Shown in pieces: positions 1 to 64,000 of a stretch of DNA of 64,000 nt. The translations under genes were made by a program, and so were the position numbers. The stretch comes from Paracholeplasma morum (lineage in GTDB: Bacteria > Bacillota_I > Bacilli_A > Acholeplasmatales > UBA5453), in contig NZ_JAFBBG010000002.1 in NCBI RefSeq assembly GCF_016907055.1, positions 1 to 64,000 of the forward strand, written 5' to 3'. A model generated the notes under the pieces. That model saw only the letters and a list, made by a program, of their open reading frames with translations, was not told where the DNA came from and did not search any database. Positions within the stretch are counted from its first letter, which is position 1; each line of letters opens with the position of its first letter.

Positions 1-28
1 GCTCGACTTCTTAAGTCATGTTTTCCTT

Positions 29-1552
<1,524 letters not shown>

Positions 1553-1646
1553 AATATTTGAATTGTAAGAATTAGCTCTTATTTGTTATCTGTCTTTTCA
1601 TCCAGATCCGTTTTATTTTGTTTGTAATAAATTTCCTCATCATTAT

Positions 1647-1663
1647 TCAGTTTTCAAAGACCT
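1647..1663 (-). promoter_or_regulatory. rRNA leader boxA-like antitermination element
   Basis: The 16S leader on the minus strand carries GGTCTTTGAAAACTGAATA. This closely matches the Firmicute pre-rRNA boxA region (TCTTTGAAAACT), which binds Nus factors for antitermination. It lies between the promoter at 1698-1726 and the 16S 5' end. Confidence 0.6.
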
Positions 1664-1697
1664 ATTTTGCAACATGCACCTTAATTCGTGCTGTTAT

Positions 1698-1726
1698 ATT
1701 TTAACATCATAAAACAGGGTTGTCAA
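1698..1726 (-). promoter_or_regulatory. rRNA operon promoter
   Basis: On the minus strand a perfect -35 TTGACA (1721-1726) and a -10 TAAAAT (1698-1703) are separated by exactly 17 bp, and a TG dinucleotide gives an extended -10. The predicted start near 1690 leaves a leader of about 140 nt before 16S. This is the strongest sigma-70-type promoter seen in the window, as expected for an rRNA operon. Confidence 0.85.
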
Positions 1727-1772
1727 GAGTTTAATTAAACTTTTATAAACCCGAATTAACTGATGTAAAAAG

Positions 1773-1857
1773 TGGTGGGGGGGGACGGTTTCGAACCGCC
1801 GAACCCTTAGGGAGCAGATTTACAGTCTGCCGCGTTTAGCCTCTTCGCTACCCCCCC
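1773..1857 (-). tRNA. tRNA-Tyr (anticodon GUA)
   Basis: An 85-nt class II tRNA on the minus strand. The anticodon GTA sits in the loop context GACTGTAAATC (anticodon at 1821-1823), and the long variable arm (CTCCCTAAGGG region) is typical of tRNA-Tyr. The T arm reads GGTTCGAAACC, and the 3' CCA is encoded (TGGT on the plus strand at 1773-1776). The acceptor stem is an unusual homopolymer, seven G pairing with seven C (1851-1857 with 1777-1783). It lies upstream of the rRNA operon but has its own promoter. Confidence 0.97.
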
Positions 1858-1877
1858 GTTTGTTCGGTTGCTTTATT

Positions 1878-1906
1878 ATTCTAACCTAGATAGATTAAAA
1901 ATGCAA
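1878..1906 (-). promoter_or_regulatory. tRNA-Tyr promoter
   Basis: Minus-strand -35 TTGCAT (1901-1906) and -10 TAGAAT (1878-1883) with a 17-bp spacer. The -10 ends about 20 bp before the mature tRNA 5' end. Confidence 0.7.
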
Positions 1907-1949
1907 CACCTATTCTCACTTTTTTGTAAGTTTTGTTTTTCCGCGATTT

Positions 1950-2120
1950 CTATTTCTTAATTTTCTTATCGAGTTCGTACTTAGGAATCATTACCTCACG
2001 CGCGCAACCCGTGCATTTTATTTTTATGTCCGCGCCAATACGCACGACTTCCCATGTATTTGAGCCACAAACATGGGGTTTTTTAGTCGTAATCAAATCC
2101 TTGAGTTTATAAGTCATCAT
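1950..2120 (-). CDS. DUF951 family small zinc-ribbon-like protein (YyzM-like)
   Basis: A 56-residue protein that starts MMTYKLKDLI and ends YELDKKIKK, with stop TAG at 1950-1952. It matches the DUF951 family (Bacillus YyzM): a short basic protein with HVCGSNTWEVVRIGADIKI followed by KCTGCAREVMI, where Cys18, Cys36 and Cys39 suggest a small metal or Fe-S site. The function of the family is unknown. It directly follows parB: the parB TGA overlaps its start, and either of two tandem ATGs (2118-2120 or 2115-2117) could be used, so it is probably translationally coupled. In Bacillus the family member also lies in the origin-proximal neighbourhood. Confidence 0.85.
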   Translation of the reverse strand: MMTYKLKDLITTKKPHVCGSNTWEVVRIGADIKIKCTGCAREVMIPKYELDKKIKK

Positions 2121-2953
2121 TTAGATAATTTCTCAACAAGCTCTTCTAATTCTTTTAAAGACTTGTAATTGATCACTAATTTTTTATCAGTGACTGTTGT
2201 CTTCATACCGAGCTTATCTTTTAAAGTTTGTTCGTATGTGACATACACTTTGGCTTTAGGCTCACGTTTTTGTTTGTTTGTCTTCTCTTCTTTTTGTGCA
2301 AGTGCCTCGATTTGTCTTACAGATAAATCTTGTTCGATGATCTTTCTGGCAAGTTGTTTTATTCTTAATGAGTCATCCAATTTTGAAAGCACTCTTGCAT
2401 GAGCCATCGATAACTCGTTATTAAGTAACATTGTTTGGACTTCTTCTGGTAAGTTTAATAACCCTAAGATGTTAGTGACATAGCTTCTGGATTTGCCAAT
2501 CTTTTCAGAAAGAGACTTTTGAGTGATTTCCATTGTTCTCATGATATTGGCATAAGCTTCAGCTTCCTCAATTGGAGATAGGTTTTCTCTTTGAAGGTTT
2601 TCTACTAAAGAAATCTCAGCGACTTTACCTGGATCATATGAACGAATAATTGAAGGTACGGTCTTTAACCCTACTTGTTTAGCTGCACGATAACGTCTTT
2701 CACCACTAACAATCATGTAGCCATCTTTTACAGCTTTAACGATAATTGGTTGGAAAATCCCATGTTCAGCGATAGATTGTGCTAAATCATTGATTTTTTC
2801 TGGATCAAACACACGTCTTGGCTGATATGGGTTAGCGGTGATCTCTTCAATCGCGATTTCAACGATTTTTTCACCTTCTAATACATCATCAATGGTGTTT
2901 TCTAACAACAAATCCTTTAGGCCACGGCCTAGAACTTTACTATTTGTTTTCAT
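2117..2953 (-). CDS. parB: ParB/Spo0J chromosome partitioning protein
   Basis: Site-specific DNA-binding CTPase that loads on parS sites and spreads to organise the origin region for segregation and condensin loading. The 278-residue length is normal. The N-terminal ParB/Srx domain (about residues 30-120) has the box GERRYRAA, which forms the nucleotide-binding motif, followed by ENLQRENLSPIEEA. The central helix-turn-helix (about 130-190) reads LSEKIGKSRSYVTN, and the C-terminal dimerisation part is Lys-rich. The start overlaps the end of parA by 14 bp, which indicates coupling. I did not find a parS sequence by eye in the window, but that was not an exhaustive search. Confidence 0.96.
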   Translation of the reverse strand: MKTNSKVLGRGLKDLLLENTIDDVLEGEKIVEIAIEEITANPYQPRRVFDPEKINDLAQSIAEHGIFQPIIVKAVKDGYMIVSGERRYRAAKQVGLKTVPSIIRSYDPGKVAEISLVENLQRENLSPIEEAEAYANIMRTMEITQKSLSEKIGKSRSYVTNILGLLNLPEEVQTMLLNNELSMAHARVLSKLDDSLRIKQLARKIIEQDLSVRQIEALAQKEEKTNKQKREPKAKVYVTYEQTLKDKLGMKTTVTDKKLVINYKSLKELEELVEKLSK

Positions 2954-3728
2954 TGTTCTCGATTAACTCCTTCGCTAAAGATTTATATAGTACTGCAGCA
3001 CTGGATTTCGGTGCATAGGTTAATATCGGTACGCCATATGTTGGAGCAACTTGTGCAGCAACATTACTGGTAATAAAGGTTTTGAATACGCCTTCTTGGA
3101 AGTATTCCTTGACTTCATTAACAATTGCCCAACCCGCTTTGGTTCTTTTGTCTAACATGGTTAATAATACGCCTTCGATTGTTAACTCGCGCTTATTAAC
3201 TTTCAAATTCTTTTGTACCACTCGAATGGTATTTAGAAGTTGAGTTAACCCATCTATGGCTAAGAATTGACACTGGATTGGAATTAAAACAGAATCAGAT
3301 GCATAAAGCGCATTTAGGGTTGAAATGCCTAATGCCGGTGCACAATCGATTAAAACATAATCGTATTGAGCTTTGACTTTGGCAACAATGCTATCCAATA
3401 CAAATGTGTGGTCGTTTTGTTCTAATAACTTCATATCGATTCCAGCTAAATCTATGGTAGCTGGTACTAAATCTAGTGTTTTTTTGTCGGCTACTTGAAT
3501 GGGAATAATCACTTCTTTTATGGTTTTGATGCCCATTAATGCGTCATACAAATTCCCTGTCAGCTTACTTCTGTTTATCCCTAAACTCGTAGTTGCAGAT
3601 CCTTGTGCATCAAAATCAATCAACAAGACTTTCTTACCGTAATATGCAAGAGAAGCTGCTAAATTGACACTGGTTGTTGTTTTTCCTACTCCACCTTTTT
3701 GATTGGCTACGGAAATGACTTTGCCCAT
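2940..3728 (-). CDS. parA: ParA/Soj chromosome partitioning ATPase
   Basis: Walker-type cytoskeletal ATPase that works with ParB in origin segregation and, in Bacillus, modulates DnaA. The deviant Walker A motif KGGVGKTTTSVNLA is at residues 11-24, the Walker A' region LLIDFDAQGSAT at about 35-46, and the Walker B region VLIDCAPALG at about 124-133. Length 262 aa is normal for chromosomal ParA without a plasmid-type N-terminal extension. It starts 9 bp after rsmG and overlaps parB, so mnmG-rsmG-parA-parB-DUF951 reads as one transcription unit. Confidence 0.97.
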   Translation of the reverse strand: MGKVISVANQKGGVGKTTTSVNLAASLAYYGKKVLLIDFDAQGSATTSLGINRSKLTGNLYDALMGIKTIKEVIIPIQVADKKTLDLVPATIDLAGIDMKLLEQNDHTFVLDSIVAKVKAQYDYVLIDCAPALGISTLNALYASDSVLIPIQCQFLAIDGLTQLLNTIRVVQKNLKVNKRELTIEGVLLTMLDKRTKAGWAIVNEVKEYFQEGVFKTFITSNVAAQVAPTYGVPILTYAPKSSAAVLYKSLAKELIENNENK

Positions 3729-3737
3729 AAGGACCTC

Positions 3738-4424
3738 CTATAATGGTTTTTTCTTAATATCTTTAAATGCCCTTGGATAATGATTGTTTTCTTTAATCTT
3801 TTTTACTTTCAATAAGTGTCTTTCACCATACCCATTTGGAAGTAAAAAAGAGATGATTTCTTCTACTTTCCCACCTAGGATGCCAATTCCACGTTTCGCA
3901 AGGTTAAGTTCTTCTTCTAGATTAGATGCCTTCATTGCGACAAGATACCCGCCTGTTTTCACAAACGGTAACGCAAGTTCATCTAATATATTAATGGGCG
4001 CTACTGCCCTAGCCGTTACTAGATCATAATGGTTTCTTCTTTGTAATACAAAGTTTTCGGCTCTATCCGCAACCAATTCAACATCATTAATGCCTAAGTG
4101 ATTAAGCAGTTCCCCGAGAAACGTGATGCGTTTGTTAAGCGAATCAACGATGGTTAGTTTTACATTTGGATAAAAGATCTTTATAACAATCCCCGGAAAA
4201 CCAGCGCCTGATCCAATATCAAGCATAGTATCTACTTTAGATAAGTCAATCCCTTTGGATAGACTTAAAGAATCGTAGAAATGTTTGTAGTAAACGCCTT
4301 CTAAATCTGTGATTGCAGTCAAATTCATAACAGCATTCTTCTCTGTTAAAAAGGCATAATACTGATCTAGTTTTTCTAATTGGCTATCCGTTGGAGTGAT
4401 ACCCAGTGATGAAAATATGTTCAT
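3738..4424 (-). CDS. rsmG: 16S rRNA (guanine527-N7) methyltransferase RsmG
   Basis: SAM-dependent methyltransferase that makes m7G527 in the 530 loop of 16S rRNA; loss gives low-level streptomycin resistance in other bacteria. The SAM motif I reads LDIGSGAGFPGI at about residues 68-79, followed by the family signature TIVDSLNKRITFL. A later TARAVAPI motif is also typical. 228 aa is normal. It begins 2 bp after the mnmG stop and sits in the conserved gidA-gidB-parA-parB order. Confidence 0.96.
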   Translation of the reverse strand: MNIFSSLGITPTDSQLEKLDQYYAFLTEKNAVMNLTAITDLEGVYYKHFYDSLSLSKGIDLSKVDTMLDIGSGAGFPGIVIKIFYPNVKLTIVDSLNKRITFLGELLNHLGINDVELVADRAENFVLQRRNHYDLVTARAVAPINILDELALPFVKTGGYLVAMKASNLEEELNLAKRGIGILGGKVEEIISFLLPNGYGERHLLKVKKIKENNHYPRAFKDIKKKPL

Positions 4425-4425
4425 A

Positions 4426-6273
4426 TTACCTCAAGGATTCTAGATAAACTAATAAAATTGAGATGTCACTTGGGTTAACACCACTGATTCGGGATGCTTG
4501 GCCAAGTGTCATTGGTCTAATTTTCTTCAGTTTATCTCTAGCTTCAATTGCTAGGTTTCTAATTAAGTCGTAGTTAATATCTGTTGGAATTGGTTTATCA
4601 TCCACTCTAATCATCTTTTCTGCTTCTTTTTGAGCTTTATCGATGTATCCTGAGTATTTGATCTGAATCTCTACTTGTTCTAATACCGCTTCACTATAAG
4701 TGTTTGGATAGAACTCATTAATCATATTATAACGAATTTGTGGGCGTTTTAATAGTTCATAAAGTGTGGTTCTGTCATTAAGTTTTGCTGAACCGGTACT
4801 TCTAATCAATTGATTGTTTTCTTCAGTTGGATTGATATATACGGTTTTTAACGTTTCTTTTAAGGTTTCAATGTCTTGTTTCTTCGCTAAGAACTTATCA
4901 TAACGTTCTTGATCAAGTAATCCTAATTGATACCCATATTCACGTAGTCTGATGTCTGCATTGTCATGTCTTAGTAATAATCTATGTTCTGCTCTTGATG
5001 TTAATAAACGATAAGGTTCTTTTGTGCCTTTTGTGATTAAGTCATCAATTAAGACACCAATATAGGCTTCATTACGTTTTAAGATAAATGGTTTTTCACC
5101 ACGTACTTTCAAGACAGCGTTAATCCCTGCCATTATTCCTTGTCCTGCGGCTTCTTCATACCCGGAGGTTCCGTTAATTTGTCCAGCACAAAATAAGTTT
5201 TCAACTAATCTGGTTTCTAAGGATTGAAAGAGTTGAGTAGGGTTGATTGCATCATACTCAATGGCGTAAGCATATTTAGTTATAATTGCATTTTCTAGTC
5301 CTTTGACTGAGTGAACGATACGTTCTTGAACGTCTCTTGGCATACTGGTTGATAACCCTTGAACGTAAATCTCATCCAATGCCATCGATTCTGGTTCTAA
5401 GAAGATTTGGTGACGTTCTTTATCAGAAAAACGAACCACTTTATCTTCAATCGATGGACAGTATCTAGGTCCTACCCCTTCAACAATCCCACCATACATT
5501 GCACTTGCATCTAGATTTAGGGTAATAATTCCATGTGTGTTTAAGTTGGTATGTGTTAAGAAACATGGTTCTTGATGACCCATTTCTTTAATTTCTGGAT
5601 CAAATGAAAAGGTTTGGAATTTATCATCTGCATATTGAGGGGTTGTAACATCATAGTTAATTGAAGATTTTAAGATACGAGGTGGTGTACCTGTCTTTAG
5701 TCTGACAATTTCAAACCCTAAACGTTTAAGTTGTCCGCTAATCCCAAAGGTTGTTGGTTGATTATCTGGTCCGGAAGTGGTTGCGACATGACCAATTAAG
5801 ATACGACTATGTAAATAGGTTCCTGTGGTAATGACGACTGTTTTGGAGCTTATTTGCTCTCCATTTTCTAGTTTAATCCCTTTGGCTTTACCTTCTTCAA
5901 TGATCAGTTCATCTACTAAGGCTTCAAGCAATGTTAAATTAGGCGTATTTTGTAATACGTCTAACATGATTTTTGGGTATTCAAGTTTGTCAATTTGTGC
6001 TCTTAATGCCCATACTGCTGGACCTTTTGACAAATTAAGCATCTTCATTTGAATTTGCCCTTTATCGGCACTTCTAGCCATTTGCCCACCTAATGCATCA
6101 ATTTCACGAACAACAATGCCTTTTGCAGGTCCACCAATAGATGGATTACAACTCATTGCGCCGACTCTATCTAATTTACCGGTAACTAATAAGGTATTAA
6201 TACCCATTCTTGCCCCGGCGAGTGCTGCTTCAATGCCAGCATGGCCTCCCCCTACTACGATTAAATCATACAT
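4426..6273 (-). CDS. mnmG: tRNA uridine-5-carboxymethylaminomethyl modification enzyme MnmG
   Basis: FAD-dependent subunit of the MnmE-MnmG complex, which modifies U34 of tRNAs reading split codon boxes, using methylene-THF and glycine or ammonium. The N-terminal Rossmann motif [12 protein letters not shown] (residues 6-17) binds FAD. Other family signatures are [20 protein letters not shown] and the C-terminal [11 protein letters not shown]. 615 aa is full length. Its promoter lies just upstream (6295-6323). MnmG depends on folate and glycine, which fits the one-carbon genes elsewhere in the window (glyA, folD, fhs). Confidence 0.98.
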
Positions 6274-6294
6274 AATATCACTTCCCGATTAATA

Positions 6295-6323
6295 ATTCTA
6301 CCAATAAGTTAGGTTCATTACAA
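6295..6323 (-). promoter_or_regulatory. mnmG promoter with overlapping inverted repeat
   Basis: Minus-strand -35 TTGTAA (6318-6323), 17-bp spacer, extended -10 TGG-TAGAAT (hexamer 6295-6300). A 20-bp inverted repeat, TTAGGTT-6-AACCTAA (6309-6328), covers the -35 and could be an operator. This promoter would drive mnmG and the genes after it. Confidence 0.65.
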
Positions 6324-6342
6324 CCTAATTACAAAGTAAAAG

Positions 6343-6362
6343 AAAGGCGATTGCTCGCCTTT
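6343..6362 (-). terminator. Intrinsic terminator after tkt
   Basis: The hairpin AAAGGCGA-GCAA-TCGCCTTT starts at the tkt stop codon and is followed by a T-rich stretch on the minus strand. The loop is a GNRA tetraloop (GCAA). Confidence 0.8.
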
Positions 6363-8317
6363 TACAATTTTACAAATGTTTCTGCTACTTTTTCCTTTGT
6401 GAATCCAAAGGCTTTAATAACAACTTCTAGTGGTGCAGATAGACCATATCTATCAATACCGAATACATGTTTAGTGTATTTATACCAAGATTGACTGGAT
6501 CCCATTTCAATTGCCAATGTCTTAACGTTTGAAGGTAAGATGGATTCTTGGTAGGCTTTATCTTGTTTTTCAAATAAGTAATGGCTTGGCATTGAAACAA
6601 CTCTAACGTCTTTTCCTAAGTCCTTAAGTACTTTTTGAGCTTCGATTGCTAAACTCACTTCGCTACCTGCAGCTAGTAAGATACCATCTAGTCTTTCGTG
6701 TTCTTTACTTACTACGAATGCGCCCTTTTCAAATGTTTCGAAAGGTACACATGGTAAAGTTGGAACATTTTGACGCGTTAGGATAATCGCTGTTGGCGTT
6801 TTATGTTGTTTAACTGCCCATAACCATGCAGCTTTAGTTTCGTTAGCATCCGCTGGTCTAATAACGTTTAAACCTGGAATGACTCTTAAGCCTGCCAATT
6901 GTTCAATTGGTTCATGGGTAGGTCCATCTTCACCAACGGCAATCGTATCATGTGAGAATACGAAAATCGATGGAATTTGCATAAGTGCTGCTAAACGAAT
7001 TGAAGGTTTCATATAGTCTGAGAACACAAAGAATGCGCCAGAGAATGCTTTTAAACCTCCATGTAAAACAATACCATTAGTGATAGCGCCCATAGCATGT
7101 TCTCTAACACCGAAGTTAATGTTTCTACCTAAACGGTTAGTCTTGCTGTAGTGTCCATCTGCGCCTTTTGCTTTAGTTGAAGCTGTTAAGTCGGCAGATC
7201 CACCAATAATGTTTGGATATTTCTTAGACAAGCCATCTAACACTTTACCTGATGCGCTTCTTGTAGCTACCATAGAGCCTACTTCAAAGGTTGGCAAGTC
7301 TTTAAGTTCTAATGAATCTTGTTCTTGGATAAATGCTTTTAGTTGTTGTGCTTCTTGTGGATAAGCTTCTTGGTAATCAGAAATCATGTTAATCCATTTC
7401 TTGTAAGCACGTGAGCCTCTGTTATAAACTTTTGTCTTATAGAAGCCATAAACTTCTTGTGGCACTTCAAATGGTGCATAAGACCAGTTAAGGTTTTTTC
7501 TTAACTCGTTTGCTTTTTCTTCACCAATTGGAGAACCGTGAACATTGGATGTTCCTGCTAAAGACGTGCCATAACCAATGATTGTTTTAACTTCAATCAC
7601 ACTTGGTTTATCGGTTTCTTTTTGTGCTTTCTTAATGGCTTTATTGATGGCCATTAGGTCATTGCCGTCTGAAACCTTTTGATAATGCCAGTTCATAGAT
7701 TCGAACTTTTTCTTATGATCGTCTGAGAATGCTAAATCAGTTTTTCCATCTAATTGAATGTCGTTTGAGTCAAATAAAACGATTAATTTGCCTAATCCTA
7801 AATGTCCAGCTAGAGATAATGCTTCTAAAGCCACCCCTTCTTGTAAGTCGCCATCGCCACATAATACATAAGTAAAGTGGTCAACGACTTCATAGCCTTC
7901 TTTATTGAATTTTGCTGCTAAATGCGTTTCAGCTATCGCCATACCAACGCCATTAGAAATCCCTTGTCCAAGTGGACCTGAGGTCGTTTCAACGCCATCT
8001 GTGTGACCATATTCTGGGTGCCCTGGTGTTTTACCAATTTGTCTGAAGTGCTTTAAGTCTTCGATTGATAATTGATACCCTGACAAATGATTTAATCCAT
8101 ATAGCAACATGGAGCCGTGTCCTGCACTAAGGATAAATCTATCTCTGTTAAACCAATTGGATTTCTTAGGAAATGCCTTCAAAAAACGTGTGTAAAGTAC
8201 ATGTGCCATTGGGGCAGCGCCTAATACAATCCCTGGGTGTCCTGAATTTGCTTTATTAATCGCATCAACACCTAAAAAACGTAACGAATTGATACTAAGT
8301 TGATCTAAATGTTCCAT
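6362..8317 (-). CDS. tkt: Transketolase
   Basis: Thiamine-diphosphate enzyme of the non-oxidative pentose phosphate pathway, moving two-carbon ketol units between sugar phosphates and making ribose-5-P and erythrose-4-P. The 651-aa length is standard. Visible signatures are NSGHPG near residue 24, GHG near 67, GDGDLQEGVALEA (ThDP/Mg2+ motif, about 155-167), the pyrimidine-domain run FSGAFFVFSDYMKP, and GEDGPTHEPIEQLAGLR. The gene begins 11 bp after the 203-aa membrane protein and probably shares its promoter; an intrinsic terminator follows directly. Confidence 0.98.
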   Translation of the reverse strand: MEHLDQLSINSLRFLGVDAINKANSGHPGIVLGAAPMAHVLYTRFLKAFPKKSNWFNRDRFILSAGHGSMLLYGLNHLSGYQLSIEDLKHFRQIGKTPGHPEYGHTDGVETTSGPLGQGISNGVGMAIAETHLAAKFNKEGYEVVDHFTYVLCGDGDLQEGVALEALSLAGHLGLGKLIVLFDSNDIQLDGKTDLAFSDDHKKKFESMNWHYQKVSDGNDLMAINKAIKKAQKETDKPSVIEVKTIIGYGTSLAGTSNVHGSPIGEEKANELRKNLNWSYAPFEVPQEVYGFYKTKVYNRGSRAYKKWINMISDYQEAYPQEAQQLKAFIQEQDSLELKDLPTFEVGSMVATRSASGKVLDGLSKKYPNIIGGSADLTASTKAKGADGHYSKTNRLGRNINFGVREHAMGAITNGIVLHGGLKAFSGAFFVFSDYMKPSIRLAALMQIPSIFVFSHDTIAVGEDGPTHEPIEQLAGLRVIPGLNVIRPADANETKAAWLWAVKQHKTPTAIILTRQNVPTLPCVPFETFEKGAFVVSKEHERLDGILLAAGSEVSLAIEAQKVLKDLGKDVRVVSMPSHYLFEKQDKAYQESILPSNVKTLAIEMGSSQSWYKYTKHVFGIDRYGLSAPLEVVIKAFGFTKEKVAETFVKL

Positions 8318-8328
8318 AATTTCCTCGC

Positions 8329-8940
8329 TTATTTATTTTCATCTGAAGGTTTTTCTTCAGTAGTCGCCTCTTCTTTTACTTCTTCAAACTTGAAATAAGA
8401 ATCATAATACTTTTGTTGGTTTTCTAAAAGTTCTTTAAACTTATTTTCACCAACAATCATCTTGATGTCTTTGATTGATTCGCTTCTGACTTGTTCAATC
8501 TTCTTTCTCATAATCGAAGTTTGAGCCATGTTCGTTATTAAAACAATCGCTAAAATCCCAATTAATCCGTAGGTTTGATAAGGTTGAAGTGCTTTAAGTG
8601 TTGAAAATAACACCGCCAACAACATCGCTACCCCGATTAATGGGAAAACCATTTTATACATTAAGCCAAAACGGATTTTATCTGCTTTTTCATAGAACTT
8701 AATCCAAACTAAGTTAGCACGTTTGCCATATAGTTCCTTCATTGCGTTGTAGTACCCATCTTCAATGAGTAATTTGAAGTTCTTTGAATCACTTGTCCAA
8801 ACTGCAAATTGTCCTTTTCCTGCAAACTTAGCTAAATAGCTTGTTTCGTTCATAGAATGGATTTCTACCGTTTTATTATCTGTTGTTTGTACCTCTTTAG
8901 GGTTATTTAATTGTTTATAAATGCCATATTGTAATTTCAT
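8329..8940 (-). CDS. Membrane protein of unknown function, two TM segments
   Basis: I do not recognise a family. The protein has a soluble N-terminal domain of about 95 residues, two close hydrophobic segments (MYKMVFPLIGVAMLLAVLF, then YGLIGILAIVLITNMA), a charged helical region and an acidic tail (EEVKEEATTEEKPSDENK). The topology suggests a hairpin membrane anchor with both ends on one side. I chose the ATG at 8938-8940 because GGAGG stands 9 nt before it; the in-frame ATG three codons upstream touches the GGAGG with no spacing. It is first in a two-gene unit with tkt. No functional link to transketolase can be seen. Confidence 0.75.
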   Translation of the reverse strand: MKLQYGIYKQLNNPKEVQTTDNKTVEIHSMNETSYLAKFAGKGQFAVWTSDSKNFKLLIEDGYYNAMKELYGKRANLVWIKFYEKADKIRFGLMYKMVFPLIGVAMLLAVLFSTLKALQPYQTYGLIGILAIVLITNMAQTSIMRKKIEQVRSESIKDIKMIVGENKFKELLENQQKYYDSYFKFEEVKEEATTEEKPSDENK

Positions 8941-8961
8941 AGTATACATCCTCCAAATGGT

Positions 8962-8991
8962 ATTATACCATATTTCGAAAAAGCGATGACA
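8962..8991 (-). promoter_or_regulatory. Promoter of the membrane-protein/tkt unit
   Basis: Minus-strand consensus -10 TATAAT (8962-8967) with an extended TGG in front. A weak -35 TGTCAT (8986-8991) lies 18 bp upstream. The -10 is within the near-palindrome TGGTATTATACCA. Confidence 0.6.
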
Positions 8992-9002
8992 TTAAAGCCA
9001 AT

Positions 9003-9029
9003 AAAAACCCCAAAAATTATGGGGTTTTT
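9003..9029. terminator. Intrinsic terminator after the nuclease gene
   Basis: The hairpin AAAAACCCC / GGGGTTTTT with a short AT-rich loop lies just past the stop of the nuclease gene. It is symmetric and could work in both directions. Confidence 0.75.
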
Positions 9030-9051
9030 AGCATAAATCGTTTTAGGTGGC

Positions 9052-12000
9052 TTAGTTGATAAACTCTCTATTCTCGATGATAAGTTGTGGTAATACTGCT
9101 ATCATTTCAAATTCGAGTGTTAAATCTACTTCAAGTGATATACGCTCAACTTTATGTGATTCTCTTGCTAAACGTTTTTTGTCTTCAGCCATAAACACAT
9201 CAAAGACTTCTTCGAATAATTCAGGATGATCAATGAATGGGTTACGGTTCTTTTGTGTACCGTAAATTACATTATTACGGTTAATTTCAAATGCATCTAC
9301 TGGATCTTCTAAATGCCAGCCTAATAAGACAGCCAAGTTACCCATGGTTCTAGCAGGTAAGTCAGAGGTTCTGCCAGATTGTGCAACAATCAGTTTGAAC
9401 CCATCATTACGATATCTTACCGCCATATACATAAGCATTCTCGCAATATCACCTTTGTCTAAATCTCCTGGGAAGAATCTGTTAGATCCTACTTCCCAAG
9501 CGGTTGTAGTCTTAATTGGTAAGTTGAAATAGTAGTTACTTCTTGTACTATTAGTCTTACTATTAGAGATTCTTAAGTGGTGCATGTCTGATACATATGG
9601 AGACGCTTTAGAGAATGATGATTGTGGCCATACGTGTTCTTTATTATAACCAGTAATCGATACGTGGTCATAAATCCCTAAGTAACCAGATCCACTAGGA
9701 TGTTTATCTGAAATCTCTAATACAGCGTTCGTTGATGAATACCCGATGCCTTTATAGTTACGAGAGATGATGCTTGTTAGAGTTTCCACTAACGTTACCC
9801 CAGTTAATCCTTGTGCATCCGAATAGTATGCAGAAAGAATAATACCTGTTGTGACATGAACATCAATCGTCCCTGAATAAATTACATCTGACCCATCATA
9901 GATTGAATAGCTTAATACAATTGAGATTGGTTCGTCTTGTTCGACAAGTACACCAGAGTTATTCATTACAGCTTGATTGCTTGATGTCCAAACAATTGCT
10001 AAACCAAATATAGGATCAACACTTAAAAGGTTTAAGCTAATTTGTGTTTCAATATAGTCCGCAAGTTTTAACCCTTCTAATACGGTTTCTTCAAATAGTA
10101 CTTTATCAAAACCATTGTTAATGGCTTTAGCTTCATCAGTGACTAATACTTTGTAAGTCCCTTCAACCTTAACGACAATACCTTTAAGAGTGACTGAATC
10201 ACCAAGCATATAGCCATCAAATGGATTTACATCAAGTTGATTGAATGACACAATGATTCCATCATTAACCACAACAGACAAATCGCCTGATTCAAAATCT
10301 TTATATACAATACCATTAAAGGTGACTAATTGTGATAATTGTGTAGATAGTGACTCTACAGTAGCTGGTTTTGTAGTTACTTGTCCAAGTGTTTTCTTCT
10401 CAATAGAAGAGACATTACTAACAAGGGCATTCGCCACACTACCTTTAATTAAATAGCTATAGCCGATTTCTAAGTTAGATAACTCAGAAAGCGGCAATTC
10501 AACTTCAATACCTTTGGATTGGTCTTGTAAGAAAGCTCTAATCTTTGACCCTTCAACTACGAAAGCCGAAAGGATACCACTGAATTTAACAGCACCTGCA
10601 GCATTAACCGCTTGGCTAACAGTGATTGGATCGCCTTCTCCAAGTGTTACTTCAACAATAATCGATTTAGATTCTGTCTTGTTAGTGAAGGTAACTAATA
10701 ATGCTACTTTTACTTGTCCGTTTGTTGGCATTGAGATTAGCCCTGTAGAAAGATCAATCAATAAATTATTTGGATCTGATTCTAGTGCATAATCATAAGT
10801 AATTTCTGATCCATTAGATCCAACACTTAAGAATTCGATTTGGCTTTCTTCCATAATTAATGAAGGGAAAACGAACTCTTTAATATCTTTTTGAATTGCA
10901 ATGCCTTCTTCTGTTAATGCTTTAGACTTGAATGTGATGTTATCTACAGTAACACGGAATCCTCCTGTGTTTCTAAGTTCAAATACGAACTCTCCAGTCA
11001 CATTTAAACCATCTATTACATAATCCACAGAACTTGAATCGACACCGATGATTTTAACCAGTTCATTGTTAACATAAACTGAAACTTCACGGAAATCACC
11101 TCCTGAGAATGCATGTTTCATTTGAAGTGTGATTTCTGTAACGCCGCCTTGAATAATCCCTTCAAGTTTAGCTGTTTTATCTGCACCAAATGTAAGGGCT
11201 AATCCGTCTAATGCTTGGTCGCTTCTCATATATTCAAAGCTCCATGCTGAGTTATTAACACCTACAAATACACCATACTTATAACTGGATCCAGTTGATG
11301 GAATTGTACTAAAGTTTTCTGTAAATTGATCCGCTGAATAAGTTTCTTCCACTGTAACAAGAATTCTTACAGTGGATAAGTTATCGCTAGAGTCTACTGC
11401 ACTATATGTGACTTCATAAACACCAGCTTTGGATAAGTCTAGTTTTGAATCATCTACTGTAACAACTACAGATCCGTCTACATCATCTAAAGCTGTAATC
11501 CCAGCCAATAGATTAACTGTAGCACCAACGCTTACAGTTAAGTTCTTAGCACCTTTAATTACTGGTGCGTTTTCATCTTCAACCACTACAGCTTCTACAG
11601 TAACAAATACTTTTATGGTTGCTTCATTTTTGCTAGAGTCTACTGCACTATATGTGACTTCATAAACACCAGCTTTGGATAAGTCTAGTTTTGAATCATC
11701 TACTGTAACAACTACAGATCCGTCTACATCATCTAAAGCTGTAATCCCAGCCAATAGATTAACTGTAGCACCAACGCTTACGGTTAAGTTCTTAGCACCT
11801 TTAATTACTGGTGCGATTTCATCTTCAACCACTACAGCTTCTACAGTAACAAATACTTTTATGGTTGCTTCATTTTTGCTAGAGTCTACTGCACTATATG
11901 TGACTTCATAAACACCAGCTTTGGATAGGTCTAGTTTTGAATCATCTACTGTAACAACTACAGATCCGTCTACATCATCTAAAGCAGAAACACCCTCTAA

Positions 12001-12444
12001 TAGATCAACTGTCGCGTCTACGGATACCGTTAAATCTTTAGCCCCAGTAATTACTGGCGCTACTTTATCTTCAACAATGATGTCTACTTTTTTAAGTATA
12101 GTAAAAGTAAAGTCTTTATCTAAAACTTTTTCCCCAATAGTAACTTTTGCTTTAATTGTCACAGACACATTTTCATCTGTTGGTTGCGTGATTTTAACTA
12201 AATTACTTTCAATTTTTGCAAAGGCTGTATTGCTAGACTCCCATTCTAGTTTTACACCTTGCCCTACAAATTCAGACACAGTTAATTCAATGTCTTTTGT
12301 GACGCCTTCTTTAGACTCGCCTTCAGCATAAGTCAAAGATAACTTGGAAAATACTTGTTCGTGTGTTACATTGATATTTTCGCCATTGCACGCATACAAA
12401 GCGAAAACAAAGAGTAACAATACAAACACTCTAAATAACTTCAT
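9052..12444 (-). CDS. Secreted multidomain lipoprotein with C-terminal endonuclease I domain
   Basis: An 1130-aa extracellular nuclease. A lipoprotein signal peptide ends LYAC (Cys19). Residues about 30-118 look like a bacterial Ig-like domain. Residues about 126-371 are three 82-residue Ig-like repeats (HYR/DUF5011 type, each with DDVDGSVVVTVD and AGVYEVTYSAVDSS). Residues about 380-510 form a beta-rich domain, and about 610-770 looks OB-like. The C-terminal part (about 900-1080) carries the endonuclease I (EndA/NucM/Bsn) signature YNKEHVWPQS and SDMHHLR, which gives the metal-binding catalytic His residues. Endonuclease I proteins cut DNA and RNA outside the cell; in a wall-less organism the likely role is nucleotide scavenging, with tdk and the purine permease nearby. 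The start has a good RBS (AGAGGAAAG). Confidence 0.9.
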   Translation of the reverse strand: MKLFRVFVLLLFVFALYACNGENINVTHEQVFSKLSLTYAEGESKEGVTKDIELTVSEFVGQGVKLEWESSNTAFAKIESNLVKITQPTDENVSVTIKAKVTIGEKVLDKDFTFTILKKVDIIVEDKVAPVITGAKDLTVSVDATVDLLEGVSALDDVDGSVVVTVDDSKLDLSKAGVYEVTYSAVDSSKNEATIKVFVTVEAVVVEDEIAPVIKGAKNLTVSVGATVNLLAGITALDDVDGSVVVTVDDSKLDLSKAGVYEVTYSAVDSSKNEATIKVFVTVEAVVVEDENAPVIKGAKNLTVSVGATVNLLAGITALDDVDGSVVVTVDDSKLDLSKAGVYEVTYSAVDSSDNLSTVRILVTVEETYSADQFTENFSTIPSTGSSYKYGVFVGVNNSAWSFEYMRSDQALDGLALTFGADKTAKLEGIIQGGVTEITLQMKHAFSGGDFREVSVYVNNELVKIIGVDSSSVDYVIDGLNVTGEFVFELRNTGGFRVTVDNITFKSKALTEEGIAIQKDIKEFVFPSLIMEESQIEFLSVGSNGSEITYDYALESDPNNLLIDLSTGLISMPTNGQVKVALLVTFTNKTESKSIIVEVTLGEGDPITVSQAVNAAGAVKFSGILSAFVVEGSKIRAFLQDQSKGIEVELPLSELSNLEIGYSYLIKGSVANALVSNVSSIEKKTLGQVTTKPATVESLSTQLSQLVTFNGIVYKDFESGDLSVVVNDGIIVSFNQLDVNPFDGYMLGDSVTLKGIVVKVEGTYKVLVTDEAKAINNGFDKVLFEETVLEGLKLADYIETQISLNLLSVDPIFGLAIVWTSSNQAVMNNSGVLVEQDEPISIVLSYSIYDGSDVIYSGTIDVHVTTGIILSAYYSDAQGLTGVTLVETLTSIISRNYKGIGYSSTNAVLEISDKHPSGSGYLGIYDHVSITGYNKEHVWPQSSFSKASPYVSDMHHLRISNSKTNSTRSNYYFNLPIKTTTAWEVGSNRFFPGDLDKGDIARMLMYMAVRYRNDGFKLIVAQSGRTSDLPARTMGNLAVLLGWHLEDPVDAFEINRNNVIYGTQKNRNPFIDHPELFEEVFDVFMAEDKKRLARESHKVERISLEVDLTLEFEMIAVLPQLIIENREFIN
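11380..12075 (-). repeat. Three tandem ~246-bp coding repeats in the nuclease gene
   Basis: Three in-frame copies with a period of 246 bp; the same string recurs at about 11432, 11678 and 11924. The two units nearest the 3' end of the gene differ by very few bases, while the unit nearest the 5' end is more diverged. Each encodes one 82-residue Ig-like domain. The near identity at DNA level suggests recent duplication or gene conversion and a likely source of copy-number change. Confidence 0.9.
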
Positions 12445-12473
12445 TTGCTTTCCTCTTTTTCTATCGATTTTGT

Positions 12474-12490
12474 GTAAAGGGTTTCTTTAC
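12474..12490. promoter_or_regulatory. 17-bp inverted repeat upstream of the nuclease gene
   Basis: GTAAAGGGTTTCTTTAC (GTAAAG-5-CTTTAC) lies about 30-46 bp before the nuclease start and downstream of a possible extended -10, TGG-TACAAT (hexamer 12505-12510). Its position fits an operator between the transcription start and the RBS. No regulator can be named. Confidence 0.35.
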
Positions 12491-12694
12491 AGTCAAGTAT
12501 TTTTATTGTACCACTAATGAAACCGTAATAAAAGTATTTTCTACCCCGGTTTTTTCGTTTTTATCAATTTGAAAACATGAACAGAAAATAAAGCTAACAT
12601 TATCGCAATTTACACCTTCTAGTATAAGCGTTAAGAAATTGATCAATTGATATTCGATTAGAGAACAATGACTGTCAAAGTTTTCAAATAAAAT

Positions 12695-12817
12695 AAAAAA
12701 AAGGTATCCCTATCAGGCACCATCACCCACATCCTACCAATGCTTATGGCTGCTTCGATCAAGACCTGACCAGGTTCACACGATAGCATTGAATGATGGT
12801 GCCTCATAGGGATACTC
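12695..12817 (-). ncRNA. ffs: Signal recognition particle RNA (4.5S-like)
   Basis: Minus-strand RNA with the conserved SRP core GTGAACCTGGTCAGGTC followed by GAAGCAGCC, the Ffh-binding symmetric and asymmetric loops. The ends form a long helix: GTATCCCTATGAGGCACCATCA pairs with TGATGGTGCCTGATAGGGATAC. The mature RNA is about 12703-12816, roughly 113 nt, and looks like a short type without a full Alu domain. A T8 tract follows directly (12695-12702), so the closing helix can double as the terminator. The 5' end abuts or overlaps the tadA stop codon. In many Firmicutes ffs likewise follows tadA. Confidence 0.95.
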
Positions 12818-13271
12818 ATTTATCTCTTAATTTTTTGAAGAAGGATTTTAATAAATCCGACGATTCTTTTTCTAGTATACCACCAAATACATTAACTTGG
12901 TGATTAAATTTGATGTCAAACAAATTTATTTTCGAACCACCAACGCCACCCTTAGGATCATAAGCCCCAAAATAGAGGTTTTGGATTCTAGATTGAATGA
13001 TTGCGCCAGCACACATTGGACAAGGTTCTAAAGTCACATAAATCGCTGTATCTTCTAGTCTCCATGATCCGAGCTTCTTGTTCGCCTTTTCTATTGCAAT
13101 CATTTCTGCATGTGCAAAGGTTCTTTCTTTTTTGACTCTTTGATTATACCCTTTAGCAATCACTTTGTCATCTAAAACAATCACACAGCCGATCGGGACT
13201 TCATCCTGAAGATAAGCTTTTTGTGCTTCTTTTAATGCAAGTGACATGTAATACTCGTGAGATTTACTCAT
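12816..13271 (-). CDS. tadA: tRNA-specific adenosine deaminase TadA
   Basis: Zinc enzyme that converts A34 to inosine in tRNA-Arg(ACG). The active-site motifs are HAEMIAI (His, with Glu as proton shuttle, about residues 53-59) and PCPMCAGA (zinc Cys residues, about 83-90). Length 151 aa is normal. The start ATG overlaps the tdk stop as ATGA, so translation is coupled. SRP RNA begins at its stop codon. A guanine or cytosine deaminase is less likely given the close match to the TadA pattern and the position next to ffs. Confidence 0.94.
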
Positions 13272-13858
13272 AATTTCTTAGGTAAGTCTCTCACTTCATG
13301 GTATTCGCGACTTCTAGGTTCATAGGATTCACTGGCCCCTACTAAGACGATTGGGTCATTGTAAGATGCAGGTTTTCCATTAATTAAGCGCTGTGTTCTT
13401 GTAGCAGGTTGTCCAGATACAACACAAATCGCCGTTAATTTAGTCACGAACTCAGCTAATGCCAGTAGTTGTGGCATTGGTCCGAATGGTTCACCCCTAA
13501 AGTCTCTATCCAGACCGCCAACAATCACTCTAATGTTTTGATTAGCGAGTTGCTCAGCCACTTGGATAATGTCATTGTCCATAAATTGAGCTTCATCAAT
13601 GACTACTGCGTCAACAGAGTCACCAATATAGTTTAATATCTCTCTAGCTTTAGTGATGTTAATCGATTTAGCTTTTGTTTTGTTGTGTGATACTATTTCT
13701 GATTCAGAGTATCTGTTATCAATGCTTGGTTTAAAAACTAAAACATTCTTCTTCGCATACTCTAAACGACGTATACGTCTAATTATTTCTTCTGTCTTAC
13801 CAGCGAACATTGGTCCGCATACAACTTCAATCCAGCCACCATATATTGGTTGATGCAT
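13268..13858 (-). CDS. tdk: Thymidine kinase
   Basis: Type II thymidine kinase that phosphorylates thymidine from salvage. The P-loop [14 protein letters not shown] is at about residues 15-28, the Walker B region [12 protein letters not shown] at about 83-94, and [13 protein letters not shown] is the family lid motif. 196 aa is standard. The second zinc-binding Cys pair of many TK1 enzymes is not obvious here: only CVVSG is seen where a C-x2-C pair is usual, so the zinc site may be reduced. Its own promoter is at 13879-13906. Confidence 0.95.
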
Positions 13859-13878
13859 AGTATCACTCCCTACAATCT

Positions 13879-13906
13879 AGTATACGGATTTGAACCAATC
13901 TTTCAA
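13879..13906 (-). promoter_or_regulatory. tdk promoter
   Basis: Minus-strand -35 TTGAAA (13901-13906), 16-bp spacer, -10 TATACT (13879-13884), about 20 bp before the tdk start codon. Confidence 0.55.
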
Positions 13907-13956
13907 CCCCTAATTCTTATGAAAGTAAATGAAAATAAAAACGGCTCAATAATTAG

Positions 13957-14742
13957 CTATAAGACCATCACAAGCATAGACACAAGCGTTGAAGATAACC
14001 CACTCAAAAAGTTAACAGCATCATTCGTAATCCAAGAAATCCCACTTGAAAGAACAACTTTCTCACCTTCTAGAAATGGTTTCTCTGTAATAATTCCTGA
14101 TTGAATCCCTCTATACTTAGCTTGAACGAGTGCCCCTAAATAACTGTCTACCAGACATCCTACAAATCCACCCAACGTAATGATAAGCGCGTAAAATAGC
14201 AATATCACAGATATTTCATTTGTGATTCCGTAGAAGGTAAAGAACACCAATCCAATAAACAGTGCACCAACAAATGATGCTAGAGTACCTAGTCTAGAAA
14301 CTGCGCCAGATATTCCTTTTTCAACTACTTTAAATGTAATGATCGAATAAGTCTTACCTTTAGATAGTATTCCTATTTCACTTGCCCAGGTATCTGCATT
14401 AGATGCTGCTACAGATATGACTGAAGCGATCATAAACATATCATTTTTGGTGATGTAGAAAATGATTGAAAACATAGAAGTGATTAAACTATTTGCAATC
14501 ACTTGAAGGGCATTTCTGCCTTTAGAATCCTTGTTATTACGTTCATGTATTTTCGTGATGATACTGGATGAAACAAAGAACATAATTAACGCAATCCAAA
14601 CAACAAACCCACCAAATGCGTAGATAACAGCACCTAAGATTGTAGCTGTAATCAAACCATCTATTGTGAGTGACTTTTTTAAATAAGCTAAAAACGCTAC
14701 AACCAAACTGATAATAATACCTATTATCACTGCTTCAAACAT
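13957..14742 (-). CDS. DUF92/VTE6-like membrane protein, possible prenyl-phosphate kinase
   Basis: A 261-aa integral membrane protein with about six or seven hydrophobic segments, matching the DUF92 (TIGR00297) family by pattern: SNADTWASEIG, SRLGTLASFVGALFIG and the C-terminal ITNDAVNFLSGL. The plant and cyanobacterial member VTE6 is reported to be a phytyl-phosphate kinase, converting a prenyl monophosphate to the diphosphate. It is last in the crt operon, 24 bp after a VTE5-like gene, which would supply the first phosphorylation. The kinase role here is inference from family and context; the prenyl substrate cannot be told from sequence. Confidence 0.75.
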   Translation of the reverse strand: MFEAVIIGIIISLVVAFLAYLKKSLTIDGLITATILGAVIYAFGGFVVWIALIMFFVSSSIITKIHERNNKDSKGRNALQVIANSLITSMFSIIFYITKNDMFMIASVISVAASNADTWASEIGILSKGKTYSIITFKVVEKGISGAVSRLGTLASFVGALFIGLVFFTFYGITNEISVILLFYALIITLGGFVGCLVDSYLGALVQAKYRGIQSGIITEKPFLEGEKVVLSSGISWITNDAVNFLSGLSSTLVSMLVMVL

Positions 14743-14766
14743 AAATACACCCCTTGTGATCCAAGA

Positions 14767-15444
14767 TCAAAATAATAACAATAAATAATACATCAGACTT
14801 GAAACTAATGGAACGGTTAGGTTATCTAAACCTTTAGGTGTAAATAACTCAACTGCGGTTGCAATAACAGCAATCGTTAATCCTACTAATAATGACATTG
14901 GTAAGTTCAAATGAATGAGTGAGATAAAAGTAACCACTACAAAAGTGACTACCAACATCGAAAGAGATCCTAAAATGGATTTGTCATTGACGATTTTGTA
15001 TTTGCCATACTTCTTACCGATTACAGCAGCAAGCCCATCGCCATAACCTAGTGTTAGAATCCCTACTGCGCCTACTAATACTAATATTGGAATATCGAAT
15101 CTGGCCAAATCGCTTTTTAGCCCAAATCCTATTAGTACTAAAATCACCAACGAAATCGGGAAATAAACAGTGCCTAAATTACCCTTACCACTACGTTCCA
15201 TGGATTTAATTAGGTTAGTCTTGTAAGAATAATAGTTTAACAGTACAAATGTTATTGGCGCAATCACGGCAATATACCATAAATCAAACGTAAACATGGC
15301 TAATATCCACCAATTGGACACGCCTATATGGATGAATTTTCTTGCGCCCTCATCAGCTAGTAACCCCTTCTTCTGTAATAGTGTAGATAACCCTATAACA
15401 AGAAACACTAATACATATGATAATCCTAATCCCAATAGATTCAT
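14767..15444 (-). CDS. Phytol/polyprenol kinase-like (VTE5/SEC59-type) membrane protein
   Basis: A 225-aa integral membrane protein of the CTP-dependent lipid-alcohol kinase group (VTE5 phytol kinase, dolichol kinase, DGK1), related to CdsA. The visible signatures are RKFIHIGVSNWW near residue 35, GTVYFPIS, GYGDGLAAVIGKKYGK (nucleotide and Mg2+ site, about 136-151) and the C-terminal ELFTPKGLDNLTVP. It begins 14 bp after the prenyl-synthase gene. It would phosphorylate a free prenyl alcohol such as farnesol or geranylgeraniol to the monophosphate. A CdsA-type cytidylyltransferase is less likely because the pattern and length fit the kinase branch. Confidence 0.8.
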   Translation of the reverse strand: MNLLGLGLSYVLVFLVIGLSTLLQKKGLLADEGARKFIHIGVSNWWILAMFTFDLWYIAVIAPITFVLLNYYSYKTNLIKSMERSGKGNLGTVYFPISLVILVLIGFGLKSDLARFDIPILVLVGAVGILTLGYGDGLAAVIGKKYGKYKIVNDKSILGSLSMLVVTFVVVTFISLIHLNLPMSLLVGLTIAVIATAVELFTPKGLDNLTVPLVSSLMYYLLLLF

Positions 15445-15458
15445 ATAGCCTCCATAAC

Positions 15459-16391
15459 TTATATCGTCTTTAAAAATGATTCGATGATCTCTTTTTTTCT
15501 TTCACTACTCGTTATGGCTCTTTTGGTGAATACATCGTAGTCGTTTTCTCTAATTACGTTAATGATTTCTTTATAAAGGAGGATGGCAAGTGAGAGTGGT
15601 ACTCTCGCATCCATCGGAAATAACACACAATCTTTTAAAGCATTATCGAAGTTTGTCTCAGCAATGAGTGCCAGTTTTTCAAACATACTAATAAATTCTT
15701 TATTTATTCTACCACTGATTAAATCACTTAGGGAGTAGTTTGCTTCTTCCATGGCTTTTCTCGGAATATAGACTCTGCCTTTTTTATAATCTTCCCCGAT
15801 ATCTCTTAAGATATTAGTGATTTGCATCGCATACCCAAGGTTGATTGAGAAGTCTTTCAGTGAATCTTGATTTTCATATGCTAAGATCGGTGTTAACATC
15901 AATCCTACTGTAGACGCTACGTGGTAACAATACATAAGTAAATCCTCTGTTGTTTCATAGCCTCTAAAGTCTAAATCCATCTTCTGACCTTTAATCATAT
16001 CCTTAAAAGGCTTATAATCAAACTTGTCGTAAAATGGCTTTGTGTGGCGATATAGACTTCGCCACATATAAGATTTCCTAATGTCTTTAATGATATAGAG
16101 TTCCAGTTCTCTTTCGAGTCTATGGATGCCTTCTAGATCTCTATGTTCATCTACTAAATCATCGGCAATCCTACAAAAAGTATAAACTGCATAAATGGCT
16201 TTTCGTTTCTTCTTTTCCTTTAGTTGAGAAAAAGCTTTATAAAATGTTTTTGAGTTCTTTTGAATCGATCTCTTACATCTAAAATCATCGATTAATGGTC
16301 TTATAAGAAAGTATATAACCACAAATAAAACGACACCTAGGATAATCCGGATTGACGCATTATTTTCTAATAGACTAAGGATGTTATTCAT
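15459..16391 (-). CDS. Phytoene/dehydrosqualene synthase family protein
   Basis: Head-to-head prenyl synthase that condenses two prenyl diphosphates (GGPP to phytoene, or FPP to dehydrosqualene). The two Asp-rich motifs are present: DDLVDEH near residue 72 and NILRDIGEDYKKGRVYIP near 190-207. At 310 aa it is slightly long because of a hydrophobic N-terminus (RIILGVVLFVVIYFLIRPL, about 14-32), which looks like a membrane anchor usually absent in this family. The start overlaps the desaturase gene by 8 bp. CrtB and CrtM cannot be separated by eye. Confidence 0.92.
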   Translation of the reverse strand: MNNILSLLENNASIRIILGVVLFVVIYFLIRPLIDDFRCKRSIQKNSKTFYKAFSQLKEKKKRKAIYAVYTFCRIADDLVDEHRDLEGIHRLERELELYIIKDIRKSYMWRSLYRHTKPFYDKFDYKPFKDMIKGQKMDLDFRGYETTEDLLMYCYHVASTVGLMLTPILAYENQDSLKDFSINLGYAMQITNILRDIGEDYKKGRVYIPRKAMEEANYSLSDLISGRINKEFISMFEKLALIAETNFDNALKDCVLFPMDARVPLSLAILLYKEIINVIRENDYDVFTKRAITSSERKKEIIESFLKTI

Positions 16392-17877
16392 TTGGTTTAT
16401 GGTCCTTTAAAATCTCTTTACATGCAAGTTGTGCACTGGCCAGTACAATTGGAACGCCTGCACCAGGGTGATTTGAACTGCCTGCAAAATAAAGGTTATC
16501 AATCGTTTTGAACTTATTTTGTGGTCTAAAATATACACTTTGAGTAAGTATTGGTTTTAGTCCGAAAGTTGCTGAATACTCTAAGTTGAATTTATAGTTG
16601 AATGTTTTTGGTGTAAATGTTTTTAGTACTTCAATATGGTCCTTAACGTCTTCAAATCCTTTGATTTTTTCAATCTTATTCAATACCAAGTTCTTATACG
16701 TTTCAACCTCATCGGTTGTCCATTCGCTTTTGCCTTTCTGCATATTAGGCACTGGCACTAAGACGTAAATAAGTTCCTTTCCATTAGGGGCAATCGTTGG
16801 ATCAATTTGAGATGGACTATACATGTAAAACGATGGATCCATCGGTAAAGTCCCATTATCAAGTTCGTCGATATTTCTCTTGAAATCTTCTGCAAATCTA
16901 ATGGAGTGAACATTGGTTTTGTATTTCTTATTAAGTCCTAAATACAGAATAAAGGATGAGGTAGAATACTTCATCGTATCGATTTTGCTTGTCTTATACT
17001 TGCCTTTTTTTGACTCATCTTTGATGAGGTTTTTCATCGCGTATGGGAAGTCTGCATTACATAATACAATCTCACCATATCTAGGTTTTCCATTGACCAA
17101 AACACCTGCAGTCTTATTTCCAACCAATAAAATCTCTTCAACTGGTGAGTTATAATTAATCACTCCACCCATTTCCAAAAATCTACGTTCTAAGGCTTTC
17201 GTCATTTGATACATACCACCTTTGATATACCAAACGCCATAAAGAAGTTCAATCATCGGAATGATGGTATAAATTGAAGGTCCAGAATAAGGAGATACGC
17301 CAATATATAACGTTTGAAATGATAAAGCTTGTCTTAGTTTTTCATCTTTGACAAACCTAGAAATCGAGGTGTATGCACTATTTAATGTCTTTAGTTTATA
17401 GGCTTGATATAACGACTTGGGATTAAAAAATCCCCAAGCGCTTCTGTATGATTTGTCTAAGAAGTGATTTTTTACACGTTGATAACGTTCATAAACACTG
17501 GATAAATAGTCTAAGTAGCCTTTGGTTTCTGCGGGACCAAACTGTTCAAGTTGTCTAATTAAGGAAGGTAATTCACTTGATATCTCTAGTTTAGTTCCAT
17601 CTGGATAATAAATTGTATTAAATGGGTTTAATAAGGACATGTCTAAATAGTCATTCGGATTCGCACCTGAATACTCAAAGACTTCTCTATAGAGCTCTGG
17701 CATCATAACAATCGTAGGACCGACATCAAATTGAAACCCTTTTTCTTCAATACGAAACATTCTTCCGCCAGGTTTTTCATTTTTCTCATAAATTTCAACA
17801 TCAAAACCATCTTTTAACAGACGAATCCCTGATGCTAATCCAGCAGTGCCAGCACCGACAATAATTACTTTTTTCAT
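16384..17877 (-). CDS. Phytoene desaturase family FAD protein (CrtI/CrtN type)
   Basis: FAD-dependent carotenoid desaturase that introduces conjugated double bonds into phytoene or dehydrosqualene at the membrane. The N-terminal dinucleotide motif VGAGTAGLASGIRL (residues 7-20) is followed by EKNEKPGGRM, and the C-terminal signature FAGSSNHPGAGVPIVLASA (about 465-483) is characteristic of CrtI-type enzymes. 497 aa is full length. It is first of four genes with tight spacing and has an AGGAGGG RBS. Acholeplasmas are known to make polyterpene carotenoids, which fits. The product cannot be read from sequence. Confidence 0.93.
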   Translation of the reverse strand: MKKVIIVGAGTAGLASGIRLLKDGFDVEIYEKNEKPGGRMFRIEEKGFQFDVGPTIVMMPELYREVFEYSGANPNDYLDMSLLNPFNTIYYPDGTKLEISSELPSLIRQLEQFGPAETKGYLDYLSSVYERYQRVKNHFLDKSYRSAWGFFNPKSLYQAYKLKTLNSAYTSISRFVKDEKLRQALSFQTLYIGVSPYSGPSIYTIIPMIELLYGVWYIKGGMYQMTKALERRFLEMGGVINYNSPVEEILLVGNKTAGVLVNGKPRYGEIVLCNADFPYAMKNLIKDESKKGKYKTSKIDTMKYSTSSFILYLGLNKKYKTNVHSIRFAEDFKRNIDELDNGTLPMDPSFYMYSPSQIDPTIAPNGKELIYVLVPVPNMQKGKSEWTTDEVETYKNLVLNKIEKIKGFEDVKDHIEVLKTFTPKTFNYKFNLEYSATFGLKPILTQSVYFRPQNKFKTIDNLYFAGSSNHPGAGVPIVLASAQLACKEILKDHKPNE

Positions 17878-18003
17878 CTTATCCCTCCTATAAATATTTT
17901 ATCATGAGAACGATTTTTATCATATATTAAATGGCTATAATAAGTAAATCATCAAAAATTTCCCATAAGTGTTCAGTCGAGTAGAAAACGAATAGAATAG
18001 AAG

Positions 18004-18026
18004 AAAAAAAGCACAAACTGTGCTTT
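18004..18026. terminator. Intrinsic terminator after cysteine desulfurase
   Basis: The hairpin AAAGCACA-gtt-TGTGCTTT begins at the stop codon and a T7 run follows on the minus strand. Confidence 0.8.
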
Positions 18027-19131
18027 ATTCTAATAGGTCCTTTAGTGACTGAATGATATAATCTATATCTTCATTAGTAAGGTCGTATGCTAATGAGAAA
18101 CGAATAACCCCAGGCGTATCATCCGTAATCGCTTTTATCACATGGGATAATTCTATACTGGATTCATTGCACGCACTCCCTGTTGAGACGTATATGCCCT
18201 TCTTGGATAGTTCATAAGCAAGTTCATGCCCTTTTTGATCCTTAAATGAAACAGACAATAATCCAGGAAGTCTATTGGACTTTGGTCCATTAATATAACA
18301 AGGGAATGTTTCAAGAAGCTTCTTTTCTAGTAAGTCTGTTTTCTCTTTTAACGCTTCTTGTTTCTTATGATAATAGGTATAAGCATTTTCTACCGCTTTG
18401 GAAAACCCAATAATCCCAGAAACATTTTCTGTTCCTGCATTAAGTCCGAATTCTTGTGTAGCCCCATGGATCAGTGGACTTAACGCCATTCCAGGACGAT
18501 GATATAGTAACCCAATGCCCTTAGGCCCAAATAGTTTATGTGCAGAAAAACTCATTAAGTCTACTGGTAGAGATTCTAAATCAATTGAGTAGTGTGGCAA
18601 CATTTGAACCGCATCTAAATGAAGATATACGCCTTTTTCTTTCGTAACCTTAAGAATTTCACTCACATTTTGGATGACACCAATCTCGTTATTTGCCCAT
18701 ATAATTGAGACTAATAGCGTTTTAGTCGTGATCGCTTTTCTTAAATCCTCTAAATTAATATACCCTTCTCGATTCACATCTAAATAGGTAACCTTAAACC
18801 CTTGTGTTTCTAAATACTTACACGTGCTTATGGTTGCTTTATGGTCAATCTTTGTGGTGATGATCTCTGTTTTATTCTGATTCATCATGGAAAGTCCCTT
18901 AATGGCTAAATTGATTGCCATCGTTCCACTTTGGGTAAATACCAAAGAATCATGACTACAGTTTAAGTGTTTAGCAATTGACTTTCTTGCATCATTAATC
19001 GCTTTTTTGGCTTCAATGCCCTTTTTATGCATCGAAGAAGGATTCCCATATGAGTCTTTCAAATAGGGTAACATCGCCTCAAATACACTGTCATCAATCT
19101 TTGTGGTTGCAGCATTATCTAAATAAAGCAT
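18025..19131 (-). CDS. Cysteine desulfurase (NifS/IscS family)
   Basis: PLP enzyme that takes sulfur from cysteine as a persulfide for Fe-S clusters and thiolated tRNA. The PLP lysine is in SFSAHKLFGPKGIG (about residues 199-212). The N-terminal LDNAATTKID is typical, and the active Cys loop STGSACNESSIELSHV near residue 325 is the IscS/NifS class I type. Length 368 aa is normal. No IscU or ThiI is adjacent. The gene starts on the stop of a 100-aa unknown (TAATG), downstream of a thioredoxin/CcdA-like protein, so the three share a unit with a thiol/sulfur theme. Rnf and other Fe-S proteins nearby would be consumers. Confidence 0.93.
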   Translation of the reverse strand: MLYLDNAATTKIDDSVFEAMLPYLKDSYGNPSSMHKKGIEAKKAINDARKSIAKHLNCSHDSLVFTQSGTMAINLAIKGLSMMNQNKTEIITTKIDHKATISTCKYLETQGFKVTYLDVNREGYINLEDLRKAITTKTLLVSIIWANNEIGVIQNVSEILKVTKEKGVYLHLDAVQMLPHYSIDLESLPVDLMSFSAHKLFGPKGIGLLYHRPGMALSPLIHGATQEFGLNAGTENVSGIIGFSKAVENAYTYYHKKQEALKEKTDLLEKKLLETFPCYINGPKSNRLPGLLSVSFKDQKGHELAYELSKKGIYVSTGSACNESSIELSHVIKAITDDTPGVIRFSLAYDLTNEDIDYIIQSLKDLLE

Positions 19132-19433
19132 TACTTCACCTCAAGTTCTATTGTAAATCCTAAATAAAGAGTTAAATCTACATCTGGCAAACTACTTAAT
19201 AATTCATTTGTTATCAAAATCTTATTGCGATTTAGGTTCAGTAAGATTAATTCTACCTGATCAGCTAAAACAGATAACGCATATGACTCATGGATGATGC
19301 ATGGGTTTTCATCGTTAAAGGTTTCAATGCATACACGTTTAACTGCCTCTTTATCGTATTTTAGGCCAACCAATCCACCTTTATAGACTTTCTTACCTGA
19401 TGCATCGAGTATGGTGATTTTTTTGATTTTCAT
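19131..19433 (-). CDS. Hypothetical protein, 100 aa
   Basis: I do not recognise a family. It is soluble, without a signal or TM segment, and rich in beta-branched residues, with the N-terminal pattern KKITILDASGKKVYKGGL suggesting a small beta-barrel or hairpin fold. Its three Cys residues (CIETF, CIIHE region) do not form a CxxC. Its start overlaps the upstream thioredoxin/CcdA-like gene (ATGA) and its stop overlaps the cysteine desulfurase start. This double coupling implies a stoichiometric or functional link, possibly as an accessory to sulfur transfer, which is inference. Confidence 0.7.
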   Translation of the reverse strand: MKIKKITILDASGKKVYKGGLVGLKYDKEAVKRVCIETFNDENPCIIHESYALSVLADQVELILLNLNRNKILITNELLSSLPDVDLTLYLGFTIELEVK

Positions 19434-20596
19434 ATAAGGCCTCCAATAAAGACTCTATAGATGTAATATATGGCAACCCCTAAGAAGACAATTGCATTTA
19501 TTAATTTAATGATGTCTAGTCTTGTTCTTACAAAGTTAGAAATAGACCCTACATTCTTCGTTCTTAAACTGATAATGGTAATGACAACCAATGGTGAAAC
19601 AAAGAATAACACATAAATTAGTAACAATACGTTAAAGAATACAAACATCGAGGTTCTGTCGACGACAATCGCCGTCCAGGCAACAAATGCTTGTCCGCTA
19701 CATGGGAATTCAATGATTGCGACAAATACCCCAATTAAGAATCCTAAAACATATACGATAGGGTTATTATCTTCCACTTTTTGTGCGAAAGACCCCATTA
19801 TCTTTTTTGTAATCACAAAGAATCGTCTTGGTAATTGATTCTTGATTTGATTGTATTTTTGATTTCTTGCTGATAGGAAATCCAAAAAGTTAAGTACGGC
19901 AATGAATAAGGCTAAGAGTATTAATACCACATAGAATATCTTCATATAAGGTAGTAACATACCTAGTGCAGAAGATAAGAATCTTCCAAGGATAAAGTAT
20001 GTCACAAAGATTGCTGATATGTATGAAATGCAAATGGCTAATATCGTCTTAGAATTCTTCTTGTCAGTTAAAAATGACAAGAACATTAGTAACATGGCCA
20101 GTGCACAAGGGTTAAATGCATCAAGAATCCCTAGAATCAAAGTAGATCCTAACAACATCATAAAGTCTTTAAAGGTAATGTCTCCATAGAAGAGTTCCAC
20201 TGGATCCAATAGCTCATTTTCATCCATGATCATTTGAGCTTGATTCGATTGGATTGCATTAATTATGTCAGATTCACCAGCATAATAGGTGTCACCTACA
20301 TATAAAATAGGCACCAAGTTCTTATTCTTAGGTACGTTATATGTCCTTGCATATCGTGAAAACATTTCTTCAAATAAATTAAAATCATCTTCACTCATGT
20401 ACTTTAAGACGGTATACCCTTCTTCTGCAAGTTGATCGAATACACCACTTTGTTCAACGGCTTGACAGTTTAAACAAAGGTGTGAGCCAAAATAAACCGC
20501 ATCCGGTTTATCATTAGCTTTGATATTAGTTGTATTTGTAAATAGAGAAAATACAATTACGCCAAGTAAGATGATTCTATATAGTGATTTTTTCAT
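19430..20596 (-). CDS. Thioredoxin-like/CcdA-DsbD-like fusion membrane protein
   Basis: A 388-aa protein with an N-terminal signal sequence (about 1-28), an extracellular thioredoxin-like domain (about 30-130) with a CLNC redox motif in FGSHLCLNCQAVEQ, and about six TM segments. The membrane part carries FNPCALAMLLMFLSFL and EFPCSGQAFVAW, the paired Cys-Pro motifs of CcdA/DsbD-type electron carriers. It would move electrons from cytoplasmic thioredoxin across the membrane to reduce extracellular disulfides. The domain order (Trx first, then membrane domain) differs from classical DsbD, in which a Trx domain follows the membrane part. It is first in a unit with a small unknown and a cysteine desulfurase. 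Confidence 0.82.
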   Translation of the reverse strand: MKKSLYRIILLGVIVFSLFTNTTNIKANDKPDAVYFGSHLCLNCQAVEQSGVFDQLAEEGYTVLKYMSEDDFNLFEEMFSRYARTYNVPKNKNLVPILYVGDTYYAGESDIINAIQSNQAQMIMDENELLDPVELFYGDITFKDFMMLLGSTLILGILDAFNPCALAMLLMFLSFLTDKKNSKTILAICISYISAIFVTYFILGRFLSSALGMLLPYMKIFYVVLILLALFIAVLNFLDFLSARNQKYNQIKNQLPRRFFVITKKIMGSFAQKVEDNNPIVYVLGFLIGVFVAIIEFPCSGQAFVAWTAIVVDRTSMFVFFNVLLLIYVLFFVSPLVVITIISLRTKNVGSISNFVRTRLDIIKLINAIVFLGVAIYYIYRVFIGGLI

Positions 20597-20675
20597 TAGT
20601 AAACTCCTATAGTTCCACTTATTATTTTAATACAAAAAGTAAGAAATTCATAATCCTATGGTAAATCAATATATA

Positions 20676-20701
20676 AAGAAAAAATGCGATTGCTCGCATT
20701 T
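20676..20701 (-). terminator. Intrinsic terminator after rpmE
   Basis: The hairpin AAATGCGA-GCAA-TCGCATTT with a T-rich 3' tail on the minus strand. It has the same GCAA tetraloop and closing GCGA/TCGC pairs as the terminator after tkt. Confidence 0.8.
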
Positions 20702-20717
20702 GATTTCTTATGAGTGA

Positions 20718-20930
20718 TTATTTCTCTTTGTTAACACCATAGCGCTTGTTGAAACGTTCCACACGGCCTGCAGCTTGTGTAAATGTATCTTGTCCTGTAT
20801 AGAATGGGTGGCAATTTGAACAAGTATCAACTCTAATTTCTTTAGAAACTGATCCGACTTCAAATTCATTACCACAAGTTACACAGTGAACTTTAGCGAC
20901 TTGGTATTTTGGATGAATTTTTTCTTTCAT
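20718..20930 (-). CDS. rpmE: Ribosomal protein L31 (zinc-binding type)
   Basis: Large-subunit protein bL31 in the B1 bridge. Zinc ligands are visible as CVTCGNEF and [10 protein letters not shown] (C-x2-C twice), and the C-terminal part has the family run [14 protein letters not shown] chose the second ATG (20928-20930) because GGAG lies 7 nt before it; the first ATG at 20934-20936 is too close to the GGAG. This gives 70 aa, a normal size. It is a single-gene unit with its own promoter and terminator. The zinc form is often replaced by a Cys-free paralogue under zinc limitation; none is seen here. Confidence 0.96.
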
Positions 20931-20982
20931 ATTCATTCTCCTTCCGCCATAGACTTAATGTCCATAGTAAGTTTGCGTAGGT

Positions 20983-21011
20983 ATTATATCATAGATATTT
21001 TAAATACACAA
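20983..21011 (-). promoter_or_regulatory. rpmE promoter
   Basis: Minus-strand -35 TTGTGT (21006-21011), 17-bp spacer, extended -10 TGA-TATAAT (hexamer 20983-20988). Confidence 0.7.
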
Positions 21012-21032
21012 ACATTTTTGATATCTTTTATT

Positions 21033-21542
21033 TTAGAACTTTTTATCAATGAAAATGTCTTTTGTCCTATCCAAGAAGCGATTCGCTAATATGCCTGTAA
21101 AGATACCAGCAGGGATAGAAATAAAGAGCATAAGTGGGGCATAATACGCCACTACATCCGTAAACAAGAACGATGCAGCAACTAATTGCCCAATGACGTG
21201 AAATAAACTCGATAAGGTTGAATTCGCTGTAATCCCAAAGAAATCGAGTTTAACCAATATGCTTAAGACAATTAAAGAGAACACTGCCCCTGAGAAACTC
21301 AAGGAAAATGTGGCATAGTTAAACGTTCCAGGGCTATATAATGCTGTAACAACAATTCTTAGTAAGACCGTGATGACTGCTTCTTTTGCGCCATACTTAT
21401 AAATAATGATTAGTGTAACAATATTAGAAAATCCTATTTTAAATGGAATGCCAGGGATGATTTGAACGTAGGATTCTAATATATTGATGATGGAAGCAAC
21501 CCCAGTTAGGATGGCTAATAATGTAAGTTTTTTAACGGACAT
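21033..21542 (-). CDS. Gx transporter family / heptaprenyl diphosphate synthase component I-like membrane protein
   Basis: A 169-aa integral membrane protein with about five hydrophobic segments, matching the Hpre_diP_synt_I (Gx transporter) pattern: LLAILTGVASIINILES, IPFKIGFSNIVTLIIIYKYG and FHVIGQLVAA. The family is ECF S-component-like and is often found next to NusG-II, ApbE and Rnf genes, exactly as here. Its substrate is not known; a role in quinone or prenyl metabolism or in flavin supply has been suggested by context only. Its start overlaps the NusG-II gene stop (TAATG). Confidence 0.8.
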   Translation of the reverse strand: MSVKKLTLLAILTGVASIINILESYVQIIPGIPFKIGFSNIVTLIIIYKYGAKEAVITVLLRIVVTALYSPGTFNYATFSLSFSGAVFSLIVLSILVKLDFFGITANSTLSSLFHVIGQLVAASFLFTDVVAYYAPLMLFISIPAGIFTGILANRFLDRTKDIFIDKKF

Positions 21543-22024
21543 TAGATAATCACATCCGTTTCTGATTGATTAAATTCAATGGTCACATAGTTAGGTAGAC
21601 AAATGATAGGATTCTTATCGGAGAACCCTTGTCTACTACAAATGTTATAGGGTGAAAACTCTTCTTTAACCCTGACTTTAGAATCTTTATATTCGATAAC
21701 GACAATCCCTAAATGCCCCATAATATAGTATTGGTTCTCATATACTGCAATCCCTTTATTTATCTCTAGAGTATCCAGTTTGATGTCATTTACATAAATG
21801 CCATCTTTTTCTACTCTTGGAAGTTCCTCAAGCATAATAACTTGTTCGTTCTTTCTAGGTGTAAAGCTCCCATCTCTTAAATCCACTGAGAATAAGACCG
21901 TGTTTCTTACCTTAACATAAGCGATGTCTCCGGTTTTATCTAAGATTGAGGTTGCTAGTAAGTATCCACCAAAGACAATCAGTAAAATCCCAATAAGGAT
22001 ACGATCATTCTTTTTCTTCTTCAT
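21542..22024 (-). CDS. NusG domain II-containing membrane-anchored protein
   Basis: A 160-aa protein with a short basic N-terminus and one TM segment (ILIGILLIVFGGYLLATSI). The C-terminal NusG-II-like domain (about 85-155) has the signature NICSRQGFSDKNPIICLPNY, where two Cys flank a loop that would lie outside the cell. Family members are usually around 120-130 aa; here an extra region of about 40 residues (about 30-75) precedes the domain. Such proteins recur in ApbE/Rnf/FMN-binding gene groups, but their function is unknown. The ATG lies inside the end of apbE (20-bp overlap). Confidence 0.8.
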   Translation of the reverse strand: MKKKKNDRILIGILLIVFGGYLLATSILDKTGDIAYVKVRNTVLFSVDLRDGSFTPRKNEQVIMLEELPRVEKDGIYVNDIKLDTLEINKGIAVYENQYYIMGHLGIVVIEYKDSKVRVKEEFSPYNICSRQGFSDKNPIICLPNYVTIEFNQSETDVII

Positions 22025-23234
22025 GGCCTTTTTTAGCTCCTTTTTTCTTATCTAAAACGGATAACAAAACAAGTACGCCGCCACCTACTACAATTACCCC
22101 ACCTAAGATTAAGTAAAGTGTGGATACGTTTCCTTTAGTTCCTACTGTTCTAAATTCTGATTTAGTCAAGTTGTGGTTAACAATCGACCCATCGTTTAAA
22201 AAGAACACAGCTTTGTAGTCATAGGTATCTAAAAGTGCTTTTGCTTCTTCGAGTGGCATATTGAATAATGCTGTGGATAGTCCATCCAATAAAGCAGCAT
22301 CATCCCCTACTAGGGTAATGGCGTTATAGTAATCCATAGGAACTAAATCAAATGGAGAAATGATATGATGATATTTTCTTCCTTGATAGGTTGCATACTG
22401 AATATAGTTACCAGATGAAGAAATACTTGTATTCTTAACAGATAACACACCCGCTTCATCGCCATATACTTCCAGTGGATTCACTAACCCAATTTCAAAG
22501 GCTCTTTCTTTGCCTTCATCGGTTAAGGCTGTCCCAACCGAAAGGGTTGAACTACCTAAGTTGATTAAATAATGTTTATACCCTTTGCTCTTAATGTAAG
22601 TTTCAATCTCTTTTGCAGCATAGCCTTTAGCATATGCCCCAAGGTCAAGTTTCATTAAGCTATCTTCTAGATAAACAGATTTAAGCGTCTCGTTTAAGAT
22701 GACTTTATTTGGATCAATATGATTTTTATAAGTGTTTATTTTAGTAATTGTTTCGTTGAATACCGATTCTGGTATCTCACTATAAACATACTCATTTGAG
22801 AGAATAACTTCTTTCCATGTATCAATGACACCACCCAATACTGGGTTGAAATACCCATTGGTTTCTTTTGATAATTCTAGTGCATCTTTAATCATGTTAA
22901 ATAGCAGTTCATCTACAACAACTGGTTCAATCCCTGCTTTTTCATTGATGGATACTAAGTTGTTTTGATGATAAATCGGATCTTGGTGGGTTGGTCTTGG
23001 GCCAATAAAGTTATTAGCCAAGTGATCAAATCGTTTAAGAATGGTTTCAATGGCATTTTTATCTTCCAAAGTATACCCCTCAGCAATTTTAATCGATATG
23101 TCTGTATATAAATAGATAGGACTTTCCAGGTCTTCTGGAAAATATATCGTATAAGGATCAGTAGCCGCATTGATTTCTGGATTGAATTGTGTGAAAAGGC
23201 CAAAAAGTATGGCCAATATTATTAGTTTTTTCAT
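22005..23234 (-). CDS. apbE: FAD:protein FMN transferase ApbE
   Basis: Extracytoplasmic flavin transferase that attaches FMN from FAD to Thr/Ser of partner proteins such as RnfG and RnfD. The 409-aa protein has an N-terminal signal peptide (about 1-24) without a lipobox Cys, the ApbE domain (about 40-335) with DLGAYAKGYAAKEI, SSSGNYIQYATYQGRKYHHIISP-type segments and the metal-site region LVGDDAALLDGLSTALFNM, and a C-terminal TM anchor (about 375-397). C-terminal anchoring instead of lipidation is less common. It has its own promoter and follows the rnf terminator, so it may be regulated apart from rnf while acting on RnfG/RnfD. Confidence 0.93.
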   Translation of the reverse strand: MKKLIILAILFGLFTQFNPEINAATDPYTIYFPEDLESPIYLYTDISIKIAEGYTLEDKNAIETILKRFDHLANNFIGPRPTHQDPIYHQNNLVSINEKAGIEPVVVDELLFNMIKDALELSKETNGYFNPVLGGVIDTWKEVILSNEYVYSEIPESVFNETITKINTYKNHIDPNKVILNETLKSVYLEDSLMKLDLGAYAKGYAAKEIETYIKSKGYKHYLINLGSSTLSVGTALTDEGKERAFEIGLVNPLEVYGDEAGVLSVKNTSISSSGNYIQYATYQGRKYHHIISPFDLVPMDYYNAITLVGDDAALLDGLSTALFNMPLEEAKALLDTYDYKAVFFLNDGSIVNHNLTKSEFRTVGTKGNVSTLYLILGGVIVVGGGVLVLLSVLDKKKGAKKGHEEEKE

Positions 23235-23262
23235 GTGTAAATGACATCCTTTTTCTTCGACT

Positions 23263-23268
23263 ATTATA
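23263..23268 (-). promoter_or_regulatory. apbE promoter (-10 region)
   Basis: Minus-strand extended -10 TGT-TATAAT (hexamer 23263-23268). No good -35 is visible. It lies between the rnf terminator and the apbE RBS. Confidence 0.55.
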
Positions 23269-23286
23269 ACACAATAACCCGCAATG

Positions 23287-23312
23287 AAAAAGGACTTTCG
23301 AAAAAGTCCTTT
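23287..23312 (-). terminator. Intrinsic terminator of the glyA-rnf operon
   Basis: The hairpin AAAGGACTTT-TTCG-AAAGTCCTTT with a following T run on the minus strand lies just after the short rnfB. It marks the end of the operon and argues that rnfB really ends here. Confidence 0.8.
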
Positions 23313-23319
23313 AAAGTCT

Positions 23320-23631
23320 TTATAGCTTAATATTTACTGGGGTTCCATCTGGATTTGGATTGTCTTTTAGATATTGAAGAATTGGGTTGTAGTGTTTATC
23401 TGGTTTACCTGGCTTACATCTTGAGATGTTTCCAGCTCTACCAGAAACGATTTCAACAGCAAATGCGTGACAACCTGGGGTCCCGCAGGCACCACAGTTG
23501 TAGTTTGGTAACATTTTTTCAACTGTTGTAATTCTTTCGTCTTCTTTAACTTCTAGATATTTTGCTGCAAAAGCAAGTCCAAAACCAAGAAATAATCCAA
23601 GTGCTCCTAATATAAGTGTAGATTCAATCAT
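23320..23631 (-). CDS. rnfB: RnfB, short form with only the N-terminal anchor and Fe-S motif
   Basis: A 103-aa protein: an N-terminal TM segment (about 5-24), then the RnfB Fe-S domain with NYNCGACGTPGCHAFAVEI (Cys residues of a 4Fe-4S cluster at about 46-54) and a fourth Cys in NISRCKPGK. Typical RnfB has one or more ferredoxin domains with CxxCxxCxxxCP motifs after this; here the protein ends about 25 residues past the CKPGK motif. The stop is followed at once by an intrinsic terminator, and no ferredoxin-like frame is found in the 85 bp to apbE, so this is a compact form and not a frameshift. It overlaps the upstream Cys-rich gene (ATGA). Confidence 0.85.
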   Translation of the reverse strand: MIESTLILGALGLFLGFGLAFAAKYLEVKEDERITTVEKMLPNYNCGACGTPGCHAFAVEIVSGRAGNISRCKPGKPDKHYNPILQYLKDNPNPDGTPVNIKL

Positions 23632-23825
23632 TTCTTAATCTCCTTCATCATGTCTAAAGCTTCTTTAAACGAGCATCCTCCGCTAACGGCACACGTTTCA
23701 CAATTTTGAGCTTCCATGTAAGCATGTTGGCAACTTTCAGGTACTGGCGTTTTTTTATTCAAAATCGCTATTACAAAGAAGAATGCCATGATTACAAATA
23801 GGACTCCTAAACCGAGAAACTCCAT
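23628..23825 (-). CDS. Small Cys-rich membrane protein in the rnf operon
   Basis: A 65-aa protein with one N-terminal TM segment (LGVLFVIMAFFFVIAIL) and a C-terminal soluble tail with four Cys: ESCQHAYMEAQNCETCAVSGGCSF. The spacing C-x9-C-x2-C-x5-C could hold a metal or Fe-S cluster. I do not recognise a named family. It is inserted between rnfA and rnfB, with overlaps or near overlaps on both sides, so it is very probably part of the same complex. It may partly compensate for the missing ferredoxin domains of RnfB, which is inference. Confidence 0.75.
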   Translation of the reverse strand: MEFLGLGVLFVIMAFFFVIAILNKKTPVPESCQHAYMEAQNCETCAVSGGCSFKEALDMMKEIKK

Positions 23826-24406
23826 TATACTAACCCTTGTAAACCAAGGAATGCTAATGACATTAAGCCGGCAACGACTAATGCAATTGGCATGCCTTTA
23901 AAGGCTTTAGGAACGTTTGCAGAATCCAAGCGGATACGGATTGCAGAGAAAGCAACGATAACAAGTGTATATCCTAATGCAGTACCAAGTGTAATGGTTA
24001 AAGCATCTAGGAACCCTTGAGCTTCAGTTAGGTTTGTTTGAGCTACCCCTAATACAGCACAGTTGGTTGTAATAAGTGGTAAATAAACCCCTAATCCACG
24101 GTATAAGCTTTCAACATATTTCTTAAGAATCATTTCAACCAATTGAACAACCGCTGCAATAACTAAGATGAAAGCAATTGTAGCAGTATAACCAATGCCC
24201 ATTGGTTCTAAAACAAATTCATATAAAGGATAAGTGATTGCCGTAGACATCATCATAACGAACAGAACGGCTGCGCTCATACCCCATACGTTACTCATTT
24301 TCTTAGATACACCCAAGAATGAGCAAATCCCTAAGAACTTAATAACGATAATGTTATTGACTAACATCGCTGAGATTAGCGATATGAAAAATACTTCTAA
24401 TGTCAT
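23825..24406 (-). CDS. rnfA: RnfA, membrane subunit of the Rnf complex
   Basis: Six-TM membrane subunit of the ferredoxin:NAD+ oxidoreductase. With RnfE it forms the symmetric transmembrane core that holds a Cys-bound Fe-S site. The family motifs are VNNIIVIKFLGICSFLGVS (Cys at about residue 27) near the N-terminus and LPLITTNCAVLGVA (about 108-121), where Cys is a conserved core residue. 193 aa is standard. The start overlaps rnfE (ATGA). Confidence 0.95.
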   Translation of the reverse strand: MTLEVFFISLISAMLVNNIIVIKFLGICSFLGVSKKMSNVWGMSAAVLFVMMMSTAITYPLYEFVLEPMGIGYTATIAFILVIAAVVQLVEMILKKYVESLYRGLGVYLPLITTNCAVLGVAQTNLTEAQGFLDALTITLGTALGYTLVIVAFSAIRIRLDSANVPKAFKGMPIALVVAGLMSLAFLGLQGLV

Positions 24407-25068
24407 TTTTTAGCCACCACTTTCTTTTTAGGTTTAGCATTTCCAACAGCAGCGAAAATGGCTAATAAAATACCAATCACTAAGAATGCTCCTGGAGGCG
24501 AAACAAACACACTAATCGCATAGTCTTCTGAGAATAATCTAAGGGTTGTTTCAAAAGGTAATGGTAATAATACGCCTAGTGAAATAGCGCCTTTACCAAT
24601 GATTTCTCTAATTAAACCAATTAAAGAAATCGCAAGGGCAAACCCTGTAGCCGAACCAACACCGTCAATGATAGAATCAACGACGCCATTTTTGGATGCA
24701 AATGATTCTGCACGTCCTAAAACGATACAGTTAACGGCGATCAGTGGAATAAATACACCTAATGAATCCGATAAAGCACCTGCAAAAGCTTGTACGAACA
24801 TGTGTAATGCAGTAACAAGTGTTGCAATAATAACGATGTAAGCTGGAATACGAACATCATTAGGAATTAGTTTTCTTAAAGCTGAGATTACTAAGTTAGA
24901 TAGCGCAAGAATAATGATAACCATGATTCCCATACCTAAAGCACTTTCGAATGAGCTTGTTACAGCAAGTGCAGGACACATACCTAACATCACTTTGAAT
25001 ATGGCGTTTTCTTTAATGACGCCTGTCATGAAAATATCTTTTTTATTTAGCTTGATTGTGTCGTTCAT
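24403..25068 (-). CDS. rnfE: RnfE, membrane subunit of the Rnf complex
   Basis: Six-TM subunit paralogous to RnfA. Family motifs are LGMCPALAVTSSFESALGMG near the N-terminus and IPLIAVNCIVLGRAE in the middle, with Cys residues at the positions used for the intramembrane Fe-S centre. 221 aa is normal, with a short Lys-rich C-terminus. It begins at the stop of the second rnfG (TAATG). Confidence 0.95.
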   Translation of the reverse strand: MNDTIKLNKKDIFMTGVIKENAIFKVMLGMCPALAVTSSFESALGMGIMVIIILALSNLVISALRKLIPNDVRIPAYIVIIATLVTALHMFVQAFAGALSDSLGVFIPLIAVNCIVLGRAESFASKNGVVDSIIDGVGSATGFALAISLIGLIREIIGKGAISLGVLLPLPFETTLRLFSEDYAISVFVSPPGAFLVIGILLAIFAAVGNAKPKKKVVAKK

Positions 25069-26018
25069 TATGCCAACACCCCCTTCAAGGCTTGTAATAA
25101 ATCATCGATATGTTTCTTAGAGAATGTAGCACCTGTTACAGTGTTTTCCACAGTATCATAAGACGCAATCGGTTGATCAACTAGGGTTTCGAAATAAGCA
25201 AGGTGGTCATTAATGAATCCTTTAGTATGCTCAGAGTCTTCAATTGAGATACCTTTGATCTTACCTTCAGTGTCTAAACCAACTAGAAGCGTTAAATTCC
25301 ATTCAACGGTTCCGTAGTAGAAACCTGCTACGTCACTTGAGCTTCTCTTTGAAGTAACTGTGTATGCATAACCTACTACAACGTCATTGATTTTAACTGC
25401 TTCTTTCTTAGTAACATTCGCATTTCCTACGAATGATGAATCGACTTCTGTTGTAGCACCATCACCATAGATTACTTCATAAGAAGTTCTGGATACCGGT
25501 TCTAATCCTTTATGGATGAAAATCGCTTCTCTAAGCATTTTTCTAACTAAACTAGATCCTACAGTTGCACCAGAATTAATGTCATATTTTGGTACTCTAA
25601 CATCGGAATTCAGTTCAGCTAAATCTATGTTGTCAATAAGTTTACCTTTAAAACTTTGAATGTTATTGTATAAATCTTTTAATACGAAATCAGATTGCGG
25701 AAGGCTCTTAACTTCAATACCAGTAATTCTTCCTGATTTTGAAATCCCAATAATCACTTCAACGTTTTTGTCGTTTGAGTAATCATTCTTACCACTGGCT
25801 TCATAGATGTATCCAATCACTTTACCATCTTTCTTAACTTCAATCTTATCTGTTACATAAGTATATTTTGTGAAGTTAACTGACTTGTAAGAATCTCCAT
25901 CGCTGAATAAGATTTTTTCAGGTGAAGGGTTAAACGTTCTAAACACAAGTAAGAATAGTAGGCTAAGCACGATTGCTACACCAAGATTAATGAGTATGTT
26001 TCTATTTTCGCGACTCAT
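25068..26018 (-). CDS. rnfG: RnfG-like protein 2, two FMN-binding domains
   Basis: A 316-aa extracytoplasmic electron carrier with one N-terminal TM segment (about 9-26). Typical RnfG has one FMN_bind domain and about 190-210 aa; this one has two. The first carries NSGATVGSS and the second NTVTGATFSKK, both fitting the S/T-GA-S/T flavinylation pattern in which ApbE links FMN to Thr. The C-terminal ~115 residues are almost identical to those of the next gene upstream (26015-26989), at DNA level too. It overlaps its neighbours on both sides. It should relay electrons between RnfD/RnfC and the RnfA/E core. Confidence 0.88.
   Translation of the reverse strand: MSRENRNILINLGVAIVLSLLFLLVFRTFNPSPEKILFSDGDSYKSVNFTKYTYVTDKIEVKKDGKVIGYIYEASGKNDYSNDKNVEVIIGISKSGRITGIEVKSLPQSDFVLKDLYNNIQSFKGKLIDNIDLAELNSDVRVPKYDINSGATVGSSLVRKMLREAIFIHKGLEPVSRTSYEVIYGDGATTEVDSSFVGNANVTKKEAVKINDVVVGYAYTVTSKRSSSDVAGFYYGTVEWNLTLLVGLDTEGKIKGISIEDSEHTKGFINDHLAYFETLVDQPIASYDTVENTVTGATFSKKHIDDLLQALKGVLA
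25077..25425 (-). repeat. 3' copy of the duplicated rnfG segment
   Basis: This ~350-bp stretch encodes the C-terminal FMN-binding domain of the second RnfG and is highly similar at DNA level to 26026-26370 in the first RnfG, with an offset of about 945-950 bp. The N-terminal halves of the two genes are far more diverged, a pattern that suggests gene conversion. Confidence 0.8.
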
Positions 26019-26989
26019 GCTAGTACCCCTTTCAATGCTTGTAATAAATCTTCAATATGTTTTTTAGAGAATGTTGCACCTGTTACAGTATTTTCAACTG
26101 TATCAAATGTTGCAAGTTCTTTACCTTCTAGTACTTTAAAGTATGCTAAATGGTCATTAATGAATCCTTTAGTATGATCTGAGTCTTCGATAACGATGCC
26201 TTTAATTTTGCCTTCTGTATCTAGACCAACTAAAAGTGTTAAGTTCCATTCAACGGTTCCATAATAGAATCCATTAACATCACTCGAACTTCTCTTAGAG
26301 GTTACTGTGTAAGCATAACCAACTACTGCATCATTAATCTTAACTGCTTCTTTCTTAGTAACATTTTCGGTTGCTTGGAAAGTTGAATCTGCAGTTGCTA
26401 CAGCGCCTGAACCAAACATGTCGCCATACTTATCACCGATTTCAAGGGTTTCATAAGTTTTGATTGCGTCATGAATGATCTTTCTCATGGTAGTTGAACC
26501 ATAAGATGCACCTGATTTAGCATCGTATGTTGTTTTACCTTCTGTTAGAAGAATACCAAAGTCGATTGCGCTAATGTTTTTGTTTTTATAGTATTCTGAG
26601 TTATCTTTAACTACTTGAATTAAGTTAGCAGTTTGAGATAATTCTAAGAATTCTACCCCAACGATATTGCCCTTCAAATCAAATCCAAGTAAGATGTCGA
26701 TGAAATTACCTTCACTATAAGAGTTTGTGGATTTTCCTTTAATTAGGAATCCGACTACTTCTTCACCTTTATTAACTTCTAATACTTCATAAGTTGTCCC
26801 AACGAATGAAACACCTTCTACTTTAGAAGCTTCAGTTAAGCCAGGGAATACTTCACTATAGGCTTTTAACTCTGCTTTGCGTTTGTTTTCTGCGATAATT
26901 GGTGCTGTAATATGATTAGAGAATCCAATTAATAATCCACAGGCTAACCCAATTAATGTAAGAACCATTGCGGTTTTAAATATTTTCAT
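26015..26989 (-). CDS. rnfG: RnfG-like protein 1, two FMN-binding domains
   Basis: A 324-aa membrane-anchored FMN-binding protein, tandem paralogue of the next gene. One N-terminal TM segment (about 7-25) is followed by an FMN_bind domain ending in KSGASYGSTTMRK (about 160-172) and a second FMN_bind domain ending in VTGATFSKKH near residue 305. The attachment residues of the two sites would be Ser (SGAS) and Thr (TGAT); Ser at the first site is less usual. It overlaps rnfD at its start and the second rnfG at its stop (4 bp), so both are expressed together. Confidence 0.88.
   Translation of the reverse strand: MKIFKTAMVLTLIGLACGLLIGFSNHITAPIIAENKRKAELKAYSEVFPGLTEASKVEGVSFVGTTYEVLEVNKGEEVVGFLIKGKSTNSYSEGNFIDILLGFDLKGNIVGVEFLELSQTANLIQVVKDNSEYYKNKNISAIDFGILLTEGKTTYDAKSGASYGSTTMRKIIHDAIKTYETLEIGDKYGDMFGSGAVATADSTFQATENVTKKEAVKINDAVVGYAYTVTSKRSSSDVNGFYYGTVEWNLTLLVGLDTEGKIKGIVIEDSDHTKGFINDHLAYFKVLEGKELATFDTVENTVTGATFSKKHIEDLLQALKGVLA
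26026..26370 (-). repeat. 5' copy of the duplicated rnfG segment
   Basis: Partner of the copy at 25077-25425. It encodes the C-terminal FMN-binding domain of the first RnfG (TKKEAVKIND to LLQALKGVLA). Confidence 0.8.
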
Positions 26990-28077
26990 TATTTAATACC
27001 TCCTAATGCTAGAAGTACAATAAGACTAACTACAGATAATGAAACGACATATCCAAGGATGAACTTCCATGAATACTTGTTTTTACTCCATTTATAGTAA
27101 TCGATTAATGGTACGAAAATGTTACCTAGAAGAATCGCGAATACAACCCCTTCTGGTAATGCACCAAATAAACGAATGGCTGCAACAATTGCACCAACTA
27201 CTAAACCGTATATCCATCTGCCAGGTTTTGTAACCGGAGAAGTAACAGGGTCAGTAACCATGAACACGGCACCGAATAATAACCCACCAGATAACACTTG
27301 GTATAACACTGTTTCAATGATTTGACCATTATCAACAATTGGTTTAACTGTTAATGTAGCAACAAACATAATGACAGTGAAGCTTAAGATCATGGATACG
27401 GTAACTCTAAAGTCTGCTGCTTTACGGATGAACATATATAATCCGCCAAGAATAATTAGAATTGAACTGATTTCACCCATTGAACCAGGAATGTTTCCTA
27501 AGAATAGGTCTTTTAATGAGTAAGATTCTAACATGGCAGGAATACTTGCTAATGAATCATTGACTGCAGCTAGTGGTGTAGCACTTGAAGTTACATCGAT
27601 TCCTACATAATTGAATGCAGTAACAAATGATAATCCAATTACTACTCTTGCAACTGCTGCTGGATTAAAGATGTTAGATCCCAATCCACCAAAGAATGCT
27701 TTAGCAATAATACTACCAAATAAAGCACCAACGATTAATACATAGATTGGAAGCGTTGATGGAATAATCATTGCGAAAATCACACTTGATACAAGTGGCG
27801 CTGACACATGATTAATGGTTAATGTTTTCCATCTCAATTTAAAACGTTCTTTTTTATCTTTTACTGAAGGGTGTACTTTGACCTTTAGTAGGGCTGCGAC
27901 CACATCAACGCCAACGAAGATTACGGCTGATAAAATGATTCTTACTAATGCGTCCATACCAAAACGGTAAACTGCGAAGACTACCAATGGTAATAAGGCG
28001 ATTAGTACATCAAACATCATACGTTTTACGCTGGTTTCTTTACGAATATATGGACTTGTTTGTTTTGCATAATTCAT
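26989..28077 (-). CDS. rnfD: RnfD, membrane subunit with covalent flavin
   Basis: Integral membrane subunit of about nine or ten TM segments in the NqrB/RnfD family, which channels electrons and takes part in ion pumping. The flavin attachment motif VTSSATPLAAVN (about residues 201-212) matches the RnfD S-x-A-T pattern for FMN linked to Thr. The N-terminal SPYIRKETSVKRMMFDVLIALLP and the segment GSNIFNPAAVARV are family signatures. Length 362 aa is slightly longer than many RnfD proteins. It lies 8 bp after rnfC. Confidence 0.95.
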   Translation of the reverse strand: MNYAKQTSPYIRKETSVKRMMFDVLIALLPLVVFAVYRFGMDALVRIILSAVIFVGVDVVAALLKVKVHPSVKDKKERFKLRWKTLTINHVSAPLVSSVIFAMIIPSTLPIYVLIVGALFGSIIAKAFFGGLGSNIFNPAAVARVVIGLSFVTAFNYVGIDVTSSATPLAAVNDSLASIPAMLESYSLKDLFLGNIPGSMGEISSILIILGGLYMFIRKAADFRVTVSMILSFTVIMFVATLTVKPIVDNGQIIETVLYQVLSGGLLFGAVFMVTDPVTSPVTKPGRWIYGLVVGAIVAAIRLFGALPEGVVFAILLGNIFVPLIDYYKWSKNKYSWKFILGYVVSLSVVSLIVLLALGGIK

Positions 28078-28085
28078 ATCATCAC

Positions 28086-29387
28086 CTATTTCTTTATGAA
28101 GCGCTTAGCTTGGCGCATCGTTTCTGTTAAATGAATCTTAGAAGGACATGTAAATGAGCATAAACCACATTCAATACATTTGTTGACACCAAGTGCATTG
28201 ATTGCATCTTTGTCTCTTTCCTTATAAGCATTCATAATTTGAACTGGTTGTAAATCAACTGGACAAGAGTACACGCAAGATGCACAGTGAATACAAGGTT
28301 CTGTTGGAATAACCTCTTCATCTAAGATAATTAGTGAGGTTGCAGTTTTAGTCACAACGATGTCATCACTTTGAAGTGCATTACCCATCATTGGCCCACC
28401 ACAAATTAACACTTTATTCTTATCTGTTTCTGTGTAACCGCCAGCTAAAGCGATTAAGTCACGAACAGGGGTTCCAATTCTAACTTGGAAATTCTTTGGT
28501 GATTTGATGCCATCTCCGCTAATTGAAAAGAATCTTTCAGTGATTGGCATTCTTCTTTTAACAGCTCTATAGAAGCCGTATAGTGTGGCAACGTTGAACA
28601 CAGTAACACCGTATTCAGCAGGTAATTTACCTTGAGGAACTTTAATACCAGTAGCTGATTTGATGGTGTCTAATTCCCATCCAGCTGGGTAGTGGTTACC
28701 CACACGTTTGATTTCGATATCAAAATGTGTGAAACTTTGACGCGCGTTTTCTAATACTTCATAAAGTTCAGGATATTTCTTCTTAACAGCAATAATCCCT
28801 TTCTTCGCGCCGGTTGCACGCATTGCATACGTTAACCCTTCAACAATACGGTTAGCACGTTCAAGGATTAGTTTGTAGTCGGAAATTAAATGTGGTTCAC
28901 ATTCAACACCGTTACCAACAACTGTATGAATTGGGTGCTTAGTTTCAAGTTTGATGTAAGTTGGGAAACCTGATCCACCTAACCCTGACAACCCAGAATC
29001 TTTAATGATTTTGATGTAGTCTTCTTTAGTAAGTGCATCGATTTCTTCTTCAGTTCTTGAAACACAGTTTTCGTATAACACATACTTCTTATCGTTTTGA
29101 ACGATTACGCAGTCAACAGTTTGACCCGATGAATGCACTTTTTTCTCTGAACCTACAATGTATCCACTGACAGTGGAATGAATTGGTTGTTCGAAGAATC
29201 CACCTTGTCTTGTACCGATTAGCTCGCCAACTTTAACATATTGTCCATCTACTACACAAGATTCCCCGGCTGGGCATCTTAAGTCTGTTGTAGGGAAATA
29301 TAAGTATTCCGCTTCTAGGTAATGAATGACTGGTTGATTTTTTCTTTCTTTCTTCCCATCGGGAATGTATCTTGTTTTCTCAATCAT
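28086..29387 (-). CDS. rnfC: RnfC, NADH-binding Fe-S subunit
   Basis: Peripheral subunit that exchanges electrons with NAD(H). Family motifs are [13 protein letters not shown] (NADH/FMN-binding part, about 142-154), [13 protein letters not shown] and the C-terminal pair of 4Fe-4S motifs [12 protein letters not shown] (about 365-376) and [12 protein letters not shown] (about 405-416). 433 aa is typical of bacterial RnfC without a long repeat tail. Since RnfB lacks ferredoxin domains, these two clusters are the only classical ferredoxin-type clusters in the complex. The start overlaps the glyA stop (ATGA). Confidence 0.96.
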
Positions 29388-30649
29388 TTTACTTCACCCC
29401 TTATATATGATTCAAATTGATAAATCGGAAAATGACTCATCAATGTTATGACCTTATTTCTAACTTCATTTAAAACCGTTTCATCATCGTAATGTCTTAA
29501 TGCTTCATCGATTAAATCCGCGATCATTACCATTTTTGATTCTTTTAAGCCTCTGGTTGTAACAGCAGGTGTCCCTAAACGAATACCTGAAGTAACCATT
29601 GGTTTTTCTGGGTCAAATGGAATGTTATTTTTATTGCAGGTGATATTAACATTTGTTAAAATATCAGCTGCTTTCTTTCCAGATAATCCAATTGATCCTT
29701 TTATATCTACCAACAATAAGTGATTATCTGTTCCACCAGATACAATTCTGTACCCCAATTTAGATAATCGTTCTGACAAAGCCTGTGCATTTTTAATGAC
29801 TTGACTTTGATAGTCAATAAATGACTCATCAAGGGCTTCATAAAATGCAGTAGCTTTAGCTGCAATCACATGCATAAGTGGGCCGCCTTGAATGCCAGGG
29901 AATACTTGTTTATCAATGGCTTTAGCTAGAGAATCATCATTGGTTAGGATGATTCCACCTCTTGGACCTCTTAAAGTCTTATGGGTAGTGGATGTAACTA
30001 CATGAGCATATGGCATTGGATTAGGATGTAAGCCTGCGGCGATTAACCCAGCGATGTGAGCCATATCCACCAACAGTTTTGCTCCAACTTCATCTGCGAT
30101 TTCTCTAAACTTCTTGAAATCAATGATTCTAGAGTAGGCACTTGCCCCAGCAATGATTAATTGTGGTTTTTCTACTTTTGCAATTCTTAATACATCTTCA
30201 TAGTCGATCATTTCAGTGTCTTTATTCACACCATATGTTACACCTATGTAATCCATGCCAGAGAAAGATAACTTATAACCGTGTGTTAAGTGTCCACCAT
30301 CTGATAGACTCATTCCAAGAATTTTATCCCCTGGATTGATTAAAGCCCTAATGGCTGCCATGTTTGCTTGTGACCCTGAATGCGGTTGAACGTTTGCATA
30401 ATTTGCATTAAACAATTTCTTCACACGTTCAATGGCTAATGACTCAATCACATCCACATGTTCGCAACCAGAATAATACCTTTTGCCAGGATACCCTTCG
30501 GCATACTTATTGGTTAAAACAGAACCCTGTAAATGAAGAATCGCTTCAGACACAAAGTTTTCTGATGCGATTAGTTCAATGTGAGCTTCCTGTCTAATCC
30601 CTTCCAACTTAATTTGTTCAAGTACTAAATCGTCTGTGATTTTTTTCAT
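29384..30649 (-). CDS. glyA: Serine hydroxymethyltransferase
   Basis: PLP enzyme that interconverts serine and glycine while loading THF with a methylene group. The PLP lysine is in [19 protein letters not shown] (about residues 216-234), and the N-terminal [13 protein letters not shown] is typical. 421 aa is normal. The gene is preceded by its own promoter (30673) and overlaps rnfC by 4 bp, so the one-carbon enzyme leads the rnf operon, an association I do not know as common. Confidence 0.97.
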
Positions 30650-30672
30650 TTAATCCCTCTTTTTGCATGACA

Positions 30673-30678
30673 ATTATA
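30673..30678 (-). promoter_or_regulatory. glyA-rnf promoter (-10 region)
   Basis: Minus-strand extended -10 TGT-TATAAT (hexamer 30673-30678) in the 51-bp gap after pyrR. No clear -35 is visible. It probably drives glyA and the whole rnf operon. Confidence 0.6.
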
Positions 30679-30700
30679 ACATACTTACCCTTTAATAACT

Positions 30701-31201
30701 CTAGTTTTTTAAAGTGATAAATACCCTGTTATCAGATACATCATAATAAATTTTTTCATCTTTTGAAGTCGGTAGGTTTTTTCCAACATAATCTGCTCTT
30801 ATTGGAAGTTCTCGATGACCTCTGTCGATGAGTACTGCCAATTCAATCTTAGATGCTCTACCAATATCTAGAATTGCATCCATCGCTGCCCTTGCACTTC
30901 TACCTGTGTATAAGACATCATCTACTAAAATGACGGTGAGTCCTTTGAAGTCTGCTTCCAACTTTTGGTTAGATGGCATTTTTAAATCATCTCGATAAGC
31001 AGAAATATCAATTTCATAAACCGGTAGCACTTTAGATGAAAACAGTTCAATATAACTAGATATCTCTTTTGCGACTGGTAGTCCTTTAGACTTAATACCT
31101 ACCAAAACGACATTATCTAAAGTAATATGTCTTTCAATAATTTCATGTGAAATTCGTTTTAACGTTTTCGATACTTGAATGGAATCCATAATTTCTTTCA
31201 C
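30701..31201 (-). CDS. pyrR: PyrR bifunctional uracil phosphoribosyltransferase/pyr regulator
   Basis: Type I phosphoribosyltransferase. The PRPP loop is VILVDDVLYTGRSARAAMDA (about 89-108), and the characteristic PyrR segment LIDRGHRELPIRADYVGKNLPTS follows. In Bacillus PyrR binds pyr mRNA to attenuate the operon and has UPRT activity. No pyrimidine biosynthesis genes or PyrR-binding loops are visible here, so uracil salvage may be its main job. I kept the GTG start (31199-31201) because AGAGGTGAT precedes it at good spacing; an internal ATG four codons later is the alternative. Confidence 0.92.
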   Translation of the reverse strand: MKEIMDSIQVSKTLKRISHEIIERHITLDNVVLVGIKSKGLPVAKEISSYIELFSSKVLPVYEIDISAYRDDLKMPSNQKLEADFKGLTVILVDDVLYTGRSARAAMDAILDIGRASKIELAVLIDRGHRELPIRADYVGKNLPTSKDEKIYYDVSDNRVFITLKN

Positions 31202-31327
31202 ATTATCACCTCTTAATATTATATATTAGGTTTGTCAAATTATCTACATAAAGTCGAACATTAACCTAAAAAAGCACCTTATTTTATACTTTTTCTAGTC
31301 TATCGACAGCGGTTTAGTTGACATATG

Positions 31328-31360
31328 AAAAAAAAGAAGGTTGTCCGTTAAGACAGCCTT
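31328..31360 (-). terminator. Intrinsic terminator after yebC
   Basis: The hairpin AAGGCTGTC-ttaac-GGACAACCTT (one mismatch) with a T8 tail on the minus strand lies just past the yebC stop. Confidence 0.8.
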
Positions 31361-31366
31361 GAATAA

Positions 31367-32080
31367 TTACTCTGATTTAATGTTGTGGTATACTTCCTGA
31401 ACATCATCTAGTTCTTCTAACATCGCGATTAATCTTTCGAATTGTTCGATTTCTTTCGCTTCAGTCAAGCTAGATGTAGCAAGTGGTAGCCAAGCAACTT
31501 CGTCTTCTTCAAACTCTAATTCAGGTTTAGCATCTTTAAGTGCTGTTCTGATTTCGTTATATTGGCTTGGTTCACCATAAACTGTAATGAATTCTTCATC
31601 TACTTCATAGTCTTTAACATCTACGCCAGCTTCAATAAGAATCATTAACATTTCATCCTCAGTTAACCCTTGGAATGTGAATACCGCTTTTTGTTCAAAC
31701 ATATGTAATACAGATCCTAGTTTTCCACCGGTCTTATTGAAACATGTTCTAACTTCTGAAATGGTTCTATTAACGTTATCGGTTAGACATTCAACCACGA
31801 GTTGTGAAGTCCCAGGTCCGAACCCTTCATAACGTGCGCTAGAATAGTTATCATCTGATCCACCTTTAGCTTTATCGATGGCTCTAGAAATAACGTCTGC
31901 AGAAACTTGATCTTTTTTAGCTTTTTCAATGATACGCTTTAAAGTTGGGTTCATTTCAGGGTCAGGTACACCAGCTTTCGCAGCCATGTAGATTTCTTTA
32001 CCATACTTTGAATACACTTTACTTTTTGCCGCAGCCGTTTTGGCCATAGCGACTTTTCTTACTTCAAACGCTCTTCCCAT
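31367..32080 (-). CDS. yebC: YebC/PmpR family protein
   Basis: Member of the YebC/TACO1 family. Members act as DNA-binding regulators in some bacteria, and more recent work on the family links it to translation of difficult sequences such as proline stretches. Signatures include MGRAFEVRK at the N-terminus, KGGSDDNYSSARYEGFGPG (about 71-89) and FEQKAVF near the middle; the usual ...HSKW... start is replaced by the variant seen in some Firmicutes. 237 aa is normal. It starts 11 bp after ppa and probably shares its promoter. Confidence 0.93.
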   Translation of the reverse strand: MGRAFEVRKVAMAKTAAAKSKVYSKYGKEIYMAAKAGVPDPEMNPTLKRIIEKAKKDQVSADVISRAIDKAKGGSDDNYSSARYEGFGPGTSQLVVECLTDNVNRTISEVRTCFNKTGGKLGSVLHMFEQKAVFTFQGLTEDEMLMILIEAGVDVKDYEVDEEFITVYGEPSQYNEIRTALKDAKPELEFEEDEVAWLPLATSSLTEAKEIEQFERLIAMLEELDDVQEVYHNIKSE

Positions 32081-32091
32081 ATTATCCTCTT

Positions 32092-32622
32092 CTATTTTTT
32101 AAAAATTTCGTTATATCTTTTCATTGAATCACTGATAATTTCTTCAGCAACTTTTTTGTCGCCTATATCTAAAATGTATGTTTTTTTACCTTCAAGAGAC
32201 TTATAAATCTCAAAGAAATGGCCCATTTCATTTAATAAATGTCCAGGTAGCTCTGAGATGTCTTTATACTGAGTCAGTGATGGATCACCAATAGCGATTG
32301 CGATAATCTTCTCATCGACTTGGTCTGAGTCAATCATCTTAATAACACCAATTGGATAACAGTTCACTAAACTTAGCGGTTCTATATCTTCTTGACATAA
32401 CACCAATACATCTAACGGGTCATCATCTCCGGCATACGTCCTAGGAATAAATCCATAGTTTGCTGGGTAATGGGCAGATGTATAAAGGACTCTGTCTAGT
32501 ATGATCATGCCAGTTTCTTTATCCAGTTCGTATTTTTTCTTACTGCCTTTTGATATTTCGATACATGCAACAAAGCGTTCTTTAGAAATTCGTTTTTCAT
32601 CTATATCGTGCCAAATATTCAT
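32092..32622 (-). CDS. ppa: Inorganic pyrophosphatase (family I)
   Basis: Cytoplasmic Mg2+-dependent enzyme that hydrolyses PPi from nucleotide, tRNA and prenyl reactions. The active-site run ANYGFIPRTYAGDDDPLDVLVL (about residues 54-75) carries the metal-binding Asp residues of family I. I set the start at ATG 32620-32622 because AAGGAGGG stands upstream at ideal spacing; the longer frame adds 14 residues that overlap the promoter. This gives 176 aa, the usual family I bacterial size. Confidence 0.95.
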   Translation of the reverse strand: MNIWHDIDEKRISKERFVACIEISKGSKKKYELDKETGMIILDRVLYTSAHYPANYGFIPRTYAGDDDPLDVLVLCQEDIEPLSLVNCYPIGVIKMIDSDQVDEKIIAIAIGDPSLTQYKDISELPGHLLNEMGHFFEIYKSLEGKKTYILDIGDKKVAEEIISDSMKRYNEIFKK

Positions 32623-32645
32623 AAACGCCCTCCTTGTCAATAGAT

Positions 32646-32651
32646 ATTTTA
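32646..32651 (-). promoter_or_regulatory. ppa-yebC promoter (-10 region)
   Basis: Minus-strand extended -10 TGA-TAAAAT (hexamer 32646-32651) about 24 bp before the ppa start. The -35 is not well conserved. Confidence 0.5.
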
Positions 32652-32662
32652 TCACTTTATTC

Positions 32663-32691
32663 AAAAAAAAACACCCAAAAGATTAGGTGTT
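32663..32691 (-). terminator. Intrinsic terminator after the purine permease
   Basis: The hairpin AACACC-taatcttttg-GGTGTT followed by a T9 run on the minus strand, about 50 bp past the permease stop. Confidence 0.8.
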
Positions 32692-32741
32692 CGATAAATA
32701 TATATAAAATATCGCTTTTAATATGAATAAATGTTCATATT

Positions 32742-34118
32742 TTACAGCATGCCAGCGTTGTAAAATGCCATTATGATGAAATAAGCTAAAAACACAAAGG
32801 CTGATCCCCAAAGAATTGGATGAATTTCATTTTGTTTTCTTGAGGAAAGTTTCACAATGACGTATGTAATAAACCCAAAACCAATACCATATGAAATGTT
32901 ATAGGCTAATGCCATAACGATGATTGTGAAGAAGGATGGAATTGCTTCTTCTAACTCATGCCATTGAATGTCTTGGAAACTAGAGGCCATCATGATCCCA
33001 ACGACGATTAAGGCTGGAGAGGTTGCTGCTGCAGGCACGAGACCTACAATAGGTGAAATGAATATCGTAAGTAAGAATAATACTCCTACTACAACTGCAG
33101 TTAAACCTGTCTTTCCACCAGCTTCAATACCAGCTGCGCTTTCTACATAAGTGGTTGTATTTGAAGTCCCAATGACAGCGCCTAAAGAGGTTGCAATCGC
33201 ATCTGCAAATAAGGCCTTCTCCATCTTAGTCTTAAACCCTTGGCTGTTTTCCATAGCAGCCATATCGTTGTCTGTGAATATACCTGTTTTTCTCCCTGTA
33301 CCGATGAAAGTACCAATTGTATCAAATGTATCTGTTAAGCTAAATGCGAAGATAGCCAAGAGGGCTAACGGTAGTTTGGAAACATCACTAAATAGACTTC
33401 CAATGCCACCAAATGCTGCACCGAATGTGACAGGTAAATCCCTAAATGGTGCGATTATATCGAAACTGATACTACTAATATTTGTAACCCCCATAGGAAT
33501 ACCAATGATGGTTGCAGCCATAATTCCAATCAAGATTGCGCCCTTAACTTTTGCAAGTAAAAGGACGATCATAAATACCAAACCAATCATCGCAAGAATC
33601 GCTGGACCTTCAGTAAAACTTGCAAGTTCAGGCACGACATTGAACTTGATAATATTAACATTCAATAAACCAACGTAAGCAATAAATAGTCCAATTCCGC
33701 CAGAAATTGCATTTTGTAAACTCTTAGGAATTGCAATAATAATATGCTTACGAATGCTTGTAACTGTGATCAAAACATTGAACAATCCACAGATGAAAAC
33801 AAGCCCTAATGCTTCTTGCCATGAAAACCCTAAACCGTATCCAACACCGCCAACAACGACATGTGCAAAAAATGCATTTAGCCCCATTCCAGGTGCTTGT
33901 GCATATGGCACATTGGCAAACAATCCCATGACTAATGTTCCGATTGCTGCTGCGAAAATGGTTGCTAAAAATACTGCACCCCATGGCATTCCAGTAGACT
34001 CTAAAGTCGATGGATTGACAAAAATAATGTATACCATCGCGAAGAATGTCGTTAATCCGGCAATGATTTCTTTGCTAATGGTAGTATTATTCGCTTTTAA
34101 ACCAAACAGTTTTTCCAT
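32742..34118 (-). CDS. NCS2/AzgA-type guanine-hypoxanthine permease
   Basis: A membrane transporter with about 12-14 TM segments of the AzgA/PbuG branch: FAMVYIIFVNPSTL and GMGLNAFFAHVV near the N-terminus, then SLTDTFDTIGTFIGTGRKTGI (about 275-295), and TSNTTTYVESAAGIEAGGKTGLTAV (about 328-352). It would import guanine and hypoxanthine with protons. I chose the ATG at 34116-34118 because AAAGGAGAAAG precedes it; the longer frame adds 12 residues without an RBS. A guanine-class riboswitch and terminator lie in the leader, so transcription should stop when guanine is plentiful. Confidence 0.94.
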   Translation of the reverse strand: MEKLFGLKANNTTISKEIIAGLTTFFAMVYIIFVNPSTLESTGMPWGAVFLATIFAAAIGTLVMGLFANVPYAQAPGMGLNAFFAHVVVGGVGYGLGFSWQEALGLVFICGLFNVLITVTSIRKHIIIAIPKSLQNAISGGIGLFIAYVGLLNVNIIKFNVVPELASFTEGPAILAMIGLVFMIVLLLAKVKGAILIGIMAATIIGIPMGVTNISSISFDIIAPFRDLPVTFGAAFGGIGSLFSDVSKLPLALLAIFAFSLTDTFDTIGTFIGTGRKTGIFTDNDMAAMENSQGFKTKMEKALFADAIATSLGAVIGTSNTTTYVESAAGIEAGGKTGLTAVVVGVLFLLTIFISPIVGLVPAAATSPALIVVGIMMASSFQDIQWHELEEAIPSFFTIIVMALAYNISYGIGFGFITYVIVKLSSRKQNEIHPILWGSAFVFLAYFIIMAFYNAGML

Positions 34119-34165
34119 TTCTTTCTCCTTTTCATTTGTCGTATTCAACGTCATTAATCGAAAAA

Positions 34166-34190
34166 GCCACCTTTTTTGACAAAGGTGGCG
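34166..34190 (-). terminator. Riboswitch-controlled terminator
   Basis: The hairpin GCCACCTTT-gtcaaa-AAAGGTGGC followed by T5 on the minus strand, between the aptamer and the permease start. It is the expression platform of the purine riboswitch. Confidence 0.8.
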
Positions 34191-34228
34191 TTTCTACATA
34201 TGAAAACAAAATGAAAATGGGTTTTCAT

Positions 34229-34296
34229 ATCGTAGTCGAGAAATTAGGTCTCTCGGTAGAAACTTGGCCACCATATTAGGCCGATTATACGATACT
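34229..34296 (-). promoter_or_regulatory. Purine riboswitch aptamer, guanine class
   Basis: On the minus strand the purine aptamer core is clear: ATCGTATAATC (P1 and J1/2), the P2 arm GGCC...GGCC with TAATATGG, GTTTCTACC (J2/3), a P3 arm CGAGA...TCTCG, and GACTACGAT (J3/1 and P1). The specificity base in GACTA is C (position 74 in the xpt numbering), which selects guanine or hypoxanthine; adenine riboswitches have U. A guanine/hypoxanthine permease follows, which agrees. Confidence 0.93.
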
Positions 34297-34311
34297 ATTG
34301 AATACACAACC

Positions 34312-34339
34312 ATTATAACAGTCAAATAAAAGTTGTAAA
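34312..34339 (-). promoter_or_regulatory. Promoter of the riboswitch-permease unit
   Basis: Minus-strand -35 TTTACA (34334-34339), 16-bp spacer, extended -10 TGT-TATAAT (hexamer 34312-34317). Transcription would start just ahead of the aptamer. Confidence 0.7.
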
Positions 34340-34388
34340 TAACTAAAACGCTTACAGAAAAAAAGAAGTTGTCTTTGCTAAAAGCAAG

Positions 34389-34413
34389 AAAAAAAAGCAC
34401 GATATTGTGCTTT
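34389..34413 (-). terminator. Intrinsic terminator after flavodoxin
   Basis: The hairpin AAAGCAC-aatatc-GTGCTTT with a T8 tail on the minus strand, about 10 bp past the flavodoxin stop. Confidence 0.8.
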
Positions 34414-34422
34414 TATTTTTGA

Positions 34423-34836
34423 CTAGAATTGAGCAAATCTTTCGCCAAATGCAAGACATGCGTCTTCGTCATCTGAACTTGGTGCTTCGTTTGCCATTAA
34501 TGCTTCTTCAAATAGAATAGCTGATGTTTGACCAACTCTATCAGTCCAGTCTTCCATCCATTCGCCTGAGCCCCAACCGAATGATCCAAAGATTGCAATC
34601 TTCTTGCCTTCTAGACCTGGTTCAACTTGTAAGTACCATTCTAAGAATTCTTCAGCCTCTTCGAATGTATCTCCCATTGCAGGACATCCAAATGCGATTT
34701 TTTCGTATTTAAGTGCATCTTCTGGTGCAATCTCACTAATTTCTTTTAAATCTGCTTTTGCGCCTTCAGCAATCTTTAAAGCCATAGCTTGCGTGTTGCC
34801 TGTAGCAGTCCAATATACAACTAAAACATTATTCAT
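34423..34836 (-). CDS. Flavodoxin
   Basis: A small soluble FMN electron carrier that can replace ferredoxin. The phosphate-binding loop is VYWTATGNTQAMA (about residues 7-19), and the second and third FMN loops are GCPAMGDTFEE and FGSFGWGSGEWM. 137 aa is typical of a short-chain flavodoxin. It is monocistronic with a strong promoter and its own terminator. Likely partners in the window are Rnf, the ferredoxin-reductase-like flavoprotein at 43437 and the PFL-activating enzyme, which needs a low-potential donor. Confidence 0.96.
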   Translation of the reverse strand: MNNVLVVYWTATGNTQAMALKIAEGAKADLKEISEIAPEDALKYEKIAFGCPAMGDTFEEAEEFLEWYLQVEPGLEGKKIAIFGSFGWGSGEWMEDWTDRVGQTSAILFEEALMANEAPSSDDEDACLAFGERFAQF

Positions 34837-34859
34837 AATTATTCCACCTCTTCACACTC

Positions 34860-34888
34860 ATTATATTAATATAAGAGTTTGAAGTCAA
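34860..34888 (-). promoter_or_regulatory. Flavodoxin promoter
   Basis: Minus-strand -35 TTGACT (34883-34888), 17-bp spacer, perfect -10 TATAAT (34860-34865). Unlike most promoters in the window it has no extended TG. Confidence 0.8.
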
Positions 34889-34907
34889 AAGATACGCATG
34901 GTGAAAT

Positions 34908-36209
34908 TTATCTAAATACTTTATGATATATTTGATCTACATGTTTTAAGTAGTAATCATGGCTCATGGAGTCCTTAATATCCTTCTGAGTTAAAGGATG
35001 AATAGGTCTATACATCCCTTCTTCTAACAAGAGTATTTCGATAGGCGTCTTAGACTCAATGGCTTGGATTGAAACTTTTTGAATAAAGTCATACGCGTCT
35101 TCACGAGTATAACCATACTTATCAATGAGTTTATTCATAATTCTTTGGGCATAGATTGCCCCGTAAGTCATTTGAATGTTTTCTAGCATCCTTCCATCAT
35201 CCACATAAAGGTTTGAGATAACTTCTTTAAATCTAGTTAGCATGTAGTCAAGTAATGATGTAGAATCTTCTAAAACAACTCGTTCAACGCTTGAATGAGA
35301 TATATCTCTTTCATGCCATAGACTGATGTCTTCAAATACTGGAGATATATATCCACGAAGCAGTCTTGCGCATCCGGTGATGTTTTCACTACTAATTGGA
35401 TTCTTTTTATGTGGCATTGCCGAAGAGCCTTTTTGATTCTTAGAGAATCCTTCTTTAGTCTCTCCCACTTCAGTTCTCGATAAATGTCTAATCTCAAGTG
35501 CGATTTTTTCTAAGGTGGTTCCGATAAGGGCGAGTGTTGTGATATAAAATGCAATTGATTCTCTTTGCAGGACTTGTGTAGAGATATCACTTGGAGCTAG
35601 TCCAAGCGATGCACATACATCCGACTCAATAAACGGATCTACATTCGCATAGTTTCCCACAGCCCCACTAATCTTACCCACTTCTACTTGTTTTCTTGCC
35701 ATATGAAACCTATCTAAATGTCTTTTAAACTCATCGTACCATAAAGTATACTTTAAGCCAAAGACTGTAATATCAGCATGAATTCCATGAGTTCTTCCCA
35801 TGCAAATGGTTGAGCGATATTGAAATGCTTTTTCTTTTAAAACAGCCATGAACTCATGAATATCCTTCTCTAGTATTTCATTGGCTTTTTTGATAATAAG
35901 GCCATTTGCCGTATCTACAACATCGGTAGAAGTCAATCCGTAATGAATCCATTTCTTCGCATCACTATTCAACCGGTTTGATAGATTTCTCGTGAATGCG
36001 ATAACATCATGTTTAGTCTCTTTTTCTAGTTCATTGATCTCGTTTAAATCAAATGTAACTTCTAAAATATCGTCTAACTCTTCTTTAGTAATAAGTCCTT
36101 TTTTGTACCAGGCTTCACTGGCTTTTTTTTCGACTTCAAGGAATGCTTCATACCTTGACTCTAAACTAAATAACGCCTTAAAAGGTTTCCTTTGATATCT
36201 ATCGATCAT
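34908..36209 (-). CDS. purB: Adenylosuccinate lyase
   Basis: Catalyses two fumarate-releasing steps in purine synthesis: SAICAR to AICAR and adenylosuccinate to AMP. The family signature GSSAMPHKKNPISSENI lies near residue 255, and the active-site His regions are MGRTHGIHA (near 135) and TSTDVVDTA (near 80). I set the start at ATG 36207-36209, which begins MIDRYQRKPF as in the family and overlaps the folD end by 11 bp; the longer frame adds residues from the folD tail. This gives 433 aa. It is third in the fhs-folD-purB unit. Confidence 0.96.
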   Translation of the reverse strand: MIDRYQRKPFKALFSLESRYEAFLEVEKKASEAWYKKGLITKEELDDILEVTFDLNEINELEKETKHDVIAFTRNLSNRLNSDAKKWIHYGLTSTDVVDTANGLIIKKANEILEKDIHEFMAVLKEKAFQYRSTICMGRTHGIHADITVFGLKYTLWYDEFKRHLDRFHMARKQVEVGKISGAVGNYANVDPFIESDVCASLGLAPSDISTQVLQRESIAFYITTLALIGTTLEKIALEIRHLSRTEVGETKEGFSKNQKGSSAMPHKKNPISSENITGCARLLRGYISPVFEDISLWHERDISHSSVERVVLEDSTSLLDYMLTRFKEVISNLYVDDGRMLENIQMTYGAIYAQRIMNKLIDKYGYTREDAYDFIQKVSIQAIESKTPIEILLLEEGMYRPIHPLTQKDIKDSMSHDYYLKHVDQIYHKVFR

Positions 36210-37044
36210 ATTTAGCCTCGTACTGTTTAATAACATTGAAGAGTAATGCTGATATTGTCATTGGACCAACTCCGCCCGGAACAGGTGTAATGTAAGATGC
36301 TTTATCGGCCACTTTATTAAAGTCAACATCCCCTACCAGTTTACCTAGAACACGGTTGATACCTACATCAATTACGACAGCCCCTTCTTTCACATAAGAG
36401 TCATCTATGTAATTGGCTTTCCCGATTGCTACAACAAGGATGTCTGCCTGTAAGGTTAGTTCTTTCATATTTTTAGTCTTGCTGTGTACAAAAGTAACAC
36501 TGGCGTTTTGATCTAAAAGAAGTTTTCCTATAGGCATACCTACCAGATTAGACCTACCAACAATGACTGCGTGTTTTCCTTCAATTGGGATTTGATACGT
36601 CTCTAATAACATCATAATCCCTAAAGGGGTTGCTGGTCTTATACCTGGTTGTTTAGAAAAAAGTTTACCTGCGTTAATTGTATGAAGTCCATCAACGTCT
36701 TTGTTTGGACTAACTGTGTTTAATATAACCGTTTCATTCATATGTTTTGGTAGTGGTAATTGAACAAGAATCCCATCAATCGAATCATCATTATTTAATC
36801 CACTAATGATTTTTATAAGTTCATCTTCAGAGATACTACTATCCAGTCTTTCGATAGAGGCCTTTATGCCAACACGTTCACAAGCTTTTTTCTTTGAAGT
36901 AACATAGGCCATAGAGGCCGGTTCTTCACCTACCAAAATAACCGTTAAAGAAGGCACACGACCATACTTATTATAAAGTGAATCTACCTTCTCTTTTAGA
37001 AGCAATTCATTATTCTTTGCTGTTTGTTTTCCATCAATAATCAT
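36199..37044 (-). CDS. folD: FolD bifunctional methylene-THF dehydrogenase/cyclohydrolase
   Basis: Interconverts methylene-, methenyl- and 10-formyl-THF using NADP+. Signatures are YVTSKKKACERVGI (catalytic Lys region, about 50-63), DGILVQLPLP and VIGRSNLVGMPIG with VDGLHTINAGKL, ending in ITPVPGGVGPMT. I chose ATG 37042-37044 (MIIDGKQTAK) because GGAGGTATCTA precedes it; the longer frame reads into the fhs tail. Length is 281 aa, normal. It sits between fhs and purB, which fits formyl-THF supply to purines. Confidence 0.97.
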   Translation of the reverse strand: MIIDGKQTAKNNELLLKEKVDSLYNKYGRVPSLTVILVGEEPASMAYVTSKKKACERVGIKASIERLDSSISEDELIKIISGLNNDDSIDGILVQLPLPKHMNETVILNTVSPNKDVDGLHTINAGKLFSKQPGIRPATPLGIMMLLETYQIPIEGKHAVIVGRSNLVGMPIGKLLLDQNASVTFVHSKTKNMKELTLQADILVVAIGKANYIDDSYVKEGAVVIDVGINRVLGKLVGDVDFNKVADKASYITPVPGGVGPMTISALLFNVIKQYEAKYDR

Positions 37045-37054
37045 TAGATACCTC

Positions 37055-38683
37055 CTATAGTTTCCCACTGATGATGCCATTATCATCAATAAACATCTTA
37101 CTTGCATTTGGTTCAAGAGGTAGCCCTGGCATTGTAATAATTCCCTTTGTTAATAAGACGATAAACCCAGCCCCACGCGATATTCTAACGTCATCAATCT
37201 TTAGGTCAAACTTATGTGGAATTCCTTTTTTCTTAGGATCGTTTGAGAATGATAGCGGCGTCTTCGCTATGCAAATTGAATAGTGATTATAGGATTTGCT
37301 TAAAGCTTCTAATTTCTCTTTAGCCTTGTCAGAATAGATGACATCGGATGCACCATAGACATTGGTAGAAACCTTTTTTACCTTATCAAATAGGCTATCT
37401 TCTAGTTCATACATTCTTACCAAGGTCTGTTTAGTCTTAGATAATTCAACCACTTTATTCGCCAAGTCAATACCACCCAAAGACCCTTTTAAGAATACTT
37501 CAGCTAAGCTAATTGGATGGTTATTCTCTTTTGCCCAGTTTTGGATAAAGGTTAACTCATCCATTGTATCCGACTCAAATTTATTAAGTGCAATCACATA
37601 TGGGATGTTAAACTTCTTAACATTCTGGATATGCTTTTCTAGATTGGATAGACCAATCTTTAACGAATCTAATTCGGAAATGGTTCCATCTTGTCCATGG
37701 TATTTAAGTGCCCTTAAGGTTGCTACTAAAACGACGGCATCAGGGGTTTCGCCTAAAACACGAGTCTTAATATCCATGAACTTTTCTGCCCCTAAATCAG
37801 CTCCAAATCCAGCCTCAGTAATTACATAGTCGGCAAGTTTTAATGCCGTCTTGGTTGCAACAATAGAGTTACAGCCATGGGCGATGTTGGCGAATGGTCC
37901 ACCATGAATTAATACTGGGTTGTGCTCCAAAGTCTGAACCAGGTTTGGTTTCATAGCATCCTGTAATAAGATTACTAGTGAGTCCGTAATGTTTAAGCTG
38001 CTTGCTAAAACTTCTTCACCCTCTAGGTTGTAGCCAATTAGAATACTACCAAGTCTTTCACGTAAGTCTTTAAGGTCTTTTGCTAAACACAAAATAGCCA
38101 TGATTTCACTGGCTGCTGTGATGATAAAGTGATCTTCTCTTGTGTTTGTTTTGATGTCTCTTATTGAACGGTCATTCATGTCCAGTGTTCTTGGCCAAAC
38201 AATACGGTTGATATCCAAGTCTAATGGGTTGCCGTAGTGCAATGTATTATCAATGGCTGCAGATAAAAAATTATGAGCCGCTGATATCGCATGGATGTCC
38301 CCGGTAAAATGGAGATTGATTTTTTCTTTAGGTAATACTTGGGCATACCCACCACCAGTGGCGCCACCCTTCATCCCTAAAACAGGACCAAGTGAAGGCT
38401 CTCTTAATGCCCCAATTACGCGTTTTCCTACTCTTGATAAAGCATCTACCAATCCAACAGTCATGGTTGTCTTACCCTCACCAAATGGGGTTGGTGTAAT
38501 TGCTGTAACAAGTATAAGTTTCCCGTTAGGTTTGTCTATAAGTCTGTTATACACAGAGTTACTGATCTTAGCAATATACTTTCCATATGGCTCGATTTCT
38601 GAATCCAAGATATCTATTTTCTTGGCGATCTCTTTAATTTGAAGTTTGATTGCTTCGTTTGAAATGGTTACGTCATCTTTCAT
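37055..38683 (-). CDS. fhs: Formate-tetrahydrofolate ligase
   Basis: ATP-dependent enzyme that makes 10-formyl-THF from formate, or the reverse with ATP gain. The P-loop-like motif TPFGEGKTTMTVGL is at about residues 60-73, followed by REPSLGPVLGMKGGATGGG and GGPFANIAHGCNS. I chose ATG 38681-38683 (MKDDVTIS) because AAAGGGG is placed correctly before it. This gives 542 aa, close to family size. Formate would come from PFL (pflB in this window). Confidence 0.97.
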   Translation of the reverse strand: MKDDVTISNEAIKLQIKEIAKKIDILDSEIEPYGKYIAKISNSVYNRLIDKPNGKLILVTAITPTPFGEGKTTMTVGLVDALSRVGKRVIGALREPSLGPVLGMKGGATGGGYAQVLPKEKINLHFTGDIHAISAAHNFLSAAIDNTLHYGNPLDLDINRIVWPRTLDMNDRSIRDIKTNTREDHFIITAASEIMAILCLAKDLKDLRERLGSILIGYNLEGEEVLASSLNITDSLVILLQDAMKPNLVQTLEHNPVLIHGGPFANIAHGCNSIVATKTALKLADYVITEAGFGADLGAEKFMDIKTRVLGETPDAVVLVATLRALKYHGQDGTISELDSLKIGLSNLEKHIQNVKKFNIPYVIALNKFESDTMDELTFIQNWAKENNHPISLAEVFLKGSLGGIDLANKVVELSKTKQTLVRMYELEDSLFDKVKKVSTNVYGASDVIYSDKAKEKLEALSKSYNHYSICIAKTPLSFSNDPKKKGIPHKFDLKIDDVRISRGAGFIVLLTKGIITMPGLPLEPNASKMFIDDNGIISGKL

Positions 38684-38715
38684 TATAATGGCCCCTTTCA
38701 TCTCTACTTATTTTA

Positions 38716-38721
38716 ATTATA
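38716..38721 (-). promoter_or_regulatory. fhs-folD-purB promoter (-10 region)
   Basis: Minus-strand extended -10 TGT-TATAAT (hexamer 38716-38721). A weak -35 candidate (TTTCTA) lies 18 bp upstream. Confidence 0.55.
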
Positions 38722-38846
38722 ACATACCAAATAAGCCATTAGAAATTTTCTATGGGGGTAAAAAATAAAGAAATGTCTTTTCAGACATTCCTCTGTGTGG
38801 GGGGTATATAGATATAGATAGTTTGCTACCTATATTTATAACTAAG

Positions 38847-39965
38847 TTAAATTTGAATCAAAATGATTTTGACATCTTTGTCTTGTTTCTCATCAATGAT
38901 AAATCCAAGTTCTAGTTTGGAATTATTGGTCTTTCTATCTAACTGAAGTGCGTCGATTATGGAGTCCAGTTCCGAGTCAGTTCTCGTTTGAACTAATAAG
39001 ATATGGGTTTTATTCTCGTAATCCTCTTTCAAAGAAATATGTTTCAGAGTTTGTAGTAAAAGTGTTGGTAATTCGGATGCAGATCCTTCATTATAGGTGA
39101 TTAGGTTGTAGCCATTTCTCATATAATCTGCAATACCATCATGATTAATACCCAAACTCTTAGTCGAATTTAGATATTTAATCAGCGAATAAAAGAGTCT
39201 TTCATACGCATTATTTGAAACCATTACTTTATCATCAAACTGGATTGCGATATCACCATTATCCCTGATAACTTTCATAAATAAGTCAATCGTATCTTTG
39301 TGTTCTTTAATATATGGCATGAATAGAATGTGTTTGTTTGATTGTTCGCAGCTTGGGCTCGTAATGATTTTATGAATTAGAGTTTTAATCGATGTTTCAT
39401 CGAATGCTTGGTTATTTAAGTTAATTGTTTGTAAATAATCAGCACCAGATTCCATTTCTAATAGTGATTCGATAAGGCTTTTAGATTCATTGTTGAAGTT
39501 AAGAAGAAACGAAGTAACTAATATATCATCACTTCCCCAATATACATCTTTTAAGCTTAAAGACTCAAGTTCCTCATTTAAGTAGAAATCGGTAGAAATA
39601 ACTGGAACAGTTAGTTCGCCTGCTATTTTTCTAATCACAACTTTAAACTCATGATTATGTCTAGCAGGGGTCTTTCCATAAAAACTTTTAAATGCTCTTG
39701 AGAATGAATCATAGCTTTGAAACCCATATTTATGAATGGCATCATGAATAGACTCATTAAGCATTTGTACGCTATAAAGGATATTGGCCATTTTGCGTTC
39801 AGAAATATATCTGTTAATTGGTTTTACATTGTAATAAGAAAAGAGTCTTCTAATATGTCTAATGGAATAGTTTAGTTTCTTCTCCATCTCGCCATAGTAA
39901 AACTTACCCGTTAGGTTTTTCTCAATGTAAATTAAGATTTTTTTATACTGCTCGTAACGCACCAT
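38847..39965 (-). CDS. AraC-type HTH protein with unusual C-terminal domain, possibly FtsZ-like
   Basis: A 372-aa protein. Residues about 5-107 form an AraC-family HTH domain at the N-terminus: the second HTH reads SIHDAIHKYGFQSYDSFSRAFKSFYGKTP, the classical AraC signature. The remaining ~260 residues are not a sugar-binding cupin or a GyrI-like domain. By eye they resemble the FtsZ/tubulin fold: DDILVTS (146-152), DNGDIAIQFDDKVMV, INHDGIADYM (T7-loop-like N-x-D at 274-276), NEGSASELPTLLLQTLKH and LELGFIIDEKQDKDVKI near the end. The GGGTGTG nucleotide loop is absent. The match needs a profile search. ATG 39963-39965 is chosen for its RBS (AAGGGTG). It lies upstream of pflA on the same strand; its target is unknown. 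Confidence 0.7.
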   Translation of the reverse strand: MVRYEQYKKILIYIEKNLTGKFYYGEMEKKLNYSIRHIRRLFSYYNVKPINRYISERKMANILYSVQMLNESIHDAIHKYGFQSYDSFSRAFKSFYGKTPARHNHEFKVVIRKIAGELTVPVISTDFYLNEELESLSLKDVYWGSDDILVTSFLLNFNNESKSLIESLLEMESGADYLQTINLNNQAFDETSIKTLIHKIITSPSCEQSNKHILFMPYIKEHKDTIDLFMKVIRDNGDIAIQFDDKVMVSNNAYERLFYSLIKYLNSTKSLGINHDGIADYMRNGYNLITYNEGSASELPTLLLQTLKHISLKEDYENKTHILLVQTRTDSELDSIIDALQLDRKTNNSKLELGFIIDEKQDKDVKIILIQI

Positions 39966-39991
39966 AAATGACACCCTTTTTTAGCATAGTT

Positions 39992-39997
39992 ATTATA
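39992..39997 (-). promoter_or_regulatory. Promoter (-10 region) of the AraC-type gene
   Basis: Minus-strand extended -10 TGA-TATAAT (hexamer 39992-39997), about 27 bp before the start codon. The rest of the 40000-40178 region holds AT-rich DNA in which I see nothing else. Confidence 0.5.
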
Positions 39998-40178
39998 TCA
40001 CAATAGTCTCTACAATTTCGGACATATACATAAATGAAATAATTATGAATTAACTTGATTAATTCACTAATAATTTTTTTGTTTTTATCAATAGAAAAAT
40101 AGGACAAATCGCCAACCTGCTCATCAATATATAATACATCTAATGATTATCTAATTATAATCAATTGCTTAAGAGTAT

Positions 40179-40210
40179 AAAAAACCACTCTGTTTTTGTC
40201 CAGAATGGTT
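40179..40210 (-). terminator. Intrinsic terminator after pflA
   Basis: The hairpin AACCATTCTG-gacaaaaa-CAGAGTGGTT (one mismatch) with a T6 tail on the minus strand. Confidence 0.75.
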
Positions 40211-40238
40211 GTTAGTAAGGTATAGATAAACTATGCCT

Positions 40239-40982
40239 CTATTTTTTATACTCGTAACAAGTCTTTAAGATATCATGAGCGGTATAGATAAGATCTTTGG
40301 ATGGTTCTTCCACATCTTTTAAGGGATAGTCGTATTTGAGTGCTTCCCATTTCATAATTCCTTTTTTATGGTAAGGTAAAATATCTATTTGTTTGACGTT
40401 TGATAAGGTATCTAAAAAGACCCTTAGACGTTTTAGATATTCTTCTTCGCCGGTTATTCCAGGAATTAATACATGTCTAATATATACGTCTTTATTGATA
40501 TTATTCAAATAGTTTGCAAAAGCTAGTACGTTTTTATTAGATGCGCCAACTAACACTTTATGTCCCTCATCATCGATGTGTTTAATGTCTAAAAGGACTA
40601 AATCTGTATACTGCATGAGTTCATCCATTTTTTCAGTCTGTTGCGGGTTGAAGGAAGCACCGGATGTATCAATGCATGTATGAATGCCGTTTGATTTAAA
40701 GAGCTTGAAGAGTTCTATTAAAGCTTCCACCTGCAAGAGTGGTTCACCGCCAGAGACGGTGATGCCACCTTGTTTGTAAAAGGATTTATACTTCATGTAA
40801 TCTTCCAAAATCGCTTCGGGCGTTTTTGGTAAATTCATTTTTGTATCCCAAGTATCACGGTTATGGCAATATTGACATCTAAAAGGACACCCTTGTAAGA
40901 ATACAATATAGCGAATACCTGGTCCATCAAACGCACCCATTGTTTCAATGGAATGCACGTTTAAAATCTTAGATGGATTCAT
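40239..40982 (-). CDS. pflA: Pyruvate formate-lyase activating enzyme
   Basis: Radical SAM enzyme that creates the glycyl radical on PFL. The 4Fe-4S SAM motif [16 protein letters not shown] (CxxxCxxC variant, at about residues 28-43) is complete, followed by [13 protein letters not shown]. 247 aa is the usual size. The ATG at 40980-40982 overlaps the pflB end by 14 bp and has no good RBS, so translation is probably coupled to pflB. Confidence 0.96.
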
Positions 40983-43227
40983 GGAATGTTCTTGCGATAA
41001 CATCTAGTTTTTGTTCTTGAGTTAGCAAGCTGAAGTTTACAGCATATCCAGATACTCTAATGGTTAAGTTAGGGTATAGGTGTGGATTGTTCATTGCTTC
41101 GATTAGTTTTTCTCTAAGTAAGACGTTTACGTTTAAATGGTACCCGCCGCTTGTGAAATACCCATCAAGAATTGAAACTAGGTTTTCTGATTTAATATCT
41201 GAACACATTGCGTTTTCAAACATTAATGTGTCCTCTTTACCTAAGGCTTGAGGCACGATGGTGAATGTATTTGAAATACCATCTTGACAAGATTCACATG
41301 GAATCTTAGCAACACTTAGTAAGGATTTTAGTGCCCCTGAAGTGTCTCTGCCGTGCATTGGGTTAGCGCCTGGTGCAAATGGTGTACCTTTTCTTCTACC
41401 ATCAGGTGTATTACCTGTCTTCTTACCATATACTACGTTAGAAGTAATGGTTAGAACGCTCATTGTAGGTACTGAATCACGGTAAGTGTGGTGTTTTCTA
41501 ATCTTAGCCATGAAACGGTTAACTAGATCAACAGCGATTGAGTCAACTCTGTCGTCGTTATTACCATAGCATGGGAATTCACCTTCAGTTTCAAAATCAA
41601 CGATTAAACCTGTTTCGTTATCGTAAACTGGTTTAACTTTCGCATACTTGATTGCAGATAATGAGTCAGCTACTACAGATAAACCAGCCATACCGGTTGC
41701 AAAGTTTCTTACAACTTCTTTATCGTGTAAAGCCATTTCGAATGCTTCATAAGCATATTTATCATGCATATAGTGGATGATATTTAGTGTATTAACATAA
41801 ACTTCAGCTAACCATTCTAAGGTTTCATCATAGTTTTTCATTACTGTATCAAAATCTAATACTTCAGCTTTAACGACGTCTTTTTTAGGTCCGACTTGTT
41901 TGCCTGAAATTTCGTCTTTACCACCGTTTAATGAGTATAGTAATGCTTTAGCAACGTTAGCTCTTGCACCGAAGAATTGCATTTCTTTACCAATAGCCAT
42001 TGGAGATACACAACATGCGATTGCATAGTCATCTGTGTGTTCTGGTCTCATTACTTCATCATTTTCATATTGAATTGAAGATGTGTCAATTGAAACCTTA
42101 GCAGCAAAACGTTTAAAGTTTTCTGGTAATCTTTCACTCCAAAGGATGGTTAGGTTTGGTTCAGCAGATGTCCCTAGGTTATAAAGGGTTTGTAAGTATC
42201 TGTATGAAGTCTTTGTGACAAAGCTTCTTCCATCATTACACATACCTGCTAATACTTCAGTAACCCATGTTGGGTCTCCTGTAAATAATTCATTATATTC
42301 TGGTGTTCTTGCAAAACGAACCATTCTTAGTTTTAAAATAAAGTGGTCAACTAATTCTTGAGCTTCTTCTTCAGTAATTAAACCGTTCTTGATGTCTCTT
42401 TCGATATAAATGTCTAAGAAAGTAGCTGTTCTACCTAAAGACATTGCCGCACCGTTTTGTTCTTTAACAGCGCCTAGGTATCCAAAGTATAACCATTGGA
42501 TCGCTTCTTGAGCAGTTGTAGCTGGTTTAGAAATGTCAAAACCATAAGCTGCAGCAAGTTCTTTCAAACGTAATAGTGAATTGATTTGTTCCGTGGTTTC
42601 TTCAATAGCACGAATAGTCTTCTCAGTCATTGGATAATGATAAGAGTCTTTTTCTTTGATTTTTTCTTCAACTAAGAAGTCAATACCATATAAAGCTACT
42701 CTTCTATAGTCACCAATGATTCTTCCTCTACCATAAGCATCAGGTAAGCCTGTTACAACTCCTGAACTTCTAACCGCTCTGATTTCTTTGTTATAAACAT
42801 CGAATACCCCTTGGTTATGAGTCTTTCTATAGTGAGTGAATACATGTTGTAGATCATCACTAACATGATATCCATAAGCTTCAGCAGCTTTAACTGCTAC
42901 TTGAATACCACCATATGGATGGAATCCTCTTTTAAGTGGTTTATCTGTTTGCAACCCAACAATTTTTTCTAAACTCTTATCAAGATAACCAGGTCCATGT
43001 GAAGTGATTGATGCAACCACATCAGTATCGCATTCTAGAACCCCACCATTTTCTTTTTCTTGACGTAATAAGTCAATAAATAAATCATTTAACTTTGTAG
43101 AAGCTTCCGTAGGTCCAACTAAAAATGATTCATCCCCTAGGTATTCTTCATAGTTATCAACGATAAAATCGCGCACATTTACAGACCCAGTCCATGAGTC
43201 TCCTTTAAAACCATTCCAATTATTCAT
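40969..43227 (-). CDS. pflB: Pyruvate formate-lyase
   Basis: Anaerobic glycyl-radical enzyme that splits pyruvate into acetyl-CoA and formate. The adjacent active-site cysteines are in CCVSPMAIG near residue 408, and the C-terminal radical glycine motif is [15 protein letters not shown] (RVSGYA). I set the start at ATG 43225-43227 ([12 protein letters not shown]), which has AGGAGG upstream; the longer frame runs through the RBS. This gives 752 aa, normal for PFL. Two cre-like palindromes and a TATAAT lie upstream, consistent with carbon-catabolite control. Its formate could feed fhs. Confidence 0.98.
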
Positions 43228-43316
43228 CGGTAATAATCCTCCTATTAAATTTAACTGATCGTTAATTACAAACACATTATATCGATATTTTTAACCGATT
43301 GCATCTGATATCATAA

Positions 43317-43330
43317 TGAAAACGTTTTAA
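43317..43330. promoter_or_regulatory. Second cre-like site in the pflB upstream region
   Basis: TGAAAACGTTTTAA matches the cre consensus TGWNANCGNTNWCA except for the C of the final CA. It lies about 20 bp from the perfect palindrome at 43349-43362. Confidence 0.4.
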
Positions 43331-43348
43331 CCTTATACCATCTACCAA

Positions 43349-43362
43349 TGATAACGTTATCA
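43349..43362. promoter_or_regulatory. Perfect 14-bp palindrome, cre-like operator
   Basis: TGATAACGTTATCA is a perfect palindrome and fits the CcpA/LacI-family cre consensus TGWNANCGNTNWCA at every fixed position. It stands between the divergent pflB and flavoprotein genes and could control either or both. Confidence 0.6.
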
Positions 43363-43436
43363 TAGGATTAAAGATATAAAATGCATGCGTGTGTGTATAT
43401 AATTTAAGTGTAAAGAATCCAAATTGAGGTATAAAA

Positions 43437-44384
43437 ATGTTAGATACAATCATCATTGGTTCAGGTCCTGCTGGCCTATATGCCGCCACATTAGCCGGCA
43501 TGCATAACTTAAAAGCTTGTATATTAGAATCCGCCTATGAGTATGGTGGCACTTTAAACTTATACAAAGAAAAAATGGTCTATGATATGCCAGGGTATAC
43601 GAAGATTAGTGCTGGGGAATTGATTGAGAACTTATTCAATCAATACCGACAATATGAAAATGAAATTCCTTTATACTTAAATGAAAAAGCCATTTCTATT
43701 GAACGTATCGAAGGTGGTTACATACTCAAAACAACTAAAACTACTTATAAAACAAAAACCATATTGCTTGCTAACGGAGGCGGCGTATTTGAACCTAGAT
43801 TACTAGATTTAGAAAATGCGTTAGGAAAGACAAACATCTACTATAATGTCAAATCTGTTAGTGATTTTAAGAATCAAGACTTAGTGGTTCTTGGTGGCGG
43901 TGATTCAAGCGTTGACTGGGCACTTACCCTAAACGAAGTTGCTAATAGCGTCACGCTCATTCATAGACGTAATGAGTTTAGAGCTCATGAACGTAACGTC
44001 ATTAAAATTAAAGAAACCGGTACTGTATTAACCCCATATGTCCCAACCGATGTAATCGGGTATGATAAAGTCGAGTACTTAGTGATTGAAAACACAGAAA
44101 CCAAAGAACAAAAAGAGATTAAGCTAGACGCCTTATTCGTCTTTTACGGTTCGCAAGCCTCTAAAAACACTTTTGAGGATTGGGGATTATCTTATCAAAA
44201 CAAATTGATCACTGTCAAAAGTGATATGCAAACTAGCTTAGATAACATCTATGCAGTTGGTAATGGCGTTACCTATCCAGGTAAGCGTAAGATGATTTCT
44301 ACAGCATTAGGTGAAGCTGCAACCGCAATTTGTGCTATCACTCAAGTTTTATATCCAGATAAAACCTTGACACATAAGCACTAG
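43437..44384 (+). CDS. NAD(P)/FAD-dependent oxidoreductase, ferredoxin/thioredoxin-reductase-like
   Basis: A 315-aa two-dinucleotide-fold flavoprotein. The FAD motif IIGSGPAGLYAATLAG (residues 5-20) and the NAD(P) motif VVLGGGDSSVDWAL (about 149-162) are clear; the C-terminal AVGNGVTYPGKRKMI is a TrxR-type FAD contact. The CxxC of thioredoxin reductase is absent, and YEYGGTLNLYKEKMVYDMPGY resembles YumC-type ferredoxin-NADP reductase. It would link ferredoxin or flavodoxin to NAD(P)H. It is divergent from pflB across a cre-like region and has an RBS (GAGGT). It begins one of the only two plus-strand genes in the window. Confidence 0.88.
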   Translation: MLDTIIIGSGPAGLYAATLAGMHNLKACILESAYEYGGTLNLYKEKMVYDMPGYTKISAGELIENLFNQYRQYENEIPLYLNEKAISIERIEGGYILKTTKTTYKTKTILLANGGGVFEPRLLDLENALGKTNIYYNVKSVSDFKNQDLVVLGGGDSSVDWALTLNEVANSVTLIHRRNEFRAHERNVIKIKETGTVLTPYVPTDVIGYDKVEYLVIENTETKEQKEIKLDALFVFYGSQASKNTFEDWGLSYQNKLITVKSDMQTSLDNIYAVGNGVTYPGKRKMISTALGEAATAICAITQVLYPDKTLTHKH

Positions 44385-44403
44385 TCTTAAAGGAGAAAAG
44401 CGT

Positions 44404-45150
44404 ATGTTTGTAACTAAAAGATTCATTAATAGACTAAAGAATTACCTTGTTTCTATTGATCTTGAATTAACCAATTCATTAACAAAGAACGATTTAAAAG
44501 AAAGAACTCATGATCTGTTGCCACTTGCATCCAATGCGACCGATGTTAACAGACTAGCTGTTGATTTTCGTTATTTTAGTGCTAGGTTCAGACGAATCAT
44601 GAAGGTACTTAATGAGCCTCATTACAAAATCTATCAAGACACTACTGCTTCAGATCTCATTAAGTTTACATCTGAGAACGAATCCATAGGTTCCATTGTG
44701 ATAACGAATTTCATCGAAAGAAGATTTAGACATTATCAGCTATTTTACAGTGAACCAAGAAGAGTTATTTCTATTAAACCTTCCAAGAGCTACTTTAGTT
44801 TATCTGAATACGCGGTATACAAAGTCAAGAATACCATCTTCGGGTTTGATGTTTATCAAAACAATGAATTACGATACAGTTATAAATATAGTTCAAAAAA
44901 GAATAACGTCACTTTTTCTACAAAAGGAACGCTTTTAATCGAAAAGATGGATGATACTTATTACATAAAAGATTCCACTCGTTTTGATGATCAAACACTA
45001 GGTAGTTTTACGATAAAAACGCATTTAAGCCCAGGCTTTAGTTTTTCAAAAGTCTATACAAACGAGCAAGAGGAACTTGTAACTATCATTGCTTTAGGGG
45101 CGAATCTATCGATAAATGCTAAAGAAATACAAAAAAACGCTGCTGCATAA
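44404..45150 (+). CDS. Hypothetical protein, 248 aa
   Basis: I do not recognise a family. There is no signal peptide or TM segment. The N-terminal ~75 residues are helical and charged (LKNYLVSIDLELTNSLTKNDL), and residues about 105-240 have many aromatic and beta-branched residues, suggesting a beta-sandwich or barrel. It follows the flavoprotein by 19 bp with a good RBS (AAAGGAGAAAAGCG) and ends at a shared bidirectional terminator, so it is probably co-transcribed with the reductase. Confidence 0.75.
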   Translation: MFVTKRFINRLKNYLVSIDLELTNSLTKNDLKERTHDLLPLASNATDVNRLAVDFRYFSARFRRIMKVLNEPHYKIYQDTTASDLIKFTSENESIGSIVITNFIERRFRHYQLFYSEPRRVISIKPSKSYFSLSEYAVYKVKNTIFGFDVYQNNELRYSYKYSSKKNNVTFSTKGTLLIEKMDDTYYIKDSTRFDDQTLGSFTIKTHLSPGFSFSKVYTNEQEELVTIIALGANLSINAKEIQKNAAA

Positions 45151-45153
45151 TAA

Positions 45154-45180
45154 AAGCATTGCCGATTTCGGCAATGCTTA
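45154..45180. terminator. Bidirectional terminator between convergent genes
   Basis: The hairpin AAGCATTGCCGA-ttt-CGGCAATGCTT has a T run on the plus side and an A/T-rich stretch on the other. The minus-strand neighbour's TAA stop is inside the hairpin. Confidence 0.85.
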
Positions 45181-45510
45181 TTTTTTCTTAATAATGTCTA
45201 TGTCTTTTTTACAATGTTCACAATGATAGTGATATTGGTATGTGTGGGTAAAAATAAACGTTCCTCGTTTGATTATTTCTTCTTGAGCTATGGAAGTTTT
45301 ACTTACCAAGTGTAGTGGGTTATTGCATGTATCGCATTTAGGACTTTGATATTTGTTATATAACCAACTAATTGTGATTGCTAAACTCAAAAAAAATATA
45401 AACACAAATGCTATTGTTAAAATATGATTTTCCAATGCTTTATAGGATACATATCCCCCCAAAGGCGATAGTATAGTGATTCCACCAAAAAAACTAATTA
45501 TTCTGTTCAT
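45178..45510 (-). CDS. Small membrane protein with zinc-ribbon-like Cys pairs
   Basis: A 110-aa protein with two hydrophobic segments (about 5-20 and 30-50), then a soluble tail with CDTC (about 60-63) and CEHC (about 97-100). The two C-x2-C pairs 33 residues apart suggest a zinc ribbon or other metal site in the cytoplasm. I recognise no family. It is convergent with the 248-aa gene. The ~210-bp gap upstream (45511-45718) is AT-rich and I see nothing definite in it. Confidence 0.65.
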   Translation of the reverse strand: MNRIISFFGGITILSPLGGYVSYKALENHILTIAFVFIFFLSLAITISWLYNKYQSPKCDTCNNPLHLVSKTSIAQEEIIKRGTFIFTHTYQYHYHCEHCKKDIDIIKKK

Positions 45511-45718
45511 TATTACACCTCGACATTCAGAAATACCTCAATGATTTTATCACATCAATATAATATGTCAACAGTTATTACAATTATAGTATATCACACG
45601 ATAAAACGTTTCACTAGGGTTTTAAATTGATTTTGCATTTCCGAACAATTATCAATTCAATTATCTTTATTATTGAAAAATTATAAAAATCAAACTTTAG
45701 GGTTTGACACTCATTATT

Positions 45719-46162
45719 TTAATGCGTATCTTCTCCTCTACGATAATCTATGAGCAAAATAGCCAAACAACCAACGAAAACCCCATACACGTCAATGATG
45801 ACATCTCGTAATTCTTTTGACCTTCCAACACTAAATCCTTGAATGGTTTCGTCTGTAATTGCCGTAATTAATCCATGAATGATCGAAAAGTATGTAAACG
45901 GTTTCATTTTTAGTGTTTTATACATCTGAAACCAGATAGTTGCTGAGATCGCAAATATACTAAAATGCGCTGTTTTTCTTACTAGAAAACTCAAAGTCCC
46001 CTTATCAATATGGATATTAATGACACCTAAAACCTTACTCAGAAAATCAACAATGAAGTTACTTTCCGTACTTGAGGTAGATGCATTCATCATTGAATGT
46101 CCGAATATGATTAAGTTACATAACAGACCTAAGAAAATCCAAATATATCTTTTATTCCTCAT
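45719..46162 (-). CDS. VanZ-like family membrane protein
   Basis: A 147-aa membrane protein with about four TM segments. The VanZ-like pattern is visible: KTAHFSIFAISATIWFQM near residue 60, then ITDETIQGFSVGRSKELRDVIIDVYGVFVGCLAI near the C-terminus (E-x2-Q-x2-x-x-R and D-x3-D-x2-G). VanZ proteins confer low-level teicoplanin resistance in one context, but most family members have no known role. A cell-wall role is doubtful in a wall-less organism. I chose ATG 46160-46162, which overlaps the upstream dehydrogenase end by 11 bp. Confidence 0.85.
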   Translation of the reverse strand: MRNKRYIWIFLGLLCNLIIFGHSMMNASTSSTESNFIVDFLSKVLGVINIHIDKGTLSFLVRKTAHFSIFAISATIWFQMYKTLKMKPFTYFSIIHGLITAITDETIQGFSVGRSKELRDVIIDVYGVFVGCLAILLIDYRRGEDTH

Positions 46163-47264
46163 TTTCAAATCCAAACCTAAAGTCGATGTTTAATTTATCT
46201 CTCACTTCAAACAAATCTTTTTTTATAGCATCTGTTACTAAAATACCTTCTTTGAGTACTGTTTGTGAAGCTAGGTACTCTTTTTCTCCAGCAGTATAAA
46301 TTCGCGTTTGATTTTTTGCGAGTGTAGAATCTCTTAGAGATCTAAGTATATTGCCTGTTGTAGTCTTAAATGCGTCTAATCCCATGAAGAACTCTGGGTT
46401 AATCGCAATAAAGAAATGTCCAACAGGGATTGGTTTTGGTTTCCCCTCTTCAGTAATGCCTGAAAGCATATGTAAGAATGCGCCACTTTGTAGGGCACTA
46501 GATAGTATTTCTACTACGGTCGCGTACCCATAACCTTTATATCCGGCATGTTCTTCACCTATGCCACCAAGTGGCGCGAGAGCCGCTTCATTCTTTACAA
46601 GCATTTCAAGGATTTTCTCACTATCTGTAAGGCTATTACCCTCTCTATCAATGACTAATCCTTCTGGGGTATTTTTATGATTTTTTGCATAATATTCAAT
46701 TCTTCCTCTTTGAATGACCGAGGTTGCACAGTCTAAAACAAAAGGAAATGGTTCGTCAGAAGGCATGCCAAACGTAAGTGGATTTGTCCCCAACATATTT
46801 GAAACACCAAACGTAGGCGCTATCGCTGGTCTAGCGTTAGTGCCAGTAATCCCTATAAGGCCTTCTTTGGTAGCCATAGTGGCGTAATAACCTGCAATAC
46901 CATAATGGGTAGAATTTCTAACTGTAACCATTCCTATGCCTAATTGCTTCGCTTTGGTGATGGCCATTTCCATGGCTCTTTTTGAAACAACCATCCCCAT
47001 TCCGTTATGGCCATCTAATACGGCTGTGGTTGGTGTATCTCTTAAAACTTCTATTTTAGTTTCAGGACTTTGAATGTGGTTGATAATTCGATCAATATAA
47101 AAAGGTTTAAACCGGTTAATCCCATGAGACGGAATGCCTCTGATGTCGCTTTCGACAATTACATCTGCACAAACTTTTGAATCTTCTTCATCTAAGCCAA
47201 CTTTTAAAAAAGCCAACTCCATAAAGCGTCTAATCTCTTCTGTCGTTACTCTGTTATTTCTCAT
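46152..47264 (-). CDS. Malate/L-lactate dehydrogenase family (Ldh_2) oxidoreductase
   Basis: NAD(P)-dependent 2-hydroxyacid dehydrogenase of the Ldh_2 family (MdH, AllD, DlgD, ComC type), unrelated to classical LDH/MDH. Signatures are IRGIPSHGINRF near residue 45 (catalytic His), NSTHYGIAGYYATMA (about 118-132) and the cofactor region LGTNPLTFGMPS (about 160-171). 370 aa is slightly longer than the usual 330-350. The substrate (malate, lactate, ureidoglycolate or a keto-gulonate relative) cannot be decided by eye. The RBS is GAGGGAGAACTC. It overlaps the VanZ-like gene. Confidence 0.88.
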   Translation of the reverse strand: MRNNRVTTEEIRRFMELAFLKVGLDEEDSKVCADVIVESDIRGIPSHGINRFKPFYIDRIINHIQSPETKIEVLRDTPTTAVLDGHNGMGMVVSKRAMEMAITKAKQLGIGMVTVRNSTHYGIAGYYATMATKEGLIGITGTNARPAIAPTFGVSNMLGTNPLTFGMPSDEPFPFVLDCATSVIQRGRIEYYAKNHKNTPEGLVIDREGNSLTDSEKILEMLVKNEAALAPLGGIGEEHAGYKGYGYATVVEILSSALQSGAFLHMLSGITEEGKPKPIPVGHFFIAINPEFFMGLDAFKTTTGNILRSLRDSTLAKNQTRIYTAGEKEYLASQTVLKEGILVTDAIKKDLFEVRDKLNIDFRFGFENEE

Positions 47265-47348
47265 GAGTTCTCCCTCAATTCTTTATTTTCCGACATGATT
47301 CCTTACTAGTATTTTACCCTTAATACATCTAAACGTAAAGATGATAAA

Positions 47349-47368
47349 AGCCACTAAAAAGTGGCTTA
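47349..47368. terminator. Intrinsic terminator after the IMPase-like gene
   Basis: The hairpin AAGCCACT-TTTT-AGTGGCTT lies at the stop of the IMPase-like gene, with a T-rich stretch after it on the minus strand. Confidence 0.7.
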
Positions 47369-48142
47369 TTTGCTAATGACTTCGAGTATTTCGTTTTTTA
47401 ATTTATTAGTCTTAGTTATAAACAAATGAGAATCTCCAAGTTGATACTCTAATCCTTTTTCATTAAACAAAAAGGCTTGAGCTTCTTTAGCAAGTAATAC
47501 GCCTGGTGCTAAATCCCAAAGATTCTTGATATTCGAATAGAAAACCGTAAATACACCTGTTGATACATACATTAGTTCTAACCCAATACTACCTAACATT
47601 CGCAGTTTAAAGTGTTTATCAATCGCATGATTTAGTAGAATCGTATAATACTTCTTTTCCGTACTTCTAATTGTGTAACCAACCATCGATAACATATCAT
47701 TTTGTCTTTCAAAAAGACTATCTACATAATACCTTTTGTCATTTAAGTAAGCGCCCTGACCTTTAATCGCATAGTATAACTTTTCTTCACTAGGGTAGTA
47801 GATAACGCTCAGTGCAATATCATCCCGATCATAAAGGGCCACTTGCATCACAAACAGATTTAAAGATACCCCATAATTGCTGGTTCCATCAATCGGATCA
47901 ATAATCCAGGTTCGATTCTTAAGTTCTGCTTTACTATGAAATTCTTCACTTAAAAAGGTATCTTTTGGGAATACCTCAAGAATTGCTTTTATGAGATTTG
48001 ATTCAATATATAGGTCAGAAGATGTGACCATATCTTCTGGACCTTTAAACTTGATGTCTTTGGTTTGTTTGAGCGTATCTTGATAGAGTTTGGGTAAGAC
48101 TTCTTTAAGTAGGTTGAGTTCTTTAGTATACATGTTATTCAT
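47366..48142 (-). CDS. Inositol monophosphatase family protein
   Basis: Mg2+-dependent phosphatase of the SuhB/IMPase fold. The metal-site motifs [13 protein letters not shown] (about residues 77-89) and [14 protein letters not shown] near residue 212 are complete, and EEFHSK supplies the preceding Glu. 258 aa is normal. Substrates in the family include inositol phosphates, PAP and fructose-1,6-bisphosphate; a lipid- or sugar-phosphate role cannot be chosen from sequence. The start overlaps the DUF2130 stop by about 8 bp. Confidence 0.9.
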
Positions 48143-49427
48143 CTTTCAAAGCATCAAACTTTTCTTTCATTGTAGGGTTGTTTCTAACGAGTTTTTTAAC
48201 GGTTAGATTTTCTGCCTTATCATTTGCTAGTCTTAAGTTATTTTCACTAGATAACAAGGCTTCTTTGGTCTTTTGAAGTTGGCTGATTGTATTATCAATA
48301 CCTTTTATCGCATCACTGAATTTTCTACTTGCGAGTTCGTAGTTTCTAGAGAATGCTTCTTTGAATTTATCTAAGTCTTCTTCAAAGGTAGTGATATCAA
48401 TGTTTTGTTTTCTCATCAAAGCCGCTTCTTGTTTATATTTCAACGCATTCATCGATGCATTTCTAAGTAATGTAATAATCGGGATGAAGAACTGTGGTCT
48501 AATCACATACATTTTAGCGTATAAATGTGACATATCAACAATGCCGTTATTATATAAGTCAGAATCCCCTTCTAGTAGGGATACCAATACAGCATACTCA
48601 CATTTCTTTTCGGTTCTATCTTTATCAAGTTCTTTTAAGAAGTGTTCGTTTTTCTTCTTGGTTGCAGTTTCATCGGCTTCGTTTTTCATCTCAAACATAA
48701 TAGAGATAATTTCAATGCCTTCATCATCGTACTCACGGTAAATATAATCCCCTTTAGAGCCTGATTGGGCATCGTTGTCTTTGCCAAAGGTTGCCTTAGG
48801 AAATGCAAGTGATCTTAAGCGATTAAACTCATTCTCACAGTGTTGTTCAAGGGATTCACCAATCATCTTAGTGGATTGTTTGGCTTTAAAATCTTTATAA
48901 AAAGCAATCGTTTCATCTTTTTGTTTGAGTTTCTCATCATAGCTTAATCTAAGTGAGTTTTTCTCAAGTTCTGCTTGTTTTTGTTCAAGTTCGATTTTGT
49001 TTTTGAGATTAATCAGTTCTTGTTCTTTCGAATATAACAATGCTTGAGCTTCTAACTCTTTAGTCTTGGCTTGATTTTCTAACAAAGCCTTAAGTTCTAA
49101 AATGGTTTTCTCTTGATTGGAAAGCTTTTCTTTTAAAGAAGACTCTGCAGACATAACCGCCATCTTTTTCTCATTATCAACCAATTCAAGTTTTTGCTTG
49201 AGATTAGATAGTTCCATTTCCTTACGAGATAACGTTTCACTCAATTCTGACTTAACCTTGTTTTTCGCAAGTTCAATGTCTTTTTCTGATGCGATTTTCA
49301 ACGCTTCAAGTCGTTCATGTAGATCTTTTTGATATTCTTTGTCTTTGATTTGTTTAACAATATCTAAGTAGCTAGACTCGTCAATCGTAAACTCTTTTCC
49401 ACAGTGGGGACACTTAATTTGGTTCAT
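48135..49427 (-). CDS. DUF2130 family coiled-coil protein
   Basis: A 430-aa protein of the DUF2130 family. The N-terminus holds a CPHCGKEF zinc-like motif (residues 6-13), then a long charged coiled coil of about 150 residues (about 30-180), and a C-terminal globular domain (about 190-340) with [13 protein letters not shown] and [18 protein letters not shown], which resembles a RmuC/PD-(D/E)xK nuclease-like core (E-x-K). Function is unknown; a DNA-related role is suggested by the fold type. I chose ATG 49425-49427 because AGGAGTG lies upstream at good spacing; the track of the longer frame uses a GTG within the RBS. Confidence 0.88.
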
Positions 49428-49536
49428 ATAAGTCACTCCTTTTTCACTAATTTCATTATACTATATTTTCGTAAGAATAGGTGAACAAGTCCCCCTTACT
49501 AAACCTTATTAATGTACCCCTCAAGTCAAAGACACA

Positions 49537-49572
49537 ATAAAAAATACCATTTTGGCTAGCTAAAGTGGTATT
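49537..49572 (-). terminator. Intrinsic terminator after glf
   Basis: The hairpin AATACCACTTT-agctagcc-AAAATGGTATT with one mismatch and a T run on the minus strand ends the glycan operon. Confidence 0.75.
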
Positions 49573-49626
49573 CATTATTATTGAATGTGTGGTTATATTC
49601 TTAACTTGCTTAATAATTTGTTGGTA

Positions 49627-50727
49627 TTAATCAAACTCATCTTTAACGAATTTTAAAGCATTTTCAACAACAATATGCATGTCATAGTACTTATAATCTG
49701 CTAATCTGCCTCCAAAATAATGGTTCGGATAATGCTTCTTAAGTTCATTATAAGAGGCTAATATTCCGTTATTTATCTCATCGTTAATCGGATAAAATGC
49801 TTCTTTACTAAGTTCCCAGTTTTCTGGATATTCTTTGGTAATTATCGTCTTATTCGATTTTGCAGAATCAAAGTGTTTATGTTCAATAATTCTTGTATAA
49901 GGCACTGACACATCGGTATAGTTAATAACAGCATTGCCTTGGTAGTTTTCACTATCAAGAGTTTCTGTCTCAAACCTTAGTGAACGATAACCTAGCACCC
50001 CTAAAGCATAATCAAAGAACTGGTCGATTGGACCTGTGTAAACCACTTTTTTTGCAATCGAGTCGAAATAGGCTCGATTCTCATAATAATCTGTTGAGAG
50101 TTTAACCTCAACATTTTCCAACATTTTCTCAATGATGGTTGTGTATCCCCCTTCAGGAATACCTTGGTAAAGATCATTGAAATAGTTATTGTCATAGGTA
50201 AATCTCACTGGTAATCTTTTGATGATGAATGCAGGTAATGAAGTACAAGGTCTTCCCCATTGTTTTTCTGTATACCCTTTGATTAAGGTTTCATAAATCT
50301 CAATACCAACCAAGTTGATCGCTTGTTCTTCTAAATTAGCAGGATCCTGTTTGTGGTATTGTTTAATTTGAGAGTTGATCATAGCTTTGGCTTCATCGGG
50401 TGTTTTTGTCCCCCATAATTGGTAAAAGGTATTCATGTTGAAAGGTAAATTATATACCTTATCTTTATAGACCGCTAATGGCGAATTAATGAAGGGTTTG
50501 AATGTGGAAAACTGATTCATATATTCCCATACCTCTTTATTAGAAGTGTGGAAAATATGTGCACCATATTTATGGACATTTATGCCTTCTTGTTTTTCTG
50601 TATATATATTTCCTGCAATGTGTGATCTTTTCTCAATCACCAATACTTTTTTTCCTCTTTTTGCTGCTTCATATGCAACAATGGACCCATAAAGACCGGC
50701 TCCAACAATTAGATAATCATATAACAT
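49627..50727 (-). CDS. glf: UDP-galactopyranose mutase
   Basis: FAD enzyme that converts UDP-galactopyranose to UDP-galactofuranose for surface glycans. The FAD motif IVGAGLYGSIVAYEAAKRG (about residues 7-25), YGAHIFHTSNKEVWEY (about 55-70), KQWGRPCTSLP and the C-terminal GGRLADYKYYDMH are all typical. 366 aa is full length. It is last in the glycan block, 45 bp after the GT2 gene. Galactofuranose on surface lipids or polysaccharide is the likely product; free-living Mollicutes are known to carry galactofuranose glycans. Confidence 0.97.
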   Translation of the reverse strand: MLYDYLIVGAGLYGSIVAYEAAKRGKKVLVIEKRSHIAGNIYTEKQEGINVHKYGAHIFHTSNKEVWEYMNQFSTFKPFINSPLAVYKDKVYNLPFNMNTFYQLWGTKTPDEAKAMINSQIKQYHKQDPANLEEQAINLVGIEIYETLIKGYTEKQWGRPCTSLPAFIIKRLPVRFTYDNNYFNDLYQGIPEGGYTTIIEKMLENVEVKLSTDYYENRAYFDSIAKKVVYTGPIDQFFDYALGVLGYRSLRFETETLDSENYQGNAVINYTDVSVPYTRIIEHKHFDSAKSNKTIITKEYPENWELSKEAFYPINDEINNGILASYNELKKHYPNHYFGGRLADYKYYDMHIVVENALKFVKDEFD

Positions 50728-50772
50728 CCTTATGCCTCCCCTATAAACGGAAAAACAGATTCATAGAATCTG

Positions 50773-51801
50773 TTATCCTAATTTGACTTTCTTTGCTAAA
50801 TACAAGTACCCTTTTATCATTACAAATCGTCTAATTCGCCAAGGTAAAAAGTTGACAAGAGTATTGTTTGAACGATATCTGAGGAACCTATATAGTCTTA
50901 AATCATCTTTCTTAATTTTTTTCCAGAGTTGTTTCAAGTCTTGTTTTCTTTCTTTTTCTTTACCTGATATCGTAAACATTTGCGTAATAATCATGATGGA
51001 TGATAAGTAATGTTTGAAATAACTTCGTAGTCCTTTTGGTAATTTACTAATTTGACTGTACGAATAGGCAGAATAAATGACTTCATAAACTCTGATTTGT
51101 TGTTTATAACGTCTGGATATGTTATTTAATGTAACCGATTGGTCAGCTCTCCCAATAAAATATCTATAAAGCGGAATATTCATGTAGAATACATTTTTCA
51201 CAAAAGGTAATGGCAAATAAGCCACTATATTATCTACATAGAAAGTATGTTCCGGTAATTCGAGCCCAATCTCTCTTAAAAGGGCTGTTCTAAACACCAA
51301 TGCGTGCATTAACAGTGTTTTAGAGTATTTGAATTTCTTTTTCAACTTATCCCAATTGAAAACAACATTTTCTTTGAAGTTTTCGCTGTAGTCTCTGACA
51401 AATTGAGTGTTATCCTCAACATGTTCATAGACGAAATTGGTAATGTATAAATCTATATTTATTTGGTTATGGTGGTGGATTTTGAGTTGTTCTACAAACT
51501 TTAGGAGGGATGACTTATCTAACCAGTCATCTGAATCCACCACCTTAAAATATAGTCCTGTTGCATTTTTTAATCCAGCATTTACGCCAGATCCATGGCC
51601 ACCATTAGGTTTATCGATCACTTTAACAGTGTTTGGATAATACTTTTCATACATAGTGGCTATTTCAAGTGTTTTGTCAGTCGAACCATCATTAACAATA
51701 ATGATTTCACAGTCGTCTTTTATGACCAGTAAGGACTCAACGGCAGTATGTAAATAATCCTGTGAGTTATAGGATGGTACGACAAATGTAATAAGCTTCA
51801 T
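50773..51801 (-). CDS. Family 2 glycosyltransferase
   Basis: GT-A glycosyltransferase: FVVPSYNSQDYLHTAVESLL (residues 5-24), IIIVNDGSTDKT (about 34-45) and the nucleotide-metal motif FKVVDSDDWLD (DxD, about 85-95). 342 aa. No TM segment is seen, but a basic C-terminus could bind the membrane. It lies 17 bp after the GtrA-like gene and before glf, so it probably adds galactofuranose or another sugar to a surface glycan or glycolipid; the acceptor is unknown. Confidence 0.93.
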   Translation of the reverse strand: MKLITFVVPSYNSQDYLHTAVESLLVIKDDCEIIIVNDGSTDKTLEIATMYEKYYPNTVKVIDKPNGGHGSGVNAGLKNATGLYFKVVDSDDWLDKSSLLKFVEQLKIHHHNQINIDLYITNFVYEHVEDNTQFVRDYSENFKENVVFNWDKLKKKFKYSKTLLMHALVFRTALLREIGLELPEHTFYVDNIVAYLPLPFVKNVFYMNIPLYRYFIGRADQSVTLNNISRRYKQQIRVYEVIYSAYSYSQISKLPKGLRSYFKHYLSSIMIITQMFTISGKEKERKQDLKQLWKKIKKDDLRLYRFLRYRSNNTLVNFLPWRIRRFVMIKGYLYLAKKVKLG

Positions 51802-51818
51802 AAAATTCCTCTGTTTTT

Positions 51819-52451
51819 CTAAACCGTTTCTTTTCTTTGTTTAAAGATAACTTTAAATATTGGAAAGAATACCCAGAATGATATTGCAGAGTTGATAATC
51901 ATCGTGATGACATCTGCAATCACTTCACCTGTTGCATTCCATCCCCATGTAGTAATGAGTAGTTCATAGATTGGTGCTTTGTACAATCCTTGTAGGGCTG
52001 CTGCTGCAATTGTGATTACTAAGTAAGCAATGAAGTACCACATAGCTGCAATCCATGGATTGGTATTGGATTTAAATGTAATGTTTCTTTGTGCAAAGAA
52101 ATTGATAACTTGTGCAATCCCAATAGTGATTTGGACTGAAAGGAAATATGCCAATCCCCCGCCACCACCAGCAGCTAACAAGCCAGGTGCGTAGTCGAAT
52201 ATATAATAAGGAGAACCATCGAAGTTTTTACCTACTTGCCAAATTCTAAAACTAGTAGAAATTAGATTAGTCTGTTGTAAGATTTCTTTAAATACTGGCA
52301 TTAAAACCAATTGCAGAACTGTTACACCATTACTAAGCATGAAGAATACTAGGAATTGTGCAATACTAGGATGCTTTTCTTTAAATGAAGTCCAAATATT
52401 TTTGATGCGTTGTCCAAATTTAGACAACTTACTTTTTGATTCTTTTCCCAT
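51819..52451 (-). CDS. GtrA-like membrane protein
   Basis: A 210-aa membrane protein with four TM segments (about 28-47, 98-115, 132-152, 180-200) and basic ends. The family mark is VINFFAQRNITFKSN, close to the GtrA motif F-x-x-x-R-x-W/F-x-F. GtrA-type proteins are thought to flip undecaprenyl-linked sugars or to help the glycosyltransferase in O-antigen modification. It is longer than the usual ~120-150 aa because of an N-terminal basic region and a large loop with a GGGGG stretch. It starts on the stop of the GH3 gene (TAATG) and precedes GT2. Confidence 0.82.
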   Translation of the reverse strand: MGKESKSKLSKFGQRIKNIWTSFKEKHPSIAQFLVFFMLSNGVTVLQLVLMPVFKEILQQTNLISTSFRIWQVGKNFDGSPYYIFDYAPGLLAAGGGGGLAYFLSVQITIGIAQVINFFAQRNITFKSNTNPWIAAMWYFIAYLVITIAAAALQGLYKAPIYELLITTWGWNATGEVIADVITMIINSAISFWVFFPIFKVIFKQRKETV

Positions 52452-54880
52452 TAGGATCTACCTTCTTTTTTCTGTTTTTTGTTTCTTCCTTTAATAAACT
52501 GCTTAACGCCCTTAAAAAAATGGCCGTTGAACATTAATATCAAACCATCTAGTTGTTTCCAAGTGATCATCCCACCTGTTAATCGTGAGATATTTCTCAT
52601 TGGATTATGATACAATGCCATTTGCATCATATTGGCCGTTTTCTTCTGACCGATTAAGCGCAAGAATCCATGACCGAATCTTACACCAAATGCAAAGAAT
52701 CTTCCTGACCAACCTCTTGAATACTTGAGTTGTTGTACAGTTGTATTATAGTCAACTACCATTCTCTTTTTTTTGTAGAAAACAAACTCTGCCTTTGGAA
52801 TATCTCTTCCTAATAAGGTTTTAAACTCTTTGTTTGGTATATTCAAAATGTTCATTTCCTTATAAGCTTTCAATTCATCTAAGGTGTAAGGTAATGTTGT
52901 CATGTTACCTTTTTGAATGATCTTGCGTTTCAAGCTGATGTCTTCACTGGAAGTTCCAATATAAATTTCATAGTCGCCTGGTTCAACTTCAAATTGTTTT
53001 GACTTGGCGTTGTAAAATCTAAATGAGTACTCGTCAAATGGGATAGAAACTTCTCTTTCCTCATTTGGTTTTAATGCAACTTTGATGAAGCCTTTCAACT
53101 CTTTTGTTGGGCGAAGAATCTTTGTGTTAGACTTTCCAATATATAACTGTGCAACTTCTTGAGCTTCGCAATTTCCAATGTTTTTAATTTTGAAACTTAC
53201 CTTATGATCATCAACCACCAACTCCGAAAGATTGAATTTCGAGTAGGTCAGACCATGTCCAAATGGATATTTGACTGAAATTCTAGCTTTGTCAAAATAT
53301 CGGTAGCCAACAAAAATACTTTCACGGTATTCAACTGTATTTTGTTTGCCTGGAAAGTAAGGTGATGAAGGAACTTGTTCGTAACTTACAGGGTAAGTTT
53401 CTGACAGTTTTCCACTTGGTGATACTTTACCAGTTAAGATATTAAGGGTTGCTTTTGCCCCAGCTTGTCCGGGTAGATAAGTATGTAATAATCCTTTAGC
53501 AAGTCTATCGAATGATGTATCAATCACTGAACCACAGGACAGTACAACCACGATATTTTTATTAACCTCATGTAAATGTTCTAATAGTGTCAGTTGATTT
53601 TGAGGTAGCATTAACGTCTTTCTGTCTAGGCCTTCGGTTTCAGAGTATTCGTCTAATCCTAAGAATAGTAATACAACATCTGCTTTTATAGCCAGTTTTT
53701 TAGCTTGGTTTAGTAATCTTTTACTTTTTCTTCCATATCTGTGAAAGCCTTTTGAAAACCCAACATAATTGAAATCATTATCTGATATGCTGTCTAGTAT
53801 TGTGTCTACTTGTGTAGGGTTAACACCACTTGATCCAGCCCCTTGAAATCTTTGTTCTTTAGCAAAATCACCTATTATGGCCACTTTGTCTTTAGGTTTA
53901 ATCGGTAAGATGTTCTCTTCATTTTTCAAGAGTACAATCGATTCTTCTGCTGCTTTTTGGGCAATACTATGGTGTAGTTCTTTGTTAAAAGTAACAGGTT
54001 TATTCTCAAAAGCTTTATGCGTATCAAACACAAGCGTTAAGACGCGGTCTACAGCCTGGTCAAGTTCTTCTTGAGATACTTTACCATCCTTTACTGCTTC
54101 AATCAGTTCTAGGGTTGTTTGACCACCCGATGTTGGCATCTCCAACTCTGCTGTTGCTTTTATCGATGCGACTTTGTCGTTTAGTCCGCCCCAGTCTGAA
54201 ACGATTACCCCATCAAATCCCCATTCTTTTCTAAGAATGTCATTTAATAAGTGTGAATTTTCATTGGCATAAACACCATTGACTAGATTGTATGAGGCCA
54301 TGATTGCCTTTGATTGTCCTTCTTTGACGGATATCTCAAAAGGCGTTAAATATAGTTCTCTCAATGCTCGTTCGTCAACCACAGAATCTGAAGACATTCT
54401 TCTGTATTCTTGGTTGTTTGCTGCAAAGTGTTTTACGGTTGTCGCAATGCCGTTACTTTGAACACCCCTAATAAACGCTGCACTTATTTTTCCTGCTAAG
54501 TATGGGTCTTCACTATAGTATTCAAAATTTCTCCCCGCTAGAGGGTTTCTTTTAATGTTGACGCCTGGCCCTAAGACCACGCTGACACGTTCAGCCACAG
54601 CTTCAACGCCAAGCATTGAAGAAAATGTTTCTACAATTAAAGGATTCCATGAATTTGCTATGGTTGCAGAAGTAGGAAAACATGTTGACTTTATGGATTC
54701 GTTTAGACCTAGATGGTCTGCAGCTGCTTTCTGCTTTCGTAATCCATTTGGACCGTCTGCCAGAAAGATACTAGGGATTCCTAATTCATCAATGTTTACA
54801 GTTTGCCAAAAGTCTTTTCCTGCTAACAGCTTTGCCTTTTGTTCGAGTGATAATTGGCTGATTATTTTTTCATTTTTCAT
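52451..54880 (-). CDS. Family 3 glycoside hydrolase, cytoplasmic type
   Basis: An 809-aa beta-glucosidase-like enzyme with conventional domain order. The N-terminal TIM barrel (about 20-270) carries the nucleophile in VIVSDWGGLND and the substrate motif KHFAANNQEYRR; the GH3 C-terminal domain (about 300-510) has SIVLLKNEENILPI and GAGSSGVNP; a fibronectin III-like domain (about 535-625) follows, and a basic ~130-residue C-terminal extension ends RNKKQKKEGRS. No signal peptide is seen, so it probably acts in the cytoplasm on imported oligosaccharides. Beta-glucosidase or beta-xylosidase specificity cannot be separated by eye. Confidence 0.93.
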   Translation of the reverse strand: MKNEKIISQLSLEQKAKLLAGKDFWQTVNIDELGIPSIFLADGPNGLRKQKAAADHLGLNESIKSTCFPTSATIANSWNPLIVETFSSMLGVEAVAERVSVVLGPGVNIKRNPLAGRNFEYYSEDPYLAGKISAAFIRGVQSNGIATTVKHFAANNQEYRRMSSDSVVDERALRELYLTPFEISVKEGQSKAIMASYNLVNGVYANENSHLLNDILRKEWGFDGVIVSDWGGLNDKVASIKATAELEMPTSGGQTTLELIEAVKDGKVSQEELDQAVDRVLTLVFDTHKAFENKPVTFNKELHHSIAQKAAEESIVLLKNEENILPIKPKDKVAIIGDFAKEQRFQGAGSSGVNPTQVDTILDSISDNDFNYVGFSKGFHRYGRKSKRLLNQAKKLAIKADVVLLFLGLDEYSETEGLDRKTLMLPQNQLTLLEHLHEVNKNIVVVLSCGSVIDTSFDRLAKGLLHTYLPGQAGAKATLNILTGKVSPSGKLSETYPVSYEQVPSSPYFPGKQNTVEYRESIFVGYRYFDKARISVKYPFGHGLTYSKFNLSELVVDDHKVSFKIKNIGNCEAQEVAQLYIGKSNTKILRPTKELKGFIKVALKPNEEREVSIPFDEYSFRFYNAKSKQFEVEPGDYEIYIGTSSEDISLKRKIIQKGNMTTLPYTLDELKAYKEMNILNIPNKEFKTLLGRDIPKAEFVFYKKKRMVVDYNTTVQQLKYSRGWSGRFFAFGVRFGHGFLRLIGQKKTANMMQMALYHNPMRNISRLTGGMITWKQLDGLILMFNGHFFKGVKQFIKGRNKKQKKEGRS

Positions 54881-54914
54881 AGTTTCCTCCTTAAGACTTT
54901 GTTACTTTATAAGC

Positions 54915-57788
54915 CTATGCTTGCTTAGTAACCTTCAATGACTTTCTAATTGCAAAAACACCCCATGTTGCAAATGACACTGCCACAACGGCATCGATAC
55001 CATACATGATTTCGACCCAGATTGGCAATCTATATGATTTAACTTCCGCATTCATTGCATTAGAATTTGCTACTGTATATAATACGTTTTTTGCTGCGAT
55101 TCTAAGGATAGTCATATCGGTAGCATTCGACTTTCTCGCATTCCATTCTTGTCCGAAGTTTTGGAGGTTCAAGTCACCACCAGCATAAGCCATTTGTTTT
55201 GAATCCATATGTCCGCCAGTATTAAAGTCACTAATTACGGTGCCTCTAAAGCCCCATTCATCTCTTAATACTTCTGTCAACAAGCGGTAATCTCCACCGG
55301 CCCATACTGTACCGATTCTATTGAATGAAGACATCATACCAGTTGTTTTACCAACTTTAACAGCATATTCAAATGGTTTTAAGTATAGTTCTCTTAATGT
55401 TTGTTCATCTAACCATGTTGTTACACCAGATCTTGATGTTTCTTGTTCATTTACAGCAAAGTGTTTAACCATTGTGTATACACCTTTACTCATGACACCT
55501 TGAATTTGACTGGCGCCTAACATACCACTTAAGAATGGATCTTCACTGTAATACTCACCAACACGTCCGCCAAATTGTGAACGGTGTAAGTTCATACCTG
55601 GTGCGTACCAACCTGAATAAGGGGCACCATCACCACGTTCATCACCAATTAATGCTTCATCGCCAACGGCTTCTCCTAGTTTAAATAATAGGTCTCTATT
55701 AAAGGTTGCTGCCATGATAGGTTCTGAGGCATAATGTGATGCACCATAAACTGAACCAGTTAATGGGTTAGACATAAAGTTTACGAAACCACTTGGTCCG
55801 TCTGCATCTGTTGTTCTTGGCTTACCAATGCTTAATACGTCAATCGTTTGGAAAGCACCTTTGTTAAATAAGTCAATCAATTCTTGAGCTGTAATTTGGT
55901 TTAAGATGTCTTCCCATAATGGATCTGAATAACTCTTACCAATCATACTTCTAAGCCCAACTTCTCCTGATTCACCAATGATTGGGAACTCAGAATAAGT
56001 ATTTGGGTTATTTGTAGCTGTTGAATTAATCTTTTCATTTGTCGCAGCACTAATTACTTTTTCAATCGCAGTTCTTGGAGAAGGGAAAGTATTTTCCCAA
56101 TCAGAACGAGATAATACAACAGTTAATTCGTCATCTGCGTCTTCAAATCTATTTTGTACTTCATTATCTGTGGTTTGATCTTTATCAAATCTAATGCCTG
56201 GGCTAGCCACATTCATACTAAATGAATCATAGAACTCATGAGCATTTCTTCCTAGACGAATTTCGTATTCCCCAGATTCTAGTTCATATCCCTTAAAGCC
56301 ATTGGCGTTTAAATCTTTATGATCATATGAAGCAAAATCATAAGGGGTAAGTGTGATTGAGACTGTCTGGCTTTGGTTAGGTAAGATCGTTTTGGTTTTC
56401 GCAAATCCTGCTAAAACCACGTGTGATTTTTCTATACCGCCTTCAGTATAAGGGGCTGTTACATATATTTGGACAGCTTCTTTACCAGCTTGAGTTCCGG
56501 TATTGGTGACTTTTACTGATACAGTAATCTTTTTGTCTTTAGAAATACTTGTGCCATCAAGTTGAGTTTTATTCGTCAACTCTTGATCAAAAGTTGTATA
56601 ACTTAACCCATATCCAAATGGGTATACTACTTGTTGATCATACCAAGCTTCTCCATCAGTGTAACCGCGTGTTTCGTAATATCTATATCCAACATAAATG
56701 CCTTCTTCATAGTCTACGAATGCATAGGCATAGTTTGAGATTTTATCTGTAATGGATGTATAGTTTTGACCATTTTTTTCAAGATAGTTACCGAAGTTTT
56801 GCCATGTAGGATCGTTTTTGTAGTTTCTAACATAGGTATCCACAGTTCTTCCAGAAGGATTGACTTCCCCTTTTAGTATTCTACCTAGAGCCATTATTCC
56901 TGTATCCCCAGGCGCCCCTATCCATAATGCTGAATCTATGTTTGCATGATACGCATAATGAGTTGGATCATCTAAGAATCCTGTTTCGATGGTTGCACTA
57001 CTATTGATTACGATAATGACTTTATCAAAAATGTTTGCTACTTCATGGATTAAGTCTGTTTCGTTTTGATCTAGTTGTAAATAGTGATCAGTTTCGCTTC
57101 TAGCACCTGATACCAAGTTACCATCTTTATTAACCATGGTTCTTGGAAGGTCCCATCCTTCACCACCAATTCGAGATAAGAAAATGATTGCAGCATCGTT
57201 GTATGACTCAAAAGATGCCTTTACATCACTTGAATAGCTATTCCAAGGGGTTTCACCGGTTGAAAGTGAGATTGTTCCATCATTTTCCATTTTAGGATTC
57301 GATGGTCTTCCGCTACCTGAATCACTACTTTCATAAAAACTCTTAAGGGTGGGATTATATAGAAATCCTGCACTTTCTAAGCTTTCAAAAAGGGTCTTAG
57401 TATATTCCCCAGAGCCTTGAGCAGACCCTGAACCTCCATAGACAACATCTACTGAGTTTTTCCCAAATACACTTAGTTTGGAGCCAGCTGGTAACGGTAA
57501 GGATTGTCCTTCATTTTTTAGAAGTACAATGCCCTCTTCATTGATGAGTTCATTGATGACTTCACCATTTTCTCTAGCTTCTTTCTTCGACTCAAAGTCT
57601 GTGAAGTATATCTGTTCGATACCATCTGCGGTAATTCTTCGTTCTTTACCCCATAGATTACTGAACAAGTCATAAAACATGGATAAAGCTAAAATATTTA
57701 CCACCAATAATAAAACTGTAACGACCGAGGTTACAATAACCCAGACCTTAGACTGTCTCGTTTTAAACATTCTTTTTAAAGTACTCAT
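54915..57788 (-). CDS. Membrane-anchored family 3 glycosidase with reversed domain order
   Basis: A 957-aa enzyme in which the usual GH3 order is reversed. After an N-terminal TM segment (about 17-40), the GH3 C-terminal domain comes first (about 75-330, EGIVLLKNEGQSLPL), then a fibronectin III-like domain (about 415-515), then the TIM barrel (about 640-880) with GWYAPGMNLHRSQFGGR, KHFAVNEQETSR and the nucleophile in TVISDFNTGG. A second TM segment near the C-terminus (about 925-945) would anchor the other end, so the catalytic part faces outside. I chose ATG 57786-57788 with GGAGG upstream. It lies 21 bp after the InlB-repeat lipoprotein and is probably expressed with it. Confidence 0.9.
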   Translation of the reverse strand: MSTLKRMFKTRQSKVWVIVTSVVTVLLLVVNILALSMFYDLFSNLWGKERRITADGIEQIYFTDFESKKEARENGEVINELINEEGIVLLKNEGQSLPLPAGSKLSVFGKNSVDVVYGGSGSAQGSGEYTKTLFESLESAGFLYNPTLKSFYESSDSGSGRPSNPKMENDGTISLSTGETPWNSYSSDVKASFESYNDAAIIFLSRIGGEGWDLPRTMVNKDGNLVSGARSETDHYLQLDQNETDLIHEVANIFDKVIIVINSSATIETGFLDDPTHYAYHANIDSALWIGAPGDTGIMALGRILKGEVNPSGRTVDTYVRNYKNDPTWQNFGNYLEKNGQNYTSITDKISNYAYAFVDYEEGIYVGYRYYETRGYTDGEAWYDQQVVYPFGYGLSYTTFDQELTNKTQLDGTSISKDKKITVSVKVTNTGTQAGKEAVQIYVTAPYTEGGIEKSHVVLAGFAKTKTILPNQSQTVSITLTPYDFASYDHKDLNANGFKGYELESGEYEIRLGRNAHEFYDSFSMNVASPGIRFDKDQTTDNEVQNRFEDADDELTVVLSRSDWENTFPSPRTAIEKVISAATNEKINSTATNNPNTYSEFPIIGESGEVGLRSMIGKSYSDPLWEDILNQITAQELIDLFNKGAFQTIDVLSIGKPRTTDADGPSGFVNFMSNPLTGSVYGASHYASEPIMAATFNRDLLFKLGEAVGDEALIGDERGDGAPYSGWYAPGMNLHRSQFGGRVGEYYSEDPFLSGMLGASQIQGVMSKGVYTMVKHFAVNEQETSRSGVTTWLDEQTLRELYLKPFEYAVKVGKTTGMMSSFNRIGTVWAGGDYRLLTEVLRDEWGFRGTVISDFNTGGHMDSKQMAYAGGDLNLQNFGQEWNARKSNATDMTILRIAAKNVLYTVANSNAMNAEVKSYRLPIWVEIMYGIDAVVAVSFATWGVFAIRKSLKVTKQA

Positions 57789-57809
57789 AATTTCCTCCAA
57801 TATCCTTTA

Positions 57810-59570
57810 TTAGTAGTTATCTAACTTAGGATTCCATGTTAATACTGCATAGGTTTCTAACTTAAGGCAGTCGATCATTGGTGCAGTAGCACCCATCGTT
57901 CCACCCATTAATAAATTATTATCTGTAATTAGCGTAAATGTATTCAAACCTTCTTTAAGACTGATATTCATAGAGATTACATAATCTTCAAATGGTAGTA
58001 ATTGGTTAGAAGATTGTGAAGGAACTCCGATAAAGTAAATTGAGTCATACTTAATCGTTTCATCGTTCACTTTAATGGTATATACCGGTTCTTCTTCTAA
58101 CATATTAGGTGTTCTTTCCGATTGAATGAAGAAATCTTTAACTTCACCTGACAATCTCAAAATGAATTTAACATTGTCGATTGCTCTATCTGAATAGATT
58201 TCGTAGTCGAGTGTGATGCCATTGCCATAAAGATAAGTTACAAAACGTCCATTACTAACTCCGGCATTTCCGGTGACATCTTCTACGATTGCGTCTGTTC
58301 CTGTTGCATTACCAGAGAAGCCCCAACCAAAGAAATCACTGAAGTCAAGATACTCTGCTTCAAAGACATGAACTTTTTGCCATTGTGCATATAAAGTCGT
58401 ATTTTCTTGAATTCCTTTACTAAAGTCAAAGCCAACGAGTCCGCTAGATTCTATACTCCATCCTGCAAAAGTATAACCCACTCTTGAAGGCGTATTTGGT
58501 GTAGTGATCGCGTTATTTACATCCACTGTTATGTCACCAGGATTAATTGAATTCTCATAGTTATAGTCAAGTGTTAGCTTAACGACTTCTACCCATTTTG
58601 CGTATAGGACATAATCCTTATCAATTGGAGTTGATAAGCTAAATCTTTGAGTAAATGATTGGTCATCTATAAACCATCCTACTAATCTGTAGCCTTCTCT
58701 TTGAATTGAAGGTTGAGTAACGACTGCACCTTCAGTAACTTCAACAGTGATGCTTTCAGGTGTATTAGTAAAGTTGAAATTGAACTGTACATTATGTTTG
58801 ATTGATACTGAATTATCAATCCATTTTGCATAAAGAATAACGCTAGTAGAAAGTATATCTGCCTCATAAGCAGCTGTGAGTTCGCTATTGGTAAACCATC
58901 CACCGAATGTGAATCCTTCTCTTGTTGGTGTATCAATTAAACTATGCTCTGTATTGATATCAAACATGCTAATGATGTCTTCTGTTTGTCCGTCGTTTAG
59001 TTTATAGGTAACAGAGATGCGTAGAACCCACTTGGCATATAACGTAATTTCTTCAGAAATCACCGTATTAAAATTGAACTTAGAACTATAGTTTTCATCT
59101 AAGAACCAACCATCAAAGCGATGATTATCTTTGGTAGGTTCAGCAGGTACTGAAAGTGTTTTGCCACTTTCAACTTGAACAGTAGTTTCATCTGATTCAC
59201 CGATAACTAAATGAACCGAATGAGTAATTATTTGTTTACTCCATTTGGCAAATAGCACAAAATTATTCTTAGTAACTAAAGTAGAGAAATTATATTCATC
59301 CCCAGTTCCTTCTTCATTTGTATACCACCCATCAAAATTATATCCAGTTCTTGCTGGGTCAGTTTTAGGTTTACTTACTGGCGTGTTTTCATCTACACGT
59401 ACCGTACCTGGATCATTAGTTACAACATCATCACCTGCGTTTACATCAAAAATAACCGTGTATTTTTCCTTGGTAGGTTCAGGTTTTTTCTTGTCACATG
59501 CTGTAACGATGCTTGCTGTTAATGCCAACAGTGTAACCAAAAATAGTCTTGCAAAAATAGTCTTTTTCAT
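57810..59570 (-). CDS. Surface lipoprotein with five InlB B-type repeats and a putative carbohydrate-binding domain
   Basis: A 586-aa lipoprotein; the signal peptide ends IVTAC (Cys25). Residues about 37-400 hold five InlB B-type (Listeria-Bacteroides) repeats, each of about 70 residues, marked by GYNFDGWYTNEE, RFDGWFLDENY, GFTFGGWFTNSE, GYRLVGWFIDD and GYTFAGWSIES and each ending LYAKW/LYAQW-like. The C-terminal ~180 residues (from about 400), starting EAEYLDFSDF and containing VSNGRFVTYLYG, look like a CBM6/CBM35-type beta-sandwich. No catalytic residues are seen, so a binding or adhesion role beside the glycosidases is likely. The RBS is TTAGGAGGAA. Confidence 0.85.
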   Translation of the reverse strand: MKKTIFARLFLVTLLALTASIVTACDKKKPEPTKEKYTVIFDVNAGDDVVTNDPGTVRVDENTPVSKPKTDPARTGYNFDGWYTNEEGTGDEYNFSTLVTKNNFVLFAKWSKQIITHSVHLVIGESDETTVQVESGKTLSVPAEPTKDNHRFDGWFLDENYSSKFNFNTVISEEITLYAKWVLRISVTYKLNDGQTEDIISMFDINTEHSLIDTPTREGFTFGGWFTNSELTAAYEADILSTSVILYAKWIDNSVSIKHNVQFNFNFTNTPESITVEVTEGAVVTQPSIQREGYRLVGWFIDDQSFTQRFSLSTPIDKDYVLYAKWVEVVKLTLDYNYENSINPGDITVDVNNAITTPNTPSRVGYTFAGWSIESSGLVGFDFSKGIQENTTLYAQWQKVHVFEAEYLDFSDFFGWGFSGNATGTDAIVEDVTGNAGVSNGRFVTYLYGNGITLDYEIYSDRAIDNVKFILRLSGEVKDFFIQSERTPNMLEEEPVYTIKVNDETIKYDSIYFIGVPSQSSNQLLPFEDYVISMNISLKEGLNTFTLITDNNLLMGGTMGATAPMIDCLKLETYAVLTWNPKLDNY

Positions 59571-59682
59571 TTTTCCTCCTAATAGTAAGCAATGCTTTAT
59601 TTAAACCTATATAAAGTAAATTCAGTAATTTACTAGATTTCTAAGTGAATATGAGTTGATTTGAGTTAAATAAATCAACCAC

Positions 59683-59711
59683 TAGCAGGGTAGTTAGTTG
59701 CTACCCTGCTA
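59683..59711. terminator. Hairpin between glycosidase and lipoprotein genes
   Basis: TAGCAGGGTAG-ttagtt-GCTACCCTGCTA forms a strong stem of about 11 bp. It is after the stop of the 1400-aa gene on the minus strand, but the following tract is only AT-rich and not a clean T run, so it may be an attenuator or mRNA-stabilising hairpin and not a full terminator. Confidence 0.5.
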
Positions 59712-59748
59712 TGATTGATGTAATCTTGTTAAAAGCTATGAAACCAAA

Positions 59749-62700
59749 TTAGAATTTCTTTTTGAAAACAACGAAGCCTACAGCGCATGCTGCAATAACA
59801 CCTAACGAACCTAAAACGATTGAAACGATAATCATAGGTTTGTTTGGATCTGCTTTGGCAATCTCAGTTTGGATTGCTTCAATATCTTGATTTTGATTGT
59901 TAACAATTGTGTTTAAATTGCTTATCGCTTGATTGATTGTTGCAATACGAGCATTATCCACTTCATCTAATCCTTCAAGTGCAGTATTAATTTGTGCAAT
60001 TGTTTGATTGATTGTAGCGATTAATCCTTCTGCTTGAGTAATGTCTCCATTAGAAGCAACAATTTTTGCATTGATTTCTGCAATTAGCTCATCAATTTCA
60101 TCTAAAGCAAGTTGAAGTGCTTGTTCAGAAGCATCGATTGCAACCCAACCTGCGAATAATTCTATATCGGCATTAACTGCTGCTGAGAAGTCTGCAAGTG
60201 TTGTAGCTGCAACATCACTAAACCATCCAGTGAATACATAACCAGGACGATAAGGTGCTGCTAATGGACTTGCTGTGTTGCCTTTGAATACAGATAACTC
60301 TTGAGCAACTGCATTTTCATAGTTGCCGTTGAAAGTAACTGTATGATAATTAGTTGGATCGATTCCAGTTACTGTAATAGATACGGGAGTTTCGAAATCA
60401 TAAACCGTATTTCCAAACCATGCGTTTCTTGCAACTACGTGTGTTCCAATTACAGCATTGAAAGTACCTTCTACGGTTGGTGTTCCACTAATTGAACCAT
60501 CTGCGCCTAAAGTCATACCAGAAGGTAATGAACCATCTTTAAGGACATATTCAATCACGTTTACAGTTGAAGCTGACCATCCACTACCAACGCTCTTACC
60601 TAAATACCAATCAACTGAGCCGATTGATCCGTTAGCAGCGATGTTAAGTTCTACTGAATCTAAACCTGTTAATGTGAAGCTTGGAGCAATCGTCATAGTA
60701 TGTTCTTGTGTTCCAGAAACATAACCACCTACAGCAGATGTAACACTGAAGTTATAAACGCCTGCACCAACTGGGGTACCAGTGATAATACCTTTAGTTG
60801 ATAAACTTAAACCTGCAGGTAACACTGAGCCTTTAGCTACTGTATAGATTGCATCTGGCATTGAAGGTTGAGTTACATCTAAACCTGTGCCAGGAAGAGC
60901 AACACCTTGTGAACCCGTAAATTCTTTCTTATCTAGTGCAGATAAATTAATACCATTTTTCATTGCATTACTGTTTGCTTGTGCATATAGTAAGCTCTTA
61001 GCTGCAGTTCTTACTGCATACCATTGAGTGTAACTCACCATGGTATCACCTTTTACATAAAGTTCAGTTCCATCTTTCATGGTGTTTGCATCTTTATATG
61101 CTGCAGAAGGCCCGTTTACAGTTGATGTTGCATAATTAACTGTGACGCCTGTTGTAGCATAATCAGCGAAATCACGGTTATTAATCTTGTTAATGCTAAC
61201 TGGATTGTTTGCATTAATAGCAGCACTTGATGTGCCAGTAGCATCATCTTTTGTCCATCTTGTACCATTAGTGATATCTTCTGTGAATGTTACAACAACA
61301 TTTTTATTAACCGGATCCCATGCGCCTTCGACATTTCTACCGAATGTGTTATTCCATGAACCAAGTGGTGTAATGTTTAATCTTGCTGCCATATCTCCAG
61401 ATGTTCCTGGGCTATAACCCCAACCGAACATATCTGTAACTGATGAATATCTAAATCCGAATTCGTCTCTTAATAAACCTTCATATAAGTTGTAATGAGA
61501 GGTAGTTGATAATAAACCAACTTTATTGAACGCACTCATAGAAGCTGTAGCATTACCAAACTTAATTGCATACTCCCAAGGTTTAGCATAGATTTCTCTT
61601 AACGCTTGTTCTGTTAGGAATGTACTTGCTGTGTAACGGCTAGTTTCTTGGTCGTTAGCTAGTAAGTGCTTCATGTAAACAGTGATACCTTTATCGGTTG
61701 CACCTTTAATTACTGCTGCACCAATTAAACCACTGTGAACACCATCTTGTGAATAGTATTCGAAGTTTCTACCTGCAGCAGGGTTACGGTGAATGTTTAG
61801 ACCTGGACCGTACCAACCTTGAACACCTAAGAATAATGATTCATTACCTACGAATAAACCTTGTTTGTAAGCTAGATCTTTATTCCATGTAGATGCGATG
61901 TTCACTTCACTTACCCAGAATGTACCACCTTTAAGTTGAGCTGGACCATCTTGGTCGCTACTTGCAGGTTTTCCAATTGCATCTAGTTGTGGTGTCCTGA
62001 ATTGATTTGATGTGATTAGGTTTCTAAGTTCATCAAATGTTAGTTGATTCATGAAATCATCCCATCTAGAATCTTCAAATGGTACACCAGACATATCATA
62101 TAATTGAATAAGTGTTTTGCCATCTAATCTTTCAGATGCATCATTTGCTTGTGTCCAACCTACTAAATCAGTAGCAGTTTTGTACCAAGGGTCAGTTGGT
62201 AAGTCATTGAATGATGTGTAATAAACTTGTGATTGTAGAATATGAATAGCGTCATCTGTCCATTTAAGGTCACTTTCAACTGGTGCTTTTGGCATTGTGC
62301 CTGCAAAATCAGCTCTTGAGAAATAGGTCATTTCTGTTTCACTGACTAATGTTGTACGACGGCTGTCATAATAGTCTAAATCACTTCTTGTGCCATCCCA
62401 AACGCCATCACCTGTAAATTTAACAGTAATAGGATTTCCATTATCTGCATCTTTATCGTAATTAACTGCTGGACCAGCGACTACTGCATTAATAGTATCT
62501 AATGGTGTATTTGAATCGTCAAATGCTCCAATTACATAAGTACCTGGATCTAATTCATATCCAGCATGTAAGTTATTATTTGCATCATCATAGTCGAATG
62601 AAGCCATATATTGAACTTTAAATGTAACGCTTAGTGTTTGTGATTGACCCGGTTGTAATAATTTGGTCTTAACAAACTCAACTAAGTTTACACTTGCTTT

Positions 62701-64000
62701 TTCGATTTCACCGTTAATGTAAGGTGCGCTGTAATAAACTTGTACTACTTTCTTACCAGCTACCTTACCAGTATTTTCAACTTTAATGTTTAATGTGATA
62801 TCTTTACCATAAGCTGTATTTAAAACACTACCTGAAACAAAGTTTGCTCCATCGTGTTTAACACTGTCTATTTCTACATTAAATGATGTATAGCTCAAAC
62901 CGTAACCAAATGGATAAATAACACCGTCAATGCGGTTATAGTATAGATCGCCTGCATATTTTGCTGGAGTGTTTGCAATTCTATCTAGAACTGTAACACC
63001 GTTGGAATCCATATTAAAATATCCAGCTTCTTTTGCAGTTTCATACCACTTATAACCCATATAAATGCCTTCTTCATAGTCTAAAGTTGCATAATATCTT
63101 GCACCTTTTGAAGGGCCATCAGCACTAACAGTTCTCCCAAAACTGTCCATTACACGCGAATAGCTATAATATGCCCAGTCATTGTTGGCAATACCGTCTG
63201 TACCATTATTTAGAGGTGCTAAAACGTTGTTCGCATGACCTTCGCCTTCATAATGAGTAAATAATTTACCCGCGTCTGCGCCAGTACCTTCTACTAATTG
63301 GCTTTGAATGTTACCTTTGAAGTTTGCCCATGTTGGATCTTTTGCAAATTGTGCTGGGTAAACGTCACTGGTTTTACCTGAAGGGTTAATTTCACCAACA
63401 AGTGTTTTACCGAGTGCCATGATACCGGTTGTACCTGGATGACCAACCCAAAGGATTGAATCAACACCTGCATGATCTTCAAGCCATCCCATTTCAATTG
63501 GGTGAGCACTGTTAATAACAACAACCACTTTATCGAATTGGTTTGAAGCCATAGTGATTAGGGCTTTTTCATTGTCATCTAGTGAATAATAATGATCTAG
63601 TAAATTTGAATGTCCTACTACTTGATAAAGTGCAGCGTCATTAAATTCACTACCTGTTCTACTAATCACAACGATTGCAGCATCATCATACATAGCAAAT
63701 GAGCTTTCTGTACCGTCTAAATCAGTAATAGGTAATTCTCTGTCAGAATTAGTTGCTGAATAAATATTTAAGAGTGTTGGGTTTAGTTTTAAACCTACAG
63801 CTTCTAAACTCTGTCTAACAGTAGATGATCCTACTGCGCTACCTCCACCAGATCCTGCACCACCAAGTATGATGTTGTCACTTCGTGTGCCGAATAAACT
63901 AACATACTTCTCACTTGAAGTAAGTGGTAAAGCGTTATTCTCATTTTTCATTAGAATAAAGCTTTCACCTGCTAGTTCGATGTTAAACTCAGCAGCTGCT
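59749..64000 (-). CDS. Large surface glycosidase (GH3, reversed order), partial at the right edge
   Basis: At least 1416 residues; the frame is open to the window edge with sequence AGESFILMKNENNALPL, so the true start lies outside. Order: GH3 C-terminal domain (to about 230), linker, fibronectin III-like domain (about 360-480), TIM barrel (about 630-870) with GWYGPGLNIHRNPAAGRNFEYY, KHLLANDQETSR and the probable nucleophile in SSVTDMFGWG; then two putative Ig-like domains (about 1075-1215, LPAGLSLSTKGIITGTP and LPSGMTLGADGSISGTP), an InlB-type repeat (GYVFTGWFSDV), a coiled coil and a C-terminal TM anchor (IVSIVLGSLGVIAACAVGFVVF). Expected outside the cell. A long insert follows the nucleophile (about 870-1000), so activity should be checked. 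Confidence 0.88.
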   Translation of the reverse strand, partial: AAAEFNIELAGESFILMKNENNALPLTSSEKYVSLFGTRSDNIILGGAGSGGGSAVGSSTVRQSLEAVGLKLNPTLLNIYSATNSDRELPITDLDGTESSFAMYDDAAIVVISRTGSEFNDAALYQVVGHSNLLDHYYSLDDNEKALITMASNQFDKVVVVINSAHPIEMGWLEDHAGVDSILWVGHPGTTGIMALGKTLVGEINPSGKTSDVYPAQFAKDPTWANFKGNIQSQLVEGTGADAGKLFTHYEGEGHANNVLAPLNNGTDGIANNDWAYYSYSRVMDSFGRTVSADGPSKGARYYATLDYEEGIYMGYKWYETAKEAGYFNMDSNGVTVLDRIANTPAKYAGDLYYNRIDGVIYPFGYGLSYTSFNVEIDSVKHDGANFVSGSVLNTAYGKDITLNIKVENTGKVAGKKVVQVYYSAPYINGEIEKASVNLVEFVKTKLLQPGQSQTLSVTFKVQYMASFDYDDANNNLHAGYELDPGTYVIGAFDDSNTPLDTINAVVAGPAVNYDKDADNGNPITVKFTGDGVWDGTRSDLDYYDSRRTTLVSETEMTYFSRADFAGTMPKAPVESDLKWTDDAIHILQSQVYYTSFNDLPTDPWYKTATDLVGWTQANDASERLDGKTLIQLYDMSGVPFEDSRWDDFMNQLTFDELRNLITSNQFRTPQLDAIGKPASSDQDGPAQLKGGTFWVSEVNIASTWNKDLAYKQGLFVGNESLFLGVQGWYGPGLNIHRNPAAGRNFEYYSQDGVHSGLIGAAVIKGATDKGITVYMKHLLANDQETSRYTASTFLTEQALREIYAKPWEYAIKFGNATASMSAFNKVGLLSTTSHYNLYEGLLRDEFGFRYSSVTDMFGWGYSPGTSGDMAARLNITPLGSWNNTFGRNVEGAWDPVNKNVVVTFTEDITNGTRWTKDDATGTSSAAINANNPVSINKINNRDFADYATTGVTVNYATSTVNGPSAAYKDANTMKDGTELYVKGDTMVSYTQWYAVRTAAKSLLYAQANSNAMKNGINLSALDKKEFTGSQGVALPGTGLDVTQPSMPDAIYTVAKGSVLPAGLSLSTKGIITGTPVGAGVYNFSVTSAVGGYVSGTQEHTMTIAPSFTLTGLDSVELNIAANGSIGSVDWYLGKSVGSGWSASTVNVIEYVLKDGSLPSGMTLGADGSISGTPTVEGTFNAVIGTHVVARNAWFGNTVYDFETPVSITVTGIDPTNYHTVTFNGNYENAVAQELSVFKGNTASPLAAPYRPGYVFTGWFSDVAATTLADFSAAVNADIELFAGWVAIDASEQALQLALDEIDELIAEINAKIVASNGDITQAEGLIATINQTIAQINTALEGLDEVDNARIATINQAISNLNTIVNNQNQDIEAIQTEIAKADPNKPMIIVSIVLGSLGVIAACAVGFVVFKKKF

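Follow-up and report, generated by a model that had tools for sequence, protein, structure and literature searches.

Phytol salvage in plants and cyanobacteria (VTE5/VTE6, with FOLK and PfPolK) employs two families of membrane kinases, which act in successive steps and convert a free prenyl alcohol into its diphosphate for tocopherol and phylloquinone synthesis. PfPolK is a CTP-using farnesol/geranylgeraniol kinase, for which a charged clamp, RKxxH, has been proposed (PMC10849223). Two-step phosphorylation of prenols is also known in a prokaryote: geranylgeraniol kinase and geranylgeranyl-phosphate kinase activities were measured in Sulfolobus acidocaldarius, as reviewed in PMC9782597, where they have no assigned genes and no link to carotenoids. 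Adjacent crtN and crtM genes are found in Staphylococcus, Enterococcus, Planococcaceae and lactic acid bacteria. Rickettsia parkeri, which scavenges host isoprenoids, has no FPP synthase and depends on an outside supply; its upstream MEP genes are missing too, and import of diphosphates by a transporter was proposed (PMC6854040).

We analyzed a window of 64,000 nucleotides from Paracholeplasma morum (the whole stretch, positions 1 to 64,000 of contig NZ_JAFBBG010000002.1) that carries genes of both the kinase and the carotenoid systems. They form a tight operon of four genes on the minus strand, transcribed in the order crtN, crtM, VTE5, VTE6:

16384-17877, minus strand: crtN-like, 497 aa, first gene of the operon; CrtI/CrtN-family carotenoid desaturase, probably a 4,4'-diapophytoene desaturase
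15459-16391, minus strand: crtM-like, 310 aa; squalene/phytoene-synthase family, probably a dehydrosqualene (C30) synthase
14767-15444, minus strand: VTE5/FOLK/PolK-like membrane prenol kinase, 225 aa, putative first phosphorylation
13957-14742, minus strand: DUF92/VTE6-like membrane prenyl-phosphate kinase, 261 aa, putative second phosphorylation
18008-18026, minus strand: terminator-like hairpin of the upstream NifS-like gene (8-pair stem and T run; a consensus match only)

The hairpin marks the upstream limit of the operon. The crtN and crtM genes overlap by 8 bp, and spacers of 14 and 24 bp separate the following genes; matches to promoter sequences ahead of crtN are no better than expected by chance. 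All four genes are under purifying selection, with dN/dS of about 0.05-0.12 (dS being near saturation). A fusion of the two kinases by reading TGA as Trp, which would give one 495-aa frame, was ruled out: the length and the frame of the VTE5-VTE6 gap vary among relatives, and TGA is therefore an ordinary stop here. The first-pass annotation had described four closely spaced genes for a CrtI/N-type desaturase, a CrtB/M-type synthase, a VTE5-like and a VTE6-like protein, and the analysis confirms these coordinates, places all four genes on the minus strand and upholds their identities.

The carotenoid proteins resemble those of the C30 pathway. The CrtN-like protein scores 446 bits against TIGR02734 crtI_fam (cut-off 238), has the N-terminal FAD-binding GxGxxG and is 44-54% identical to CrtN-like desaturases of Bacillota. 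The CrtM-like protein matches PF00494 SQS_PSY (E 9e-59) and has the two Asp-rich motifs of this domain, ADDLVDE and DIGED. It is close to dehydrosqualene synthases: its top PDB matches are CrtM 8is6 (E 1e-63) and the S. aureus enzyme 2zco (E 4e-36), and the "phytoene synthase" 5iys is also among the closest solved structures. Against the cyanobacterial CrtB model it scores 192 bits, for a cut-off of 550. In the alignment it keeps the equivalent of S. aureus F26 and has Tyr at the equivalent of W38. Hydropathy indicates an N-terminal transmembrane anchor at about residues 8-26. This anchor distinguishes the synthase from those of Bacillales and Lactobacillales, whose compared crtMN loci also differ from the Paracholeplasma operon in having no kinase pair nearby; the lack of PF00348 in the genome is a further difference from these C30 systems.

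The last protein of the operon matches PF01940 (DUF92) over its full length (E 1e-63, profile positions 2-249 of 251), as the first-pass annotation had anticipated. It scores 127 bits against NCBIfam TIGR00297, an uncharacterised equivalog, below the cut-off of 206, and is thus a DUF92 member outside the TIGR00297 subgroup. The DUF92 alignment contains 25 invariant columns and the structure model has a pLDDT of 91.5. The VTE5-like protein has no Pfam or NCBIfam match at E <= 0.001 and none credible at E <= 1; 6 of its 25 relatives match PF01148 CTP_transf_1 (best E 5e-5). The motifs RKxxH and GYGDGxAA...K(S/T)xxG are conserved among these relatives, and R35-K36-x-x-H39, Y134-G135-D136-G137, K155, E199 and D207-N208 are invariant in all 25. 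The structure model is confident (pLDDT 91), all-helical and of membrane type. Alignment and model together describe a polytopic membrane protein with both the RKxxH clamp and a GDGxAA...K(S/T)xxG...DN core, the latter presumably a further hallmark of VTE5/FOLK/PolK kinases. The spacing of RKxxH is that of the clamp proposed for PfPolK (PMC10849223).

The two kinases share a motif of the type D-x-x-A-(x2)-(I/V)-G, and both weakly match the CdsA fold, in each case a CDP-DAG synthetase (4q2e, the best-probability match, for the VTE5-like protein, probability 0.87, E 0.19; 4q2g for DUF92, probability 0.85, E 0.08). The prenol kinase family is itself related to the CdsA-like fold, so this weak resemblance does not refute a prenol kinase. 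A comparison of the two profiles gave no significant homology, and a search of solved structures by sequence with both gave chance matches only.

The distribution of the module in bacterial genomes was then considered. The four-gene order is conserved in Acholeplasmatales, Tissierellales, Lachnospiraceae (Catonella morbi), Peptostreptococcaceae, Clostridiaceae, Erysipelotrichaceae and contigs assigned to Petrotoga/Thermotogae, at 33-45% identity in the other orders, and this recurrence is well beyond chance. The kinase-carotenoid link, first taken for a novelty of a wall-less bacterium, is therefore not special to such organisms, the same order being found in Tissierellales, Clostridia and Erysipelotrichales. 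In C. morbi and a Peptostreptococcaceae genome (L062, L063) the kinases are fused into one ORF of 483 aa. Among 160 Acholeplasmatales genomes, 25 have a VTE5-like gene, and these 25 and no others have a DUF92 gene; SQS_PSY accompanies the pair in 20 and is missing from five. In four genomes the neighbours of the pair are not crtMN but genes for photolyase and heliorhodopsin. A search of a plasmid collection found no VTE5; its single DUF92, in Thermomicrobium roseum, has no carotenoid gene annotated nearby.

We then examined where the prenyl diphosphate could come from. A carotenoid pathway fed by de novo FPP/GGPP calls for a PF00348 synthase in the genome; none is detected in the window's genome (99.2% complete), even as a candidate at a loose first look, nor in 12 family relatives, for a search that was positive in 14/14 diverse control genomes. 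The isolate P. vituli (L004) also lacks PF00348. Eight Acholeplasmatales genomes do possess it, as do 6 of the 9 genomes with the module checked outside the order. Among the 26 Acholeplasmatales genomes with SQS_PSY, 18 lack PF00348; 16 of these have the kinase pair, and in a 17th it is truncated by the end of a contig. The only genus with SQS_PSY and no kinase pair (g18) has PF00348 in four of its five genomes. In genus g5, four PF00348-positive genomes keep both kinases although FPP can be made, and two PF00348-negative members with SQS_PSY have a crtN disrupted by an internal deletion (G013) or a frameshift (G016), alongside intact kinases. Unlike R. parkeri, the window's genome has MEP genes (dxr and ispG), and the predicted route is phosphorylation of an alcohol. 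UbiA is absent, so that CrtM is the sole identified consumer of prenyl diphosphates besides UppS; the same absence rules out, for this genome, kinases feeding quinone or tocochromanol synthesis.

From these genomic data we consider it probable that the four genes form a self-contained module, in which salvaged prenols yield the farnesyl diphosphate needed for C30 carotenoids. We infer the activities, the C15 substrate, the use of CTP and the origin of the alcohol as follows. A free prenyl alcohol, most likely farnesol, would be taken up into the membrane and phosphorylated with CTP by the VTE5-like kinase; the DUF92/VTE6-like kinase would add the second phosphate, giving farnesyl diphosphate. 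The membrane-anchored CrtM-like synthase would join two of these molecules head to head into dehydrosqualene, which the CrtN-like desaturase would convert to a 4,4'-diaponeurosporene-type pigment. Since no FPP/GGPP synthase was detected, carotenoid synthesis would draw its C15 diphosphate mainly or entirely from salvage. The idea of a salvage-fed carotenoid pathway, from prenol through prenyl phosphate and prenyl diphosphate, thus gains genomic support from the 25/25 co-occurrence, the two fusions, the crtN-crtM linkage in distant bacteria and the missing trans-prenyl diphosphate synthase. As to its substrate, farnesol fits the probable C15/C30 type of the pathway, and geranylgeraniol, proposed along with it, is less likely. 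Several observations speak against this reading: the carriers outside the order that also have PF00348, the situation in genus g5, the five genomes with the pair and no SQS_PSY, and the absence of a curated family match for the VTE5-like protein. Its main weakness is the distribution of UppS, described next.

A less likely explanation, to which we give a minor but real chance, is that trans-FPP is made from IPP and DMAPP by an unrecognised source, either a divergent trans-synthase or a side activity of a UppS-type cis-prenyltransferase, the kinases recycling farnesol lost by hydrolysis. UppS is normally primed by FPP and is found, as are MEP genes, in the window's genome; of the 108 PF00348-negative Acholeplasmatales genomes with UppS, 88 also lack the kinases, which leaves room for an FPP source that has escaped detection. 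The g5 genomes that keep both kinases beside PF00348 likewise favor recycling. Yet PF00348 was detectable in all controls and in eight genomes of the order, and recycling alone leaves unexplained the near-constant presence of the pair in PF00348-negative crtM genomes. The products of UppS are, moreover, cis. DMAPP is not a substrate for UppS in other bacteria (PMC12345219).

That the kinases act on another lipid alcohol (e.g. diacylglycerol or undecaprenol) and lie beside crtN-crtM only as part of a shared membrane-protection operon is improbable: the missing family match of the VTE5-like protein, a CdsA-like fold common to several lipid kinases and cytidylyltransferases, and the four photolyase-heliorhodopsin neighbourhoods would allow it, but DUF92/VTE6 is to our knowledge a family of prenyl-phosphate kinases and not of diacylglycerol or undecaprenol kinases, a two-step pair suits conversion of a monophosphate to a diphosphate, UppS occurs in 114 Acholeplasmatales genomes and the pair in only 25, and the pair goes with SQS_PSY in most of these.

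Compared with the VTE5/VTE6 system, the salvage module that we favor uses the same two kinase families for the same predicted conversion, and differs in being encoded with crtN-crtM in non-photosynthetic bacteria, which have no chlorophyll to recycle, in having a probable C30 carotenoid synthase as consumer, in the frequent lack of FPP synthase among its carriers and in the natural kinase fusions. We found no report of a kinase pair associated with a carotenoid operon in the open-licence literature, an absence which is no proof of novelty.

The operon supplies gene-level candidates for both steps of prenol phosphorylation in many heterotrophic bacteria, and its context, crtN-crtM together with a missing FPP synthase, makes kinase function testable by colour. 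The pair, including its natural fusions, is a candidate tool for channelling cheap prenols into terpenoid pathways. More tentatively, and with somewhat less than even confidence, this wall-less lineage may make C5 units by the MEP pathway, have lost FPP synthase and draw all its trans C15 diphosphate from scavenged, twice-phosphorylated prenols. If it is fully prenol-dependent in this way, pigment synthesis would report the environmental supply of farnesol.

The carotenoid-operon genes of the window's genome (1.556 Mb, Acholeplasmataceae, 99.2% complete; nearest named relative by carotenoid locus Paracholeplasma vituli, CrtN identity 69%) are consecutive on one strand and are the four closely spaced genes that the first-pass annotation had described:

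16384-17877, minus strand, crtN-like gene (TIGR02734, 446 bits)
15459-16391, minus strand, crtM-like synthase gene (PF00494, E 9e-59), 8-bp overlap with the crtN-like gene
14767-15444, minus strand, VTE5-like gene (conserved motifs), 14-bp gap to the crtM-like gene
13957-14742, minus strand, DUF92 or VTE6-like gene (PF01940, E 1e-63), 24-bp gap to the VTE5-like gene

Upstream lies a terminator-like hairpin belonging to a NifS-like gene, and downstream a thymidine kinase gene. Reading TGA as Trp, which would join both kinase frames, was rejected: among relatives the two genes overlap, lie in different frames or are 3-18 bp apart, and this variation in length and frame indicates that TGA is a stop in the window's operon. 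Elsewhere in the window, the product of 9052-12444 (1130 aa) combines bacterial Ig-like repeats with an endonuclease I domain (PF04231) at its C terminus and has a start resembling a lipoprotein signal.

The PF01940 profile confirmed the proposed DUF92 identity of the VTE6-like protein. The VTE5-like protein of the window matched no curated family in the profile search (6 of 25 relatives reached PF01148 CTP_transf_1, best E 5e-5), and RKxxH, GYGDG-AA, K...G and E...DN...P are invariant in its alignment. A charged clamp of Arg29, Lys30 and His33 has been proposed for PfPolK, a kinase that uses CTP to phosphorylate farnesol and geranylgeraniol (PMC10849223), and RKxxH has the spacing of this clamp. 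Both kinases of the operon gave confident AlphaFold models (pLDDT 91 each); their most plausible fold match, CDP-DAG synthetase, is weak (E about 0.1-0.2, TM about 0.3) and thus a hint rather than a test.

The distribution of these families was analyzed by profile searches in 160 genomes of Acholeplasmatales. SQS_PSY (PF00494) was found in 26 genomes and DUF92 in 25, which are exactly those with strong VTE5 matches; PF00348, the FPP/GGPP synthase family, was found in 8, all with SQS_PSY. The pair is carried by 16 of the 18 genomes having SQS_PSY without PF00348, the exceptions being G047, where a contig edge leaves only a fragment of VTE5, and G096, which is 84% complete and has neither kinase. 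Among high-quality SQS_PSY genomes the pair is present in 17/17 and PF00348 absent in 13/17; genus g18 has SQS_PSY without the pair, and PF00348 in 4/5 genomes. Apart from G096, then, no carotenogenic genome is without a plausible diphosphate route (G047 by its fragment). Linkage makes the occurrence of the four genes together in part a single event, and the absence of the unlinked PF00348 is the more telling part of the pattern. Fisher P values for this co-occurrence ignore relatedness and are not to be taken as probabilities.

A search with the CrtN protein gave 80 loci, and in these the pair lies beside crtN-crtM in Acholeplasmataceae, a Petrotoga-labelled and a Thermotogae-labelled contig, a Tissierellales genome, two Erysipelotrichaceae-type genomes, an Erysipelothrix-labelled genome, Catonella morbi, a Peptostreptococcaceae and a Clostridiaceae; Bacillales and Lactobacillales crtN loci of this sample are without them. 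Catonella morbi (L062 8519-9970) and the Peptostreptococcaceae genome (L063 7246-8697) encode the two kinases as a single 483-aa protein. The four proteins have correlated pairwise distances (r 0.81-0.90, 20 loci), as expected if the genes travel together, and all four are under purifying selection (dN/dS about 0.05-0.12, dS near saturation). VTE5, VTE6, FOLK and PolK are known kinds of enzyme, as are the archaeal activities and C30 crtMN. The open-licence papers searched contained neither the kinases and crtN-crtM in one operon, nor fused kinases, nor such an operon coinciding with FPP synthase loss.

The window's genome contains dxr and ispG of the MEP route, so the organism makes C5 units, and uppS (G000:C5:130414-131139, or L204:6414-7139). 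The profile search of this genome found neither PF00348 nor UbiA, which leaves CrtM as the sole prenyl-diphosphate user found besides UppS. In genus g5, the absence of ispG and the 3-5 GHMP kinases found are compatible with a mevalonate route.

Three observations are weak points of the probable farnesol salvage. UppS occurs in 108 PF00348-negative genomes of the 160, 88 of them also without the pair; UppS of other bacteria does not use DMAPP (PMC12345219), so either the order's UppS differs or an unseen FPP source exists. In g5, four PF00348-positive genomes retain the kinases, with VTE5 relocated upstream of crtN. PF00348 is absent from G013 and G016 and present in the other four SQS_PSY genomes of g5; crtN is damaged in G013 (L207, L106; residues 66-408 lost) and G016 (L206, L097; frameshift near residue 410), with crtM and both kinases intact. 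Lastly, five genomes carry the pair without SQS_PSY, four of them with class II photolyase and divergent heliorhodopsin genes.

At these four loci (L191:5114-10082, L192, L193 and L195; families were tested on L191 and carried over to the other three as homologous neighbours) the pair is followed by the photolyase gene and adjoined by the heliorhodopsin gene, after which comes a tocopherol-cyclase-like gene in three genomes, where the contig reaches. A photolyase gene also lies downstream of the complete crtN-crtM-VTE5-VTE6 set of G027 (L197:6692-8119), and a heliorhodopsin gene near VTE6 on the Erysipelothrix-labelled contig (L072:1-500); a link to light protection is possible.

CrtM-like synthases of the window's genus and of relatives in g14, g16 and g18 have an N-terminal transmembrane helix, absent in g5, g6, g9 and the walled bacteria examined. 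In the probable mechanism, farnesol would enter the membrane by partitioning and be converted to farnesyl phosphate by the predicted VTE5-like kinase, then to farnesyl diphosphate by the predicted DUF92 kinase. In this genus CrtM, anchored by its own helix, would take up the diphosphate at the membrane, and CrtN would desaturate the product. That CrtN and CrtM have relatives of the C30 type favours, without proving, a C15 rather than a C20 substrate.
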